Below, piece by piece: positions 1 through 64,000 of a stretch of 64,000 bases of DNA. Origin of the DNA: a virus; the IMG/VR virus record IMGVR_UViG_3300008111_000006, positions 1 to 64,000 of that record. The stretch is one strand, 5' to 3'. The position numbers and the translations under genes are program-made. The notes below the pieces were generated by a model. That model saw only the letters and a list, made by a program, of their open reading frames with translations. It searched no databases and was not told the origin of the DNA. The number at the start of each line of letters is the position of its first letter. Position 1 is the stretch's first letter.

Positions 1-3000
1 GTAAATAAAAGATTATTCCCGTTAGGTAATTTTTATAGAGTTACACAGAATGTTAATTTAAACAGATATATTCCACAAGATGAAATATATGAAGTTTATG
101 AATTAACTTACCCTATTAATTTAGGTTATCCATTACCTGAAGGTTTTGGTGAAAAAGTAAGAGATGATTATCCAATATCATATAATCAAGAACAATTTTT
201 TTTAGTTAATAAAGGTGATCAAAAAGGTGTTAAATTTCCATTTAATGTAATTGATACATATAAATCATTAAATTTCCAAAAAGAAAGTTCATTAGGGTTA
301 ATAGGTGGTCAACAATTAGAAAAAACTATAATAGATAAAATCGCACAAGTTTCTGAAGAAGTTGGTAACTCTAATAAAAAAACAGGGTATATTACAGAAC
401 CAATTGATAATATTGTTGACAATTTCGTTAATAAATTAAGAGGTAATGATCAATTCTTCAATACTCTACCAAATAATGCAGTTGGGTGGAATGAATATAA
501 TAGTAGTGCAAAATCAGGTTCAGAATTATTAAAATCAGATTTAGATATACAAGAAGGTGTTGAACCTACTATGACCACTGAAGTAAGGATGAATACTTTA
601 TTAAGTAGGACTAGTACAACACAAGTATCATTTGCGTTTAACTTATTAAATAGAAATGACTACAGACCATTATATGAAGATAGAAGATTAGAAGGTACAT
701 CAGACGCAGGTTTAAATGAGAGATACTATATAGGTAATGAGAAAAATACTAATAGAGGTAATAGAATAACTAAAAAATTTAATAGTGATGACTTTAATGG
801 TGGGCCTGATACATCAGGAAACGCTAAAAGAACTACAATTGAGGGAGTAGGAGAACCTTTTGGTGAACCAAATAAATTTTTCTGGGCAACAGGTGGTGAA
901 CAAAATTTTAATGAAAAAACTTTATTATATAAAACACAACAATTAGTTGATAATAATCAAAATGATGTGTTTATTAATCAAACTAAAAAGTATTTTAAAG
1001 ATAAAGAACAAGGTAGAATTATAAGTAGGGGTAATGCAATTAAAACTCTTGATTTAATAGATATAGATGGTAATGGTAATTTTTGTAGAGTTTGGACTGT
1101 TAATGATAGATATAGTTATGCAAACGCTATAAGAAATACAGGTTTATTTTTCTCACCTGACAAAGACTTACAAGGTTTTTCAGTTACTAATGGTAAAGCG
1201 TCTCAAAGTGTATTGATGGATAATGGTATACCTAAGTACCATCCTGTATTATCAGATTCCTCAACTACTCGTAAAAAATTTATGTTATCCATAGAAAATT
1301 TGGCTTGGGCAGATAACTTAGCAGATTTACCATTGAGTGAAATTGGTCCTGGAGATATTTTAAATGGGAACAAAGGTAGAATAATGTGGTTTCCACCATA
1401 TGAATTAACTTTTGATGAAAATACTAGTGCGAATTGGAATAAAAATGAATTTATAGGTAGAAGTGAACCTGTTTATACATATAATAATTCTAGTAGGTCA
1501 GGACAATTAGGTTTTAAAATAATTGTCGATCACCCTAGAGTTATAAATTGTTATAGAGGAAACTCTACAAACCTTACTGAAAGATTCTTTGCGGGTTGTG
1601 CTACACCTGAAGAGTTTTTAAGGGCATTAGAATGTTCAGTAACCCAAAGTGACTTAGAAGAAATAAAGAAGAAAATTTATGAAAAAAAACCTCAAAAAAC
1701 TGTAGATGTTGAAAGTAAAGATGATGATGGTACAGTATTACTTGATCAGATAAAAGATTGTGATTCTAAAACTGAAAATTGTAAGGCAAAAAGAATACCA
1801 AATGAAGATAATTTAAATTCAATAGTATCAAAAATAAAAACATTTGTAGAAAAACAAAGTGGTAACACTAACCCAAAAGTTAAAATTACATTAAACGGAT
1901 GGGTAGGAAAGGGTGCTACTGTAGATAAAAGCGGAGAACCAACAAGTGATAATGGTACAAAATTAAGTAAAGAATTTGCGGATAAAGTTAAAACAGAAAT
2001 TGAATCTAAATTAAATTCTTCGGGTATTGACACAAAATTATTATCTAATATAAGTCCTATTGTGACTAAAGGTAATATTGCGGCAAATACTGAAAATGAA
2101 AATGATTATAGGGTTCATGTAAAAATGGAAAATGATACCCAAAATTCTGATCAAACTAAACCAAAAGACGAAGATAAAGGAGATGGTGCAGGTAGTTTTG
2201 ATCCTGAAGATATTAGATTAGTAGATAATTTAATTATCGATGAGGGGGCATATTTTGATTACATTGATGAAAATTACCCTAATTATTTTAAATATATTTC
2301 TGCAAAAATAAAATATTTCCATCCTGGATTTCATAGTATTACACCAGAAGGTTTTAATAGTAGACTAACTTTTTTAAATCAGTGTATGAAACAAGGTCCG
2401 AGTATATATGATAGAAAAACTTTAAAAGATGGAACTGAGGTTGGGGTTCAACCACAAAACTTATCTTTTGGTAGACCACCAATTTGTATATTAAGAATAG
2501 GTGATTTTTTCCACACTAAAATTGTTATAAATAGTTTATCTATAACTTATGATGGACCTCAATGGGATCTTAACCCTGAAGGTATAGGGGTACAACCTAT
2601 GATTGCTACAGTATCTTTAAGTATTGATTATATTGGCGGACATTCTTTAGTTGGACCACTTAATAGATTACAAAACGCAGTTTCATTTAATTATTATGCG
2701 AATACAGAAATGTACGATGTTAGATCTGATAGTATCGATTCGTCTACAGGTAAAGTAGTAGATGGGGTAAAATTAGGTGAACTTAAAAAAGGTTTAGTTG
2801 GTGAAAAGAATTTAGAAAAATATATCGAATCACTTAAAAAAGAAGGTATCGTTGATCAAACAAAAGAAAATGAGAATGCTAATGGTGCAAAAACTACTGA
2901 AAATACAGGAGTATTAGAAATTGCAATAAAAGATAAAAATAGTGTAGTTATAAAAACCAAAGACGGTAAGAAACCAGGAGATATTGAAATTGATGGTAAA

Positions 3001-3402
3001 AAAGAAAGTAAGAATAGTATTGTTGGGGAAATATCTGTTGGTAACACTAAAGTAAATGAAAAACCTGATAGTGAAACATCTGAAGTAGTAATAAATGTTT
3101 TATCTGTGGATAAGTTTGAAGGTAAAATTATGTTACCTGAAACACTGAAAAATTTAGAGACTGCCGTTGCAGAAAAACAAAAGGAATTAGATGATTTAAT
3201 TGCGCTTGCTAAAATTGATCCTACTGTAAAAAATTCTGAAATAAGGAAAGCAGAAAATGACTTAAAAGATCAACAAAAAAATTTAGAAAAATATAAATCA
3301 TCTGCTTCTGACAAAGTTACTGTAGTTGCTTATTTAGATAAAAATAAAAAAACAACTACTGTGAGTAAAACATTTACAATCACTCAAAATGGGTTAAATT
3401 AA
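1..3402 (+). CDS. Baseplate/tail structural protein with OmpA-like insert (5' end outside window)
   Basis: The reading frame is open from base 1 without a stop, so the gene begins before the window; the first internal ATG at 571 is not the real start. At least 1133 residues are visible. Around nt 1390-1545 it reads FPPYELTF, then EFIGRSEPVYTYNN, SGQLGFKIIVDHP, a pattern I associate with large myovirus tail proteins. Near nt 2460-2650 FGRPPICILRIGDFFHTK and SLSIDYIGGHSLVGP look like the beta-rich core of tail-tube cap/LysM-associated proteins. Between them (nt about 1818-2140) lies a stretch resembling an OmpA C-terminal domain: LNGWVG, an N..LSKEFADKV helix, and a closing DYRVHVKME strand. 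The C-terminus is a Lys/Glu-rich coiled coil. It lies 5 bases before a gp53-like gene, which supports a baseplate role. The exact T4 counterpart (perhaps gp48/gp54) is inference. Confidence 0.7.
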   Translation, partial: VNKRLFPLGNFYRVTQNVNLNRYIPQDEIYEVYELTYPINLGYPLPEGFGEKVRDDYPISYNQEQFFLVNKGDQKGVKFPFNVIDTYKSLNFQKESSLGLIGGQQLEKTIIDKIAQVSEEVGNSNKKTGYITEPIDNIVDNFVNKLRGNDQFFNTLPNNAVGWNEYNSSAKSGSELLKSDLDIQEGVEPTMTTEVRMNTLLSRTSTTQVSFAFNLLNRNDYRPLYEDRRLEGTSDAGLNERYYIGNEKNTNRGNRITKKFNSDDFNGGPDTSGNAKRTTIEGVGEPFGEPNKFFWATGGEQNFNEKTLLYKTQQLVDNNQNDVFINQTKKYFKDKEQGRIISRGNAIKTLDLIDIDGNGNFCRVWTVNDRYSYANAIRNTGLFFSPDKDLQGFSVTNGKASQSVLMDNGIPKYHPVLSDSSTTRKKFMLSIENLAWADNLADLPLSEIGPGDILNGNKGRIMWFPPYELTFDENTSANWNKNEFIGRSEPVYTYNNSSRSGQLGFKIIVDHPRVINCYRGNSTNLTERFFAGCATPEEFLRALECSVTQSDLEEIKKKIYEKKPQKTVDVESKDDDGTVLLDQIKDCDSKTENCKAKRIPNEDNLNSIVSKIKTFVEKQSGNTNPKVKITLNGWVGKGATVDKSGEPTSDNGTKLSKEFADKVKTEIESKLNSSGIDTKLLSNISPIVTKGNIAANTENENDYRVHVKMENDTQNSDQTKPKDEDKGDGAGSFDPEDIRLVDNLIIDEGAYFDYIDENYPNYFKYISAKIKYFHPGFHSITPEGFNSRLTFLNQCMKQGPSIYDRKTLKDGTEVGVQPQNLSFGRPPICILRIGDFFHTKIVINSLSITYDGPQWDLNPEGIGVQPMIATVSLSIDYIGGHSLVGPLNRLQNAVSFNYYANTEMYDVRSDSIDSSTGKVVDGVKLGELKKGLVGEKNLEKYIESLKKEGIVDQTKENENANGAKTTENTGVLEIAIKDKNSVVIKTKDGKKPGDIEIDGKKESKNSIVGEISVGNTKVNEKPDSETSEVVINVLSVDKFEGKIMLPETLKNLETAVAEKQKELDDLIALAKIDPTVKNSEIRKAENDLKDQQKNLEKYKSSASDKVTVVAYLDKNKKTTTVSKTFTITQNGLN

Positions 3403-3407
3403 TAAAT

Positions 3408-3734
3408 ATGGGAAAAGAATATTTTGATAGATATCAGAGTTTTAAATTTGATGGTAAGTATTTACCATTACCTTATATCGGTATACCACCTAAAGGTTCG
3501 GATAAAAGTGTTGTATATGAATCTCAAATTTCTAGGTTAGATAAGTTGAGTCAAAAATATTATAATAACCCTTATCATGGTTGGTTAATATTACTAGCAA
3601 ACCCACAATACGGTGGTGTTGAAGAAAATATACCTAATGGTGAAATAATTAGAATACCATTTCCTTTTAGAGATAGTGTGCAACAATATATTGATGAAAC
3701 ACAGAAATACATCAATTTATATATTAAAAAATAA
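3408..3734 (+). CDS. gp53/LysM-like baseplate wedge protein
   Basis: This 108-residue protein has a LysM-like core: RLDKLSQKYYNNPYHGWLILLANP followed by a glycine turn and GEIIRIPFPF. T4 gp53, a baseplate wedge component, contains the same kind of LysM-like unit with an aromatic YYG/YW segment and a final IP strand. The gene sits between two large tail proteins with 5-6 base spacers, as expected for a baseplate operon. It lacks a signal peptide or catalytic residues, so a structural role is preferred over peptidoglycan binding. Confidence is good for the LysM fold and moderate for gp53 itself. Confidence 0.65.
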   Translation: MGKEYFDRYQSFKFDGKYLPLPYIGIPPKGSDKSVVYESQISRLDKLSQKYYNNPYHGWLILLANPQYGGVEENIPNGEIIRIPFPFRDSVQQYIDETQKYINLYIKK

Positions 3735-3740
3735 AATTTT

Positions 3741-6700
3741 ATGGACCCTAAAGTAGATAAAATTGGTAAAGCATTTATTGTTGATCCAAACCCGCCAGGT
3801 ATGGAAATAGTTCCGCCAGAAGATTTATTCATTTATGTTAAATTTTCTGCTTACCCTAGAAGTAGGGTAACTTATGGTGGTGAGAATAAAACTTTTAATA
3901 GTGGTATAGAAGATGAAGTTCATTTCATATCAACTAATTTAAAATATAATAGTCAAACAGGTAAATTAGATCCTACATTACAAAAATCTTATGCGACTAC
4001 TGATTGGACAAATATCGGTGGATTTTCTAAAGATGTGAAATCAAGAAGTGCTGGTGCTTTAGAGGGGTTTGGTATTAAATCTATTGATATAAAATATAAT
4101 TCTAGTTTAGTACCTACAGTAGATATTACATTTACAGATGTTAGAGGTGGTGCATTGTTCGATGTTATTAAAGATGATGATAGATTATCACCTTATAGTA
4201 TATTTTTTAAAATGCCTTATCCAGTTTTTAACCTATCAATTAAAGGATATTTTGGACAAAAAGTTGATTTTTGTTTACATATGGTTAATTGGACATCTAG
4301 TTTTGATGGTTCGACAGGTAATTTTGATATTAGTGCAAATTTTTTAGGATTCCAACAAGCATTTTTAAATGATATGGTTTTAGGTAACATAATAGGTGTG
4401 ATAAACACACCTGAAGGTTATAATAAATTAAATAAAATTTATGATGAAAGTAATTCACAAATTGGTTCTTCCGATTTAAATGGTAAAACTTTAGAAGAGA
4501 TTAGAAAAAATGGTGATTTAAATATAAGAAAAATAGATGATTTTTTAACTCAAATAAGTAAATTACAAGTACAATCTGAAATTATAAAAACAGATTTAGA
4601 TAGTTTTAAGTTATTAAAAGATTTAAATGGAAAATTAAGTTTATTAAAAACAATTAGAACTTTTATCGGTTCTCCTATATTGAAAGAGGCGGAGAATAAT
4701 AGTAATGGTAGTAGTCAAAAAAATCAACAAACTAAATCTTATTTAGAAACTGATAATAGAAAAGATCAAATACAGACATCACCTATAAAAGATGATGAGT
4801 TGATTATTAATAATAATTATTTATCTATACGTGATTACATTATTTTTAATTCAGTTAATAGGTTAGCATTTAAATCTTATGTTAGCACATTAAATTCAAT
4901 AATATTAAAATATCAAGAATATATTAATACTACAGAAAAAACTGTAAAAGATGAAGTAAAAGATAAAAATTTGATAGAATCTTTTAAATCTATAGGTGAT
5001 GAGAATAATTGGGAAAATTTTATTGTATCACCGACATTAAATGCTAGTGGTAAACCTGATTTTAAAAAATTACAAAACGTATTAGAAGATTTATATACTT
5101 CAGGGTCAACAATATATTTAATTAAACCTTATGTTGGTGGACCTGAAGTAAATACTGGTTTTGATGTGGGTTCTTTTATAAAAAGGGTAAATGAAAGAAA
5201 TTTTTATGCACCTAAAACAAAATTATTAGAATCAACAAATGTATTGATTGCAGATTTTAGAAAACAAAGAACTTTATTAGAAGATATTATAATAGATTTA
5301 GAATCTATTATAAAAGTACAAAAAGAAAAAGTACAAGAAGAATTAAATAAAAAATTATTAGAGAATTTTAGATCAGAATTAAAAGTTAATTTTGACCCTA
5401 CAATTGGTAAATGTTTTGAGATTATTGCAAATAATACACAAGCAATGGTTGAAACTGTTTATGATATTAGTCAGGCAGCGGAACAGAAATCTATTTCTAG
5501 TAATAGACAGAGTGTATTAAAAACTTATGAAACTGACGTTCCAACAGGAATAGATGGGGTTGCTTGGCCTTCAATATACCAAAAAAATGATAAGGGGGAC
5601 ATTCAAGAAATATATGTGGGTGAAATAACTGGTGTTAATACATCAGATTTCCCTGAATGGGATTTTGTTGAAAGGGTTTTTGAAAACTTAGTGGGTAAAA
5701 CTAAACAATTAGAAGATGTTAGTAAATCTTCTATATTAAAAAATGGTTTAGATACTGACAATTGGTTTCCTATTAACCCTATTGATTATAGTATAAATCC
5801 TTGGATAAAATTAAATTCTTTAAATGACGTTAAAAAAATAGGTAATGAATTAGTTGAAAAATTTTTTACTAGAATTGCGTTATTAGATAACTATACAAGA
5901 TATTCCCCTAATACTGGATTAAAAGACATTGATAGTTACGCTAGATTAGAATCTATTGCGGCAAATAAAACAATTTTTTCAGAAAAGGCTAGACAAATAA
6001 TATCTAATATATTGATAGATATAGACACTCAAATTAATGCAACTGGTTCTATTTTTGTTCCTGATGATAAATTTGATTTAAAAAAATGTAAGTTCTATAC
6101 CGATTTTATTTTAGAAGAACCTAATAACTATATTATTAGTGAAGAGAATAGTTTTCAAAAAATAGGGAATTTTAAAATAAGTGGTACGTTTTCTGATAAA
6201 GTAGATTATATTTTATTTGATGATCCGTCTATCATTAATAATAGTAAAAAATTATTTCAAGAAATAAAAGACGATGAAACATATAGAAAATTTGCAGATA
6301 AAAAATCTAGTCCACCAAGTAAAGAATTTAAAACCAATCTATTCTTTAAAAATTTTATTTCTAGTGCAAATAATCTAACAACATATAATTCTTTTAATGT
6401 TTGGTTTGATGATGTTTGTAATAACATTCTTAAATCTAGTGATAATGAAATATTAGGTAATTTAAATAAATGTAAAATAATTGATTTTAATCCAGGTCTT
6501 TCTACATTAAATAATTCGAGTGGTTCTACATATAATAGTAAATATATTAATATGACATATTTTAGACAGAATACTAATACTTCTGTTGATTATGAAGATA
6601 TTATGACATATTCAGAACTATACGATAAACAAAGTTCTAATTACGCTAGGGCATTATTATTGTTATCTACATTCCCGTTCAAAAATTTTAAAAAAGGGTT

Positions 6701-9371
6701 TTTAGAGTCTGTTTTTGATACCAAAGTATTTGATGGGGCGAGAGTAATTAATTTACCTAAATTATATGTTTATTATATTGGGGCATTATTGTGGAGATAT
6801 GAGGAATCTATAAATCTTGTGGATCCATTAAAATTCACTTTCTCAACAGGAAAAGATTATTCTAATTTTAGTTCTCCCGCAAATTCTTATTTATATAAGG
6901 TAGGACATAGATTAACCACAAATGTTACAACAGAACCATTAGAAGATGAATTAATTAATTTACCTAAATCGGTTAAAGATAAACTTATTAATAAATTTAA
7001 GAGTTGGGTGGATAGTGATAATTTTAACAATAGTAAAAATGGTTTTTTTGAAAGATCAGTAAAATTATATGTACCTGATTTAATTACCCAAACTACCCTA
7101 ACTACACAAGAACAAGATTTAGCTCAAAATAATATTTTTACTAAATTAAAAGAAACTACAGATTTAATTTTATTGAATCCTGATATTTTTGATAATGTTA
7201 AGATTGCACAACTAAGTCAAAATAAAGGATTGATTGTAGATAAATCATTATTGAAAAAATATGTTAGTAATTTTAAACAAAAGTTTAATGAGGTAGGTAA
7301 AGAAAATGATAATGGTAAAAAAGAAGGTAATGAAGAAAAAAAAGATGATAATAAAAGTACAAATATTATAAAATTACAACTTTATAATTATTTTAAAAAT
7401 ATAAGTAATAAATGGATAGGTAATAGCGGTTCTTTTAGTATATGTGGAGATTCTTCTGATAAAAATTTATTTGAATATTTTAAATTTATAGATAGAGGTT
7501 GGAGATTTATTGGGGATGAAGCAACATTTAATTTAAAAAGTTTTCTTTCTTTAGGTAGTAATTTAAATACTAGTGTTTATTTCTTTATGTCTAAACTTTT
7601 AAGAGACAGTAATTTTCTTTTCCAAATATTACCTACATATATTAATTTTAAAAGTGCTACTGAAGTCGCTAAGATATTCCAACCACAAACGGTATTAGAA
7701 AATAATGATTCTTCAGGACCTATATTTTGTTGTATTTGGGTTGGTGGGGCATCACAAGCGTTAGATATTGGTGAGAGAAGTAATTATTATTTTAAAGATG
7801 ACGGATTTAGTTTAACTACAGGTAATATTCCTTCAGATATTGTTGATGAAAATAAATCAGATACTATTAATAATCAAGGTGATATTGATTTAGGTGATTC
7901 TTCTTTAGTCGCATTTAGAGTTTCATTTGGGGCACAAAATCAGACAGTTTTTAAAAATGTTTCATTAAGTCAACAGGAACATAGAGAGACAGGGGAATAT
8001 TTTAAAGCATTATCTGATTTAGTAGATAAAAGAGGTGGTACCCAAAAAGCATATGTAGGTACAGATTTATTAAGATTATTTAAAACTAGATCATATACTT
8101 GTAAAGTTGAGGCTATGGGATGTATGAATATACAACCATTAATGTATTTCGATTTACAAAATGTTCCATTTTTTAATGGTGCATATCTTATAACTAGTGT
8201 TAGCCATAACATAACACCAAACCAAATGTCTACTAGTTTTGAGGGGTTAAGACAATCAAAATATATAACATCACCTTCAAAACAGATTACTGCGGATTTA
8301 GATATAGATTTAAATGAAAGTAGTGAGACACCAAAAATAGAGTTCACTAATCTTAATAATAAAAATGAAATATTTAGTATAGGTGTTTTAAACCCTACAG
8401 ATTTATTTGATTATCAGAAAAACTTTGGTGTTGGTACTGTAGCAAATGTGGATGAGGGTGTTAATAAATTTAAAAATATTGGTGTTACTACTTTTACTGA
8501 TCAAAAATTAAGAGAAGTAATAAATGATTTAGAAAGTAAAATGAAATTCAATAACATTTTGACTAATTCACAAGTTACTATGTTTTTATCTGCAATTCTT
8601 TCTAATTCAGAAAATTTATCCAAAAGTGAAATTTCTTGGGATGTGGAAAACAAAGAGACATATGTAGATAAATTCCCTAGTACTGATCCTATAAATCCTG
8701 ATAAAATTAAATATTACGGAAAATCAAATTCTTCAGATAAATATTTGTCATATTTACCTATTTTTACGGGTGGGTCAGTTAACAATATTGCTTATGACGG
8801 TAAATTTCCTGGTAACGATACATTAAAAGAGTATTCAATAAATGATCAGATTGAAGGAAGAAAACAAGATATAAATAATAGGATATCTAAATTAGATGTT
8901 AATGACCCAAAACAAAAATCTGAAAAAGATACTTTAGAAAAAGAATTAAAAGATTTAACTAAACAGGAAGAAAATTTAATTAAGACTACTAAATATTATA
9001 ACATATTTGAGGGTGATGCCTATAGATATAAACCTAGAGGTTATTTATATGTTATTGGTAGAAAACAATACTATGATATATATGGTGACTCAGGTTTGGC
9101 AGAACCTACAATTGCATCATCAGGAGAACCTTCTACTATATTGACTAGTTTAAAAGTTTGGAATTATTTAAAAGATGGTGATAAAAATGCGTATGATTAT
9201 TCTTCATTACCATCTGGTTCGGCATCAATATATAGTAAGTGTATAAATTTAACACATCAATATAGTCCAAAGGGGTTAGAAAATGCCTTTACTACTTTTG
9301 AAAAAGTATTGACTACCTTTGTTGATAAAAATAATCAACCACTTATTAATTATTTTAATCCAGGACCTTAA
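3741..9371 (+). CDS. Giant baseplate hub-like protein with C-terminal lysozyme-like domain
   Basis: 1876 residues. The N-terminal 250 residues form a beta-rich structural domain (DVRGGALFDVI, then PYSIFFKMPYPVFNLSIKGY). A long helical section follows (about 260-620). Residues about 1440-1510 (VEAMGCMNIQPLMYFDLQ, VPFFNGAYLITSVSHNI, TSFEGLRQSKY) match the pattern of hub proteins of the T4 gp27/XkdQ type, in which a barrel domain ends with a GxYlI..V.H strand. The last ~280 residues resemble a GH19/lysozyme-like fold: TNSQVTMFLSAILSNSENL near 1610 and YRYKPRGYLYVIGRKQYYDI near 1761-1780, like the GRGxxQxTGRxNY motif. The usual HES catalytic segment reads SNS, so activity is doubtful. A hub fused to a cell-wall domain parallels T4 gp5. 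Domain identities are inferred from motifs. Confidence 0.6.
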   Translation: MDPKVDKIGKAFIVDPNPPGMEIVPPEDLFIYVKFSAYPRSRVTYGGENKTFNSGIEDEVHFISTNLKYNSQTGKLDPTLQKSYATTDWTNIGGFSKDVKSRSAGALEGFGIKSIDIKYNSSLVPTVDITFTDVRGGALFDVIKDDDRLSPYSIFFKMPYPVFNLSIKGYFGQKVDFCLHMVNWTSSFDGSTGNFDISANFLGFQQAFLNDMVLGNIIGVINTPEGYNKLNKIYDESNSQIGSSDLNGKTLEEIRKNGDLNIRKIDDFLTQISKLQVQSEIIKTDLDSFKLLKDLNGKLSLLKTIRTFIGSPILKEAENNSNGSSQKNQQTKSYLETDNRKDQIQTSPIKDDELIINNNYLSIRDYIIFNSVNRLAFKSYVSTLNSIILKYQEYINTTEKTVKDEVKDKNLIESFKSIGDENNWENFIVSPTLNASGKPDFKKLQNVLEDLYTSGSTIYLIKPYVGGPEVNTGFDVGSFIKRVNERNFYAPKTKLLESTNVLIADFRKQRTLLEDIIIDLESIIKVQKEKVQEELNKKLLENFRSELKVNFDPTIGKCFEIIANNTQAMVETVYDISQAAEQKSISSNRQSVLKTYETDVPTGIDGVAWPSIYQKNDKGDIQEIYVGEITGVNTSDFPEWDFVERVFENLVGKTKQLEDVSKSSILKNGLDTDNWFPINPIDYSINPWIKLNSLNDVKKIGNELVEKFFTRIALLDNYTRYSPNTGLKDIDSYARLESIAANKTIFSEKARQIISNILIDIDTQINATGSIFVPDDKFDLKKCKFYTDFILEEPNNYIISEENSFQKIGNFKISGTFSDKVDYILFDDPSIINNSKKLFQEIKDDETYRKFADKKSSPPSKEFKTNLFFKNFISSANNLTTYNSFNVWFDDVCNNILKSSDNEILGNLNKCKIIDFNPGLSTLNNSSGSTYNSKYINMTYFRQNTNTSVDYEDIMTYSELYDKQSSNYARALLLLSTFPFKNFKKGFLESVFDTKVFDGARVINLPKLYVYYIGALLWRYEESINLVDPLKFTFSTGKDYSNFSSPANSYLYKVGHRLTTNVTTEPLEDELINLPKSVKDKLINKFKSWVDSDNFNNSKNGFFERSVKLYVPDLITQTTLTTQEQDLAQNNIFTKLKETTDLILLNPDIFDNVKIAQLSQNKGLIVDKSLLKKYVSNFKQKFNEVGKENDNGKKEGNEEKKDDNKSTNIIKLQLYNYFKNISNKWIGNSGSFSICGDSSDKNLFEYFKFIDRGWRFIGDEATFNLKSFLSLGSNLNTSVYFFMSKLLRDSNFLFQILPTYINFKSATEVAKIFQPQTVLENNDSSGPIFCCIWVGGASQALDIGERSNYYFKDDGFSLTTGNIPSDIVDENKSDTINNQGDIDLGDSSLVAFRVSFGAQNQTVFKNVSLSQQEHRETGEYFKALSDLVDKRGGTQKAYVGTDLLRLFKTRSYTCKVEAMGCMNIQPLMYFDLQNVPFFNGAYLITSVSHNITPNQMSTSFEGLRQSKYITSPSKQITADLDIDLNESSETPKIEFTNLNNKNEIFSIGVLNPTDLFDYQKNFGVGTVANVDEGVNKFKNIGVTTFTDQKLREVINDLESKMKFNNILTNSQVTMFLSAILSNSENLSKSEISWDVENKETYVDKFPSTDPINPDKIKYYGKSNSSDKYLSYLPIFTGGSVNNIAYDGKFPGNDTLKEYSINDQIEGRKQDINNRISKLDVNDPKQKSEKDTLEKELKDLTKQEENLIKTTKYYNIFEGDAYRYKPRGYLYVIGRKQYYDIYGDSGLAEPTIASSGEPSTILTSLKVWNYLKDGDKNAYDYSSLPSGSASIYSKCINLTHQYSPKGLENAFTTFEKVLTTFVDKNNQPLINYFNPGP

Positions 9372-9390
9372 CATTTTAAAAAAATATTAT

Positions 9391-9398
9391 TATATTTG
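9391..9398 (+). promoter_or_regulatory. Bacteroidota-type -7 element (TATATTTG), no clear -33
   Basis: TATATTTG matches TAnnTTTG exactly and ends 4 bases before the ATG at 9403. No TTG lies at the expected distance upstream, so this is weaker than the other promoters listed. If used, transcription would start at or next to the ATG, giving a leaderless message. Confidence 0.4.
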
Positions 9399-9402
9399 CA
9401 CT

Positions 9403-10002
9403 ATGTATTTTGGAAATATAATATCTAATTCCCCTATTAGTATAGAAGGGTTCAAAAATTATGGTAAGGATGATTTAATTAATAACGATTTACCTATTTT
9501 AATTATTGGTTGGGATTTAGTTAAAGAAATGTATGGTAATAAAGTTTCCATTTTACATAAATCTATTAATTTAAAAACATATTGGACATTTAATTCTAAA
9601 GAGAGGAAGGCAGATTTTGAAACAGATATAGAATCTTTTAAGGAATTTTGTTACAATAGTTTTGGTGATAACATACCTTATGTTTATTTAGATATTTTAT
9701 ATGGTAAAAAAAACGTTAATAAAAAAATAATTAAAAAAATTTTAACGTTAGTAAAACCATATGTGTATGTATCAGATAATAATATGGTTTATATATTCGG
9801 TGATAATATAATTTTTGGAATTGATTTAAACATTTTAGATTATTTTGACGGTAAAAAAGAAAAAACGTTAAGGGTGATAAATAATTTAAATTCTGCCGTT
9901 TTGATAGATTCTGAGATATTTAATAAATACAGGGATTTTTTATATAAAATAAAAAATAAAAACAGATTAATCCCGTATATTATTAAAAATGGAAACGACT
10001 AA
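9403..10002 (+). CDS. Hypothetical protein
   Basis: 199 residues, not recognised. I chose the ATG at 9403 (MYFGNIIS) because the frame's earlier ATG at 9319 lies inside the preceding hub gene and would add a nonsense peptide, and because a TATATTTG promoter element ends 4 bases upstream of 9403. The protein looks globular and mixed alpha/beta, with hydrophobic strands (LPILIIGWDLV, YVYLDILYG, NMVYIFGDNIIFGIDL) and a basic C-terminus. No catalytic motif is evident. It overlaps the next gene by 14 bases, so the two are probably translated together. It lies between the baseplate block and the replication operon. Confidence 0.7.
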   Translation: MYFGNIISNSPISIEGFKNYGKDDLINNDLPILIIGWDLVKEMYGNKVSILHKSINLKTYWTFNSKERKADFETDIESFKEFCYNSFGDNIPYVYLDILYGKKNVNKKIIKKILTLVKPYVYVSDNNMVYIFGDNIIFGIDLNILDYFDGKKEKTLRVINNLNSAVLIDSEIFNKYRDFLYKIKNKNRLIPYIIKNGND

Positions 10003-10402
10003 AATTATAACATTAGCATCTTTTGTATATATAGATAAAATCGAATCATTCAAAAAGTATCTACAAAAAAGATTTAAAATAAATTACGAAAACATATTTC
10101 AGTATTCATTCTATGATGATAGTAAAAAAATACTAACATATAGAATACCTTTAAAGAATGAAAATAAAATAGACATATCTAGTCTAATACCACCCACAAT
10201 TATTGTACACAAAAAGGGTGAATGTTTTTACACTATTAACGCTCTGAATAAACTTATTGAATTTATTTACAATTTAGATAGTGGTAATATAAATCACTTA
10301 GAGTATAAAATAGAATGGGATAACTATCAAAATAAAATAATTCTTATTAAGAACGATGAATTAAAAATAATAGACATTATTAAAGATTTTTCTGAAAAAT
10401 AA
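9989..10402 (+). CDS. Hypothetical protein
   Basis: 137 residues, not recognised. It begins at ATG 9989 inside the 3' end of the preceding gene (14-base overlap), which implies translational coupling. The sequence alternates short strands and helices (ITLASFVYIDKIESFKKYL, PPTIIVHKKGE, KIILIKNDELKIIDII) with no membrane segment, Cys pair or nucleotide-binding motif. It may act with the upstream gene product; this is inference from the overlap only. Confidence 0.65.
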   Translation: METTKIITLASFVYIDKIESFKKYLQKRFKINYENIFQYSFYDDSKKILTYRIPLKNENKIDISSLIPPTIIVHKKGECFYTINALNKLIEFIYNLDSGNINHLEYKIEWDNYQNKIILIKNDELKIIDIIKDFSEK

Positions 10403-10403
10403 G

Positions 10404-10416
10404 ATATTTATTAATA
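10404..10416 (+). promoter_or_regulatory. Recurrent ATATTTATTAATA element
   Basis: One of four exact copies of this 13-mer that I located, all directly before start codons (others at 30939, 41038 and 63728). Here it ends 11 bases before the ATG at 10428, with the A-rich AAAATAAAGTT between. It could be a phage-specific promoter element or a translation-initiation element. Confidence 0.4.
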
Positions 10417-10427
10417 AAAATAAAGTT

Positions 10428-10616
10428 ATGGAAGATAATAAAAATAAAAAATCTACAGAAAACTTAGGGAAAAAATTAGATGATTTTTTAACTAATAAAA
10501 AAACACAATCTAAAGAGTGTGTAGGTGATGAATGTCTGATTAATGACGGAAAAGAAATTGTTGAAAGAGTAAATAAAGTTTACAAAACTAATGATGGTAG
10601 ACAACTTTTAATGTAA
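10428..10616 (+). CDS. Small charged hypothetical protein
   Basis: 62 residues, highly charged (Lys/Glu/Asp/Asn), with one Cys pair (KECVGDECL). It is not recognised. The start is supported by the AAAATAAAGTTATGG context seen before other genes here, and by the ATATTTATTAATA element upstream. It ends 7 bases before the acidic protein at 10624, so the two are probably co-transcribed and end at the terminator at 11397. Confidence 0.6.
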   Translation: MEDNKNKKSTENLGKKLDDFLTNKKTQSKECVGDECLINDGKEIVERVNKVYKTNDGRQLLM

Positions 10617-10623
10617 TATATAT

Positions 10624-11376
10624 ATGAACAATAAAAAAAAATTTATTTTAGAGGATTTAAAAAGATATAAACAACTTTTGGAATACACTTTTTATGTTCC
10701 AGAAGAAAAAGAAGATGATTTAGATGGTGATTTACTATTAGATGATTCTTTTTTAACGGAACAAGATCCTGCAGGTGACGATCCTTTTATGGATGTTGCC
10801 GATCCTGAAGCTGGTGATACAGAAAAAGAAGAACCTGCTGGACAAGCACCTGCTGGAGATACAGAAAAAGAAGAACCTGAGGGACAAGCACCTGCTGGTG
10901 ATGAACCTGTTGAAGATGAAGAACCAGAAATAGAAGATGAATTTGCCGATACTGAAGGTGTAGGGGACACTTCCGAAGATGAGGATACTGTTGAAGTTGA
11001 TGTAACTGATTTGGTTGATAATACTGAAGAAACTAAAAAATCGGTTTCAGATGTTAGCGATAAAATGGAAGAATTACTTTCTAAATTATCAGAATTGGAA
11101 AATCAAATATCTGGTATGGATGAAGTCATTAGTAAAATTGATTCGTTAGAAAAAGAAATAGAAAAAAGAAACCCAACACCTGTTGAAAAATTAGAAATGA
11201 GATCGATGCAAGATTTTAACTTCCCATATAGTGTTAAGTTAAAAGATTTTTGGTCAGATAAAGAAGGTTATGAAGCAACTAATGATTCAGAAGAAGAATT
11301 TATTTTAAGACAAAGTGATGTTGAGAATTTTGACAGAAATGAAATAAAAGCCTCTTTTGATTACCCTAAAAAATAA
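10624..11376 (+). CDS. Acidic repeat/coiled-coil protein with possible capsid-targeting N-terminus
   Basis: 250 residues. The N-terminus (MNNKKKFILEDLKRYKQLLE) is a short basic amphipathic helix ending in LLE, like several other proteins here. Residues about 25-125 are extremely acidic and contain two 14-residue repeats (GDTEKEEPAGQAPA type). Residues about 125-185 form a coiled coil (EELLSKLSELENQISGMD), and a folded C-terminal patch follows (NFPYSVKLKDFWSDKEG). The layout of basic helix, acidic linker and coiled coil is reminiscent of internal head or scaffold-core proteins of T4-like phages, but that is inference. A strong terminator follows 20 bases after the stop. Confidence 0.65.
   Translation: MNNKKKFILEDLKRYKQLLEYTFYVPEEKEDDLDGDLLLDDSFLTEQDPAGDDPFMDVADPEAGDTEKEEPAGQAPAGDTEKEEPEGQAPAGDEPVEDEEPEIEDEFADTEGVGDTSEDEDTVEVDVTDLVDNTEETKKSVSDVSDKMEELLSKLSELENQISGMDEVISKIDSLEKEIEKRNPTPVEKLEMRSMQDFNFPYSVKLKDFWSDKEGYEATNDSEEEFILRQSDVENFDRNEIKASFDYPKK
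10811..10894 (+). repeat. Two tandem 42-base units
   Basis: Two in-frame 42-base units (10811-10852 and 10853-10894), nearly identical, begin CTGGTGAT/CTGGAGAT and encode 14 residues each within the acidic region of the 10624 protein. A third partial copy begins at 10895. They explain the Pro/Ala/Glu-rich low complexity there. Confidence 0.8.
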
Positions 11377-11396
11377 AAAAATATCTGTTTTAAAAG

Positions 11397-11426
11397 AACC
11401 TCACTAACAAAGTGGGGTTTTTTTTT
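11397..11426 (+). terminator. Rho-independent terminator
   Basis: AACCTCAC (11397-11404) pairs with GTGGGGTT (11412-11419) with one T-G wobble around a 7-base loop, followed by a run of T to 11426. It closes the 9403-11376 gene group. Confidence 0.85.
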
Positions 11427-11436
11427 CTAAAATAAT

Positions 11437-11467
11437 TTGACTTTAGTACAATTTATTCGTAATATTG
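11437..11467 (+). promoter_or_regulatory. Probable host-type promoter of the replication operon
   Basis: TTGAC at 11437 is followed, 20 bases after its TTG, by TAATATTG (11460-11467), one mismatch from TAnnTTTG. It lies directly after a terminator and 29 bases before the ATG of the ssDNA-binding protein gene, in a 120-base gap, which is where a new promoter is expected. Confidence 0.5.
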
Positions 11468-11496
11468 TCTATTATTAATCATTAAAAAAAATAAAA

Positions 11497-12408
11497 ATGA
11501 GTAAAACTTTAGATGCAATTTTATCCCAGTATGAAAAAAATACTGAAGATAAGAAAACTACTACTAAGTTGTCTAATGAAGACAGACTGAAAAAGTATTT
11601 TAGTGAAAAGTTACCTAAAGGTGTAAAATCACAAACTAAAAGATTTAGGATTTTACCTAAAAAAGATGGGACTTCCCCATTTACTGAGGTATACTATCAC
11701 GAAAAACTTGTTAATGGTAAGTGGGATAAAATTTATTGTAACCATTTAAATGATGGGGATCATTGTCCTTTATGTGAGGCAAAGGATGCACTTTATGAAG
11801 ATGGTTCTGAGAGAGCTAAAAAATTGGCAAAAGAATTTATTGCTAGAAAATTCTATGTTGTTAAAGGTATTGACAGAGACAACGAAGAAGATGGTGTTAA
11901 ATTTTGGAGATTTAAACATAAATATACTGGTGACGGTATTATGGATAAAATCATTCCATTATTTAAATTAAAAGGTGACATTAGTGATCCTAGAGAAGGT
12001 AGAGATATTATTATCACTACAGGTAAAAACGATAAAGGACATAGTGTGGTTAATTCTATTATGGCTGATGATGCTACTATCTTAACAAAAGATAAGGAAA
12101 AGGCAAATGAGTGGTTTAATAACGAAGAAACACACAAAGATGTTTACTCTAAAAAATCTCAAGAGTATTTGGATATTGTAGCAACAAATAAGACACCTAT
12201 TTGGGATTCTGAACAAAAGAAATTTGTTGCTGAAGAAGACAAAGAAGAAAAAGAAACTGCATCATTGAGTGAAGAAATCAATATGATGAAATCTGAAACA
12301 TTAAAACCAAAAGAATTAAATATTACTGATAATTCTGATGACGATGATGACGATGACACAACTTCATTCAGTTTAGAAAGTGATGATGACGATGAATTAC
12401 CATTTTAA
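11497..12408 (+). CDS. gp32-like single-stranded DNA-binding protein with SSB-like C-terminal tip
   Basis: 303 residues, the usual gp32 size. It coats single-stranded DNA during replication and recombination. A zinc site is visible as H68, C81, C90, C93, with spacings (13, 9, 3) close to those of T4 gp32 (H64, C77, C87, C90). Around it are the aromatic and basic residues of an OB-fold core (KFWRFKHKY). The N-terminus is basic and could serve cooperativity as in gp32. The C-terminus is a long acidic tail ending DDDDELPF. That ending closely matches the DDDIPF tip by which bacterial SSB binds partner proteins and is unlike T4 gp32. It is the first gene of the replication operon (next gene 9 bases on), behind its own promoter. 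Confidence 0.9.
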   Translation: MSKTLDAILSQYEKNTEDKKTTTKLSNEDRLKKYFSEKLPKGVKSQTKRFRILPKKDGTSPFTEVYYHEKLVNGKWDKIYCNHLNDGDHCPLCEAKDALYEDGSERAKKLAKEFIARKFYVVKGIDRDNEEDGVKFWRFKHKYTGDGIMDKIIPLFKLKGDISDPREGRDIIITTGKNDKGHSVVNSIMADDATILTKDKEKANEWFNNEETHKDVYSKKSQEYLDIVATNKTPIWDSEQKKFVAEEDKEEKETASLSEEINMMKSETLKPKELNITDNSDDDDDDDTTSFSLESDDDDELPF

Positions 12409-12417
12409 TTTATAGTT

Positions 12418-13467
12418 ATGGCTAAGACACCATTAAAGAAAAAGGCATCTGATTTTTCGTCAATAAGAAAAAAGTTCTCTTCTAGTGATAAGTATAAAGA
12501 ACAAAAATACTTTGATCTAGGAGAAGCTTTCCAAAAATCTACAGGATTACCAGGTCCTGCTATGGGTCAGATTAACATGCTTTTAGGTCACTCGGATACT
12601 GGTAAAACAACTGCATTAATTAAAACTGCGGTAGATGCTCAGAAAAAAAATATATTACCTGTTTTTATTATTACTGAACAAAAATTTAGTTTTGAACACG
12701 CTAAACAAATGGGTTTAGAAACTGAATATATTGAAGAAGTAGATGAAAAAACTGGTGAGGTTAGTGCATATTGGGATGGTTTTTTACTTTATAGATTAGG
12801 GTTTGATTATATTGAACAAGCGTTTGATTATGTAACAGAAGTATTAGACGCTCAAAAAAGTGGTGAAATTCCATACGACATAGTATTCTTATGGGACTCA
12901 ATCGGTACAATACCTTGTCAAATGAGTTTTGAGGGTAAAGGTGGTAATCAACATACTGCGAGAGTTATTTCAGAAAAATGGGGTATGGGGTTGGCTCAAA
13001 GAATTACATCTTCGAGAAAAGAAAGTTTCCCATATACTAATACTATGATTTTTGTAAACCAACCTTGGGTAGCGTTGCCAGACAATCCATTTGGACAACC
13101 TACTATACAACCTAAAGGTGGTAACTCAATTTACCTATCTTGTGCCTTAGTATTCTTATTCGGTAATCAAAAGAGTTCTGGTGTGTCTAAACTTTCTGCA
13201 ACGAATAAAGGTAGAAAAGTTAACTTTGCAATTAGAACTAAGGTTGGTATCCATAAAAACCATATGAATGGTTTAGGTTATGCTGATAATAAGATATTGG
13301 CAACTACACACGGATTCATCGAAGATGATAAGAAGGCAATTGATGATTATAAATCCGATAACAAAGATTATTGGGCAGAAGTGTTCGATACTGTTGGGGA
13401 TGAAGAATCATTTGATGTTGTAGAGGAGAATTTTATTGAATCTCCTGTTGATTATTCAGATGATTGA
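12418..13467 (+). CDS. uvsX: UvsX/RecA-like recombinase
   Basis: 349 residues. This ATPase forms filaments on single-stranded DNA and performs strand exchange for recombination-dependent replication. The Walker A motif is GHSDTGKT (residues 57-64), preceded by GPAMGQINMLL; the Walker B strand is YDIVFLWDSIG. A Gln/Gly-rich segment near residues 215-240 (FVNQPWVAL, PKGGNSIYLS) corresponds to the L2 DNA-binding loop region of RecA-family proteins. The N-terminal ~30 residues are Lys/Ser-rich and the C-terminus is acidic, as in UvsX and RecA. It lies 9 bases after the ssDNA-binding protein gene, matching the functional partnership of gp32 and UvsX in T4. The longer bacterial RecA C-terminal domain is absent. 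Confidence 0.9.
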   Translation: MAKTPLKKKASDFSSIRKKFSSSDKYKEQKYFDLGEAFQKSTGLPGPAMGQINMLLGHSDTGKTTALIKTAVDAQKKNILPVFIITEQKFSFEHAKQMGLETEYIEEVDEKTGEVSAYWDGFLLYRLGFDYIEQAFDYVTEVLDAQKSGEIPYDIVFLWDSIGTIPCQMSFEGKGGNQHTARVISEKWGMGLAQRITSSRKESFPYTNTMIFVNQPWVALPDNPFGQPTIQPKGGNSIYLSCALVFLFGNQKSSGVSKLSATNKGRKVNFAIRTKVGIHKNHMNGLGYADNKILATTHGFIEDDKKAIDDYKSDNKDYWAEVFDTVGDEESFDVVEENFIESPVDYSDD

Positions 13468-13473
13468 TTGTTT

Positions 13474-13491
13474 AACCATTAAATAATGGTT
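13474..13491 (+). promoter_or_regulatory. Hairpin just before the exonuclease GTG start
   Basis: AACCATT and AATGGTT form a perfect 7-bp stem around AAAT, ending 2 bases before the GTG at 13494. There is only a short T run and the next gene starts at once, so it is more likely to limit translation initiation than to end transcription. Confidence 0.45.
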
Positions 13492-13493
13492 TT

Positions 13494-14537
13494 GTGAAAA
13501 TACCAAATAGAAAAACTAAAACATTTCAAAAAACACTTATTGTTGATGGAGACTCTCTGATTAAAACCGCCTATCATGGGGCTAAAGATCTTTACTACAA
13601 AGATACTCATATAGGCGGAATTTTTCAGTTCCTAACAATGGTTAGGAAACTTATAAATGAGTATAAGTTTGACAAAGTATATGTGTTTTGGGATGGACAA
13701 TTTAGTGGTAGGTTAAGGTATGAAATTTATGAAGATTATAAATCTAACAGAGACAAAGATTTTTATAACGATCAACCACCTTCAGAAATTGAATTGTATC
13801 TACAAAAAGAAAGAGTTAAATTTTATTGTGAAGAATTGTTTATAAGACAATATAGTGATGATATTATTGAGGCGGATGATTTAATTGGTTATTACGTAAA
13901 GAACATTTCAGAGGACGAAAAAGTTGTGATAATGACTAATGATAGAGATATGTGTCAATTAATCAATGAGAGAGTCGGAATTTATGTTATAAACTTAAAA
14001 AAGATAATCACTAAAGATAATTATTTGGACCACTTTAATCATCATTATAGTAATCTAAAATTAATCAAAATTATATCTGGTGACGTTAGTGATAATATAA
14101 AAGGTATCACAGGTGTAAGTGAAAAAACTTTATTGAAATTTTTTCCCGAAATTAAAGAAAAAACTTTGACATTGGAATATATTTTTAGTAAAATTAAAGA
14201 TATACAAAAGGATAGAAAAAGTAATTTAAAATCGTTGGATAATATCATTAATAAAGTAACAAAGGGTAAACAAAAAGAAAAAATATTCGAAGTTAATGAA
14301 AAACTAATCGATTTAAGCAACCCTATTATTACAGAAAATATAAAATCAGATTTAGATTATTTAATGTCTACGACAATTGATCCTGAAGGTAGAGAAATTA
14401 AAAATGTAATTAAAATGATGATGGAAGATGGTTTAATGATGGCAATACCAGGAGGACAAGATGGGTATTTAAATTTTTTACAACCATTCCTTTCATTAAT
14501 TAAAAAAGAAAAAAAATTTTATAACAGTTTAAAATGA
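13494..14537 (+). CDS. rnh: 5'-3' exonuclease / flap endonuclease (T4 RNase H type)
   Basis: 347 residues. It removes RNA primers and trims 5' flaps during lagging-strand synthesis. The PIN-like/FEN core is clear: LIVDGDSLI (first metal Asp), VFWDGQFSGRLRYEIYEDYK with the basic arch residues, EADDLIGYY (acidic metal cluster), TNDRDMCQL (further Asp pair), and ISGDVSDNIKGITGVSEKT, the helix-hairpin-helix DNA-binding motif. The start is GTG: the only nearby ATG (13485) runs into a stop after two codons. A hairpin ends 2 bases upstream. The stop overlaps the next start (ATGA). T4 rnh is the functional counterpart; sequence similarity to the pol I 5' nuclease family is the safer statement. Confidence 0.85.
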   Translation: MKIPNRKTKTFQKTLIVDGDSLIKTAYHGAKDLYYKDTHIGGIFQFLTMVRKLINEYKFDKVYVFWDGQFSGRLRYEIYEDYKSNRDKDFYNDQPPSEIELYLQKERVKFYCEELFIRQYSDDIIEADDLIGYYVKNISEDEKVVIMTNDRDMCQLINERVGIYVINLKKIITKDNYLDHFNHHYSNLKLIKIISGDVSDNIKGITGVSEKTLLKFFPEIKEKTLTLEYIFSKIKDIQKDRKSNLKSLDNIINKVTKGKQKEKIFEVNEKLIDLSNPIITENIKSDLDYLMSTTIDPEGREIKNVIKMMMEDGLMMAIPGGQDGYLNFLQPFLSLIKKEKKFYNSLK

Positions 14538-15031
14538 GTACAAATATGAAAAAGAGTTATCAAAGTTACCCGTATGAATTCTTATTTATGATTAACGGTA
14601 ATCCTATTGTTGGAAGAAATTTCCCAATAAAAAATTTTAATAGAGATAGTTTAAATTCTTTAGATTTAAAATATGTTATAGACGATGTAGTAGATGTAAT
14701 TAAACTACACTTTAAGAACAATACTTATGAATATCTTTATAAATATTATAGTTATTTTGCAGAAAATATTAATAATGAAGAATATGAAACAAAGGATATC
14801 TATGAAAATGAAGATTTCTTCACATTCCAAATTAAAGTTAATGGAAAAGTAGTTATTGAGAAAATTTTCACTGGAAATGACTTCCCACCAAAGGTAAGAT
14901 ATGATGTGGATATAAGAAAAATTATACCTAAAATCATCGAAATCATACAATATGGATTGAGTGAAAAAAATTATATAAAAAATTATGGCGATTATGATTT
15001 AAACAAGATATTTATTAATAACCAAATCTAA
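14534..15031 (+). CDS. Hypothetical protein in the replication operon
   Basis: 165 residues, not recognised. It overlaps the exonuclease stop by 4 bases (ATGA) and lies 7 bases before the helicase gene, so it is translated with replication proteins. It looks like a small alpha/beta protein with two halves that both contain an NGxxIVxxxF/NGKVVIEKIF strand followed by a Phe- and Asp-rich turn, hinting at an internal duplication. A role as helicase loader or replication accessory factor (the place of T4 gp59) is possible but unsupported by motifs. Confidence 0.65.
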   Translation: MSTNMKKSYQSYPYEFLFMINGNPIVGRNFPIKNFNRDSLNSLDLKYVIDDVVDVIKLHFKNNTYEYLYKYYSYFAENINNEEYETKDIYENEDFFTFQIKVNGKVVIEKIFTGNDFPPKVRYDVDIRKIIPKIIEIIQYGLSEKNYIKNYGDYDLNKIFINNQI

Positions 15032-15038
15032 AAACGTT

Positions 15039-16421
15039 ATGGCAAAAAATGAAAGTTCTAATTTAGGGTATTTAGGATATAGTTTTCAAGTAAAACTAGT
15101 TAAGCAATTAATTGAAGATCAAAAATTTTCGGAAAGTATTATCACTATAATCGATCCAAATTATTTTGATAATGAGTATATGAGGTTAGTTGTTGCTAGT
15201 GTCAAAAATTATTATGAGAAATATGAAACCATACCGTCTTATGATACCATCTTTAACCTTATTAAAACTGAAGTAAGAAGAGAAATTGCAAGAGAATCAG
15301 CAAATGAGTTAATTAAAGAAGTTAAAGATTCAGATAATAAGGATTGTTTACACACACAAGACGTTGCCATTAAGTTTTGCAAACAACAAGAGCTTAAGAA
15401 GGCTACTTTAAAAATTCAGAAGATTTTAGATACAGGAGATTTTGATAGATACGATGAGTGTGAAGAAATAGTTAAACAAGCCATAACTGTTGGTACAGAA
15501 AAAGACGATGGTATAGATGTTTTTCATAATATTAAAAATGTTTTATCAGCGGATTTTAGAAGCCCAATCCCTACAGGTTTAATTGGAATAGATAACCTAA
15601 TGGGTGGTGGACTATCAAAAGGTGAGTTAGGAGTTATTTTGGCGGCGTTTGGTGTAGGTAAAACTACATTAATCACTAGAATGGCGAATACTGCCTATAA
15701 GATGGGTAAAAATGTAGTACAAATCTTCTTTGAAGATAATGCAGAAGTAATACAAAGAAAACACTACACATGTTTTACTGAAATCCCTTTAAATGAATTA
15801 GAGGAAAGAAGTGATGAGGTAGAACAAAAGTTAACTAATTTTCAAGACTTAACAGGGAATTTAATATTGAAAAGAATGCCTAGTGATGGTACTACAATAC
15901 CACACATTAGACAATATCTAAAAAAATTAATTTCTAATGGTGTAAAACCTGATGTTATTTTCTTAGACTACATAGACTGTGTACAACCTACGAAACAATT
16001 TAAAGATGAGTTTAGTGGTGAAGGTAATGTAATGAGACAGTTTGAAACTATGTTATCTGAATTAGGTGTTGCTGGGTGGACTGCGGTACAAGGAAATAGA
16101 AGTGCGATTGGTGCTGAATTAGTGGAGGCTAATATGATGGGTGGATCCATTAAAAAAGGGCAAATTGGGCATTTCATTTTATCTGCAGCTAAAACATTAG
16201 AACAAAAAGAAGAAGGTAGGGCAACTTTAGCGATACTTAAATCTAGGTTTGGTAAAGATGGTGTTGTATTTGAGGATATTTTATTCGATAATGGTACGTT
16301 AGTTATTGATACTAGTGATAGTAGAGATGTTACTTTATTAGAACATGATAAAATATCAAAACAAAAAGATTCTAAATTTATTCAAGAAACATTAAACAAA
16401 AAAAGGGAATCATTTAATTAA
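15039..16421 (+). CDS. Replicative DnaB-family helicase (gp41-like)
   Basis: 460 residues. It is the 5'-3' hexameric helicase that unwinds the fork and pairs with the primase at 48275. The N-terminal ~150 residues are helical, as in DnaB/gp41. The RecA-like core has GLIGIDNLMGGGLSKGEL, Walker A AAFGVGKT (202-209), the H1a-type segment IFFEDNAE, and Walker B VIFLDYIDC. A later glutamine-containing segment GWTAVQGNRSA is in the H3 position, and the arginine-finger region lies near LKSRFGKDG. Length matches T4 gp41 (about 475). It ends the operon that starts with the ssDNA-binding protein; the following 99 bases hold only A/T-rich sequence with no clear promoter. Confidence 0.9.
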   Translation: MAKNESSNLGYLGYSFQVKLVKQLIEDQKFSESIITIIDPNYFDNEYMRLVVASVKNYYEKYETIPSYDTIFNLIKTEVRREIARESANELIKEVKDSDNKDCLHTQDVAIKFCKQQELKKATLKIQKILDTGDFDRYDECEEIVKQAITVGTEKDDGIDVFHNIKNVLSADFRSPIPTGLIGIDNLMGGGLSKGELGVILAAFGVGKTTLITRMANTAYKMGKNVVQIFFEDNAEVIQRKHYTCFTEIPLNELEERSDEVEQKLTNFQDLTGNLILKRMPSDGTTIPHIRQYLKKLISNGVKPDVIFLDYIDCVQPTKQFKDEFSGEGNVMRQFETMLSELGVAGWTAVQGNRSAIGAELVEANMMGGSIKKGQIGHFILSAAKTLEQKEEGRATLAILKSRFGKDGVVFEDILFDNGTLVIDTSDSRDVTLLEHDKISKQKDSKFIQETLNKKRESFN

Positions 16422-16520
16422 TGTGATTTTTTTGAAAAAAAATGAGTTATTTTATAGGTCATATAGGAATCTACACACTAATAAATAATTAATAATAAAA
16501 ATTAAAAAAAGTATTAAAAA

Positions 16521-18380
16521 ATGGAATTATCAAATAAAATTTTGTCTGACATTACGGTTTATATGAAGTATGCTAAATTCTTACCAGAAATGAATAGAAG
16601 AGAAACTTGGGAAGAATTAGTTACTAGAAACAAAGAAATGCATCAAAAAAAATACCCCAATATTAAAGATGAAATTGAAGAAGTTTATAAATTAGTTTAT
16701 GATAAAAAAATACTACCTTCAATGAGAAGTTTACAATTTGGTGGTAAACCTATTGAAATATCTCCTAATAGAGTTTATAACTGTGCATATTTACCTATCG
16801 ATCATACGGATGCCTTTTCAGAAACAATGTTTTTATTGTTAGGTGGGACAGGTGTAGGTTATTCGGTACAAAAACATCACGTAGATAAACTACCAGAAAT
16901 TAGAAAACCTAATCCTGATAGAAAAAGAAGATATTTAATAGGGGATTCAATAGAAGGATGGGCAGACGCAATTAAATTATTAGTAGAATCTTATTTTGGT
17001 GTAAAGTCATCTACTCCGATATTTGATTATTCAGACATTAGACATAAAGGGGCATTATTAGTGACATCGGGTGGTAAAGCACCAGGTCCACAACCATTAA
17101 AAGACTGTATACATAATATTAAAAAAGTATTGGACTCTAAAACTGATGGAGAAAAATTAACACCTATTGAAACACATGATATCGTATGTCATATTGCAGA
17201 TGCAGTTTTAGCGGGTGGTATTCGTAGAGCAGCATTAATTAGTTTATTTTCTGCGGATGACAATGAAATGATTTCTTGTAAAGCAGGAAACTGGTGGGAA
17301 TTAAATCCTCAGAGAGGTAGAGCAAATAATTCGGCAGTATTATTAAGACATAAAGTTACTAAAGAATTCTTTTTAGATTTATGGAAAAGAATTGAGTTGA
17401 GTGGTGCTGGTGAACCAGGAATCTACTTCTCAAATGACAAAGATTGGGGTACAAACCCTTGTTGTGAGATAGGTCTTAGACCTTATCAGTTCTGTAATTT
17501 ATGTGAAGTGAACGCATCGGACATCGAATCGCAAGAAGACTTTGAAAAAAGAGTTAGAGGTGCAGCGTTTATTGGGACATTACAGGCTGGTTATACAGAC
17601 TTCCATTATTTAAGAGATGTATGGAAAAGAACTACTGAAAAAGATGCACTTATTGGTGTAGGTATGACAGGTATTGGATCTGGAGTTGTTTTAGGTTATG
17701 ATATGAAAGCAGCTTCTGAAGCAGTTAAAGATGAAAATGAAAGAGTTGCGACATTAATCGGTATCAATTCTGCCGCTAGAACTACTACTGTTAAACCATC
17801 AGGTACCTCATCATTAGTTTTGGGTACATCATCAGGGATTCATGCTTGGCATAATGACTACTATATTAGAAGAATCAGAGTTGGTAAAAATGAAGCAATA
17901 TATACTTACTTATCTATAAACCATCCTGAATTAGTAGAAGATGAAATTTTTAGACCACACGATACTGCAGTGATATCTATCCCACAAAAATCACCAGAAG
18001 GTTCTATATTAAGATATGAATCTCCTTTTGATTTATTAGAAAGAGTTAAAAAGGTATCACAAGAATGGATTAAACCAGGACACAGAAGTGGGCAAAATAC
18101 ACATAATGTATCTGCGACAATATCTTTGAAAGAAGAAGATTGGGAATTGGCTGGTGAATGGATGTGGACGAATAGAAAATTCTATAATGGATTATCAGTT
18201 CTACCTTATAATGGAGGTACATACCAACAAGCACCTTTTGAGGATTGTAATATCGAAACATACGAAACTATGATGAAGTCTTTATCTTCAGTTGATTTAA
18301 CTAAAGTTATAGAATTACAAGATAATACTAATCTTTCAGGTGAAGTTGCTTGTGCTGGAGGAGCTTGTGAAATTATATAA
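16521..18380 (+). CDS. Adenosylcobalamin-dependent (class II) ribonucleoside-triphosphate reductase
   Basis: 619 residues. It converts ribonucleotides to deoxyribonucleotides using vitamin B12. Key residues follow the Lactobacillus leichmannii enzyme: C314-C-E316 with C325 (same spacing as C408/E410/C419) and C88 as the second redox Cys (C119 equivalent). A C-terminal shuttle pair CAGGAC lies 3 residues from the end. PSGTSSLVLGTSSG is the conserved phosphate-binding segment. It is somewhat shorter than the ~740-residue bacterial enzyme. No NrdB-like or NrdD activase gene accompanies it, consistent with class II. It stands alone between a 99-base AT-rich gap and a strong terminator, so it is probably transcribed as a single gene; no confident promoter was found in the gap. 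Confidence 0.9.
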   Translation: MELSNKILSDITVYMKYAKFLPEMNRRETWEELVTRNKEMHQKKYPNIKDEIEEVYKLVYDKKILPSMRSLQFGGKPIEISPNRVYNCAYLPIDHTDAFSETMFLLLGGTGVGYSVQKHHVDKLPEIRKPNPDRKRRYLIGDSIEGWADAIKLLVESYFGVKSSTPIFDYSDIRHKGALLVTSGGKAPGPQPLKDCIHNIKKVLDSKTDGEKLTPIETHDIVCHIADAVLAGGIRRAALISLFSADDNEMISCKAGNWWELNPQRGRANNSAVLLRHKVTKEFFLDLWKRIELSGAGEPGIYFSNDKDWGTNPCCEIGLRPYQFCNLCEVNASDIESQEDFEKRVRGAAFIGTLQAGYTDFHYLRDVWKRTTEKDALIGVGMTGIGSGVVLGYDMKAASEAVKDENERVATLIGINSAARTTTVKPSGTSSLVLGTSSGIHAWHNDYYIRRIRVGKNEAIYTYLSINHPELVEDEIFRPHDTAVISIPQKSPEGSILRYESPFDLLERVKKVSQEWIKPGHRSGQNTHNVSATISLKEEDWELAGEWMWTNRKFYNGLSVLPYNGGTYQQAPFEDCNIETYETMMKSLSSVDLTKVIELQDNTNLSGEVACAGGACEII

Positions 18381-18410
18381 GTTGTGAACGTAAAATGGGG
18401 TAACGATATA

Positions 18411-18440
18411 ACGCTAACATATCAAATTATGTTAGCGTTT
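18411..18440 (+). terminator. Rho-independent terminator after the reductase
   Basis: ACGCTAACAT (18411-18420) and ATGTTAGCGT (18429-18438) form a perfect 10-bp stem with an 8-base loop, followed by TT and A/T-rich sequence. Confidence 0.8.
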
Positions 18441-18469
18441 TATAATCAAAGAAAAAAGAATTAAAAAAA

Positions 18470-18697
18470 ATGAATGTAGGGGCATCAAAAGATTGGGTAC
18501 AACAACTATACATAAGGGAATTCGGTCCTAAACTACAACCAAATGAGTTCTATTATGATAATGATGGTAGAATAGTTATGAATGAACAATATCATAAACG
18601 AAGAGGATCTTGTTGTGGTAATGGATGTTTACATTGTCCTTATGAACCCAAACATATAAAAGGTAACACAGAAATAAGAAAATCACTACAATCGTAG
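18470..18697 (+). CDS. Small Cys-motif protein, DUF5522-like
   Basis: 75 residues. The central RGSCCGNGCLHCPY motif matches the signature I recall for the DUF5522 family (GxCCGxGCxHCPY), found in bacteria and eukaryotes; its function is unknown and metal or Fe-S binding is plausible. The gene lies between two terminators and so is probably a single-gene unit, and its last codons are inside the downstream terminator stem. A family shared with cellular organisms suggests acquisition from a host. No signal peptide or membrane segment. Confidence 0.7.
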   Translation: MNVGASKDWVQQLYIREFGPKLQPNEFYYDNDGRIVMNEQYHKRRGSCCGNGCLHCPYEPKHIKGNTEIRKSLQS

Positions 18698-18710
18698 TGA
18701 TTTTTTTTAT
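18681..18710 (+). terminator. Terminator, probably bidirectional
   Basis: AATCACTAC (18681-18689) pairs with GTAGTGATT (18694-18702) around AATC, followed by T residues to 18708. The stop codon of the plus-strand gene (18695-18697) is in the 3' arm. On the minus strand the same stem is followed by TTTTCTTATTT, so it can also end the convergent protease gene. Confidence 0.85.
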
Positions 18711-19270
18711 GTATTAAATTTTTTAGAATAAAGATATTTTATCATTTCAATATCCTTTTCAGTAAAATTATTATTGTGATCTAAAATAGAATTATTTTCT
18801 TTTTCATAATGAGAAAAACCTAACATATGAAACATTTCGTGTCTAATTGTATTAGAAAATGATTTAAATTCTTTATTTTCTACAATATCTATATGTATGT
18901 AAACACTTTTAATTTTATGGTTTATAGGTTCTGTAAAAGTTATACCTATATTAACTAAATCGTATTTTGACCATTTAAACATATTGGCAAACTCTGTATC
19001 GGATAAGAAATATATAACCACATTAGCAGAATCTTTATTTTTAACCATACTTATATTAATAGGTTTAATAAGTGGTTTAAAAATTTTAATAGTTTCAACA
19101 ACATCCAATGAGTCTTTTTTGGTGTACTTACCGTATAAACATATTTTAATATCTTTATACCATCTATCCCCACCTTCAGTTGCTAATAAAAGTTCTTCCT
19201 TAGTGGAAAAATTTTGAGAAAAAAACCAAATAGGGTTTAAAATTAATAGTGCAATTATTAAATTTTTCAT
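18707..19270 (-). CDS. Secreted metzincin-like zinc metalloprotease
   Basis: 187 residues from the ATG at 19270 (MKNLIIALLILNPIWFFSQ), a clear signal peptide ending in FSQ. The frame's earlier ATG at 19297 would place charged residues ahead of it and would start inside the promoter. HEMFHMLGFSH (H144, E145, H148, H154) is the full HExxHxxGxxH zinc motif of metzincins. The downstream segment NSILDH followed by DIEMIKYLY resembles the matrixin Met-turn and last helix, with Leu in place of Met. It lies alone on the minus strand with a host-type promoter and a terminator, so it looks like independently expressed cargo acting in the periplasm or outside the cell. The substrate is unknown. Confidence 0.75.
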   Translation of the reverse strand: MKNLIIALLILNPIWFFSQNFSTKEELLLATEGGDRWYKDIKICLYGKYTKKDSLDVVETIKIFKPLIKPINISMVKNKDSANVVIYFLSDTEFANMFKWSKYDLVNIGITFTEPINHKIKSVYIHIDIVENKEFKSFSNTIRHEMFHMLGFSHYEKENNSILDHNNNFTEKDIEMIKYLYSKKFNT

Positions 19271-19294
19271 AGTTGTTTTGTATTTATAATAAAA

Positions 19295-19324
19295 CAAATA
19301 TATAATTTTTTCTTAAATAAACAA
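19295..19324 (-). promoter_or_regulatory. Host-type promoter of the secreted protease gene
   Basis: On the minus strand TTG (19324-19322) and TATATTTG (19302-19295) are separated by exactly 19 bases, the Bacteroidota consensus arrangement. The -7 element ends 24 bases before the ATG at 19270. A TATAAATA also lies on the minus strand (19288-19281) in the leader. Confidence 0.7.
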
Positions 19325-19339
19325 AAATTATTAAAAAAT

Positions 19340-21265
19340 ATGAAGAATCTTTTTGAGGAGTTACAAAGAATAAAGTCTTTAATGGTTTACGAACAAGGTG
19401 TAAAGATTAATGAAGTTAGTACTGCATCCGTTGAAGGTGGTGATACTGATGAAGGTGATGGTGGTAGTGAAAATCAAAATAAACCTGCGGATAGTGAAAA
19501 CGAAAAAAATAATGTAGAACAAGAATCAAAAACTGAAGGTGGTAAAGAACCAAGTAAAAAGAATTGTGTGTCTATTACAAATACTGAGGTATATAAAACT
19601 GAAAGTGATGTAAATAAAGAAGTACCTGAAAAGTTCTTTCAGAAGTTCAAACAAAAAGTTGAAGAACAGTTTGGTTTGTTTGCAGATGGTGAATTTACTA
19701 TTGAGGACATCAACGTATTTGGGGGTGCTAGTAATTATTGGAAGGGTAGTAATAGTAATAAATTTCCTGCGGTAGAACCTAAGTATTGTAATGAATATGA
19801 TGTTAACGTTGGTATAACTTCATTAAAAACTTGGTCGTCTGGTTGTAAAGGTTTTGGTAAAACCGAAAAAAAAGTTTATGATAAAAATTCTTCAGGTAAA
19901 AAAAGTAATGAAGATTTAGCAAAAAGAAGGGCACAAAAAGTTTTAGATGAATTAACTAAAAAAATTGTGACTTTTGCTCAACAAAATAATATTAAAGTTC
20001 CAGCCGATTTCAAAAAAGAAATAAAAAATATTACTTCTGGTTCCATTTATACTGAAGATAAAACAGATACTCATTCAGTAGTAGCAGCAGCAATTAAAAG
20101 TGGTGAATTAAATGCGGGTCAATTAGTAATGATAGACGCAGTTTTATGTTTTACACCATACAACCCATGTCCTAATTGTATGATTAGAGATCCAAAAACT
20201 AAACAATGTAAATGTAAAGAAGGGTTAACAGAAAAAGATGGTAAATGTTTTTGCCCTAATGGAAAAGAGGTGGATGAAAATTGTGAATGTAACAATTGTC
20301 CAGATCCTTGTATGACATTTAATAAAGAAACAAAAAAATGTGATTGCCCTGAAGGTATGACATTTAATGAATCTACAAAACAATGTGAATGTCCTAAAGG
20401 TTTCAAAAAGACAGATGATTGTGAATGTTTGAAAGAAAAAGAAAGAGAATGTCCTGATAAATGTCAAAAACGTGATGAAAATGGTGATTGTAAATGTCCT
20501 AATGGTATGACATTTAATGAAGAGACACAAAAATGTGATTGTCCTGAAGGTAAAATTAAACCTACTGTAGATGCGTGTAATTGTGTAACACCAAAACCAC
20601 CATTAAAATGTGGGTATAATGAGAAAAAAGAAGGGGGTAGAGGTACTAAACAAAATAACTTTGTTGCAGCAACAGTTAAAAGTGGATTCCCTGTTGGGGA
20701 AGGGGATACGGTAACTATTTCATTTGATTCATTGGTTGTTCCTGACGCATTTTATGTTAAGTATGGTGATCAAGAGTTCTTTAGCGGATTTATGGGAGAT
20801 GTCTATAATGATGAATATAGACAAGTTGCTTTAAGTGTTAAAGAAAAGAAAAAAATGTTACCATTACAGTCTAAATATGTTAAAGATATTGTTAAAGATG
20901 AATTAAATGCTGGTGATAACGATTATAGTGGGATGGATAATGTTGTAAGGAATTTTGTTGGTGAGTTAGTAATGTATAAACGACAAGATGGTTTATTAGA
21001 GAGTATAAATGAAGCAATTAAATCTGAAGGGGGAAAATTGACAGTTAAAGATATCTTTAAAAATGGTGATGCTGAGGCAGAAAAAATAACTGATGATATT
21101 ATTAATAGTGGTAGTATAAAAGATAACATTGTTAGATATAAACAAATAATGAAATCTGGTACATCATTTAAAATTACCAAAGAAGAAGAGAATTTCCAAC
21201 TGATAATAATGGTATTTTCACCATTAGATAGAACAATATTTACGATGGAAGTTAAATGTGAATAA
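19340..21265 (+). CDS. OmpA-like protein with Cys-rich EGF-like repeats
   Basis: 641 residues. The N-terminus MKNLFEELQRIKSLMVYEQG is a short amphipathic helix of the type shared by several proteins here (possible capsid-targeting tag). A Gly/Glu-rich linker follows. Residues about 80-270 resemble an OmpA-type domain: a variable strand region, then SNEDLAKRRAQKVLDEL, the typical N..LAxRRA helix. Residues about 275-420 hold Cys-rich repeats (TFNEETQKCDCPEG type; CxCP recurring about every 20 residues), similar to EGF or trypsin-inhibitor-like repeats. The C-terminal ~220 residues are mixed alpha/beta and unrecognised. No signal peptide. It lies just before the gp25/gp6 block, so a virion or internal head protein is plausible. 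Confidence 0.65.
   Translation: MKNLFEELQRIKSLMVYEQGVKINEVSTASVEGGDTDEGDGGSENQNKPADSENEKNNVEQESKTEGGKEPSKKNCVSITNTEVYKTESDVNKEVPEKFFQKFKQKVEEQFGLFADGEFTIEDINVFGGASNYWKGSNSNKFPAVEPKYCNEYDVNVGITSLKTWSSGCKGFGKTEKKVYDKNSSGKKSNEDLAKRRAQKVLDELTKKIVTFAQQNNIKVPADFKKEIKNITSGSIYTEDKTDTHSVVAAAIKSGELNAGQLVMIDAVLCFTPYNPCPNCMIRDPKTKQCKCKEGLTEKDGKCFCPNGKEVDENCECNNCPDPCMTFNKETKKCDCPEGMTFNESTKQCECPKGFKKTDDCECLKEKERECPDKCQKRDENGDCKCPNGMTFNEETQKCDCPEGKIKPTVDACNCVTPKPPLKCGYNEKKEGGRGTKQNNFVAATVKSGFPVGEGDTVTISFDSLVVPDAFYVKYGDQEFFSGFMGDVYNDEYRQVALSVKEKKKMLPLQSKYVKDIVKDELNAGDNDYSGMDNVVRNFVGELVMYKRQDGLLESINEAIKSEGGKLTVKDIFKNGDAEAEKITDDIINSGSIKDNIVRYKQIMKSGTSFKITKEEENFQLIIMVFSPLDRTIFTMEVKCE
20283..20588 (+). repeat. 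Cys-rich degenerate protein repeats (DNA level)
   Basis: Four related units within the 19340 gene, with ATGACATTTAATGAA repeated nearly exactly near 20312, 20357 and 20506, each followed by a C-x-C-P-x-G codon block. They encode EGF-like Cys repeats. Confidence 0.7.
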
Positions 21266-21310
21266 TAATATTTATTATTTTAATATTTCTTTTCAAAAAT
21301 TTTATAGTAT

Positions 21311-21320
21311 AATATTTATA
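21311..21320 (+). promoter_or_regulatory. AATATTTAT-type element before the gp25 gene
   Basis: AATATTTATA lies 5 bases before the ATG at 21326, with a second AATATTTATTATT at about 21267 in the same 60-base gap. It is a variant of the ATATTTATTAATA element. AT-rich composition makes a chance match possible. Confidence 0.3.
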
Positions 21321-21325
21321 TACAT

Positions 21326-21709
21326 ATGGCAAAGACTAGGTATATAAATATTGATTTCCCTTTTAGGGATGGTGATAATGGGTTTTATTTTCAGATGAAT
21401 AAAACAGATAAAGACGCTATTAGGGCGGATTTATTACATCTACTTTTAACTAATAAAGGTGAAAGGTTATATCTCCCTGATTTTGGTAGTGATTTAAAAA
21501 AATACATTTTTGAACCAAATGATTCAATCACACATGAACAAATTAGAGATAATTTAAATGATACAATTAAATTATATATACCTAATTTAATCATAAATGA
21601 CATATCATTTAGAAATGATGATATCGAAGAATTAATAATTGTGGAATTAACCTATACTGTTACAGAAGGAACTTTCACTAGTACAGATACAATAACTTTA
21701 ACATTCTAA
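21326..21709 (+). CDS. gp25-like baseplate wedge protein
   Basis: 127 residues, the normal size for the gp25 (GPW/gp25) family, the small wedge protein that helps start sheath assembly. Diagnostic features are the N-terminal INIDFPFR and the NKGERLYLPDFGSDLKKYIFEP segment, then an IRDNLNDTIKLYIP helix and a C-terminal pair of strands. It lies 2 bases before the gp6-like gene, the conserved order in contractile tails. Two AATATTTAT elements lie in the 60-base gap upstream. Confidence 0.9.
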   Translation: MAKTRYINIDFPFRDGDNGFYFQMNKTDKDAIRADLLHLLLTNKGERLYLPDFGSDLKKYIFEPNDSITHEQIRDNLNDTIKLYIPNLIINDISFRNDDIEELIIVELTYTVTEGTFTSTDTITLTF

Positions 21710-21711
21710 TT

Positions 21712-23541
21712 ATGGCAAAGAAAATAGATTATAATGCACGTAATTTCTCAGATGTAAGATTACAACTTATAGAATTCATACAAAAATATTATCCAGAAAT
21801 ATTTTCAGATTTTAATGACGCTTCTGTCGGTATGATGTTATTAGAGTTAAACGCTGCGGTTGGGGATATGTTATCATTCCATACCGATAGAATGTTTAAT
21901 GAGACTCAAATAAATTACGCACAAGAAAGATCTTCATTATTAGAACTGGCAAGAACATTCGGTTTAAATGTACCAGGTAAAAGACCTAGTATAACTATCG
22001 TTGATTGGACAGTAACTAATATACCTGTAAATGGTGATACATTTGATATAAGTTATGCTCCAAAAATACTAAAAGGGTCACAAGCAACTGGTGCGGGTAA
22101 AATATTTGAATTACAGGAAGACTGTGATTTCGCATCTCCGTTTACGACAGGAGGTATCCCTAATAGATTGGTGATTCCAAACATAGATGGGAGTGGTATT
22201 ATACAAAATTATTCTCTTACTAAAAGAGAAATTATGTTAAATGGTATCACAAAAATATATAAAAAAGTATTGGGTAGAGAAGATTATAGACCATTTTTAG
22301 AAATAATCTTACCAGAAGATAACGTATTGTCGATAGAAAATATTATAACTAAGGAAGGTACAAATTTTGTAAATAACCCAACAGAAGACGAATTTTCTAA
22401 TTTTGATTTAAGTTGGTATGAAGTTCCTGCATTGGCACAAGGTGAAATATATATTGAGGATGAAAATGCCGTTTCAGATAGATCTGGTGTAGTAGTCGGT
22501 AAATGGAAAAATGCCCCAAAAAGATTTATACAAGAATATACTGATAATGGTTTCTGTAAAATCATATTTGGTGCTGGTGATACAGATATTTCCGAATTAA
22601 ATGATTTTGTTGGTTGTAGAGGACAAATTGAAAGAATAGGTAAAGTAGTAAATAATTTATCTTTGGGTGAGATTCCACAAACTAATAATACAATGTATGT
22701 TAGATATAGAATAGGTGGTGGAGAAGATTCTAATATTGGACCTAATACCATCACATCTTTGGGGACTACAGGTGTAATCGTCAATGGTGATGATAATAAT
22801 TTAAATAGAATTATAAAAAATAGTATTACAGTTAATAATCCTATTCCTGCTTTAGGTGGTAAAGAAGAACCATCAGTAGAAGAAATAAGAAATTTAGTTA
22901 GATATAATTTTTCTGCACAAAATAGGTGTGTAACAATCAAAGATTACCAAAGTAGAATACCACTTATGCCAGGTAAATTTGGTGTACCTTTTAGAACTGG
23001 TGTGTGGGAAGAAAGAAATAAAATCAATGTTTACATTTTAGCGTTAGATTCTAGTAGTAAACTTACAACAGAATCCACATCAACACTAAAACAGAATATT
23101 GCAGATTATTTAGCGGATTTTAGGATGATAAATGATTATGTTACTGTGAAAAATGGTAGGGTAATTAATTTAGGTTTTGAAATAGATGTTTTCGCAGATA
23201 AAGCGGTACCAAAAGGTGAGGTGATATCAGGTGTAATTTCATCAGTAACACAATATTTTGATATAAATAAGTGGCATATGGGTGATAATGTATATCTATC
23301 ACAATTAGTTGAAAATATCAATAATGTTGCAGGTGTATTAAATGTTACTGATCTTAGAGTTTATAATAAAGTAAATGAAAATGGTAAATATTCATTAAAC
23401 GAGATTGCTCAACCATATATCGATGATACAACTAGACAAATAGATTTGTTAGGTAGATATACTTTATTTGGTGCTCCAAATGCGATGTTCGAAATTAAAT
23501 ATCCAAATAAAGATATTAAAATCACTATTTCTACTTCATAG
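21712..23541 (+). CDS. gp6/baseplate J-like wedge protein
   Basis: 609 residues, close to T4 gp6 (660). It forms the inner ring of the baseplate. Typical features are the N-terminal NARNFSDVRLQLIEFIQKYY, DASVGMMLLELNAAVGDMLSF (the helix that embraces the wedge partner), the central GCRGQIERIGKVVN, and a C-terminal region with CVTIKDYQSRI and MINDYVTVKNGRVINLGFEI, which is the baseplate-J-like repeat seen also in Mu gp47. It follows the gp25-like gene directly and precedes large structural genes. Confidence in the family is high. Confidence 0.88.
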   Translation: MAKKIDYNARNFSDVRLQLIEFIQKYYPEIFSDFNDASVGMMLLELNAAVGDMLSFHTDRMFNETQINYAQERSSLLELARTFGLNVPGKRPSITIVDWTVTNIPVNGDTFDISYAPKILKGSQATGAGKIFELQEDCDFASPFTTGGIPNRLVIPNIDGSGIIQNYSLTKREIMLNGITKIYKKVLGREDYRPFLEIILPEDNVLSIENIITKEGTNFVNNPTEDEFSNFDLSWYEVPALAQGEIYIEDENAVSDRSGVVVGKWKNAPKRFIQEYTDNGFCKIIFGAGDTDISELNDFVGCRGQIERIGKVVNNLSLGEIPQTNNTMYVRYRIGGGEDSNIGPNTITSLGTTGVIVNGDDNNLNRIIKNSITVNNPIPALGGKEEPSVEEIRNLVRYNFSAQNRCVTIKDYQSRIPLMPGKFGVPFRTGVWEERNKINVYILALDSSSKLTTESTSTLKQNIADYLADFRMINDYVTVKNGRVINLGFEIDVFADKAVPKGEVISGVISSVTQYFDINKWHMGDNVYLSQLVENINNVAGVLNVTDLRVYNKVNENGKYSLNEIAQPYIDDTTRQIDLLGRYTLFGAPNAMFEIKYPNKDIKITISTS

Positions 23542-23589
23542 TAATTACTTTTTTAAAAATATAATTAGTTTTAATAAAAAAATAAAATT

Positions 23590-24015
23590 ATGGAATGTAA
23601 AACGTGTAAACAAAAAAATCAAAAATCTAACAACAGTGAAAAACAAAATAAAGGAAATGGTTTTAGTATGAATTTAATTTCTGAGGAAATTCAAAAAGGG
23701 GATTATAATGGCAATTTCTTTTTTAAAGTTATTGCATTTTTTGTAATCAGTATTGCATTACCACTTATTCTTTTAGTTTTAATTGGTCAGGTTTTTCTAA
23801 CTTTCTTTTTACCTAAATCTTTACCGAAAGTCAGAAAAAAGTTTTTTAACTTTTTTACTGGAATCTTAAATGTGTATGGAAAATTTAAGTATAATAAAGA
23901 AATAAAAAAACGTGAAAAACAATTTGGTGAAAATATTTCATATGATGAAAAATCTGAAGATGATGTGAATTTTAATGATATAGAAATTTTTAATGGTAAG
24001 GAAAATAAAAAATAA
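23590..24015 (+). CDS. Small membrane protein
   Basis: 141 residues. One long hydrophobic stretch (residues about 44-74, FFFKVIAFFVISIALP and on) could form one or two membrane passes. The N-terminus has a CKTCKQK pair and is Lys/Asn-rich; the C-terminus is basic, then acidic. It lies among baseplate genes yet looks non-structural. It might be an inner-membrane protein made late, or a virion protein that enters the membrane; no family is recognised. The start is supported by the AAATAAAATTATGG context. Confidence 0.6.
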   Translation: MECKTCKQKNQKSNNSEKQNKGNGFSMNLISEEIQKGDYNGNFFFKVIAFFVISIALPLILLVLIGQVFLTFFLPKSLPKVRKKFFNFFTGILNVYGKFKYNKEIKKREKQFGENISYDEKSEDDVNFNDIEIFNGKENKK

Positions 24016-24036
24016 TAAAAATAAAATGATACTAAT

Positions 24037-27000
24037 ATGTCTAAATCATTTAGAATTAGGACAACACCAGGTAATGATAATGGATATTTAAAAGTTAATG
24101 TTGATCTTAATCAGAACTACGATCATTTAGAAATATTAAGTTTAAAAATATCTCAAAACGATGACTACCAAAGTTTTTGTGCTGAATATGGTGTAATTGC
24201 GGGTAGAGTCATTATAAATAATGGGTTTGGTGTACCAAATGTTAGGGTATCTATATTTGTACCTGTAGATGAAGTCGATTTGAGTGATCCAGTTAAATCT
24301 GCAATATATCCATATACAGAACCATTTCCTGATCAAAAAAACAAAAATGGTATACGATATAATGTATTACCAAAAAACCAACAAACATTAGATCATACTC
24401 CTGTTGGGACTTTTCCAAAGAAAAGAGAAGTATTAGATAATAATACTACTTTAGAAATTTATGAAAAGTATTATAAATATACTACTACAACCAATGAGGC
24501 AGGTGATTATATTTTATTTGGTGTACCTGTAGGGGATCATTTCTTACATTATGATATGGATGTAAGTGATATTGGTTTTTTATCGGTTAGACCATTTGAA
24601 TTGATTGAACAAGGATATAGTGATGACTTATTTAAAGATAGGTTTAAATTTAAATCGTCTAATAATTTAGATAGTTTACCACAAATTTTTTCTGAAAATA
24701 TACCTGTTAGAGTTGAACCTTACTGGTGTGATAGTTTAAGTGTGGGTAATGCGTTAGGTATTAATAGATATGATATTTCTATTAATAATTTAGAATTAAC
24801 CCCTACTGCAATTTTTATGGGTAGTGTTTTTACTGATGACGAAAAAGATTCTTTAAATAAGAATTGTAAACCTGCCAGAGAAATGGGTAAAATGAATGAA
24901 GTTGTCACAGGTCCTGGTAATGTAGAAGCAATTAGAAGAACCGTAGATGGTACAATAGAAAGATATAGTTTTAAGGGTAATGGAATAGATGAAAATGGTA
25001 ACTGGTCTTTATTAGTTCCTATGAATATAAGAAAAGTTGTTACTGACGAATTTGGTAATTTAGTTCCTTCTCCTGATGGTATAAAAGGTGTTGCAACTGA
25101 AGGTGATTATAGATTCAGAATATCTATGGATGCAACAACAAATGACCAAAGATTAAGACAAAGGGCGAAATTCTTAGTTCCAAATACAAACAACAACTTC
25201 AATTTTGGTGAATATAGTTCAAAAGATTTAAAAAATAGTCAAGATTTTACAATAAATAAACAATTATCTACTATAACGACAGGAACACCTTATGCGACTG
25301 ATTTAAGAAATCAATATAACTACTTAGAAGAATTTTATCCATTTAGATGGAAAAAAGTGTATACCGTTAAACAGTATATCGGTAGAATGCAAAAAATACA
25401 AAATGATGAGGCTAGAGGATTTATTGGTATTAAAGATATATTAAATGCTGAAGGTGTAAATAAATTTCCAACAAATAGAATAGATATAAATCTAAATCCG
25501 ATATATACTATAATATGTTTATTATTAACATTATTTGGGCATGTTGTGGGTTTCTTAAATGGTATTCTTAATATTATTAATGGTTTAATTACTGCAATAT
25601 GTTCTATAAAAATACCTGTCGGATTTGGTCTTGATTGGAATATCGATTTTGTTGCCTTCACCTTTAAAGTTTGGATAACAATCGATTATAAATGTATTTT
25701 TAGTCCTCTCTTATGTAGATTTTGTAAAAATATTTGTACAAATGATAAACATAGTTGTTGTCCGTATAATTGGGCAGAAGGTTGTTATAGTAATAATGCA
25801 ATTGAAAACATACCTGCAAAAGATGGTCCACCTGACTATATACCTTGTTGTCGTACGTGTTGTGTTAAAGTGCCTTTAATACCTTTAAAATGTTCTGATG
25901 AAGGCAAAAATTATATAATAACTTTAATAAAAACACCATTTGGTGACAACAGTGGGTGTAATTCACCATATGTAAGACCTTTCTCTTGTAAAAATTGTGG
26001 TGGTATACAAACACCAGGTATAAAAGATTGGGTATCATGTGTCATGGAACCAGTTGCAGTATTTTTAAGGATGCTTAAGTTTGATTTTTATAATGATTGG
26101 GTTGGTGGTTCACTTTATTTCCCATTAATTAAAAGAAAATATAAATTAAAAAAATCTAAAAGAAAATTTGGACAAATTAAAAAAGATAAATTTTGTGATT
26201 TCGATTGTAGAGAAAGAGGTAATAGTAGTAATTTTCAAGGTAATCCTACTTTTAATCAGTGGAGAATTAAAATAAAATCCATTGTGTTCGCAAATCCTAG
26301 AATAACAGTAAATGGGTGTACTGCAAAAATAAAAGGTAGAAGAGTTACTGATTGGTATGGGACAGAAGAAAATGATCTCCAAACACCTAACTTAAATTTG
26401 GCAGTTAAAGAATTAGAATTTAAAGGTAATACTAGTTCTTTTGATGGGTGTGTGATAAAATTTGATACGTTTGCGTCATTTCAAAATACGTTTAATAGTC
26501 AAGGTATTCCTTACGAAATAAAAGATAGAGAAGTTCCAGGGGAACATGGTAAACCAGAATATGTAGAAAGTGTTGATCCTAACGGAACAACTTCTTGGGA
26601 AAACATTGGTGGTCATGGTCACCATAGAAATATATGTGACAACACTAGAATGATAGAAAGAAAAGAATATTTTAAAACTTCTTTAGATTGTACAACGGTT
26701 AGTGTGGGAGGTGTGAAAGACGAGTTTGTGCCAGAAACGAGTGGTTTCGACAAGTTCAACGAACCTACAAGTGAAGGTGGTACTGGTGGAGAAAGCAACG
26801 TTTGTCCAGAATATACTTGTGAACCTGATTGTGGTTCTAATGGTATTGCACCTTGTGTATATGATAAAGCAAAATATGAACAATATACTCAAATTGTTAA
26901 ACATGGTTTAATTAGTTGGTCAGAAAATGAAATATATTATACCCCATACATTTCTAATTCAGATGTTAAATTTAATAAAATAGAATATAAGGCAAATTTG

Positions 27001-28017
27001 ATGTTACCTACAACTATAATGGAATTGGGTAGTAGTGTTTATTGTGATATAGATGATGTCCCATTTATTTTAGAATCCATACCAACCACAACATTTAATG
27101 TGAGTTATGAAGAAATTAAATATAGTATTGGTCAAAAACAATCATACACTAATGGTAGTACATATAAACCTATTTTAAAATTTGATGATAGAAAAGACAT
27201 TTCATTAAATCTTAGAGCTTATGTAGAATTCTCTTGTTTTAGTACAGTATGTAGTAATATTGCGGCAACTGTTAATCAGTCGCAATTAGGTGTGAGTATG
27301 ATAGATACTAATGATATTGGTATCGAAATAGGTAATTGTTTTTTAAGATTTGAACATGATGAAGAAGTTAGACAATATTTTTGTAAACGTTTTAACGGAT
27401 ATAAATCACCTAATTTAAATTTTCATCACAGTAGACCAGGATCAATCGAATTCGATAACAATTATCAAACTTACCCATCAATATCCTTATCTGATGGTGC
27501 ACCACTTTATTATAAATTAGATGGTGAATATATATTATCAGAATATAATGATGGTGATTCATTTATACCTGGAGACGCTTGTGGATATAGAAACACAAAT
27601 AATACTTCAGACTATTTTTATGGTTTAGCACCTGGTCAAACATCAACATTTATTAATTACCCTAATGGATCACAAACAATTAATTTTGGTCAAACCGCTT
27701 ACGGTAATGGTGTTGATTTAGTAAATGATGATGTAAATGGTGATGAAGATATTTATGGTATTACATTTAATAGGATACAAACACCATATTACCTTTATTT
27801 TGGATTAGTACCCGGAAAAACTACTTTACATAAAACAGTTTCTTTATTCTTTGCGGATAAAATAAGTGCGACTACACTTAAAGGTATAGGGGCATCAAAT
27901 AATAAAGTAGATAGTAATGTTAATAATACACCTAATATTAATAGTGGTACTGAAAATAATTTCACTGTTTATAAAACTTGTTTAGGTGAGACTTTAGTAA
28001 AACAAATTAAAAAATAA
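24037..28017 (+). CDS. Large structural protein with hydrophobic and Cys-rich inserts
   Basis: 1326 residues. Residues about 45-75 (GVIAGRVIINNGFGVPNVRVSIFVPV) followed by TTNEAGDYILFGVPVGDH match a carboxypeptidase-regulatory/CNA-B-like beta-sandwich, common in phage and surface proteins. Residues about 487-528 are strongly hydrophobic (IYTIICLLLTLFGHVVGFL, then LNIINGLITAICSI), enough for two membrane helices. Residues about 550-680 hold 16 Cys, several paired (CC, CCRTCC), suggesting a metal-binding or disulfide knot. A second Cys cluster is near 900-950. It lies 3' of gp25/gp6 in the wedge block, so it is probably a baseplate or tail-tip part; its T4 counterpart is not clear. Confidence 0.6.
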   Translation: MSKSFRIRTTPGNDNGYLKVNVDLNQNYDHLEILSLKISQNDDYQSFCAEYGVIAGRVIINNGFGVPNVRVSIFVPVDEVDLSDPVKSAIYPYTEPFPDQKNKNGIRYNVLPKNQQTLDHTPVGTFPKKREVLDNNTTLEIYEKYYKYTTTTNEAGDYILFGVPVGDHFLHYDMDVSDIGFLSVRPFELIEQGYSDDLFKDRFKFKSSNNLDSLPQIFSENIPVRVEPYWCDSLSVGNALGINRYDISINNLELTPTAIFMGSVFTDDEKDSLNKNCKPAREMGKMNEVVTGPGNVEAIRRTVDGTIERYSFKGNGIDENGNWSLLVPMNIRKVVTDEFGNLVPSPDGIKGVATEGDYRFRISMDATTNDQRLRQRAKFLVPNTNNNFNFGEYSSKDLKNSQDFTINKQLSTITTGTPYATDLRNQYNYLEEFYPFRWKKVYTVKQYIGRMQKIQNDEARGFIGIKDILNAEGVNKFPTNRIDINLNPIYTIICLLLTLFGHVVGFLNGILNIINGLITAICSIKIPVGFGLDWNIDFVAFTFKVWITIDYKCIFSPLLCRFCKNICTNDKHSCCPYNWAEGCYSNNAIENIPAKDGPPDYIPCCRTCCVKVPLIPLKCSDEGKNYIITLIKTPFGDNSGCNSPYVRPFSCKNCGGIQTPGIKDWVSCVMEPVAVFLRMLKFDFYNDWVGGSLYFPLIKRKYKLKKSKRKFGQIKKDKFCDFDCRERGNSSNFQGNPTFNQWRIKIKSIVFANPRITVNGCTAKIKGRRVTDWYGTEENDLQTPNLNLAVKELEFKGNTSSFDGCVIKFDTFASFQNTFNSQGIPYEIKDREVPGEHGKPEYVESVDPNGTTSWENIGGHGHHRNICDNTRMIERKEYFKTSLDCTTVSVGGVKDEFVPETSGFDKFNEPTSEGGTGGESNVCPEYTCEPDCGSNGIAPCVYDKAKYEQYTQIVKHGLISWSENEIYYTPYISNSDVKFNKIEYKANLMLPTTIMELGSSVYCDIDDVPFILESIPTTTFNVSYEEIKYSIGQKQSYTNGSTYKPILKFDDRKDISLNLRAYVEFSCFSTVCSNIAATVNQSQLGVSMIDTNDIGIEIGNCFLRFEHDEEVRQYFCKRFNGYKSPNLNFHHSRPGSIEFDNNYQTYPSISLSDGAPLYYKLDGEYILSEYNDGDSFIPGDACGYRNTNNTSDYFYGLAPGQTSTFINYPNGSQTINFGQTAYGNGVDLVNDDVNGDEDIYGITFNRIQTPYYLYFGLVPGKTTLHKTVSLFFADKISATTLKGIGASNNKVDSNVNNTPNINSGTENNFTVYKTCLGETLVKQIKK

Positions 28018-28032
28018 TTATATTTTAGATAT

Positions 28033-30048
28033 ATGGAAGAAACTAAAAAAATATTATTAAATAGCTCTAGATTACCAAATAACGTTAATGTAGACACACA
28101 AATTCAATTAGGTATAGAAAATATTACTAAACCTATACCATTGAATGATGTAGATACTACAGTAAGTCAATATGAACAATTTGAAAAGGAACGAAAAGAA
28201 AGTAATATATACAGATTTTATGGTGTAGTAAAACCCGTAATAAGTAATCCTTTGTTTAATAAAAATGTTAAGATATATAAAGATGATAAAAATAATGTTG
28301 TTAGTAAGACAATATTAAGTAGTAGTATTTTTGAAAAGAATGGTTGGGTAGGGTATTTTAATGATGAACTTGATCAGACTGCATTACAGTTTAATGATAA
28401 TAAAAGTGCATTGTGTGAATTTTTCCCATTTGATCCGGGATATGATAGATTAAATTTTTTAGATAGTGATGGTACACAAAATTTTTTGATTAAAATAACA
28501 TACCCATTTAAAACTAAAGATATTGTTTTAGTAAAAAATAATACAAATGTTTCATTAAAAGATGGTATCCCTATTATTGAAAAATTTTTAATTAAATTAA
28601 ATGGTAGAAATTATACGGGATTTAGAACTGCGATGAATCATGGGTTAATTGAGGGAGATAGGATTAGTTTATTAAAATTTACTGATAATACATCAAATAA
28701 TACATTAAACCTTAACTCAAAATTCTATAGAGTATTTAAATTAGGTAACGAAACTAATGATAATAAACTTAGAAATTTTGTAATTGATGTTGATCCTAAC
28801 GATATAAGTTTTACGATTGGTGTAAGTACAGTAAAAAGGGTAGTTAAAGATAAACCTTCGTCATATTATGTTAGACAATTTAAATCATTAACTAGTTCAG
28901 ACTATAAAGATTATGATTTATATCCTGCAGCGTATGGAGTTACCTATTTTGATGATAATGTTGCGGCGTTTAACTTTAAAAAAGATATTAATATTACTGG
29001 TTTAGTCGATAATTTAAATAGACCTTTAACAGAATTATATCTTACAATTATAAAAAATGATAATGACACATCTTCAGGAAATATATCAACACAGTATTGG
29101 TTAAATAAACAAAAAAATTTACAAATTCCTTTTAACACTAGATTTTGGACTAAAATTTCTGCAGGTTATCTTTTAGAGAATAATACTAATATAAATTATA
29201 ATATTAGATCTTACGGAGATACGAATTATAATGGTTCAACATATTTTGAAAACATTGATGAATCAGATGATGTATTTGATGGGGATATTGTTGAATATAA
29301 TGAGTCTGAATTACTAGAAAGAAGATTAGAAATCATATATCATAGAGTCAATACAGTTTATAGAGAGAAATTAAATAGTATTGATTCTACACAAGAAAAT
29401 AAAAAAGAGGGTTACATTTATTCACCATTTAATTTAATTCAAATTAAAGAATTTATGAACTATATAAATCCAATAGTAGATTTACAATCTATTGTGGATA
29501 AATATAATATAACTAATCCTATAGAAATTGACGATTTAAGGAAGGCATTTAAAATACCTGATTACGCCACACAAATAGCACCAAATATATATAAGTGGAG
29601 AGATATTATGGAAATTGGTGAATTTGATAGTACGGGTAATGGTGTTGATTATCCTTTTGAGGATGGGGCACATTACATATATTTAGATAAAAGATTCTAC
29701 TTCCAAAGACAAGACCCTCCTTGTGAATTTGTTTTAATATCGGAAGACATTACATTAGGTTCATCGGATGTTGGAAACGTACAACAGAATAAATTTTTAA
29801 AATTATTGGAGGATCCTACATTTTTACAATATAGATTTAAATCAGGAAGTGCAATATCTGGTGTAATAAACAGTAGTGGCTCAAACGGTGTATTAAATTT
29901 AGTGAACTATAATGGTGTTACTCCTTTAGAATTAGAGGTTACTTTGGCAGATTATATAGGTGAATATGAATTAGGTAAAAGAGATGTTGGGGGATCTTGT
30001 ATTGACTTATCACTAATAAAAGAAAAAGATATTGATGATGTTTGTTGA
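28033..30048 (+). CDS. Structural protein in the baseplate block
   Basis: 671 residues, not recognised. It is beta-rich with many Asn/Asp, like its neighbours, and has segments such as FYGVVKPVISNPLFN, ENGWVGYFNDE and CEFFPFDPGYDRLNF. No signal peptide or catalytic motif. The 3' end overlaps the next gene, so translation is coupled. Operon position between wedge genes and the giant structural gene supports a baseplate role; this is inference from context. Confidence 0.6.
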   Translation: MEETKKILLNSSRLPNNVNVDTQIQLGIENITKPIPLNDVDTTVSQYEQFEKERKESNIYRFYGVVKPVISNPLFNKNVKIYKDDKNNVVSKTILSSSIFEKNGWVGYFNDELDQTALQFNDNKSALCEFFPFDPGYDRLNFLDSDGTQNFLIKITYPFKTKDIVLVKNNTNVSLKDGIPIIEKFLIKLNGRNYTGFRTAMNHGLIEGDRISLLKFTDNTSNNTLNLNSKFYRVFKLGNETNDNKLRNFVIDVDPNDISFTIGVSTVKRVVKDKPSSYYVRQFKSLTSSDYKDYDLYPAAYGVTYFDDNVAAFNFKKDINITGLVDNLNRPLTELYLTIIKNDNDTSSGNISTQYWLNKQKNLQIPFNTRFWTKISAGYLLENNTNINYNIRSYGDTNYNGSTYFENIDESDDVFDGDIVEYNESELLERRLEIIYHRVNTVYREKLNSIDSTQENKKEGYIYSPFNLIQIKEFMNYINPIVDLQSIVDKYNITNPIEIDDLRKAFKIPDYATQIAPNIYKWRDIMEIGEFDSTGNGVDYPFEDGAHYIYLDKRFYFQRQDPPCEFVLISEDITLGSSDVGNVQQNKFLKLLEDPTFLQYRFKSGSAISGVINSSGSNGVLNLVNYNGVTPLELEVTLADYIGEYELGKRDVGGSCIDLSLIKEKDIDDVC

Positions 30049-30937
30049 TAAAAGAAAAATATTAATTGATAATATTGGTAGTGGGACTACTATTGATATA
30101 GTATTGGGAACTAACTTTTTCCCTGTTGATAATTCAGAATTGATACAAGTTAAATTTGTAGATGAAGAAGTAAAAAAATCTATAAACCCAATAGTAGACT
30201 ATAAAAAGGTAATTTTTAAACCTGCTAGAATTAATCCACAGACAGGTGCTTGGGATTTGATTGAATCGTTTAAAATTAATTTAAATTTTTATACTCCTGA
30301 ATCAATAGAAAATGGTTCACCTATACATAGGGGAACGGGTGCAGAACCTGGAGTATATAAAGATTTAGGGTTTTTATTTGATGATGTTTTTTGTAGGACA
30401 AATAGGTTTATAAATAGTTTTTTCAGAATATCTTTATACGATAAACCTTATAGTGGGCAAAATAAACTATTAAGTTTTTATGATGTCTATACTCAGGTAG
30501 GTAATGATCAGGAAAATTCTTTTGGGTTTACATTACCTATAGAATCTTGTCCGATAACATTCACTTTGGGTGATCCTGTCACACAACCTGATAAAGTTAA
30601 TGAAGGATTTCAAATATATTGGTTTAAAGATTTAGTTGATAATGCTCCTAATAAAGAATATGACCTTTATGCCGTTTTACAGTTTAATAATGCAGGTAAT
30701 GGTAAGACATATGATATGGCGGCATCAAAAGCCATTAACCCTAATAATATAACAGTTTCTAATTTAGAAGGTAATCAAGGATTATTATATTTAAGAATAA
30801 CTTTAAAAAATGATAATGGTGTTTACAAATATATGTTTAAACCAAATTCAAAACAGATTCAATTACCACCAGGGGTTAATTTAAATCCTTCAAACGGAGG
30901 GATACCTACATTAACTTTTTGGCAAATAACTCCTTAG
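30035..30937 (+). CDS. Structural protein in the baseplate block
   Basis: About 300 residues, not recognised. Possible starts are TTG 30032, ATG 30035 and ATG 30038, all inside the end of the previous gene; I chose 30035, and 30038 (MFVDKRKILIDNIG) is as likely. The protein is beta-rich (GTTIDIVLGTNFFPV, INPIVDYKKVIFKPARI) with FRISLYDKP and SFYDVYTQV segments. A T4 gp8-like wedge role would fit size and position but is not shown by the sequence. Confidence 0.6.
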   Translation: MMFVDKRKILIDNIGSGTTIDIVLGTNFFPVDNSELIQVKFVDEEVKKSINPIVDYKKVIFKPARINPQTGAWDLIESFKINLNFYTPESIENGSPIHRGTGAEPGVYKDLGFLFDDVFCRTNRFINSFFRISLYDKPYSGQNKLLSFYDVYTQVGNDQENSFGFTLPIESCPITFTLGDPVTQPDKVNEGFQIYWFKDLVDNAPNKEYDLYAVLQFNNAGNGKTYDMAASKAINPNNITVSNLEGNQGLLYLRITLKNDNGVYKYMFKPNSKQIQLPPGVNLNPSNGGIPTLTFWQITP

Positions 30938-30938
30938 A

Positions 30939-30951
30939 ATATTTATTAATA
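30939..30951 (+). promoter_or_regulatory. Recurrent ATATTTATTAATA element abutting a start
   Basis: Exact 13-mer whose final A is the first base of the ATG at 30951. It occupies the place where a ribosome site would be. If it were a -10 promoter element, transcription would start inside the gene, which favours a translation role or a leaderless start. Confidence 0.4.
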
Positions 30952-31826
30952 TGGAAATAATTAGAAAAAAAAGGAATTTAGAGAATTATACTGTAAGAAG
31001 TATACCTAAAAGTGTTTTAAAAAAAGACGCTGATGGTAAAACTGTTATAGATGAAACAAACCCTAAATATTATTATGGTAAAATTCCTGATTATAAAATA
31101 GATAAAGAAGGTAATTTTATTTTAAATTCTTTTGGGCAAAAAATTGTTAATACTATTGATGTCGACTTGTTTTTGACACAAGATATTGATGATATGGGAT
31201 TATTTAGTGATCAAAGTTATATACCTAAAACACCACTTTTAAATAATAAACCTTTAGGGTTTAATTCTTTTGAGTATGGTAGATTGGCTGGTGCACCACT
31301 TAACTTCTATTTTAGTAATGTAGCAACAATTACGGGGACTACCGATGATGGTTTTTTAAAACAGGTTAAATCTTATAGAAAAGATTCATCTGGTAATGAT
31401 ATATACGTTCCTAATTTAAATGTATCACAAGACCCTAAAAATATTTTTGATGGGGTTTTAACGGATAGTTCTACATTCACAACTTATAAAATTGGTGCGA
31501 ATGTAAATAACATCCCAAATACAGGGGTTTTATTCACTACATATAAAAATGATTTTGTGAAAACAATTGACGAATTTGGTAAATCTATTACATATAATAA
31601 GACAGAATTTAAGGCATCAAACGGTGGATGGAATCAATATAACACATCTTTAAGTGCGAATATAAAAAAAGAAGAATTTTTAGGTGTAGTTTTTAAACCA
31701 GAAGTTAAGAGTGTAGTATTTATAAATAGAGGTATTGCTGATATATTTGAAAGACACGCAATATTATCTGAAATAAAAACAACTAATGATATTGACACAA
31801 ATAGGGGTGGATTTATAAGAATATAA
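30951..31826 (+). CDS. Structural protein in the baseplate block
   Basis: 291 residues, not recognised. The N-terminal ~30 residues are basic; the middle has PKYYYGKIPDYKID and IDVDLFLTQDIDD, and the C-terminus ends with IFERHAILSEIKTTNDIDT. It contains mixed strands and turns and has no membrane part. The flanks and direction match the structural operon. The start abuts an ATATTTATTAATA element. Confidence 0.6.
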   Translation: MEIIRKKRNLENYTVRSIPKSVLKKDADGKTVIDETNPKYYYGKIPDYKIDKEGNFILNSFGQKIVNTIDVDLFLTQDIDDMGLFSDQSYIPKTPLLNNKPLGFNSFEYGRLAGAPLNFYFSNVATITGTTDDGFLKQVKSYRKDSSGNDIYVPNLNVSQDPKNIFDGVLTDSSTFTTYKIGANVNNIPNTGVLFTTYKNDFVKTIDEFGKSITYNKTEFKASNGGWNQYNTSLSANIKKEEFLGVVFKPEVKSVVFINRGIADIFERHAILSEIKTTNDIDTNRGGFIRI

Positions 31827-31836
31827 AAATAAAGTT

Positions 31837-32739
31837 ATGGCAACAGGAAATTACGGAACAATAAGACCAGCAGATGTATCAACACAGGATATAGAAATTT
31901 TTTACAGTTTCACACCAAATAGAGAATCGGTAACTGAAGTAGATTTACAACCTTTAGATCCTGCTCAAGTTTTGGTACCAGCAGCTAATCCTGATAATGT
32001 GAATGAAATATTTGGTGGTTTATATACGTTAAAATTACCTACTTCAGTATTTGGAACAAAGGGATTTTATAGTATAATAATTAGACCAAAACAAATAAGA
32101 GCGACAATTCAAGATTGTTCGATTTTAATTGATAATCAAGATGTAAAAGGTATTGTTTTCGATATCAATCAGATTCCTTTAGAATTACAAAATAGATTTG
32201 AAAATGGTAATCTTGTTGGTTATAGGATTGAATATTTAAAAGAACAAAGTGGTACTGGACAGGATAAAATACAAAATTTATTTAGAATTATAACATCAAA
32301 TAACAGGGCATTACCAATAACTCAAAATCAAGGTAATTCTAATGCGTCGCAAGCGTATACGTTTAATGATAATTCTACAAGTGTTTTTTGTACGGTTACA
32401 CCCGCATCAGCACCTTCATTTAAACCTAACGCAACACCGTTTATTGGTAACCCACAACAAGAAGTTATAATAACAAATACGTTTTTTAATCCAGTTATGT
32501 TGGAAATAGAAATGGTAGAGTATGATGAAGAAACTTTAGCATATGCATTATTCTCCAACCAAACAAAATCTTTAGAAGATGGTATTTATACTATATACAA
32601 TTTCGGTAATGAAATTTATAGACAATACAATTTATATGAAGTTAAAGATCAATTTAGTGGTAAACCATTGTTTGAAGTTAGGGAACAAAAATTTACTATT
32701 GATCCTACAAAAGATTTTGATGACATAACTAATTTTTAA
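31837..32739 (+). CDS. Structural protein in the baseplate block
   Basis: 300 residues, not recognised. It is beta-rich (TQDIEIFYSFTPNRESV, GLYTLKLPTSVFGTKGFYSI, IRPKQIRATIQDCSIL), with a C-terminal part similar in character (YTIYNFGNEIYRQYN, FEVREQKFTIDP). It lies 7 bases before the 2752-residue giant gene. The AAAATAAAGTTATGG start context is identical to that of the gene at 10428. Confidence 0.6.
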   Translation: MATGNYGTIRPADVSTQDIEIFYSFTPNRESVTEVDLQPLDPAQVLVPAANPDNVNEIFGGLYTLKLPTSVFGTKGFYSIIIRPKQIRATIQDCSILIDNQDVKGIVFDINQIPLELQNRFENGNLVGYRIEYLKEQSGTGQDKIQNLFRIITSNNRALPITQNQGNSNASQAYTFNDNSTSVFCTVTPASAPSFKPNATPFIGNPQQEVIITNTFFNPVMLEIEMVEYDEETLAYALFSNQTKSLEDGIYTIYNFGNEIYRQYNLYEVKDQFSGKPLFEVREQKFTIDPTKDFDDITNF

Positions 32740-32746
32740 AACGTAA

Positions 32747-35700
32747 ATGGCAAATAAAAGAATAAAAGTAGCAGGTTACGCCCAAAGAATATTTTTCAAT
32801 GATAACATTGAATATAGGGATTTTAGTCCTGATTTAGTAGGATTACAACTTACTAGTGATGGAGGGACTACTCTATTTACTAATGGTAACTTTACAATAT
32901 CGACAAATTTAGATCCTAAACCTGATACGTTATTTATACAGGGTAAGAAATCTAAATTTTTTACGTTAGAAGATATTGTAGAGTCTGATACACCACAGTT
33001 AGAGATTCAAAAAAATATAAAAACTAAATTAAATATAGATTTAACAAATCCGTTAAGTTATATTTGGTATGGTTCTGCGAAAGAAATGGTAAAGGCTTCT
33101 TTAATTGAAATACAAGAAAAATGGCCTGCAGCGATTTATGTGGATAATAAAGTAGGTAGTGTTACTGGAAACAATATCACTAACTATGTTTATGATATAG
33201 AATCCGATGAATCTACATTTACGGTTAATAGTAATTACTTTATTAACCCTTACGGTATTAAATACACTATTGATGCTCAATATGTGGGTAATAACGATAG
33301 TGCAAATCCTTTAAGAAATTTTACTTTAAATTATGGTTCATATTTAATTGAACATAATGGAATTAGTAAAAAAATTAAAAGTATAACGCCTTCCACTCAA
33401 AAAACTAATTCTACTATTGAATTAGTGGTAGAAGGTAACCCATTTCCTGAATTGACAGGTATATACATACCTCAGTTATCATTTTTATTTAATAATGTAG
33501 ATGGTTCAATACCATATTTTATTAAACCTAATGAATCGGAAATAGAAAAATTTTTTAGTGGATTAAATGAATTACAGAGTAATTTATTAAATAGAAACAT
33601 ATACCCAAAATATAAATCTGAAGTTATTAGTACAAATTATACTGATGATGGTGTATTATTAACATCTAAATCAGTTTTAACTTTTCCTGTTTTAGATGAT
33701 GGATACAATTTAAACTTTTTTGATAGTTTTTATATTGCCTATATCGATCAATTAAATGATTTAGGTAAAGGTTTAGATGATACAAAAACTGATATCATAG
33801 TAAGAAAATATACTACTGAAGCGATATCTAGTTTTGATACTGTCCCTAGAGCGGATGGAAACGACTTAGTTTTAAACGGTGAGAAAGCAACTAAACTATT
33901 AAGAATTTATGGTGTTGAGTTTGATTACGTTAAAAAATATATAAATGCAATTAAATTTGCACATGTTGTAACATACGATAAGAAGAATAATGTTCCAGAT
34001 ACTTTGATAAAAGATTTGGCATTAATGTTAGGTTTTGAACCTATTAATTTTATTGATAGTTCATCTTTAAGTAAATTATTTTTACCTAGTAATGGGTCAG
34101 GTTTATTTAGCGGGACTTCAACAAATCTAACTGAATCAGAGATTGATGTTGAATTATATAGGAGAATAATTTTAAATATTGCTTGGTTATGGAAAAGTAA
34201 AGGTTCTAGAAAAGCAGTAGAATTTTTATTTAGATTTATTGGGGCACCAGAGTCTTTGGCAAATTTCAATGAATATGTGGTAATTGTCGATAAACCATTA
34301 GATATGGTAGAGATTAAAAAACTTTTATATCTATATACTGGTGACGTAAATTTAGATAATATACCATACGATGAAAACGGTTTTCCGTTACCACCTATTA
34401 ATGGAGATATTGTAATATCAAATTATATTGATCCAGAAACTGGAGAAATAGTAGAGAATGATTTTACAGAAATGTACTTCCAAAAAGGGGGTGGTTGGTA
34501 TAGAGAGACTTATGGGTCTAATAGTCCTATTGTTTTAAATGGTAATAATCCACATGTGGGAAAATATGATGGCGGTAATGAATATTTACAATACTTTAGT
34601 AGGTGTTTCATACCTAATTTTGATAATGAACCTACAGTAACTTTAACTGCAAAAACATTAGTACAAAATTATTTTATTAATTATAATTATGGTATTTTTA
34701 ATGGTATTAATGATAATTCTGAGATATTTACTAACCAATTAACATTTAACGCACTTACCAATAGTTATCAACCAATTAATGAATGTTTAAACGTTAATTA
34801 TTCGATAATAGAAACACCATTACAAAATGATGGTAAAACTACATTACAACAAGCGTTTTCTGGGGCACAGGCAGAGTATAATAGATACTTACAACTGATT
34901 AAAGAAAATAGTTATTTACAATATTCACCTGAATGGGAAACAATAAAAAATAATTATGAATTATCTTTAAAAAATTGTTTAAATGAAATATCAACAGAAA
35001 ACTGTGATATTAACAAAACATTAGAAATATGTTTATCTGAGAACCCAAAAGATCTTGTGGTATATAGTTGTAATAATTTAAATTTAGAAAATGCTTCCCC
35101 TTTTATATATTACACTAATAGTGATGGTGTAAAAGTATCTTTTGACGAATTCCCATCATGTTGTGCATCACAGGACGCAAAATATGTTTCATATGTAAAT
35201 GAATATGGTAGACAAACAGAATATTGTTCTAGTTTAGCACCTTGTGTTGGTAACCCTATTTCAACTTTACCTAACGGTGTTATAGAATTTGAAATGGTTA
35301 ACAACACCACACCAAAAGATATAATACAAATAGAAACTAGGTGTTTTCAATATATTAATACTACCATTAGTTTTGAAGATTTTAGTGCTCGAGTTGATGC
35401 AACATCATATGTTAGCGATTTTTGTTTAGGCTTTGTTGATAGGGAGTTTACTTACCAATATGGTTATGGTCGCACTAATTGTGGAACATATTTTAAAGAA
35501 GTTACTTGTAATAGTACATCGATTGTTAGTAGTCCTGAATGTTGTGCTTGGTATGGGTATGGTTTTGAAATAATTGAACAAGGGGATTATAAATTTATTG
35601 TTTGTAAAGAAAAAAATCAACTTACTACCCCTGGACCTAGAAGAACAGGTATTGGTACAAAATATTATAATGAATATACCCTACCTATAATAGATTTTTC

Positions 35701-38700
35701 AGTAAATAGTAGTTATTATAATTTACAAAACCCAATAGGGGATGTATACAATTATTACTCAACGGAGATTTTTTGGGACAATTTTAATAAGGCAAGAATA
35801 GTTAAGGAAGTTGTTCCAGGATCAAAATCATTATCTCTGCAACCATCATCTGTATTACAGGATCCTTCCCTTATGACACCATCAAATTGGAAGGTAGATT
35901 CTATTGATGAATATGGTAGAGTTAGTTTTACACCAAAAACTTTTACTGATAATTTTATATTAGATTGGTATAGTTCTGACTTATTAAGTGATTTATATAA
36001 GACAGTTGCCACATATTATGGTTATAAGTTTAGTAAATTTACTTTTGATTATAATAATAATGTTTTAGTGCCTTTTGTGGGTGATAATTTATATAGTGAT
36101 AGACCTAATTCTGTAATCACTGCGGCAGTGGATTCTAATAGAGTAGCTTGTGGTGATGTAAATAGTGTTGCGGTAGTATTCGCTAGTGAAAAATGGAAAG
36201 GGTTTAATTTACCTAAATTAGATGATTGTAGTTGCACTATAGACTTCTCTTTTGATTACATGTTAAAATATGATGTGAATAACTTAACTAGATGTGCTAG
36301 TGGAATAAGTTGTTATCCTGCATTTATTTACGACAATACTATTGATAACATCAATTGCCTAAATTTTGTTGCATTTACTAATAACGCTAATACGTCAGTT
36401 AATTTACAAAGAAATTTTAATGATTCAACCTTTGTTACCGAAGAATATGTTTTATGGCAAAATTCTACTATATTAGAACCTAATGTAGAGTGTTGTAAGG
36501 CAGTTACAGGTAATGTGGTTGCGTTTAGAGAATGGGCTGAGTCTAATCAGACATGGGTTAAAAAAATAGAGGATACATACATTGCGATTTATCAACGAAA
36601 TACTTCTGTTTTAAATTCTTTAGATTTTGACTATACACCTATATATAATCAGGCAATTAAATATTTTGATTTAAAAAGTATATTTTATGATTCGTTACCT
36701 TATGCGGTAATTTCAGAAGGTGTAGGTGGTTTTGACGGTTCAGGAAAAGAATGTTTTACTCCTGATTTTACGGAAGAACCTTGTAATATACTATATGAGA
36801 ATTATATAACTACACAAAATGTATGTTCATTAAATATGCCATTAGAATGTGGTTTATGGAGTAAATTATATGGTGATTATGAAAAATTATCTAGTGAGGT
36901 AACTAGATTAATTGAAGAGTATAATACTAACATTGCAGATTGTGGTGGTACCACTTACAATCAAGTTGTACCTTATTCCTATGAATCTGTTTCACCATCT
37001 GAAAGTAATTACGTTCCCCCAATGGCAGAAATGGTTGTGGTTGATAAAGAAAGGACTTTAAATAGTTTAGAAACTCAGAAAGTAGAACAAATTGCAATTT
37101 TAAGGGCGGATGAAGTAACTTTGACTTCTAATATAAATGATCTTAAAAATACTATTGGGGAAAAAGAATCTACCAACATTGTAATAAGAAAAGCATTAAC
37201 AAGTGTTAATTCGGATTTAGATTGTAGCATATATGAAGTTAGTATAAAAGAGATTGATAATTTTAATTATAAAGAATATTGTAACACTATTATTTATAAC
37301 GGAGGTATTAATGATGGATCTAAAAATGTAGATTATAATAATTGTGTTTCTACTAAAACTATTGAAAATAGTGAACAAAAATTAGTATATTCTGAGTTAT
37401 TAAATTCTTGTATTTTAAAAAACCAACTTAATAGTCAATTAGTAAATTCTAAATTTGAAAATAATCAAGTATTAACTACGACATTAGAAAATCAAATTCA
37501 ACAATTAAATGTAAAAATTAATGAATTAACTACTAATGCTAATAGTGTTATCGCAGTAAATGAGTCTTACCAAAATTCTAAATTATTAGAAAATGATACT
37601 CAAAATACTATTAACGTTGTTTCAGAAATATTGAACGTAAGTCCTCAAAGTATAACAGACAGTAGTGGTAATTTAGTTATTTCTGATTCACAAAAATTAA
37701 AATTAAATGTAGAATTAACTAAAAATGAGTCACAAATATCTGGATTAAATAGAGATGTTCAAAATTATTTTGATTCTTTAAATGAAAATATACAGAATCA
37801 AAAATATATAGAGTATGGTACTAATTTTATTCAAAACGATTTAAAGACTAATATTAATAATATTAATTTGGTTGATCCACCAATAACTCAACCAACTACT
37901 CAAAGAATAGGTATATCTCCTACCACAGATAATAAAATCTCGAATATGGATTATAATCAATATACGGGAGAGTTTAACAATCTTACTTGGGTTAAACCTG
38001 ATTATAACCCAATAACGGAAGAGTTTATTCCAGTTAGAACGGATTATAATCAATTTATTACTGAAGATTTAATTCCGACTAAACCTATTAATAATGGGTT
38101 TGACGCCTCTATAGGGGGAGAGTACAATAAAACTGAAGAAGTTGCTCAAGTAGTTAATGTTGGTACAGGTAATTTTTCAGATTGTTGTTTAGCATACTTA
38201 AAACTTAAAGAAAACAATACAATACAGGTTTTAAATGATATTTTACTTGATGTACAAGAAAGTATTAATTTTATTAAAACAAATGTGTATAATGCGTATA
38301 ATAGATGGAATGATACCTTAGAAAATAGTTATGAAAATTATATTGAAAGTAGTACAAATTATTTAAAATATATCGATGATTTAAAAATCAATTTTAAATT
38401 ATTTGTTGATAATAATAATATTGATGTGAATAATAGTATAGACACATCTTTAACTTATTTACCATACACTCAATCAATAAATCCTATATGGGAATTTAAT
38501 CCATCAGAAGGATATAGTGGTATTTTATTAGAAGGTGATGAACAAAGTTTGGCGTTAGTTGAAGAATCTATTTTTGATACGTTATCGTCTAAAAATATTA
38601 ATTACAATTCTAATTTGTTTGAACCAGATTGGAAGACGTTTAATTTTACTATACCTGAATGTGTGTGTGACGATTTAAGAAGATTATATCCTAACAAAGA

Positions 38701-41005
38701 TTTTTATTTTAGTATTGAGATAGAAAATTATGAATGTGATGTGTGTTTATTAGTTGACAATATAATGGTAAACGTATCTGATTGTAAAACAGATAGGATA
38801 GTTTCGATTAATAATTGTTTAATACCACAATTAAGTTGTGTAATAGATAACAAAAAATCTTGGGTGTATTATGAAGATGGTGTAGTTAAAGAAACCGTTT
38901 ATCCTAATGGTGAATGTAATGGTGAATCCATTACTAATTTTGAGGTGGTTAAAATAAATGCACCACAAGAAAGACTATGGACAGATTTAGAATATAGATA
39001 TACTAATTATGATAACTATCATTCAGATTTATTATTAAATGTTAAAAATACAACTTTTAGTATTGATCCTGCAAAATCTATAGAATGTGACGTATTTAAT
39101 TTTTGGAGAAATATTGATTGTGATAATTGTCCTACATCTAATAATTGCGATTCAGACAATTATATATTCCAAACCGCTGAAGATTATTTGTTTATGGAAG
39201 GTGACGATTACATCTTTCAAGATCAAATTATAACATATAGTAATTTTAATGATACATTAGATGTAACAGGAACTTCATTTAATTATAATTTAAATTTAGG
39301 TAATGCAACATTTAATAGTTTATCATTTAGTTGTGAAACATATACAAACACATTACAAAATCAAGTAATAGAACTTAAAAATAAGTATTATACATTAACT
39401 TCTAATTATTCAGATTCATTAAATTCAACTTATTACGATTTATTAGAAAAAGGTGAAACACTTTCTAATTTTTATATAAATAAAAATAATTGTGGTGGGG
39501 ATACTTTGGTTCTTAATAACAATAACCAAATTGGTAGTTTGTTTAATCTAATAGTAGAAGATAGTGATGGTACTTTAGGGTTATTTGATGTTTATACATA
39601 TTCAGGTACACCTACATATAGTGGTGGTTATATACAAGAAATTTTATCTGGTGTAACTGCACAAACATTCAACCAAACAAATAATTTGACTAAAGAATGT
39701 TGTGAATCTATTAACACTTTATTAAATGTTAATGGTATTAATGGTTTAGGATTAGGTAAAAATTATCAATGGGACGAAGAAAATAATTCTTGTAATTGGT
39801 ACAAAAATGACGATTGTTCTGATTGTAAAGGGGATTGTGAGTATTGTTCTAAAAGTAAAAGTTGTGTAAGTGGGGTAACTTCTGGTGATACATATAGTGT
39901 TTGTATTAACCCATTAGACTTTTTGGATATCGATACATCAAACATCAACATTAAAGATATTTTTGATGATTTAGTTTTAAGTAATTTGATAGATGCGAAA
40001 AGTAGACAAACAATTAGCGATTACCCATTATTAAGATTATTCTACGAACTTTATTTAAAGGCTAATAATTGTGGTAAAAATTTATCAAATAAATTTACAT
40101 ATGACAGTATGTTTGAATTTATGGATAAAATAGGTGACTACTGGTTAGATTTAATTGAACAAGTAGTTCCTGCAACTACAATATGGGAAGGTTGTGATAA
40201 TTCAGGTAAAATTTATAGGAATACTATATTCGATCAAAATAAATTTAAATATAAAAAATCTAGTTTAAATTTTGTAGATGCCACAGTAGTTTGTCCTTTA
40301 AGTGCACAAACAGAATATAGTATTGGTTCAAAAACTATTCATTCTTTAGTTGAACAAAAACCAATATACCCTACTAATCCTGAAATTGAGAATTTAAAAA
40401 AACGAATAAAATTTGAAAATATTCGTATCAATAATAATATTAGGGCGTTAAAAAACTATGAAAAAGTATTATGTTCGTTAAAATTAAAAGATGTTGACAC
40501 ACCAAATTTAAATAATCAAATACGACTATTAAATAATCAAATACAACTATTAAATAATTCGATAAAAGCTTTAAATAGTAAAGTACTTGGGTTGACATCT
40601 CAATTGGGTACTTTGGAAACAAAATATAAAGAACAACAAAATAATTTTGATAAAAATTTTATGAGTTGTAGTGGTTTATCAGAAACTTTAAAAACTGCGG
40701 AAGATAATTTAACTAATTATGTCCCTGGCACAACATCGTATGAAAGACAAAGAAATTTTATAGCATCGATTAAGGATAAATATTATAGATGTGTTAGAAA
40801 ATCAAATGTATTAGTAACTGATTATAACACTGTTTTTATAACTCAAATTTATGATACTAATGAATATGAAGGTAATGTTACTATAATAGGTGATGATGAT
40901 TGGGTTGACGGTGGACCTTTTAATAATAAAGAGTTAATTCATAACTGTGAGTCGTCTTGGGAAAGAGCTAGAAACTATTGGGATTACTTTTACAACAGAT
41001 CTTAA
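32747..41005 (+). CDS. Giant structural protein (2752 residues), possible gp7-like baseplate component
   Basis: One uninterrupted 8.3 kb frame. The N-terminal ~450 residues are beta-rich. Residues about 467-510 (RRIILNIAWLWKSKGSRKAVEFLFRFIG) match the K-x-KGT/S helix pattern of tail protein I and related wedge proteins. A Gly-rich segment follows (MYFQKGGGWYRETYG). The middle is Cys-rich with many YxxC repeats. Residues about 1470-1700 and 2560-2690 are coiled coil, including two 7-residue repeats (NQIRLLN/NQIQLLN). A Cys-rich knot (CSDCKGDCEYCSKSKSC) lies near residue 2360. Position after gp6 and before fibres fits a gp7-like wedge or a fibre-carrying arm. This is inference; the length is more than twice that of T4 gp7. 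Confidence 0.65.
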   Translation: MANKRIKVAGYAQRIFFNDNIEYRDFSPDLVGLQLTSDGGTTLFTNGNFTISTNLDPKPDTLFIQGKKSKFFTLEDIVESDTPQLEIQKNIKTKLNIDLTNPLSYIWYGSAKEMVKASLIEIQEKWPAAIYVDNKVGSVTGNNITNYVYDIESDESTFTVNSNYFINPYGIKYTIDAQYVGNNDSANPLRNFTLNYGSYLIEHNGISKKIKSITPSTQKTNSTIELVVEGNPFPELTGIYIPQLSFLFNNVDGSIPYFIKPNESEIEKFFSGLNELQSNLLNRNIYPKYKSEVISTNYTDDGVLLTSKSVLTFPVLDDGYNLNFFDSFYIAYIDQLNDLGKGLDDTKTDIIVRKYTTEAISSFDTVPRADGNDLVLNGEKATKLLRIYGVEFDYVKKYINAIKFAHVVTYDKKNNVPDTLIKDLALMLGFEPINFIDSSSLSKLFLPSNGSGLFSGTSTNLTESEIDVELYRRIILNIAWLWKSKGSRKAVEFLFRFIGAPESLANFNEYVVIVDKPLDMVEIKKLLYLYTGDVNLDNIPYDENGFPLPPINGDIVISNYIDPETGEIVENDFTEMYFQKGGGWYRETYGSNSPIVLNGNNPHVGKYDGGNEYLQYFSRCFIPNFDNEPTVTLTAKTLVQNYFINYNYGIFNGINDNSEIFTNQLTFNALTNSYQPINECLNVNYSIIETPLQNDGKTTLQQAFSGAQAEYNRYLQLIKENSYLQYSPEWETIKNNYELSLKNCLNEISTENCDINKTLEICLSENPKDLVVYSCNNLNLENASPFIYYTNSDGVKVSFDEFPSCCASQDAKYVSYVNEYGRQTEYCSSLAPCVGNPISTLPNGVIEFEMVNNTTPKDIIQIETRCFQYINTTISFEDFSARVDATSYVSDFCLGFVDREFTYQYGYGRTNCGTYFKEVTCNSTSIVSSPECCAWYGYGFEIIEQGDYKFIVCKEKNQLTTPGPRRTGIGTKYYNEYTLPIIDFSVNSSYYNLQNPIGDVYNYYSTEIFWDNFNKARIVKEVVPGSKSLSLQPSSVLQDPSLMTPSNWKVDSIDEYGRVSFTPKTFTDNFILDWYSSDLLSDLYKTVATYYGYKFSKFTFDYNNNVLVPFVGDNLYSDRPNSVITAAVDSNRVACGDVNSVAVVFASEKWKGFNLPKLDDCSCTIDFSFDYMLKYDVNNLTRCASGISCYPAFIYDNTIDNINCLNFVAFTNNANTSVNLQRNFNDSTFVTEEYVLWQNSTILEPNVECCKAVTGNVVAFREWAESNQTWVKKIEDTYIAIYQRNTSVLNSLDFDYTPIYNQAIKYFDLKSIFYDSLPYAVISEGVGGFDGSGKECFTPDFTEEPCNILYENYITTQNVCSLNMPLECGLWSKLYGDYEKLSSEVTRLIEEYNTNIADCGGTTYNQVVPYSYESVSPSESNYVPPMAEMVVVDKERTLNSLETQKVEQIAILRADEVTLTSNINDLKNTIGEKESTNIVIRKALTSVNSDLDCSIYEVSIKEIDNFNYKEYCNTIIYNGGINDGSKNVDYNNCVSTKTIENSEQKLVYSELLNSCILKNQLNSQLVNSKFENNQVLTTTLENQIQQLNVKINELTTNANSVIAVNESYQNSKLLENDTQNTINVVSEILNVSPQSITDSSGNLVISDSQKLKLNVELTKNESQISGLNRDVQNYFDSLNENIQNQKYIEYGTNFIQNDLKTNINNINLVDPPITQPTTQRIGISPTTDNKISNMDYNQYTGEFNNLTWVKPDYNPITEEFIPVRTDYNQFITEDLIPTKPINNGFDASIGGEYNKTEEVAQVVNVGTGNFSDCCLAYLKLKENNTIQVLNDILLDVQESINFIKTNVYNAYNRWNDTLENSYENYIESSTNYLKYIDDLKINFKLFVDNNNIDVNNSIDTSLTYLPYTQSINPIWEFNPSEGYSGILLEGDEQSLALVEESIFDTLSSKNINYNSNLFEPDWKTFNFTIPECVCDDLRRLYPNKDFYFSIEIENYECDVCLLVDNIMVNVSDCKTDRIVSINNCLIPQLSCVIDNKKSWVYYEDGVVKETVYPNGECNGESITNFEVVKINAPQERLWTDLEYRYTNYDNYHSDLLLNVKNTTFSIDPAKSIECDVFNFWRNIDCDNCPTSNNCDSDNYIFQTAEDYLFMEGDDYIFQDQIITYSNFNDTLDVTGTSFNYNLNLGNATFNSLSFSCETYTNTLQNQVIELKNKYYTLTSNYSDSLNSTYYDLLEKGETLSNFYINKNNCGGDTLVLNNNNQIGSLFNLIVEDSDGTLGLFDVYTYSGTPTYSGGYIQEILSGVTAQTFNQTNNLTKECCESINTLLNVNGINGLGLGKNYQWDEENNSCNWYKNDDCSDCKGDCEYCSKSKSCVSGVTSGDTYSVCINPLDFLDIDTSNINIKDIFDDLVLSNLIDAKSRQTISDYPLLRLFYELYLKANNCGKNLSNKFTYDSMFEFMDKIGDYWLDLIEQVVPATTIWEGCDNSGKIYRNTIFDQNKFKYKKSSLNFVDATVVCPLSAQTEYSIGSKTIHSLVEQKPIYPTNPEIENLKKRIKFENIRINNNIRALKNYEKVLCSLKLKDVDTPNLNNQIRLLNNQIQLLNNSIKALNSKVLGLTSQLGTLETKYKEQQNNFDKNFMSCSGLSETLKTAEDNLTNYVPGTTSYERQRNFIASIKDKYYRCVRKSNVLVTDYNTVFITQIYDTNEYEGNVTIIGDDDWVDGGPFNNKELIHNCESSWERARNYWDYFYNRS
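40511..40552 (+). repeat. Two tandem 21-base units
   Basis: AATAATCAAATACGACTATT plus A, repeated with one change, encodes two heptads (NNQIRLL/NNQIQLL) of the C-terminal coiled coil of the giant structural protein. Confidence 0.75.
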
Positions 41006-41037
41006 ATAATTATTGGTATCAAAATCAATAAAGAGTA

Positions 41038-41050
41038 ATATTTATTAATA
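41038..41050 (+). promoter_or_regulatory. Recurrent ATATTTATTAATA element abutting a start
   Basis: Exact 13-mer ending directly before the ATG at 41051, in a 45-base gap that begins the fibre module. See the other copies at 10404, 30939 and 63728. Confidence 0.45.
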
Positions 41051-43951
41051 ATGGCAAAAATAAGTGGTAAAATAATAAATCCTATAAAAAGTGGTGGTGA
41101 GGTTATTAGAGAAATTGAGACACCTGTTGTTTTAAGAGTTGGTACAGACATTAACTATCAAGCATCATCTCTGTCTTCTTTTTTAGAAACCGAATCAGCA
41201 TTGTTTTTACCAACAAATTTATCTATGATAGATAATATTTTTGTATTATCTAAACCAGAAAAATATGGGCAGTCTATTTTTAGAGATAAATTAATTGAAA
41301 AAACTATTCCATTATATTTTTCTGGTAATAGTAGTGATAGTATTTTAACTACCCCAATAATACCTAATAATCAAATTAGATATATTGATGGGGGTAGAAA
41401 ATATCAATTATTGGCTAGTAGGGGAGAAAGTTTACATATTGAAGTGGATATAAGTAATACTGAACCTTATATTCATGTGGAGAGGTCAGATTTTGATAGT
41501 TTTGATTTTCCTCAAATTACGATGAGATCTGTTCGTAAAATTCCTACATCTAGTGCGGAAACTTTATGTGGTCCTGTATCTTATACTGGGTATACATATG
41601 ATAGATTAAACTATAATTGGTTTTTTGGGCAAAATGTGGGTATAAGTTTTAACCCAATACAAAATGGTAATAATCCAATTACGATAAGTGGTGCGATGGT
41701 AACGCAGGAAGGATGCTCATCAATATCTAACGAAGAAGGTAAGTTATTGTTTTACACTAATGGTGAAACAGTATTTACTAGTGCTAATACTATTATGCTT
41801 AGTGGTGATAGTTTATCTAGTTCAGGAACATCAACACAATCGTCAATTATTGTCCCTAGACCGAATACGGATAAATATTATATATTTACTACTAACTATA
41901 ATGGTTTAACAAATGGGTTTAATTATTCTATAGTAGACATGAGTTTACAAAATGGTGACGGTCAAGTTACTACAAAAAATATACAACTAATTAGTAACCC
42001 TTTAACTGAAAAAGTTACTGCTTGTAGCCATAGTAATGGTGAAGATTATTGGGTAATAACACACACAAGTGGTGATAGTACATATTATAGTTATTACGTT
42101 TCGTCTATAGGTTTAACTGCACCAGTAACTACAAATATTGGTAGTGTTCACAATACTGTTAGGGGGTATATGAAAACATCTCCAGATGGTAATAAATTAA
42201 TTTCTTTACTATATGATGAAGACATTATAGATATTTTAGATTTTGAAAGTTCTGCAGGTACACTATCTAATTTGATTAGTATTACGGGAATGACATTTAA
42301 TGTTGGTCCGTATGGTTTAGAATTTTCTTCAGATTCGTCTAAGTTCTATGTTTCTGATGGTGCAGGCGAAAAAATCTACCAATTTGATTTATCATATACA
42401 TCGGCAACGGAAATGGTTAATAATGTAATAGAGGTGGCAGATATTAGTGGGGCTACTTTAGGTGCATTACAAATGGGTCCTGATGAGAGAATTTATGTGG
42501 CAGATTATAATAGTGATAAATTACATATAATACATAGGCCAAATGGTTTAGGTGTTCAATGTAATTTTCAGGAAGATGGATTCACATTAACATCGTCTAC
42601 AGTGACAGGTACAACATCATTGTGGGGATTACCAAACGTCATCACTTCTAAAAGTATTTCTTGTGATAGATGTGTGTTTATAACCCCAAAAACTCAATCA
42701 GGTTTTCAGTTTGATTTATTGGTTAATAACATAAATGGAGTTATTGAAACAAATAAGTTATCGTATTATGGTGAGATTTATAAATACAATAGTAATACAC
42801 AAGTTTTTAATAATTCTGCATTGTATAATTTTTCACTACCATATGAAACTTTAACTGCAAATACAGGTAACACAATTTTTATACCTTCTTTGAACATAGG
42901 TGAAGGGGAATTTTTATTAAAATCTTATTGGAATTATGATGTCAATACACTTTTGGCTAAACAACAATTAGTAAGAAAGAATAGTTTAGACACATATAAA
43001 AGAGGTAATTTATATGGTATCTACTATCCTGAAACAGATTGGTATTTTATTAATATTTTTTCTGCGGATAAACCACTATTTAATAATAGTGTTGCACCAT
43101 CTCCACCATCTTTAAACACATTTACCGTTTCGACACAATTTACTAATTCAGGACAAACTGATTATTTTATAGATGGGTTATCTGACCCAATAGTAAGTTA
43201 TAATGGTTCTGTATTGGCAAAGGATATTGAGTATAGTGCTATAACAACAGGTGCAACACCATTTATAAGACTTTCATTTAGTCCATTAGATAATCAAATA
43301 TTAACATACGCATTTATTTCAAACGGTAAAACAAATGATTTATTGGCAGACACATATCCGATAACGTCACCAATCAGTAGTGGGGTAACTCAATCTACGT
43401 CAGATAGAGTATTTTTTAATACAACTACTTTAAAATATGAATTTTATTTAACTAGTTCTCCAGCAACTGATGTAGTTTTATCTTTAAATGGATCAATTTT
43501 GTCTAAAGATATCGAATATTATAGATCAATTAGTGACAATAGAAGAATAATTTTAGAAAATAATTTAAATGTTGGAGATGTATTAGAGGCGTTTTATGTT
43601 CCTAACGCAGCGATTAATGGTGGAATAAGTACAAACACACCAATAATAAGTTGGTCAATAAATAGTGCACCATCTACCGAAATATATGGTCGTTTTACTG
43701 TTGAGATTACTTCTTCAACAGACATAGAGTTCCAAAGTGTCATATATAGTGAAATAGTAGACTATGAATTAAATCAAAAAACTTATAGTAAGATGATAAC
43801 GTTGACAAATGCGGTGGCAGGAGATAAATTTATATATAGAGTTAAAAATGAAAAATTTTATACACCAATTATAGGTGAAACTATTTATGATGTGTCATAT
43901 AGTGATGTAAATAAAATACAAATATTGACAAATGCTGGTAATGCATATTAA
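41051..43951 (+). CDS. Tail fibre/receptor-binding protein with T9SS-type beta-propeller
   Basis: 966 residues. Residues 1-180 are an N-terminal attachment region (SGKIINPIKSGGEVIREIE). Residues about 185-540 form a beta-propeller whose blades read NWFFGQNVGISF, EGCSSISNEEGKLLFYTNG, STQSSIIVPRP, YYIFTTNY, NGEDYWVITHTSG, GYMKTSPDGNKL and YGLEFSSDSSKFYVSDG. That series is the hallmark of the large secreted Flavobacteriia/Cytophagia proteins that usually end in T9SS or gliding-motility C-terminal domains. Then come beta domains and two tandem units (NGSVLAKDIEY and NGSILSKDIEY) of a kind common in phage fibres. No T9SS signal is present, so the propeller was placed in a virion protein. A receptor-binding role is inferred from the neighbouring fibre genes. 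Confidence 0.75.
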   Translation: MAKISGKIINPIKSGGEVIREIETPVVLRVGTDINYQASSLSSFLETESALFLPTNLSMIDNIFVLSKPEKYGQSIFRDKLIEKTIPLYFSGNSSDSILTTPIIPNNQIRYIDGGRKYQLLASRGESLHIEVDISNTEPYIHVERSDFDSFDFPQITMRSVRKIPTSSAETLCGPVSYTGYTYDRLNYNWFFGQNVGISFNPIQNGNNPITISGAMVTQEGCSSISNEEGKLLFYTNGETVFTSANTIMLSGDSLSSSGTSTQSSIIVPRPNTDKYYIFTTNYNGLTNGFNYSIVDMSLQNGDGQVTTKNIQLISNPLTEKVTACSHSNGEDYWVITHTSGDSTYYSYYVSSIGLTAPVTTNIGSVHNTVRGYMKTSPDGNKLISLLYDEDIIDILDFESSAGTLSNLISITGMTFNVGPYGLEFSSDSSKFYVSDGAGEKIYQFDLSYTSATEMVNNVIEVADISGATLGALQMGPDERIYVADYNSDKLHIIHRPNGLGVQCNFQEDGFTLTSSTVTGTTSLWGLPNVITSKSISCDRCVFITPKTQSGFQFDLLVNNINGVIETNKLSYYGEIYKYNSNTQVFNNSALYNFSLPYETLTANTGNTIFIPSLNIGEGEFLLKSYWNYDVNTLLAKQQLVRKNSLDTYKRGNLYGIYYPETDWYFINIFSADKPLFNNSVAPSPPSLNTFTVSTQFTNSGQTDYFIDGLSDPIVSYNGSVLAKDIEYSAITTGATPFIRLSFSPLDNQILTYAFISNGKTNDLLADTYPITSPISSGVTQSTSDRVFFNTTTLKYEFYLTSSPATDVVLSLNGSILSKDIEYYRSISDNRRIILENNLNVGDVLEAFYVPNAAINGGISTNTPIISWSINSAPSTEIYGRFTVEITSSTDIEFQSVIYSEIVDYELNQKTYSKMITLTNAVAGDKFIYRVKNEKFYTPIIGETIYDVSYSDVNKIQILTNAGNAY

Positions 43952-43965
43952 TAATTAAAAATTAG

Positions 43966-43975
43966 AATATTTATT
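43966..43975 (+). promoter_or_regulatory. AATATTTATT variant element
   Basis: AATATTTATT lies 15 bases before the ATG at 43991, followed by AAATAAAGGGAA, the closest thing to a Shine-Dalgarno-like AAGGGA in this part of the window. Confidence 0.3.
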
Positions 43976-43990
43976 TAAAAATAAAGGGAA

Positions 43991-46225
43991 ATGAGTTACA
44001 TAAATAAACAAAGTACTACGTTAGTAAGAGTAAAACTAACAGATATAGGTAGAGAACAATTAGCAAAAGGACAATTAACCTTCACCAACTACATTATAGG
44101 TGATTCTGAGGTTGATTATAATTACGTAAAGGGTTGGAAAGAATTTGTCCCATCTGCTGGGGCAGCAACAGGACAATTTTATTTTACTAATCCTGATGGT
44201 AACATTCAAAAAAATATATTCTCTAAAGTACTGAGACCAAAAGATGATAATCCATTTTTCTCTACTTTTCTACTTAATCAAAGTAACCAGTTTTTATTTC
44301 CTTTAAATCAACAAAGTAATATACAATTAATTAAAGGTTTAGTGTCTAATAAGGCAGAAGATAGAGGTTTCTTTTCTGGATCAACAGTAGACACAGGATT
44401 AATTGCTCAATCAGATACTAAATTTATAAAAGAGAGTGGTACTATAGATTTAGGTAAATTTAATGGTAATATTAATTTAAGTACATATACACAAGGGGTT
44501 TTAGTTTTAGATACTCCATTAACTGCAACTAGCGTAAACGATTATATAGTATTTAGATTTAGTAATCCAACATTAGGTAACGTTACTGGAGACACTATGA
44601 CTGCAGCGACAATAAATACTACTTATAGTATCACATATTTAAGTGGTTCGACAATAAGGGTAGATAGAACATTACCTACATTAAGTGCATACTCAGGCAC
44701 AATTATTAGTTATTATACAATACCTGGTGGTGATGATCCCACAGATAGTTATTATGGATTAAATTCACTTACTGCGTATTGGAATACAGGTACACTATCC
44801 TTCGAAAGTAGTTGTGATGTTTGTGTTGAGAACATACCTGTATGGAATATGAATAATGTTTGGACAGAAAACCCCGCAGGACTTTATAAAGATTCGCCAG
44901 TTAATTTTCACGAACATAATTTATTTGGTTCTGAAGAATACACTGGTACAAAACAATATTTAGGGTATAATGAAAATTTAGTTTGTGATACTAATGACGC
45001 TAATTCTATATGTGGTGTTAATGAGTCAATTAGTTATATTGACCCATATAGAAAATCTATTTCTATAATACATTATACGAATAGTTGTATTTCTAATTTT
45101 TATGGTGAACAATTTTACATTGATGCAGAAACTGGTAAACTTTTAAATTTAGATATACCTGTTATGTGGCATAGAAGAAATGATGTTGGTACATCAAGTG
45201 GTACGACATTAGGTATGAGATTTACATCTGATGGAGTTAAGAAAACATTGAGTTCTAATAATGATGTAGAATATTATGATTTAATAGAGTATAGTGGAAT
45301 GTCAGTTACACCTACACTACCTTTAGTAGTTGGTAAAGTTTTCCCTCAATTACAAATAGTTGTTATCGATAATGAGGAATTAATTGCGGCTATGTCATAT
45401 AGATCGAATAGAAATTATACATTACCTGATTTATCAGCGGAATTAATAACATCGGTTAGTGGTAATTGTACGGGAGTTCTTAAAGCTGGTGAGAGAATGT
45501 ATTTAACTTATTGGTTAGAGAACGTAGGAACAGGTACGACTAATGTTACAACACCTATATTACCTTGCCAAAGATATTCGGTTATAGATAATAACACTAG
45601 TTCAGATAAAGACGTTCAGTTTAGAATTAACAATCTTGGTCAATTACCATATATGAGGAAAAAAGAAGATGCGTCTTATGACGGATATGGATTCTTTGCA
45701 GATACATTTAAAGTGTTGGCACAAGTGGTTAACCCAAATACTCAGTTAAGACCGATACCATCTAATTGGAAGGTTATGGACTTCACTAGTAATAAAATTA
45801 CAGTCAATAGTGGTGAAACAATTAGTCCATCATTATTAGAAAACCAAAATCCTAATATTACTGGATTTATTATGACAGGTTCACTTTATAGTGGGTCGTC
45901 TACATTTAATTTAGGTGCAGAATTGGATATGCCTAACGCTAGTTACTATGGTAGATTAAACTTTGGTAAAGAAAGATTATTCTATGGTAACCTTAGAACA
46001 TATATAGGGGCAACAATATACAAGTCACTATTCAATATAAATGTTGATGGGGCAACTATATCATCTAGTAGTAATCCAACATATGAGTTTGGTTATGACA
46101 GATATATAAGTGAGATTGGTATATTAGATAGTAGTCAAAATTTAGTTTTGGTGGGTAAATTATCCAGACCAATAAGATTGGCTGATTCTACAACCGCTTC
46201 AATAGAATTAACAATAGATTTTTAA
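43991..46225 (+). CDS. Tail fibre/collar-type protein A
   Basis: 744 residues. The first ~45 residues (VRVKLTDIGREQLAKGQLT, then FTNYIIGDSEVDYN) match the start of phage tail-collar fibre proteins (LTxxGxxxLA...GDS), and the C-terminal ~45 residues (YISEIGILDSSQNLVLVGK) match their second conserved element (ISEIGxxDxxxNLxxxGK). The same two ends occur in the next gene, so the pair are paralogues that differ in the middle. The middle is beta-rich, with a VCDTNDANSICGVNESISYIDP-like stretch. A role as distal fibre or fibre attachment protein is inferred. Confidence 0.7.
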   Translation: MSYINKQSTTLVRVKLTDIGREQLAKGQLTFTNYIIGDSEVDYNYVKGWKEFVPSAGAATGQFYFTNPDGNIQKNIFSKVLRPKDDNPFFSTFLLNQSNQFLFPLNQQSNIQLIKGLVSNKAEDRGFFSGSTVDTGLIAQSDTKFIKESGTIDLGKFNGNINLSTYTQGVLVLDTPLTATSVNDYIVFRFSNPTLGNVTGDTMTAATINTTYSITYLSGSTIRVDRTLPTLSAYSGTIISYYTIPGGDDPTDSYYGLNSLTAYWNTGTLSFESSCDVCVENIPVWNMNNVWTENPAGLYKDSPVNFHEHNLFGSEEYTGTKQYLGYNENLVCDTNDANSICGVNESISYIDPYRKSISIIHYTNSCISNFYGEQFYIDAETGKLLNLDIPVMWHRRNDVGTSSGTTLGMRFTSDGVKKTLSSNNDVEYYDLIEYSGMSVTPTLPLVVGKVFPQLQIVVIDNEELIAAMSYRSNRNYTLPDLSAELITSVSGNCTGVLKAGERMYLTYWLENVGTGTTNVTTPILPCQRYSVIDNNTSSDKDVQFRINNLGQLPYMRKKEDASYDGYGFFADTFKVLAQVVNPNTQLRPIPSNWKVMDFTSNKITVNSGETISPSLLENQNPNITGFIMTGSLYSGSSTFNLGAELDMPNASYYGRLNFGKERLFYGNLRTYIGATIYKSLFNINVDGATISSSSNPTYEFGYDRYISEIGILDSSQNLVLVGKLSRPIRLADSTTASIELTIDF

Positions 46226-46235
46226 ATATAAAAAA

Positions 46236-47531
46236 ATGGGATTTATAAATAGTGCAACAACAGTATCAATTAGAGCTAGATTAACTAATCTTGGAAGAGA
46301 AAGATTATTGACTGGTAATAATACAATATTCTCTCACTTTATTTTAGGTGATTCAGATGCAAATTACAATACAGAAACTCCATTACCTACTGGTAGAATA
46401 CCTGTTGATAGTGGGGATTTAGGTAATGATAACGGAACAAACGATAATATTTCCGCAAATGTAGACATTAATAGTAAATTATTTGTCACTGTTGCACCTA
46501 TTATTAAGAAAACTGTTGAACCTAATTCATCTTCGGTAAGTTTGATTGTTAGTGAAATAGGTGAGACTACATTAACTGGTTCTAATTTAACGTATTTACA
46601 AATGGATAAAACTAATACGACTAATATAAACACAAACTATTTTAAATCTTTATCCTTACCAATAAAATTAGATACGGTTAACATTTTTACAGGAACTACA
46701 TCACAAAATGGTGGTTGGTCAGATACACCTTTTAGTGGATTAGGTGTGACAAAAGTGTTGATGGGTATTATTGATAATAGTAAATATGGTGAGATAATAG
46801 ATGGTAAAAGTGTTAAAATTAATTTACCTGTTTATACTGGATTTACTAGTGGTGGGGTAGGTACAGGAATAACTACTTATAATATTTATAGTACATTTCC
46901 TAGAACAACTATTTCTAAGACAGAATTAGATAATCATTATATTGATGAGAGTAGTTATCCACAGTCTTTATTTGGTAGAAAAATTAATGTATCTTATTTA
47001 GTTTCCGATCAAATAAAAAAACCAAATAACGATTCAACAAAAAGTTGGTCGACAGGGTATGATACATTTAAACCATTTAGTTTAAATTCTAAGGAATTAA
47101 TTAATGTTCAAACAGTATCATCTACAGGTATTAACGCTGATGAAATAGTGGGTGTTATTTATTTAGATAAAGGTATTTTTGCGATAACTAATCAAACAAT
47201 AGTTAATAATATTGCAACTAATTTTAGTGGTGATACAGACACAAATACTATAAATACTGGTTTAAATCTTTACTATTATAGTGCGAGTACTTATAATACG
47301 GTAATCGATAGTGTACAAAAAGATTTAGTTCAGAATATTGTTTGTATCGCAGCAAGAGGTGAGTTTTACAATTCACAAAATGAAACATTAACAGTTTATG
47401 ATGATGTTAGAATTAGTGAAGTGGCAATAACAGATACCGCAGGAAATATTTTAGCGATAGGTAAAACAGATAGACATATTGTGAAAAAGAAAAATGATTT
47501 TGTAGTATTCGATGTACAAATTATAATATAA
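46236..47531 (+). CDS. Tail fibre/collar-type protein B
   Basis: 431 residues, paralogue of the upstream gene. N-terminus: SIRARLTNLGRERLLTGNNT then HFILGDSDANYN. C-terminus: VRISEVAITDTAGNILAIGK. The middle 300 residues are unrelated to those of the upstream protein and rich in Thr/Ser/Gly, as in fibre shafts. The gene lies 10 bases after its paralogue and closes the structural operon; the resolvase gene begins 20 bases further on. Different middles on the same ends suggest swappable adaptor-type fibres. Confidence 0.7.
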   Translation: MGFINSATTVSIRARLTNLGRERLLTGNNTIFSHFILGDSDANYNTETPLPTGRIPVDSGDLGNDNGTNDNISANVDINSKLFVTVAPIIKKTVEPNSSSVSLIVSEIGETTLTGSNLTYLQMDKTNTTNINTNYFKSLSLPIKLDTVNIFTGTTSQNGGWSDTPFSGLGVTKVLMGIIDNSKYGEIIDGKSVKINLPVYTGFTSGGVGTGITTYNIYSTFPRTTISKTELDNHYIDESSYPQSLFGRKINVSYLVSDQIKKPNNDSTKSWSTGYDTFKPFSLNSKELINVQTVSSTGINADEIVGVIYLDKGIFAITNQTIVNNIATNFSGDTDTNTINTGLNLYYYSASTYNTVIDSVQKDLVQNIVCIAARGEFYNSQNETLTVYDDVRISEVAITDTAGNILAIGKTDRHIVKKKNDFVVFDVQIII

Positions 47532-47551
47532 CATTTTTTATTAAAGTTTTT

Positions 47552-48184
47552 ATGAGTAGAATATTAGGGTTGGATGTTTCCACCAAAACAATAGGTATAT
47601 CTCTTTTTGAAGATAATGGGGATAATGGTAGGTTACAATTATTAACACACATTACACCTAAAGTTAAACCAAAACCTACTGATAGTATTGAATTACTAAT
47701 TAAAAAAGCACAAATATTTCAGTTTGATTTTTTGGAAAAATATAGTGATATTGATATTAGTAGAGTTATCATTGAAGAACCTTTATTACAATCTAATAAT
47801 GTTAATACTGTTTCTACTCTATTAAGATTTAATGGTATGATATGTCGATCAGTGTATGAAGTTTTAAATATTGTGCCAGAATTTATATCATCTTATGACG
47901 CTAGAAAATTTGCGTTTCCTGATTTAATGCAGATTAGAACTCACAATAAAAAAGGTGAACCATATAGTGATAAAGAAGTTGATAAGAAACAACCTGTATT
48001 GTTTGGTTCATATCCTTGGGATATAGATAAAAAAGTAGTTGTTTGGGAAAAAGTTAACGAAAGAGAACCTCAAATAGTATGGATGTATGATAAACATCAA
48101 AAGTTGGCTAAAGAAAATTATGATATGACAGATGCTTACGCTTGTGTTTTAGGACAAATGAGAAAAGAAGGTAAGTGGAAATAA
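47552..48184 (+). CDS. RuvC-like Holliday junction resolvase / RNase H-fold nuclease
   Basis: 210 residues. The RNase H-fold metal residues are visible: LGLDVSTKTIGISLF (D8 region), VIIEEPL (Glu after the fourth strand) and YDMTDAYACVLG (C-terminal Asp in the DxxDA helix). RuvC-type enzymes cut four-way junctions, and large phages often use them to debranch DNA before packaging. The central insert is basic and Pro-rich. The gene follows the fibre module and ends at a terminator, so it may be read from the structural operon. It replaces T4 gp49 (endonuclease VII) functionally, which is inference. Confidence 0.8.
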   Translation: MSRILGLDVSTKTIGISLFEDNGDNGRLQLLTHITPKVKPKPTDSIELLIKKAQIFQFDFLEKYSDIDISRVIIEEPLLQSNNVNTVSTLLRFNGMICRSVYEVLNIVPEFISSYDARKFAFPDLMQIRTHNKKGEPYSDKEVDKKQPVLFGSYPWDIDKKVVVWEKVNEREPQIVWMYDKHQKLAKENYDMTDAYACVLGQMRKEGKWK

Positions 48185-48212
48185 TATCGTTTATTTTACT
48201 GATAATTTGAAG

Positions 48213-48240
48213 TATCGTCTTTTTAGGCGATATTTTTTTT
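48213..48240 (+). terminator. Rho-independent terminator after the resolvase gene
   Basis: TATCGTC (48213-48219) pairs with GGCGATA (48226-48232) with one T-G wobble, loop TTTTTA, then eight T residues to 48240. Confidence 0.8.
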
Positions 48241-48268
48241 GCGTATTAAAAAAATATTATTACATTTG
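48239..48268 (+). promoter_or_regulatory. Host-type promoter of the primase gene
   Basis: TTG (48239-48241) and TACATTTG (48261-48268) with exactly 19 bases between. The element ends 6 bases before the ATG at 48275, predicting a leaderless or nearly leaderless message. Its TTG overlaps the T run of the preceding terminator. Confidence 0.75.
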
Positions 48269-48274
48269 TAATCG

Positions 48275-49231
48275 ATGTCTGAAATAATTGTAGAAATATT
48301 AGAAGGTATTTTGGGGCAACCCAGAAAACATTATAAAGATAAATCACAAATATCTTTTGATTGTCCTGTCTGCTCATACGATATAAAAGGTTTAGAAAAG
48401 GGTGACGGTAAAGGTAATTTAGAAATTAATTATGAAAGTAACGTCTATAAATGTTGGGCTTGTTCCGAAACAAATAATACACATGGTTCAGTCTATAAAT
48501 TAGTTAAACAATACGGTACCAAATCGGATCTTAAAAAATATAAATTAGTTACACCTGAGTTAGTAGATAATTTTAAAAAGGAAGTTGAGGTAAAAACTTT
48601 AGAAGGTTTACCTAAAGAATTTATACCTTTATCTGTTGAATCTTTCACTACCGCATATAAAAAGTCTATGGAGTATCTTAAAAAGAGGAATATCGGTATA
48701 GACATTATTGAAAAATATAATATAGGTTATTGTGAAACTGGTGAATATGCGGGTAGGGTAATATTCCCTTCTTATGATATTCATAATGATATTAATTACT
48801 TTTTAGGTAGGAGTTATGATAAATATAGTAAACTAAAGTATAAGAATCCTGATATACCTAAATCTGAAATTATATTTAATGAGAATAAAATTGTATGGGA
48901 TTCTAATATCTATATAGTAGAGGGTGTATTCGATCACATAGTAGTCCCTAATAGTATACCAATGTTAGGTAAAGTGATGAGTGAAAACTTATTCAGTAAA
49001 TTAGTAAGGAAGGCGGAGTGTAAAGTTATTATTTTATTAGATTCGGATGCCTATAACGATTCAATCAAACTATACAAAAAATTAAATTCTACTAAATTAA
49101 TGGGTAGAGTTATGATTATAAAATTACCAGAAGGTTATGATATATCTGATGTTAATCAGAGGTTAGGTAAAAAAGGTGTTATAGATGTATTAAGTACTGC
49201 AAAAAAGATAAAAGAAAGTTTGTTATATTAA
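48275..49231 (+). CDS. DNA primase (DnaG/gp61-like)
   Basis: 318 residues, near the size of T4 gp61 (342). It makes RNA primers and works with the helicase at 15039. The N-terminal zinc ribbon is C30-x2-C33 ... C60-x2-C63 (FDCPVCSY, YKCWACSE). The catalytic core has YLKKRNIGIDIIEKYNIGY, the RepB-type basic segment GRVIFPSYD, and a Toprim domain with IVEGVFDHIVV (Glu near residue 212) and ILLDSDAYND (DxD near 257-259). The ATG at 48275 is fixed by the promoter directly upstream. Confidence 0.88.
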   Translation: MSEIIVEILEGILGQPRKHYKDKSQISFDCPVCSYDIKGLEKGDGKGNLEINYESNVYKCWACSETNNTHGSVYKLVKQYGTKSDLKKYKLVTPELVDNFKKEVEVKTLEGLPKEFIPLSVESFTTAYKKSMEYLKKRNIGIDIIEKYNIGYCETGEYAGRVIFPSYDIHNDINYFLGRSYDKYSKLKYKNPDIPKSEIIFNENKIVWDSNIYIVEGVFDHIVVPNSIPMLGKVMSENLFSKLVRKAECKVIILLDSDAYNDSIKLYKKLNSTKLMGRVMIIKLPEGYDISDVNQRLGKKGVIDVLSTAKKIKESLLY

Positions 49232-49249
49232 TATATTTGCATATATTTG
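49220..49249 (+). promoter_or_regulatory. Host-type promoter with doubled -7 element
   Basis: TTG (49220-49222), 19 bases, TATATTTG (49242-49249). Another TATATTTG lies at 49232-49239 without a well-spaced TTG. The gene start ATG at 49268 is 18 bases downstream. The TTG is inside the last codons of the primase gene. Confidence 0.7.
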
Positions 49250-49267
49250 TTTTTAAAATTAATAATT

Positions 49268-49531
49268 ATGAAAAAGGGTGGTTTTAAAAGTAATTTTTTT
49301 ATTTTTTTAAGAAAAATAAAGTTAATTCCTAAAAAACAAATGGAATTAAAACCTATGAAAGTTAGGACTGTTGTTGGTTATGATGACATATATACTGATT
49401 TAGAGGTTCAAAGACATGTCTTTATAATTAATAAACTAAGTGTTAGAAAAGGATGTAAGTTTAATCCAGACACAAAAAGTTGTGTTTGTGGTGCAAATCT
49501 CGATGAATTTTTAACTAAAAAATATTGTTAG
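49268..49531 (+). CDS. Small Cys-containing hypothetical protein
   Basis: 87 residues from ATG 49268. An earlier in-frame TTG at 49247 is inside the promoter and is rejected. The N-terminus is very basic with aromatic residues (KKGGFKSNFFIFLRKIK). The C-terminal third has GCKFNPDTKSCVCGANLDEF and a final Cys, so four Cys could hold a small zinc site. Not recognised. It precedes the receiver-domain gene by one base and is probably co-expressed with it. Confidence 0.55.
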   Translation: MKKGGFKSNFFIFLRKIKLIPKKQMELKPMKVRTVVGYDDIYTDLEVQRHVFIINKLSVRKGCKFNPDTKSCVCGANLDEFLTKKYC

Positions 49532-49532
49532 T

Positions 49533-49910
49533 ATGTTATTATTTCTAGACGATAAGAGAGTCCCTTATGATGTTTTTAGGGACACAATAAATCCGTTGTA
49601 TGAGAAAAATGATGATTGGGTTATTGTACGTAATTATTATGAGTTTATAAATGTCATACAAAGAGTTGGTGTCCCTAAATTTATTTCATTTGATCACGAT
49701 TTAGATTATGATCATTATTTAATGGAAAACCAAAAGGATATAAACTATGATGGTTTAAATAGTAAAACAGGATACGATGCAGCTATTTGGTTGTGTAAAT
49801 ATTGTTTAACTAACGATTTAGAATTACCTGAATATTATGTTCATTCGGCAAACTTAGAAGGTAAAAAGAATATTGTGGATTACTTAGAGACTTTTAGTAA
49901 ATATGTTTAA
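49533..49910 (+). CDS. Predicted cyclic-phosphate-processing receiver-domain protein (cREC-like)
   Basis: 125 residues. It matches the pattern I recall for the cREC family: LLFLDDKRVP at the N-terminus (acidic pair of a receiver domain), WVIVRNYYEF, ISFDHDLDYDH with the DHD residues, GYDAAIWLCKY, and ELPEYYVHSANLEGKKNI with a conserved HSAN. Such domains have been predicted, from gene context, to act on 2',3'-cyclic phosphate RNA ends. In T4-like phages RNA repair counters host tRNA cleavage, so a counter-defence role is possible but unproven; no RNA ligase gene is in this window. The gene's end overlaps the convergent minus-strand gene by 4 bases. Confidence 0.65.
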   Translation: MLLFLDDKRVPYDVFRDTINPLYEKNDDWVIVRNYYEFINVIQRVGVPKFISFDHDLDYDHYLMENQKDINYDGLNSKTGYDAAIWLCKYCLTNDLELPEYYVHSANLEGKKNIVDYLETFSKYV

Positions 49911-50479
49911 AATTTTTTAGTGTCTTTAACAAAGGCTCTTATTTTAACCTTATTCCAATTCTTTAAATCTTCACCGTTATCCCCTAATAGTAATATAGAC
50001 ATAGTACGATGCCAACCTTCTATAAGTTCATATTTACCTTTAGGGTTTCTTACTACTATAATAGGCTCGTTCATACCACTAGATTTGGCGAGCCTTTTTT
50101 GTGTTCTCATTCTTTCTTCATCATTTGGGACTAGATAAGAATCTATGTTACCAAAATCTCTTTCTAAAAATGCGTTAACAGTATTATCATCAAAATCTTC
50201 TGGATTAACAGTTAACACTTCTAATTTCCAAGGACCTTTTAGGAAATTATCCCAATACCCCCCCTCAAATCTTGATAAAAATAAAATTGGATCACCATAA
50301 TAGTTATTTTTTATATCTTTAACATTTTGTCTAATAACGTTATTAAAAATGTCTTTTAATACATATTCAGGTGTATTTTTATAATAATTTTTTATTTTTT
50401 CGTATGTTTTTTTTTCTATGGTAGGTTCATATTCACCATAGATAGGTATCGATTCTTTTATAATATTTAAAAATTTCAT
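49907..50479 (-). CDS. ParB/Srx-fold-like protein
   Basis: 190 residues. Residues about 139-165 (PIIVVRNPKGKYELIEGWHR) match the ParB-like nuclease/sulfiredoxin fold motif, in which a strand pair leads to GxHR. That fold binds nucleotides, and phage proteins with it have varied roles. The N-terminus MKFLNIIKESIPIYGE is a short helix followed by an Ile/Tyr-Gly-Glu site similar to the putative capsid-targeting tag of other proteins here. It is the last gene of a three-gene minus operon: its start overlaps the upstream stop by 4 bases, and its end overlaps the convergent receiver-domain gene. Confidence 0.6.
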   Translation of the reverse strand: MKFLNIIKESIPIYGEYEPTIEKKTYEKIKNYYKNTPEYVLKDIFNNVIRQNVKDIKNNYYGDPILFLSRFEGGYWDNFLKGPWKLEVLTVNPEDFDDNTVNAFLERDFGNIDSYLVPNDEERMRTQKRLAKSSGMNEPIIVVRNPKGKYELIEGWHRTMSILLLGDNGEDLKNWNKVKIRAFVKDTKKF

Positions 50480-51000
50480 AATTGATATGTGTTTGAAATT
50501 ATTTTACCAGCAACTGTAAGTGCACACCAGTGGTTTGGGCAATCTGTACTTCTACCTGCCACATTTTTACCTGTACAATCATTCAGACCACCTAAAACAT
50601 TTATTCTCGGAACACCATTCGAAACGGCATCGTCTACAGATTTTTTAGTACTTTTTTCACAACTATAAGGTTCTACAATATACATTTTGTTTAGATTTCC
50701 ACCATTTTCCTTTAAAAAAGATGAATAATCTTTTGAATAATGCCCTCCTCTACTAAATAAAACTAAAATTGTGTTGGGGTATGTTGAAATAGAATTTTTT
50801 ATCTCAGACATACTGTCCCATGCGTGAGCAATTACGTTAAAATACCCTTTACCCAAACCTCTCTCCAAAAGAGACTTTTGTTCTTCCACCCCTTTATATT
50901 TACCATCATATAATCCACTAACTAAAATAACTGTAGGTGAAGTATTCGTATCTAAATTTTCTATTTCTTCCTTTATTATTTTTTTTATTAATTCTTTCAT
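50476..51000 (-). CDS. Alpha/beta protein, possibly hydrolase-like
   Basis: 174 residues. After the N-terminal helix MKELIKKIIKEEIENLD it reads TVILVSGLYDGKYKGVEE, NVIAHAWDS, NTILVLFSRGGHYS, KMYIVEPYS and RINVLGGLN, the strand-helix rhythm of an alpha/beta-hydrolase or Rossmann-like fold. SRGG at 84-87 is near where a nucleophile elbow would be but does not fit GxSxG. Four Cys lie in the C-terminal half. The function is uncertain. Middle gene of the minus-strand operon 51456-49907. Confidence 0.55.
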   Translation of the reverse strand: MKELIKKIIKEEIENLDTNTSPTVILVSGLYDGKYKGVEEQKSLLERGLGKGYFNVIAHAWDSMSEIKNSISTYPNTILVLFSRGGHYSKDYSSFLKENGGNLNKMYIVEPYSCEKSTKKSVDDAVSNGVPRINVLGGLNDCTGKNVAGRSTDCPNHWCALTVAGKIISNTYQL

Positions 51001-51021
51001 ATTATGAATAAGTTTATATGA

Positions 51022-51456
51022 TTAATCAATTTTTGTTATATCTACCTCATGATCCCAAGTGTCATGAATATCTGTTTTTACATCGTCTTCATCGATTTGA
51101 AATTCATGTATCATATATTCTAATATGATTGGTAGATAAGTGTCATGTATAAACTCCTCTTCAAAATGAACTGTGGCATAATAACTTTTATTTCCCCTAT
51201 ATTTATTTTTTATTGGTATTATTACATCATTTTCACTAAAACTACTTAAATTACCATTTAAATTTTTTAATGTTTCATAAAAAGAGGCATATATAAAATC
51301 TACTTCATCCGCATCACTAATACCTAAATCATTTTGAATAAAATAGAATACTTCTTCATATACCATTTTATTTGTGTAAAAGTCATGTACGGAATATGTT
51401 TGGTTAAATTCAGAAAACAATAGTTTAATGAATCTATATAGAATTTTTTTGTTCAT
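51022..51456 (-). CDS. Hypothetical protein
   Basis: 144 residues from ATG 51456 (MNKKILYRFIKLLFSEFN). An earlier in-frame ATG at 51510 would leave only two bases to the divergent gene at 51513 and no room for a promoter, so it is rejected. The protein is acidic at its C-terminus (DEDDVKTDIHDTWDHEVD) and not recognised. It is the first gene of the minus-strand operon, followed by 21 bases and the hydrolase-like gene. Overlapping TATAAATA sequences on both strands lie in the 56-base divergent gap. Confidence 0.55.
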   Translation of the reverse strand: MNKKILYRFIKLLFSEFNQTYSVHDFYTNKMVYEEVFYFIQNDLGISDADEVDFIYASFYETLKNLNGNLSSFSENDVIIPIKNKYRGNKSYYATVHFEEEFIHDTYLPIILEYMIHEFQIDEDDVKTDIHDTWDHEVDITKID

Positions 51457-51491
51457 AGTTTGTTTTCCAATAAAAAAATCATTATAATTAT

Positions 51492-51503
51492 TATTTATAA
51501 ATA
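51492..51503. promoter_or_regulatory. Divergent TATAAATA palindrome
   Basis: TATTTATAAATA contains TATAAATA on the plus strand (51496-51503, 9 bases before the ATG at 51513) and on the minus strand (51499-51492, 35 bases before the ATG at 51456). TATAAATA is the T4 late -10 box. The match may be chance in AT-rich DNA. Confidence 0.3.
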
Positions 51504-51512
51504 TAATCAAAT

Positions 51513-52427
51513 ATGCAAATTTTAAAAGAGTTATCAGTTTTTAATAATATAAAATACTATGATGAACCACACACCTATTATATTAATGGGGTTAAAGCGA
51601 TATCGTGTACAGGACTAATCCATAAATTTGAAGAGGATTTTGAGGATGGTATTTTAAAACCCGATAGATGGGCGGAAAAACAAGGACATATATTCAATGC
51701 CAAAAGTATGGCGGATAGGTACGCTAATAAACAAAATTATTATCCTATGGAATCTGATCCTTATGGTAGACCAGATTACTCTAACCCTAAACCTAAATCG
51801 GAATGGATTACAGAAGAGCAAATTAAATCTGAGTGGAGATATAAAAATATACATGCAACGTATGAAGGTTCTACATTACACGATTATATAGAAAATTATA
51901 TAAGTAATAAAATAAAACCTGAACCTAAGATAAGTCCTGAAGGTTTAATGTTTGAGGAAATAGAATCTACATACAATATAATGAAAGGGTATTTTCATAA
52001 TTTTTATAATGATACTATCGCACAAGGTAAATTAATTCCTGTTAAATCAGAATTAGTGGTTGGAGATGAGGAATTGATGTTATGTGGGATGGTGGATCAA
52101 ATTTTTTGGAATGTTAAATACCAGTGTTTACAAATATGGGATTGGAAAACAAATACCTTATTGAAGATGTATAATGAATATGGTAATAAAATGAAACATT
52201 GTTTAAAAGATTTGGATGTTTGTGAATTTAATACATATTCATTACAATTAAATGTCTATAAAAAAATAATAGAGAGAAATACTAATTTAAGATTTGGTGA
52301 TTGTTATTTAGTTTGGTATAATGAAGAAAATTCTAATTATGAAATTATTAAATGTGAAGAATATTCACATTATGTAGATGATATGTTTCATATGTTACAA
52401 ACAGAAAGAGAATTATTATTTAAATAA
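51513..52427 (+). CDS. PD-(D/E)XK nuclease (RecB/Cas4-like)
   Basis: 304 residues. The nuclease motifs are EGSTLHDYIENYI (GxxxH motif I), KSELVVGDEELMLCGMVDQI (Glu and Asp of the active site), LQIWDWKTN (D-x-K motif) and NTYSLQLNVYKKII (QxxxY motif). Such enzymes cut DNA ends, and in phages they are used in recombination or host DNA breakdown. It comes just before the Mre11/Rad50-like pair, which suggests a joint role in DNA-end processing. No Fe-S Cys set of true Cas4 is visible. Start ATG 51513 lies after a TATAAATA box. Confidence 0.8.
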   Translation: MQILKELSVFNNIKYYDEPHTYYINGVKAISCTGLIHKFEEDFEDGILKPDRWAEKQGHIFNAKSMADRYANKQNYYPMESDPYGRPDYSNPKPKSEWITEEQIKSEWRYKNIHATYEGSTLHDYIENYISNKIKPEPKISPEGLMFEEIESTYNIMKGYFHNFYNDTIAQGKLIPVKSELVVGDEELMLCGMVDQIFWNVKYQCLQIWDWKTNTLLKMYNEYGNKMKHCLKDLDVCEFNTYSLQLNVYKKIIERNTNLRFGDCYLVWYNEENSNYEIIKCEEYSHYVDDMFHMLQTERELLFK

Positions 52428-52431
52428 TACT

Positions 52432-52461
52432 TTGAATCGGTTAAATAAATTAATATATTTG
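52432..52461 (+). promoter_or_regulatory. Host-type promoter of the gp47-like gene
   Basis: TTG (52432-52434) and TATATTTG (52454-52461) with exactly 19 bases between. It ends 4 bases before the ATG at 52466, again predicting a leaderless message. Confidence 0.75.
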
Positions 52462-52465
52462 TATT

Positions 52466-53284
52466 ATGGTAAAAAAATTATTTCACATTGCGGATTTACA
52501 CTTCAGAACATACAAAAGATTAGATGAGTCTGAAGAAGTCTGTAAACTATTTATAGAAGAAGTTTCTGAATATTTTAAGGAACATAATCTTTCTTATAAT
52601 GAGGCTAGAATTGTTATAGTTGGGGATATAGTCCACCAAAAAATAACTATTTCAAATGAACTATTTGCACTCATAACTTGGTTTTTTAATGAATGTAGTA
52701 AATTATGTCCTGTAGTTATTATTGCTGGAAATCATGATTTGTTAGAGAATAATAAAGATAGGTTAGATAGTATTACTCCAATAGTTAATGCAATTAATAA
52801 TGATAATGTTAGATACTATAAAGATAGCATATGTTATGAGGATGATAATATAGTTTGGTGCGTTTATTCTATATTTGAAGAGAATCATAGACCTAATATA
52901 GAAGAATTTAAAAAATTAATTGGTAACGATAAAAAATATATTGGACTTTATCATGCACCTGTTACAGGTGCCATTACTTCTATTGGTTTTGAATTTGAAG
53001 AAAGTGTAGAATTATCTCAGTTTGATGGATGTGACGCAGTTCTAATGGGTGATATTCACCATAGACAAAATTTTACTTACAAAGGAATTAACATTGCCTA
53101 TTGTGGGAGTTTAATCCAACAAGATTTTGGAGAAAGAGTTGACAATCATGGTTACTTAATTTGGGACGTTAATGATTTAACTTATACAGAACATAATATA
53201 AAAAATAATTACGGTTATTATGTTTTTAGAATAAATTCTTTGGATGATATTGAAGAAGAAAGAGAATATATAACAAATTACTAA
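52466..53284 (+). CDS. Recombination endonuclease subunit gp47 (Mre11/SbcD-like)
   Basis: 272 residues. A metallophosphatase with the full motif set: IADLHF (D9, H11), GDIVHQ (D54), GNHD (88-91), YHAPV and GDIHHRQ. With gp46 it resects DNA ends for recombination-dependent replication, and in T4 it helps degrade host DNA. It is shorter than T4 gp47 (339), lacking most of the C-terminal capping part. The stop overlaps the next start by one base, so the three genes to 56266 form an operon behind the promoter at 52432. Confidence 0.9.
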   Translation: MVKKLFHIADLHFRTYKRLDESEEVCKLFIEEVSEYFKEHNLSYNEARIVIVGDIVHQKITISNELFALITWFFNECSKLCPVVIIAGNHDLLENNKDRLDSITPIVNAINNDNVRYYKDSICYEDDNIVWCVYSIFEENHRPNIEEFKKLIGNDKKYIGLYHAPVTGAITSIGFEFEESVELSQFDGCDAVLMGDIHHRQNFTYKGINIAYCGSLIQQDFGERVDNHGYLIWDVNDLTYTEHNIKNNYGYYVFRINSLDDIEEEREYITNY

Positions 53285-53895
53285 TGGAAATACCTAAAAA
53301 AATAAAAGACGATATTTGGGAATATTGTAAAATAAACGATATATCAAACATAGATGAGTTTATCATAAAAATGGTTAAACTAGGGTTTACTTCAGAAAAA
53401 TATGGATCAACACCTTTAGGTACTACACAAACTGTGGAGGTAGAAAAAATTGTAGAAGTACCTGTTGATGTAATAAAGGAGGTTATTGTTGAAAAAGAGG
53501 TAATTAAAGAAGTCCCAGTAGAAAAAATTATCACAAAAATAGAATATGTTAGTGATAAACAAAGTGAAAATGAACTGTTCGGAAAAATCGAACAGTTGGA
53601 ACAAGATATTTTCCAATTAAATGAACAAATGGGTTTAGAAAGTAAAAATTTTTCCACTAAAACCAAAGAAATGGAAAAAAATTTCCAAAAAGAGATAGAT
53701 AAAAAAAATAAAGAAATTAAAAATTTATCCTCATCATTAGAAAAGATAAAAGATGATAGTTTAAAAAAAGATATGGAAATTGACGAATTAAAAAAATCGA
53801 TTGAGGAGGGGAATAAAAAGATAAATAATAAACCAGATATCTATGGTGAAGATAGTAAAGGTGGTTGGTTCGGTTCAAATTTATTAAAAAAGTAA
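53284..53895 (+). CDS. Coiled-coil protein between gp47 and gp46
   Basis: 203 residues. The first ~40 residues (DIWEYCKINDISNIDEFI, then MVKLGFTSEKYG) look like a small helical domain. Then comes a Val/Glu/Lys-rich repeat (VEKIVEVPVDVIKEVIVEKE), a long coiled coil to about residue 170, and a C-terminal GGWFGSNLLKK. It lies inside the gp47-gp46 operon with 1-base overlap and 1-base gap, so a role in that complex, perhaps bridging subunits, is likely but inferred. Confidence 0.65.
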   Translation: MEIPKKIKDDIWEYCKINDISNIDEFIIKMVKLGFTSEKYGSTPLGTTQTVEVEKIVEVPVDVIKEVIVEKEVIKEVPVEKIITKIEYVSDKQSENELFGKIEQLEQDIFQLNEQMGLESKNFSTKTKEMEKNFQKEIDKKNKEIKNLSSSLEKIKDDSLKKDMEIDELKKSIEEGNKKINNKPDIYGEDSKGGWFGSNLLKK

Positions 53896-53896
53896 T

Positions 53897-56266
53897 ATGA
53901 GTGTTATAAAAAAAGAAAACAAAATTAAATTACCTGAAAAGGCTCAAATAAGAATTGATTGGAAGGGTTATCCTGAAGAAAGGACTTTAGAGAGTGTAAA
54001 TAGAGTTAAAACCTATTTTTCTGAAAAATATGGTGTACCTAAAGGATCAATCAAAATTAACTTTATTCCTATATTAAAAAATAGTGTTGGTAAAGTAATT
54101 GATATTACTGATGGTTTAATTGATAATATAATGGATACCGCATACCAAAGAAATTTATTTGTGGAGTGGTTAAAATTAAATGAAGTAAGTATCGAATATG
54201 ATAGATTGTGTAGATTAGACGATAAGGTTAATGAGGTTTTGATAAACAATGAAGAAGAAGATGTTAGGTATAGAAGATGGAGTATTAAAAATATATGGTT
54301 AGATAATTTTTTATCTTTTGGTAATAATAATAATATAACATACAAAAATCTTAACGGGTTAACAGTAGTAAACTCAATACCTGCAAATCAAGGGGGTAAA
54401 ACTATTTTTACTATTGATTCACTTTTATTTTTATTTTTTGGAAAAACTACTAAAACAGAAGTCGCTTCAGAAATTTTTAATACTTTTTCTAATAAAGATA
54501 CTGTTACTGTTGGTGGGCAAATAGAAATTGATGGTGATGAGTATATAATAGAAAGAGGTTTAAGTAGAAAACTATCTAAAACTGGTGAATATAAAGTGTC
54601 TTCATCATTAGATTTTTATAAAATTTTATCTGATGGTTCAAAAGAAAACTTAGAGGGTGAACAAAGAAGGGAAACCGATAAGTTAATTGCAGAAACTATT
54701 GGTAGTTATGATGATTTTATGTTGACTATAGTTGCCACTGCAAAAAATTTAGAGGACTTAATTGAAACCAAACCGACACAAAGGGGTAGGTTATTAACTA
54801 AATTTATCGGTTTAGAAGTTATAGAGAAAAAAGAAGATATTAATAAGACACTAATGTCAGATTTCAAAAGTAAGATGAAATCAAATCACTATAACACAAA
54901 ACAATTAGAAATTGATAATGAAGAATATGGTAGAATTATTAGTGAAAATAGAATAGACATTAAAGAATATGAAAAAACTTTAGAGTCTACTATTGAAAAA
55001 ATAAAAGATTCTACAGTTAAAAAAGAAGAAGTGTTGGGTAAGAGATACATTATTGATGAAGAAATTATTAAAGTCAATCCCATCACACTTAATAAAGAAA
55101 TAGAAGATTTAAAAAACACAGGTGTATCATTAAATCAAAAATTAGTTGGTATTGAAAATGATATAAAAAAAATACCTAAATTTTCTTATGATGAACAGGT
55201 TCACGATGAACTTAGAGAAGAAGAGAAAAAAATAATGTTAGATAAAAATAATATAGAAAATGTTATTAAGAATTTAGAAAAAACTATATTAGATTTAAAA
55301 AATGGTGAGATTTGCCCTACCTGTAAAAGATCTTTAGAAGAAGTTGATCACACATCTGAGATACTTGAAAATGAAAAAAATGTTGAAGATAAGAAAAAAG
55401 AATTAGAAAATGTTTCAGAAACATTAGACTCTATACTGAAAAAATTAACAGATATTTCAGAAGAGAAAAAAAATTCAGACTTATTTGATAGATTGAGTAT
55501 GTCTAAAGATAAGACAGATATTGAAATTGAAAAAATGAGAGTAGAATATAAAGAAAAAAATAATTTATTAAAAAATTATGAAAAAAATTCTACTTTTATT
55601 GAAGAAAATAGAAAATTAGAAAGTACTATTTTAGGGTATAACCAATTAATTGAAACTTTAGAAGTTGAGAAAGATAGTATTAAAAATAAGATACAAACAT
55701 TATCTACCGATATTACATTAAAAGAAAATTCAATTACCGAAAATAAAAAAATTATAGAGATAATTAAAAAGGAAGAAGATGTTCTTAAAATTTTTGAAGT
55801 CTATGGTAAAATGATTGGTAAGAATGGTATATCTAAATTAGTTTTATCTTCTGTAATACCTATCATAAATTACGAACTAACTAGATTATTAGATGAAGTG
55901 TGTGATTTCGAAGTCCAGTTAGAAATAAATGATAAAAATGAAGTAGATTTTCTTATAATAAAGAATGATGTTATTAAAAAACTTAGGACTGGATCTGGTT
56001 TAGAGACAACATTAGCGTCATTAGCCTTACGTTCAGTATTAGGTAGAGTCTCAACGTTACCAAAACCAAATGTGATAGTATTTGATGAGGTGTTAGGTAA
56101 GGTAGCAAACATTAATTTGGATCAGGTAAAAATATTTTTTGATAAGATTAAAAAAATGTATGATACTATTTTATTGATAAGTCATAACCCATTAGTTCAA
56201 GATTGGGCTGACAAAATTATCACTGTAGAGAAAATAGATGACATTTCTACTTTGCAAATTAAATAA
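53897..56266 (+). CDS. Recombination endonuclease subunit gp46 (Rad50/SbcC-like)
   Basis: 789 residues. An SMC-like ATPase that works with gp47. The Walker A region is PANQGGKT (162-169), with Pro where Gly is usual; the zinc hook is C473-PT-C476 in the middle of a long coiled coil; the ABC signature region is LRTGSGLETTLASLALRS; Walker B is PNVIVFDEVLG, followed by a LLISHNP switch His. T4 gp46 has its Walker A near residue 35, so this protein has an extra N-terminal domain of about 130 residues (IRIDWKGYPEERTLESV, YGVPKGSIKINFIPI) of unknown function. Last gene of the operon that starts at 52466. Confidence 0.9.
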   Translation: MSVIKKENKIKLPEKAQIRIDWKGYPEERTLESVNRVKTYFSEKYGVPKGSIKINFIPILKNSVGKVIDITDGLIDNIMDTAYQRNLFVEWLKLNEVSIEYDRLCRLDDKVNEVLINNEEEDVRYRRWSIKNIWLDNFLSFGNNNNITYKNLNGLTVVNSIPANQGGKTIFTIDSLLFLFFGKTTKTEVASEIFNTFSNKDTVTVGGQIEIDGDEYIIERGLSRKLSKTGEYKVSSSLDFYKILSDGSKENLEGEQRRETDKLIAETIGSYDDFMLTIVATAKNLEDLIETKPTQRGRLLTKFIGLEVIEKKEDINKTLMSDFKSKMKSNHYNTKQLEIDNEEYGRIISENRIDIKEYEKTLESTIEKIKDSTVKKEEVLGKRYIIDEEIIKVNPITLNKEIEDLKNTGVSLNQKLVGIENDIKKIPKFSYDEQVHDELREEEKKIMLDKNNIENVIKNLEKTILDLKNGEICPTCKRSLEEVDHTSEILENEKNVEDKKKELENVSETLDSILKKLTDISEEKKNSDLFDRLSMSKDKTDIEIEKMRVEYKEKNNLLKNYEKNSTFIEENRKLESTILGYNQLIETLEVEKDSIKNKIQTLSTDITLKENSITENKKIIEIIKKEEDVLKIFEVYGKMIGKNGISKLVLSSVIPIINYELTRLLDEVCDFEVQLEINDKNEVDFLIIKNDVIKKLRTGSGLETTLASLALRSVLGRVSTLPKPNVIVFDEVLGKVANINLDQVKIFFDKIKKMYDTILLISHNPLVQDWADKIITVEKIDDISTLQIK

Positions 56267-56312
56267 TAATTAGTATTTTTGACAGTAAATAATTTAATGT
56301 ATGATTTTTGTT

Positions 56313-56321
56313 AATATTTAT
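56313..56321 (+). promoter_or_regulatory. AATATTTAT variant element
   Basis: AATATTTAT ends 4 bases before the ATG at 56326. Further upstream TTGACA (56279-56284) and TATGAT (56300-56305) lie 15 bases apart, close to an E. coli-type promoter but with a short spacer. Confidence 0.3.
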
Positions 56322-56325
56322 AGGT

Positions 56326-56808
56326 ATGGAAAATAATTTTTTAAAGTCTTACTGTTTAGTTGTGTTAGATGGTAAAGAAAGTTTGATGGACGTTTTAAGT
56401 CATATATCAGAAACTAATGTAAATTTTGTTAGTGGCAAATTTGTCGGTGGTGAGAAATTAGTTATTGCGACATTAAAAAGTTCGTTTAACATCTTAGAAA
56501 TTGAAGAATTACTTAATATGGTTATTAAATCTTATGTGATATTTGAAATGACACCAGGATTTTATGGTGCAAAATTAGAGAATGAATCATATCAAGAGGC
56601 TTTATTTGGTAAAGAAATGAATAAATTACCTTTTATTAAGATACAGGAGGCGTTAAAGAAAATTAATGATGAAATGATTGACACCTTTACTGATTTTACT
56701 AAAAAAGAATACCCATCTAAAAGTTTAGAGGAAGAATTAAAACATGCGTTAGACAATGAAGATTATGAAACTGCCGCAAAATTACGTGATAAATTAAAAA
56801 ATAAATAA
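56326..56808 (+). CDS. UVR-motif protein
   Basis: 160 residues from ATG 56326 (MENNFLKSYCLVVLDGKESL); an earlier TTG at 56308 is rejected. The C-terminal 25 residues (LEEELKHALDNEDYETAAKL followed by RDKLK) match the UVR helical hairpin of UvrB, UvrC and ClpC partner proteins such as McsA. The N-terminal ~100 residues are alpha/beta and unrecognised. The UVR motif mediates protein contacts, so this may bind a host repair or protease protein. It lies 9 bases before the sigma-factor gene and is probably co-expressed with it. Confidence 0.6.
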   Translation: MENNFLKSYCLVVLDGKESLMDVLSHISETNVNFVSGKFVGGEKLVIATLKSSFNILEIEELLNMVIKSYVIFEMTPGFYGAKLENESYQEALFGKEMNKLPFIKIQEALKKINDEMIDTFTDFTKKEYPSKSLEEELKHALDNEDYETAAKLRDKLKNK

Positions 56809-56817
56809 AGTTTACAT

Positions 56818-57615
56818 ATGACAAATAAGTATATTGACTTATCAGAAGACTCATTAAATTTGTATTTAAAAGACGTTAGAAAAAACGAAATAATTACGAT
56901 TGATGAAGAAGTAGAATTAGCGAAAAGAATAAAAGATGGTGATGAAGTAGCGTTAAACAAATTAGTTACTGCCAATCTTAGATTTGTTATTAAAATTGCC
57001 AAAGAGTATCAAAATCAAGGGTTACCTGTGGCAGATTTAATATCTGAAGGTAATTACGGTTTAATAACTGCAGCGAAAAAATTTGATCACACTAAAGGGT
57101 TTAGATTTATATCTTATGCAATATGGTGGATTAAACAATCTATTCTACAATCATTAAATGATAATTCTAGGACAGTTAGATTACCTGGTAATATAATTAA
57201 CAAATTATCTAAGATAAAAAAACAAATTGAGTTTTTTGAAAAACAAAATCATAGAGGTCCACAGAATGATGAGGTAGAACAGATTAGTACACCCACTTGT
57301 ATATCTTATAATGTGACAATAAATGAGGATGGTGATGAAATGATTAATTTAATTGAAGATAAATTCTTTAATAGTCCTGATACATTTCACGATGAAGAAG
57401 AATACCTTAAAGCAAGAGAAATGTCTAAGGCAATAAGAGGGTTATCATCTAGAGAAATTGAAATTGTTAATTGTTATTATGGTATTAATGGAGAACCTAT
57501 GACATTAGAAATGATTGGGGATGAAGTAGGTTTAACAAAAGAAAGGGTTAGACAAATTAAAGAAGGGGCAATAAGGAAAATAAGGAATAATATAGGTGGG
57601 GTATTTAATATCTAA
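56818..57615 (+). CDS. RpoD-like sigma-70 family factor
   Basis: 265 residues, close to the short primary sigma factor of Bacteroidota (about 285). Region 1.2 is LNLYLKDVRKNEIITIDEEV; region 2 (ANLRFVIKIAKEYQNQGLPV, ADLISEGNYGLITAAKKFD, FISYAIWWIKQSI) is nearly canonical, including the DNA-melting aromatics; region 4.2 is TLEMIGDEVGLTKERVRQIK. Region 3 is shortened and diverged (NEVEQ-type linker, ISYNVTINEDGDEMINLIED). It probably binds host RNA polymerase and directs it to phage promoters. Which promoters (TAnnTTTG or the ATATTTATTAATA type) is not shown. A terminator follows. Confidence 0.88.
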   Translation: MTNKYIDLSEDSLNLYLKDVRKNEIITIDEEVELAKRIKDGDEVALNKLVTANLRFVIKIAKEYQNQGLPVADLISEGNYGLITAAKKFDHTKGFRFISYAIWWIKQSILQSLNDNSRTVRLPGNIINKLSKIKKQIEFFEKQNHRGPQNDEVEQISTPTCISYNVTINEDGDEMINLIEDKFFNSPDTFHDEEEYLKAREMSKAIRGLSSREIEIVNCYYGINGEPMTLEMIGDEVGLTKERVRQIKEGAIRKIRNNIGGVFNI

Positions 57616-57624
57616 CAGTAAATG

Positions 57625-57648
57625 AGGGGGTTCTATACCCCCTTTTCT
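57625..57648 (+). terminator. Rho-independent terminator after the sigma-factor gene
   Basis: AGGGGGT (57625-57631) pairs with ACCCCCT (57637-57643) around TCTAT, followed by TTTCT. Confidence 0.85.
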
Positions 57649-57678
57649 ATTTACTTTAAAATTTAAAATTATTATATT

Positions 57679-57686
57679 TATAAATA
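57679..57686 (+). promoter_or_regulatory. TATAAATA box (T4 late-like)
   Basis: An exact TATAAATA lies 10 bases before the ATG at 57697 and just after a terminator, where a promoter for the lysis-type genes is expected. The box is short and could occur by chance. Confidence 0.35.
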
Positions 57687-57696
57687 AAAATTAGTT

Positions 57697-58026
57697 ATGA
57701 AAAAAATTATTGAGTTTGTTAAAAATTATAAGATTTATATCTTATCTACGTTATTGTTCATTTTCTTACTTCGATCTTGTGTAAAATCTGGTGAGGTTAG
57801 AAAATTAGAAAAAGAAAACATCAAAACAGAAAAAGTTATAGATAGTTTAAATTTATTGGTTAACGGTCAAAGTGATACAATTAAAAATATAACTGAGGTT
57901 ATTAGAGTTGAAAAATTAAAGGTTCATAGAGATTATGATAATTTTATTTCTAAAAAAGATAGAGGTGAACAATTAATGGAACTTCATATGGTTGTTAAAG
58001 AAAACATTAAGAAACTTGAAAAATAA
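57697..58026 (+). CDS. Membrane-anchored coiled-coil protein (possible inner-membrane spanin)
   Basis: 109 residues: basic N-terminus, one membrane helix (about 10-26, NYKIYILSTLLFIFLL), then a periplasmic coiled coil (KLEKENIKTEKVIDSLNLL). This is the layout of Rz-type inner-membrane spanins. LRSC at 25-28 is not a proper lipobox. It starts the operon that includes an amidase, which fits a lysis role. No outer-membrane lipoprotein partner with a lipobox was found next to it. Confidence 0.55.
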   Translation: MKKIIEFVKNYKIYILSTLLFIFLLRSCVKSGEVRKLEKENIKTEKVIDSLNLLVNGQSDTIKNITEVIRVEKLKVHRDYDNFISKKDRGEQLMELHMVVKENIKKLEK

Positions 58027-58032
58027 ATTAAT

Positions 58033-59109
58033 ATGATTGGTATTTGGAATTGGATAAAAAATAATCCTAATAGGGCTATGTTTTTAGTACCTATTTTATT
58101 AGTTGCTGGTATATCTATTTCTCACGTAGTTACTTGGTATGATATTGCAAACCCATTAAATTGGGCGATTTATTTATCTATTGCAATTGAAGTTGGTGCG
58201 ATGACTGCGTTAGTTGCTGCAACTAATAAGATTAAAGGGGGTGTTTGGTTTATGTTTGGGTTAGTTACATTAATTCAAATGATAGGAAATATATTTTTCT
58301 CATTTAAAGAGATAGACAGTAATGGTGATTTATTTAAATCATGGGTTGAATTAACTGGTCCATTATGGGAAATGGTTGGTTCTGACCCTACTGACTCTAT
58401 TTCTATGAAAAGATGGTTATCATTCTTAGAAGGTGGTTTATTACCTATCATTTCATTAACATCATTACATTTCTTTGTTAAATATGACACTGTAAATGAC
58501 ACTGTAAATGATGATACGAAATCGATTATTGAAACTACTGAAACAATTAATGACAATATCAGAGTTATATTGGAAGACATTGGTGATGAGGGAATGGGTG
58601 AGGGTGTGTCTGAAACTGTAAATGATGAAGTTGTTGATAAACTAACAAAATTACAAGGTGATAATATAAGGGTAAAGGGAGAAGAGACTGAAGATGTACC
58701 TCATACTGACTCAATTGAAAACGGAACATACGAAACAACTAAATTGGTTAATGAATATAATGAAGAATCCAAAAAAGTTTGGGATAAAGTTCGTGAATTA
58801 AGAGAAGAAGGTAAATTACCAACTCAGGAAGAAATTGAGGATGAACCAACGGCATTAGCGTTCACACCATATGAAAATGAGGAAGATGATTTTTCTGATT
58901 TAGACAATACATTATTAGATGGGATAGAAGAAGAAAATATTATCTCATTGAGTGAAGAAGATACTAATGTTTTTGTGGAAGAAGTTACTAAAGAACCTGA
59001 ATCACCGAATGAAGTTTTAGAAAATGCCTTAAAAAAGTATAAAGAATCTAAAGGTATTTTCGAATCACCAATTAAAAATAAAAAAACTAATATTAAAAGG
59101 ATTGATTAA
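58033..59109 (+). CDS. Multi-pass membrane protein with acidic tail
   Basis: 358 residues. Four hydrophobic segments are visible (about 16-34, 43-64, 70-91, 128-149), then ~200 residues of acidic, Glu/Asp/Thr-rich sequence including a TVNDTVND repeat. Could be a holin-like or envelope protein given its place directly before the amidase (stop and start overlap by one base), but it is larger than usual holins and the tail is unusual. Not recognised as a family. Confidence 0.55.
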   Translation: MIGIWNWIKNNPNRAMFLVPILLVAGISISHVVTWYDIANPLNWAIYLSIAIEVGAMTALVAATNKIKGGVWFMFGLVTLIQMIGNIFFSFKEIDSNGDLFKSWVELTGPLWEMVGSDPTDSISMKRWLSFLEGGLLPIISLTSLHFFVKYDTVNDTVNDDTKSIIETTETINDNIRVILEDIGDEGMGEGVSETVNDEVVDKLTKLQGDNIRVKGEETEDVPHTDSIENGTYETTKLVNEYNEESKKVWDKVRELREEGKLPTQEEIEDEPTALAFTPYENEEDDFSDLDNTLLDGIEEENIISLSEEDTNVFVEEVTKEPESPNEVLENALKKYKESKGIFESPIKNKKTNIKRID

Positions 59110-59717
59110 TGGACATCAACTTAGAAAAGTATAAGTTAGATGATAAAAATTATTATTTAACTGAATTTAATAAAAGACAGATTGTTATAGGTAATAGTTT
59201 TTCAGAAAAAGATTATCACATAAAAGGATGGCAAAATAGAATGGGTGGAGATTATAAAAAAACCTCCACCTTTACTATTTTTAAAAATGGGGAAATACAC
59301 CAACACTTTGAACCGTCTATGTATTCTGATTTTTTAGATAATAAGTCTATCGATAAAAAGATAATTTCAATATCAATAGAAAATCAAGGTTGGTTACAAA
59401 AAGATTTAACCAGTAATGAGTATTTTAATTGGGTTGGTAATATTTATAAAAAGAATAAAGTTGTATTTGAAAAAAGATGGCGTGGTTATACCTATTGGGA
59501 TAATTACACTAAAAAACAAATTACTGCTTGTTCAGAATTAGTAAGATATCTTTGTGATAAGTATGATATACCAAAGAATTGTGTCGGACATAATACATAT
59601 ATTGATGGTATAGAATATTTTGAAGGTGTGACATACAGAAGTAATTATTATAAAGATAGTACAGATTTAAATCCTAGTTGGGATTTTAAAAAATTTAAAG
59701 AATTAATTGAAAAATAA
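59109..59717 (+). CDS. N-acetylmuramoyl-L-alanine amidase-type endolysin
   Basis: 202 residues. The amidase_2 fold is suggested by STFTIFKNGEIHQHFEP (strand and helix), ISISIENQGWL, and the C-terminal GHNTYIDG plus STDLNPSWDFKKF, which match the G-H...D-x-x-FDW end of the family. Zinc ligands would be H161 and D183 or D186. The usual first ligand in the IxxH strand is replaced: IVIGNSF, with H37 nearby as a possible substitute. No signal peptide, so release would need a holin. It cleaves cell-wall peptide from glycan if active. Confidence 0.7.
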   Translation: MDINLEKYKLDDKNYYLTEFNKRQIVIGNSFSEKDYHIKGWQNRMGGDYKKTSTFTIFKNGEIHQHFEPSMYSDFLDNKSIDKKIISISIENQGWLQKDLTSNEYFNWVGNIYKKNKVVFEKRWRGYTYWDNYTKKQITACSELVRYLCDKYDIPKNCVGHNTYIDGIEYFEGVTYRSNYYKDSTDLNPSWDFKKFKELIEK

Positions 59718-59728
59718 AAAATAGAGAT

Positions 59729-60250
59729 ATGAGTGAACATGATGTAACTAAAAAAATGTTAGATATCATAAGAGAATCTAAAGAAAATAGAAAAAATGTA
59801 ATCAATGAAAGTTTAAAAAGAAAAAGATTTTTATTTGAGGCAGACAATAAAGAAGATAGAGATTTAGATACTAGCGAACTTACTGAAGAAGAAAAAAAAT
59901 TTAGAGACACTGTTTCACCTAGAGTTAAATTTAATAGATTTAAATTATATCCTAAAGCTCAGAATGTGGAATTTAGTGGTAAATTTACTGATAGTAACAT
60001 TGAGTGGTTTTATTCTTTAGACGATACTAGAGGTGTTTATATTACTGCAGATTTATTACAGTTAAATGATCAAACATTACAACAAATACAAAAATTAGTT
60101 GCGTATTACGAATCTTGGTCAAATGAATGGGCAACTAAAATTGCAGAAGAATATAAAAACGACAATAAAGACGAAGAAAACGCTGAGAAGGGTCCTGAAA
60201 ATTTAGAAAATACTGAAGAGACTGAAGACGAAGAAGGTGGTGCGCTATAA
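59729..60250 (+). CDS. Acidic protein with capsid-targeting-like N-terminus
   Basis: 173 residues. The N-terminus carries two Ile/Leu-x-E sites (NVINESLKRK, KRFLFEADNK) after a basic helix, the pattern shared by other proteins here. The middle (RVKFNRFKLYPKAQNVEFSG, NIEWFYSLDDTRGVYITADL) is a small mixed domain, and the C-terminus is very acidic (EDEEGGAL). Its stop and the next start overlap by one base. Not recognised. Confidence 0.55.
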   Translation: MSEHDVTKKMLDIIRESKENRKNVINESLKRKRFLFEADNKEDRDLDTSELTEEEKKFRDTVSPRVKFNRFKLYPKAQNVEFSGKFTDSNIEWFYSLDDTRGVYITADLLQLNDQTLQQIQKLVAYYESWSNEWATKIAEEYKNDNKDEENAEKGPENLENTEETEDEEGGAL

Positions 60251-61035
60251 TGAAAAATTTTAAAGATATATTATTAATATCATTATCTATTGTTATAATA
60301 GTTTTATTGTTATTTGGTTGGGTAAAATATAATCAGATGCAAAAAGATTTGCGTGATGAGATAGATGGGGCAAATAAAGCCATATTAAGTATGGATAAAA
60401 CCACAAAAGAATCACAAGGACAATATGCAAAACTAATTAATTATTTTAATACTGAAAAAGATTTAAACCAACAGTTAAAAGAACAAAATGAGGGTTTATA
60501 TAAGTTAATTAAAAAACAAGACGAAAGACTTCTAATGATAAATAATACAATAGTTACATTAGAAGATAAAATGATGGAAGGTTTTGGTAGTGTTAATAAA
60601 AATGATACAAATAAAATAGATTTAAAATTAACTTACCCTTCTAAAGAAAATAGTTTTATCACTTGGAATGGTTACGTCAATAAAAAAACTGCCTTTTATA
60701 AGGGTGAATTTTCTTTTGGAAAATTACCATTACAAATTGTTTTAACTGAAACCCAAAGAGGAATATGGAAATCTAGATTAATCGGTCCTGAATGGTTAAT
60801 TGTAGATTCTATGGATATAAATAGTCTACCGTTACCTACACCAGAAAAAGTAAGTAATTGGGGATTATTTTTTGGTGGAGGATACCAAAAAAGTTTTAGT
60901 GTTAATATATCTAACGCATTTTCTTTATCGTTGGCTGCACAATATAGAAGACATATGTTAGTCTTTGATGCAACAACAAATATGCAATTAGGTTTAAGAT
61001 ATCTATATAAAATAGAAAATTTTAAAAATAAATAA
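60250..61035 (+). CDS. Membrane-anchored coiled-coil protein with beta-barrel-like C-terminus
   Basis: 261 residues. A membrane helix (about 7-25, ILLISLSIVIIVLLLFGW) is followed by a coiled coil (about 30-115) and a C-terminal beta region (from about 130), ending with NWGLFFGGGYQKSF, SLSLAAQYRRHML and QLGLRYLYKI, which alternate hydrophobic and polar residues like outer-membrane strands. The layout would span the periplasm. It could be a single-chain spanin or an envelope-tethering protein. It starts one base inside the previous stop and ends before an AT-rich gap. Confidence 0.5.
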   Translation: MKNFKDILLISLSIVIIVLLLFGWVKYNQMQKDLRDEIDGANKAILSMDKTTKESQGQYAKLINYFNTEKDLNQQLKEQNEGLYKLIKKQDERLLMINNTIVTLEDKMMEGFGSVNKNDTNKIDLKLTYPSKENSFITWNGYVNKKTAFYKGEFSFGKLPLQIVLTETQRGIWKSRLIGPEWLIVDSMDINSLPLPTPEKVSNWGLFFGGGYQKSFSVNISNAFSLSLAAQYRRHMLVFDATTNMQLGLRYLYKIENFKNK

Positions 61036-61056
61036 TCATAACTTTTAATTTTTTAT

Positions 61057-61065
61057 AATATTTAT
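61057..61065 (+). promoter_or_regulatory. AATATTTAT variant element
   Basis: AATATTTAT lies 15 bases before the ATG at 61081 in a 45-base AT-rich gap. Confidence 0.3.
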
Positions 61066-61080
61066 ATAAAAACATTTTAT

Positions 61081-61341
61081 ATGGATAAAAATCGCTTGAG
61101 ATATATTATTGAAGAATCGTTAACACAGACAGACGAAAATCAAATAGGGGTTTTGATAAGAAAAGAAATTAAAAAAGCTTTTGGGGATGATCTTGAAAAA
61201 AAAGTGATACAAATAATAAAAAAAGAACTAAAAGGTAAAGATCTAAGAAAAGATATTACTGATATTAACAAAGATGTTTTAGTTCAACTATACAAAGAAT
61301 TGTGGACTAAAAGACAATTCTGGATAAGCTCAATAAAATAA
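61081..61341 (+). CDS. Small basic helical protein with N-terminal tag
   Basis: 86 residues. The start MDKNRLRYIIEESLTQTDEN has the basic helix ending in IIEES. The rest is Lys-rich and helical (KVIQIIKKELKGKDLRK) and ends with LYKELWTKRQFWISSIK, a pattern I have seen in short phage proteins of this kind but cannot name. It lies 5 bases before the next gene. Confidence 0.55.
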   Translation: MDKNRLRYIIEESLTQTDENQIGVLIRKEIKKAFGDDLEKKVIQIIKKELKGKDLRKDITDINKDVLVQLYKELWTKRQFWISSIK

Positions 61342-61346
61342 AAGGT

Positions 61347-62597
61347 ATGGATAAAATGATGAGTGATTATGAAAGGACTAAGAATGTTATTCTTTCGTGT
61401 AACAATTTAGACCAATTAAAAGTTGCAGTTAAAATGTATAACCAATTAAATAAAAAACATTCATTATCGGATGATAAATTAGATAAATTAGAAAATCTAA
61501 TTGGGTTAATGAGGATTAAATTTGGGGAACAAAATGTCGATGAAGGTATTTCTAATATTGGTAAGGAATTTAATAAGGCGGCAATGTCTACAGGTGTGCC
61601 AGAGTTAAAAAAAATTAGATTTAGTGAGTCAACTAAAAAACTTACCGAAAAAGATATTGCAGATTTACATAATAAAGATATAAAAGATATTAAGAGAGAA
61701 ATATCTATAGGTACTACTATTGAGATGGAACATACTGATGATAAAGAAGAGGCTAAAAAAATAGCGATGGAACATATAAAAGAAGTTCCTGACTATTACA
61801 CCGATTCTGAATATGGTATAATAGCGATAGAAGATAAACAAAAACAAAAAAGAAAAACTGTTAGAGTATCTAAAAAAGAAATGGATAGATTACATGATAA
61901 AGGTAAAATTACTGTAGATGGTGTTGAAATACGTTTTAATGAAAAAATAAATGAGGATTTGGATTTAAATGATATATCAAAAACATTAAGAGATCAATTA
62001 AGAAAAAAATCTGAAAAAAGATTTAGTAAAGATCAAATCTTTGATGTAATTAGACAAAGAAGAGAAGAAGAAGAACTAAGGAGAAAAAAGGAAATTGAAG
62101 ACTTTAATAAATTTAAAGATGAAGAGTTTGAAGAAGTTGATGATGAAGATGAAAATGTAGATGAAGCAACAGGGGCATCCTCATCAGGATCTTTTGTTGG
62201 TAAAGCTGGTGGACCAATTAATAGGTTATTTAGTAAACAATCTGAAATGATTTCCGAAGATGAAGTAGTAAATTATTGTGATGAGTGTGATAGACTTAAA
62301 GAACATTGTATTTGTGATGATAGTTCAGTTGATGAAGCGACAGGGGCATCTTCAAATGCGACATATGCGACATCACCTTGGGGAAAAAGTAAATTTATGT
62401 TGACAGATAAAGGTCCTGGTAAAGTGCCAGTTAAAACAACACAACCAGATATGTCAAATTTAGGGTATCAAAAAGTTAGGGTAAAGGAAAAATGTAAAAC
62501 CTTTCCTTACTGTAACGAAGATCCTAATGCGATAGGATTTTACAATGAAAGTAGAGTAATTAAAAAAATAAAAAAAGGTAATTTAAAATTAAAGTAA
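61347..62597 (+). CDS. Repeat protein with VDEATGASS motifs
   Basis: 416 residues. Residues 1-70 are helical. Residues about 100-160 contain a compact unit (GTTIEMEHTDDKEEAKKIAM, EVPDYYTDSEYGIIAIED) seen in phage proteins with a DUF5661-like pattern. After a Lys/Glu coiled coil come two copies of VDEATGASS (near 272 and 330), each followed by a Gly/Ser/Thr-rich patch, with a CDECDRLKEHCICDD cluster between. The C-terminus has FYNESRVIKKIKKG. The VDEATGASS copies look like linear motifs or cleavage/binding sites. The role is unknown; it lies in the tagged-protein cluster. Confidence 0.6.
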   Translation: MDKMMSDYERTKNVILSCNNLDQLKVAVKMYNQLNKKHSLSDDKLDKLENLIGLMRIKFGEQNVDEGISNIGKEFNKAAMSTGVPELKKIRFSESTKKLTEKDIADLHNKDIKDIKREISIGTTIEMEHTDDKEEAKKIAMEHIKEVPDYYTDSEYGIIAIEDKQKQKRKTVRVSKKEMDRLHDKGKITVDGVEIRFNEKINEDLDLNDISKTLRDQLRKKSEKRFSKDQIFDVIRQRREEEELRRKKEIEDFNKFKDEEFEEVDDEDENVDEATGASSSGSFVGKAGGPINRLFSKQSEMISEDEVVNYCDECDRLKEHCICDDSSVDEATGASSNATYATSPWGKSKFMLTDKGPGKVPVKTTQPDMSNLGYQKVRVKEKCKTFPYCNEDPNAIGFYNESRVIKKIKKGNLKLK

Positions 62598-62598
62598 A

Positions 62599-63240
62599 AT
62601 GGGAAGAATTGGTAAAATAAAAAGAGATTTAATAATGGAAGCTAATAAAAAATTATTAAATGAGTCAGAAGTGGGCATAGATTTATCTACATGTCATTGG
62701 TTTTTTATGAATGTAACTTTTTTAGACGGTAAATTAGGTGAATTACATTTAACTCAAAAAGATAAAGGATTTTGGTATCTAAAAAAATACACTAATCAAA
62801 AAAATGTTAATGATTTTACTCAAGATACCATAGAAGTACCTCAAGAAAGTGAAATTGAGGTATATTGGGATAAAGATAAAGGAAGAATAGAATTAGTAGG
62901 TAAAAGTTTAGATGGTTTAGACGCATACAATAAAATACTTCGAGGGAATAATGACAAATATTCGGGTAAATTAATTTATGCTACTGAACAACCATCTGAT
63001 AAATATGGTTTTAATAAAGATTATCAGTATTTACGTTTTGCTAATGTTAAATTAGTTGAGTCTAGTAAATTGCTAGCTTGGAAAAAAGATGAAGTTAAAA
63101 TGGAAAACGGCGCAATACTTAATGATAGTAGTTATTTTGTTAAAAACAATTTATTCGGTAAACCAACATATTATTATATTACGATAAATCAAGAGGATCA
63201 ATATAATGATTTGTTAAAACCGTGTGAAAATTATAAATAA
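62599..63240 (+). CDS. Tagged hypothetical protein (paralogue of the gene at 63762)
   Basis: 213 residues. The N-terminus MGRIGKIKRDLIMEANKKLL then NES is nearly the same as that of the gene at 63762, so the two are paralogues at least at their starts. The rest is a mixed domain (HWFFMNVTFLDGKLGELHLT, IEVYWDKDKGRIELVGKS, KPTYYYITINQED). Not recognised. It starts 1 base after the preceding stop. Confidence 0.6.
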   Translation: MGRIGKIKRDLIMEANKKLLNESEVGIDLSTCHWFFMNVTFLDGKLGELHLTQKDKGFWYLKKYTNQKNVNDFTQDTIEVPQESEIEVYWDKDKGRIELVGKSLDGLDAYNKILRGNNDKYSGKLIYATEQPSDKYGFNKDYQYLRFANVKLVESSKLLAWKKDEVKMENGAILNDSSYFVKNNLFGKPTYYYITINQEDQYNDLLKPCENYK

Positions 63241-63243
63241 AAG

Positions 63244-63657
63244 TTAATAATATTCAACTAGAACTAACGTTGTAACACCATCTTTATAGAAGTACTCTAA
63301 GTCAAATAGACTATGAGGTAGTTTGTTTTTACTAATATTTTTTTGCATACATTCTATTTGCTTGTCTCTATCATTTACAAAGTAAACTTTTCGTGAATAG
63401 TAATCCCATCCGTTCTTATGACAAACATAAATTAAGTCAGTAGGGTACATCCATTGGATACTATCCGTATTTACGCCTATAGAACTGAATAATTCATTTA
63501 CCAGAGAGTCACAAGTGTCATCCAAATGATCGATATACCATTCATAAACTCCTTCATTGGATTTTGCCCTAAGAGGAACGTCAAAGTCATATTGTCTTTG
63601 AGAAAATACACTTAAAGTTGTAAGTGTTAATAGTGAAGTTAAAATTAAAGTTTTCAT
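63244..63657 (-). CDS. Secreted hypothetical protein
   Basis: 137 residues from ATG 63657 (MKTLILTSLLTLTTLSVFSQ), a signal peptide with a likely cut after FSQ, as in the protease at 18707. An earlier in-frame ATG at 63708 is inside the promoter region and would put a second hydrophobic, charged stretch ahead, so it is rejected. The mature part has a pattern (YEWYIDHLDDTCDSL, YVCHKNGWDYYSRKVYF) with three Cys and no known family. It is a lone minus-strand gene with its own host-type promoter, inserted between two paralogous plus-strand genes. Confidence 0.7.
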   Translation of the reverse strand: MKTLILTSLLTLTTLSVFSQRQYDFDVPLRAKSNEGVYEWYIDHLDDTCDSLVNELFSSIGVNTDSIQWMYPTDLIYVCHKNGWDYYSRKVYFVNDRDKQIECMQKNISKNKLPHSLFDLEYFYKDGVTTLVLVEYY

Positions 63658-63677
63658 AGTGTTTGATTTTATATAAA

Positions 63678-63708
63678 CAAATATAATACAAATATTTTTA
63701 TCTGCCAA
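63678..63708 (-). promoter_or_regulatory. Host-type promoter of the secreted protein gene
   Basis: On the minus strand TTG (63708-63706) and TATATTTG (63685-63678) are 20 bases apart. The -7 element ends 20 bases before the ATG at 63657. Confidence 0.6.
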
Positions 63709-63727
63709 AATTTTATATGGAAAAGTG

Positions 63728-63740
63728 ATATTTATTAATA
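63728..63740 (+). promoter_or_regulatory. Recurrent ATATTTATTAATA element
   Basis: Exact 13-mer ending 21 bases before the ATG at 63762, divergent from the minus-strand promoter. Confidence 0.4.
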
Positions 63741-63761
63741 AAAAACTAAAATTAAGATATT

Positions 63762-64000
63762 ATGGGTAGAATTGAAAAACAAAAAAGAGAAATGATAATG
63801 GAGGCGAATATGAGATTATTAAATGAGAGTGACATATCAATAGCCGAACCTGAAATGAATAATGCAACAGTTTCTAAAACTAGTGTAGGAGGATTATCTT
63901 TAGAATGTGTTAAAATAAATGAAACAGATCCTAGAAATTCAGAATTTTCATACGCAGGACCATATCCTTGGGATTTAGTAGAATATAGTAAAGATTCTAG
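63762..64000 (+). CDS. Tagged hypothetical protein, 3' end outside window
   Basis: At least 79 residues to the window edge. The N-terminus MGRIEKQKREMIMEANMRLL then NES repeats that of the gene at 62599 (same spacing, most residues equal); the following sequence (SDISIAEPEMNNATVSKTSV) differs. The start is supported by the ATATTTATTAATA element upstream and by the paralogue. Not recognised. Confidence 0.6.
   Translation, partial: MGRIEKQKREMIMEANMRLLNESDISIAEPEMNNATVSKTSVGGLSLECVKINETDPRNSEFSYAGPYPWDLVEYSKDS

Follow-up and report, generated by a model that had tools for sequence, protein, structure and literature searches.

The window, by which we mean the whole 64,000-nucleotide stretch analyzed here (positions 1 to 64,000 of IMG/VR record IMGVR_UViG_3300008111_000006), contains a variable site occupied by two divergent genes: one for a predicted exported zinc peptidase, here called metz, and its neighbor on the opposite strand, here called P. 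The features of the site are as follows.

18470 to 18697, plus strand: DUF5522 gene (PF17653), bordering the variable site on the left
18676 to 18707, both strands: bidirectional intrinsic terminator common to metz and the DUF5522 gene (RNA folding)
18707 to 19270, minus strand: metz, putative exported matrix metalloproteinase (MMP)-like zinc peptidase gene, 187 aa (open reading frame call and homologues)
18782 to 18790, minus strand: Met-turn position S-I-L, residues 161 to 163, with Leu in the window protein
18809 to 18841, minus strand: zinc site HEMFHMLGFSH (HExxHxxGxxH), residues 144 to 154, invariant in the family
19217 to 19270, minus strand: signal peptide, residues 1 to 18, with predicted signal peptidase I (SPI) cleavage before Gln19 (Bacteroidetes Q-rule)
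19295 to 19324, minus strand: sigma-A-type Bacteroidota promoter TTG-N19-TATATTTG (pattern plus -7 box TAnnTTTG)
19340 to 21265, plus strand: P, 641 aa, divergent from metz (co-occurrence, alignment, model, and Foldseek)
21326 to 21709, plus strand: gp25-like gene for a baseplate wedge protein (PF04965), bordering the variable site on the right

The record to which the window belongs is 96,404 bases long and carries T4-like genes for a UvsX-like protein, a DnaB-like helicase, ribonucleotide reductase (RNR), gp25, and a gp6-like wedge protein; some gene names in it rest on inspection of the sequence only. Full-length relatives of the gp6-like protein in deposited phages, Flavobacterium phage immuto included, are only 26 to 28% identical to it, and the lineage is therefore an uncultured one. 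The record is that of an uncultured Bacteroidota virus of a T4-like phage lineage.

A preliminary description of positions 18707 to 19324 had reported a lone secreted metzincin with the minus-strand motif HEMFHMLGFSH, Leu at the Met-turn, a signal peptide, a TTG-N19-TATATTTG promoter of its own, and a shared terminator. These sequence elements are all present at the positions listed above (the promoter exactly so), and the span rightly takes in the promoter along with the gene. The start of metz is the ATG at 19270; an alternative TTG at 19297 is possible but falls within the 5' leader. The homology search that had been called for found homologues in IMG/VR at 21 loci with the single protein and at about 46 with a profile, at identities as low as about 41 to 42%. 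With the zinc motif kept without exception across those roughly 46 loci, the observation is confirmed as real and well past chance. Pairwise dN/dS values of 0.14 to 0.34 in 11 of 12 pairs (0.53 in the remaining, very close pair) indicate purifying selection. The protein nevertheless diverges far faster than its neighbors, with 42 to 78% identity where RNR identity is 77 to 96%. Neither the single protein nor the profile found homologues among 84,980 bacterial and archaeal genomes, 50,697 phage records held no significant ones, and PHROGs and NCBIfam gave no significant family. A Dph2 match of the relative L019 and matches to SprT/YbeY were all below cut-off, being of HExxH type or due to chance.

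Among the 27 aligned homologues, H-E-M-F-H-x-L-G-F-x-H is kept in every one, with M, I, or L after HEMFH. The three His and the Glu of the zinc site are thus invariant, and loss of this site, which the preliminary description had named as evidence against its reading, was never seen in the direct homologues. The protein has the HExxHxxGxxH/D motif of metzincins but carries Leu163 where the Met-turn methionine should follow the third His, and for that reason we do not class it as a metzincin in the strict sense. Leu occupies this position in most of the family, Met in L017 and L018, and Ile in L019, L045, L051, and L055, a variation indicating that the Met requirement is probably relaxed within the family.

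An AlphaFold2 model of the protein (mean pLDDT 67.5, four of the five models being at about 40 and residues 159 to 169 uncertain) was compared with known structures by Foldseek. For a model of this moderate quality, the best match was the MMP domain of karilysin from Tannerella (E = 1.6e-5, probability 1.0), and further matches with probabilities of 1.0 to 0.99 included MMP-13, MMP-1, other human MMPs, snapalysin, and myroilysin. The resemblance to karilysin and the matrixins (PF00413, M10) covers the predicted fold, HExxHxxGxxH, and a small secreted catalytic domain, and karilysin is likewise of Bacteroidota origin. The window protein differs from them in being phage encoded, in its Leu for the Met-turn Met, in an identity of only 14 to 20%, and in an M10 score of 14 bits, below the cut-off of 24. 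Its nearest sequence family is DUF2927 (PF11150), to which the metz family matches over the whole domain, although the window protein itself scores 17 bits, below the cut-off of 26.2; of two further members, L030 falls below it (23.2 bits) and L051 above (31.3 bits). A paralogue in L052 and L095 also belongs here: it scores 51.9 bits against DUF2927, above cut-off (E = 1e-13), and the window family's profile matches it at 6e-17, but its zinc site is lost, reading EEITQCFGF (EExTQxxGF). A literature search on DUF2927 found no paper naming the family. On its predicted fold and profile scores, the window protein is MMP-like and DUF2927 related.

The N terminus of the protein has the form of a classic signal peptide of Bacteroidota type, with n- and h-regions and the ending FSQ. 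Under the Bacteroidetes Q-rule (PMC5837995), Gln immediately follows the SPI cleavage site, and Q19 is at least 90% conserved among the 27 homologues, which points to Sec/SPI export.

In Flavobacterium, the -7 box recognized by sigma-A reads TAnnTTTG (PMC9723704). TTG-N19/20-TATATTTG is kept upstream of all 28 distinct metz copies, against an expectation of 0.65% per 75 nt, and the -7 box begins at a near-constant distance of 29 to 32 nt before the ATG. The promoter is not unique to metz, as TTG-N17-23-TAnnTTTG occurs at 36 sites in this phage genome, about 14 of them intergenic; up to position 47,500, in the replication and structural block, the metz promoter is the only intergenic one. The shared terminator is a strong bidirectional hairpin (14 bp/11 bp) with T-tracts on both strands and RNA-fold z-scores of -5.8/-5.4, and hairpins lie 3' of metz in nearly all homologues. 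Within the promoter spacer lies a short inverted repeat, CAGTT...AACTG, in L017, L018, L019, L045, L051, and L055 and a different pairing, ATACAT...ATGTAT, in L054. These repeats are possibly operators.

The product of P consists, in order, of a conserved N-terminal segment with a short helix tag (LxE...R...LMVYE), a linker modeled as disordered (residues about 20 to 73), an OmpA-like part, variable Cys-rich repeats, and a conserved C-terminal domain. In the alignment, the signature of the OmpA-like part, N-x-x-L-x-x-x-R-A, is invariant except for the Leu, which is kept in at least 90%. Foldseek matched the P model to the peptidoglycan-binding domain of OprF/OmpA with a probability of 0.99 but an E value of 0.012, and a Pfam search for OmpA in P was not significant, so that the OmpA assignment is a weak one. 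P has no signal peptide, diverges about as fast as metz, and has no significant homologues in cultured phages. Its position beside gp25 and gp6 suggests a role in the virion. Short amphipathic N-terminal tags followed by disorder (LxEEExRIKxLM, KRxxIMEAN, LNLHESATK) are found on many phage proteins, for example those at 10624, 19340, 59729, and 62599 in the window, and recall a capsid-targeting sequence. The related 254-kb contig L182 encodes a prohead protease of T4 type (PF03420, E = 4e-24). The N-terminal tag fits the T4 cleavage consensus poorly, and we take capsid targeting as a lead only.

Relatives were collected by gp25 rather than by metz, to avoid selection on metz, and the interval from RNR to gp25 was examined in each. 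Among 66 complete intervals, metz and P are both present in 34 and both absent in 30; P occurs alone in 2 (L110 and L117) and metz alone in none. Many of the empty intervals measure only 106 to 330 bp, so that DUF5522 or RNR abuts gp25 directly. On a tree of RNR and gp25 (41 distinct rows), the pair requires 6 changes, at least 2 of them forced by well-supported branches; since the intervals come from related rows, the 34 joint occurrences are not 34 independent events. The two genes form an accessory unit, acquired or lost jointly on more than one occasion. The comparison with sister phages that the preliminary description had proposed thus finds metz in 34 of 66 gp25-anchored relatives and absent from 32, and a conserved core gene, the outcome that it had set against its reading, is ruled out, the site being empty or otherwise filled in 30. 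Its proposal of a moron stands as regards promoter, terminator, export signal, and patchy distribution at a fixed site; its description of the gene as lone does not, metz never occurring without P in the 66 intervals.

Some further features of the site were noted. Most relatives, whether or not they have the island, encode the small Cys-rich DUF5522 protein beside RNR. One relative lacking metz has a rhomboid-family gene at the RNR-gp25 site (PF01694, E = 3e-13; L101:7843-8574, minus strand). In another relative, this site is taken by a gene with a TTTGGCAG promoter for an exported protein of no relation to metz (L103:2134-2604, minus strand), convergent with an LTESDVKRIVKKVLTES-tagged gene. 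In L157:3747-5849, a stop codon splits P, and metz is intact in the same contig.

We lean, by a little over even chances, toward a reading in which metz encodes a Sec-exported MMP-like protease, driven by a host promoter, that acts on the envelope and is functionally tied to P. Host RNA polymerase would read metz from the sigma-A-type promoter during infection and stop at the bidirectional terminator, and the gene's own promoter and terminator imply expression apart from the structural genes. The product would leave by the host Sec/SPI pathway, be cut before Gln19, and hence work in the periplasm or beyond. There it may adopt the fold of a pared-down MMP-like zinc endopeptidase, in which HExxHxxGxxH binds the zinc and the Met-turn accommodates Leu, and cleave an envelope protein. 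That metz and P come and go together suggests that metz works with P; against this stand the two relatives with P alone and the lack of a signal peptide on P. The most likely benefit would be conditioning of the host envelope, through easier lysis and release or a surface altered against competitors; shaving of a receptor ranks second and processing of P third.

A precedent exists in Listeria, where the phage-derived metzincin Mtz and its partner Tim make cells more sensitive to phage lysis and lysins (PMC8235301). The likeness is one of motif and layout: Sec export, HEXXHXXGXXH, an adjacent partner gene, and a phage context, with an envelope phenotype in the Listeria case. In contrast to metz and P, that pair belongs to a Gram-positive host, keeps the Met-turn Met, and is under CI/Cro control, and Tim is an exported lipoprotein whose gene directly follows that of Mtz. 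Our literature search on exported proteases in virulent-type phages yielded mainly this locus; the preliminary description had called secreted proteases rare in lytic phages. The present family is a defined one whose zinc site is intact, whose fixed genomic site exists naturally in both filled and vacant form, and whose neighbor is obligate, and it makes phage action outside the Bacteroidota cytoplasm directly testable.

The envelope reading must be weighed against three others. The exported protein could instead serve superinfection exclusion or competition, shaving or inactivating an outer-membrane receptor and so blocking rival or sister phages. The independent host-type promoter, the export signal, and the accessory distribution would all suit this role, and the rapid divergence of metz is what changing surface targets would lead one to expect. 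However, P diverges about as fast, its coupling to metz beside baseplate genes is left without explanation, and inspection of the 187-aa protein by eye revealed neither an outer-membrane nor a type IX secretion signal; we consider exclusion rather unlikely. It is less probable still that the main substrate is P itself, cut in the linker after the N-terminal tag or in the Cys-rich repeats for virion maturation or release of a fragment. The strict one-way dependence of metz on P in the 66 intervals and the long disordered linker would fit, as would the cleavage of its partner by Mtz in Listeria (PMC8235301), but P persists without metz in two relatives and, lacking a signal peptide, would be kept in a separate compartment from the exported protein until lysis. 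Equally improbable is an exported protein that binds zinc or a peptide without catalysis, a possibility raised by the Leu or Ile at the Met-turn of most members and by the dead site of the DUF2927 paralogue, since the zinc site is invariant in the 27 direct homologues and Met to Leu had only a minor effect in MMP-2, though it compromised Erwinia protease C (PMC1266349).

Returning to envelope action by an exported protein paired with P, similar arrangements occur elsewhere in this phage and its relatives:

L052:10599-11264, plus strand: DUF2927 paralogue with zinc site lost, directly beside metz
L095:1553-2218, minus strand: DUF2927 paralogue with zinc site lost, beside metz, with its own P-like gene at L095:320-1546
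63244 to 63657 of the window, minus strand: exported gene with Q-rule signal and a promoter and leader like those of metz relatives
64333 to 64626 of the genome (L180:1333-1626), outside the window, minus strand: lipoprotein gene with a promoter and leader like those of metz relatives

In L095 and L154, a second pair, made up of a P-like gene (E = 1e-17) and a DUF2927-like gene, stands beside the first. The promoters and leaders of the last two genes listed are nearly identical to each other and similar to those of metz relatives (TTTTGG[CT]AG...TATATT[TC]G, with the ATG 20 to 21 nt on), and each gene faces a plus-strand gene whose product starts MGRIxKxKRxxIMEANxRLLNES. An unbiased promoter scan of IMG/VR returned 8 distinct exported-gene entries from 4 unrelated families, all with leaders of 20 to 21 nt, and 3 nonexported genes with leaders of 26 to 33 nt. 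A rule that every GGCAG promoter is followed by an exported gene proved too broad (9 of 31 exported with the looser pattern); it held, in 8 of 8 entries from the 4 families, only for the box GG[CT]AG[AT][CT]AAAA with a 20- to 21-nt leader.

The largest of the new families (L186/L301 type) has an exported gene of about 85 aa that is convergent with an N-tagged protein gene in 12 of 15 representatives. An initial comparison of profiles for P and the L186 partner, built on 2 sequences only, was negative; with 13 sequences, hhalign related the C-terminal domains of P and this partner at 93 to 96% probability (mismatched-domain controls, <1%). The whole profiles of the two proteins matched at 84.7%. 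These sequence comparisons suggest a recurring cassette of a P-superfamily protein and an exported protein. Tentatively, and with rather less than even confidence, we propose a previously undescribed two-part Bacteroidota phage cassette in which an N-tagged P-superfamily protein (OmpA-like part plus shared C-terminal domain) and a swappable Sec-exported protein from the opposite strand (MMP-like protease, DUF2927 pseudoprotease, or ~85-aa protein) would act jointly on the host envelope under a common promoter and leader, TTTTGGCAG-N-TATATTTG with the ATG 20 to 21 nt downstream. Spread of shared promoter cassettes by recombination could also produce this pattern.

A P-superfamily gene (MNNLFEISSEERNRILNLHESATKRQYL...) convergent with an exported ~85-aa gene was also seen at about positions 3001 to 4430 of L301, L317, L321, L323, L344, L353, L355, L359, L361, L362, and L365. 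In several of these pairs, which belong to other Bacteroidota-type phages, a TTTTGGCAG...TATATTTG promoter is present.
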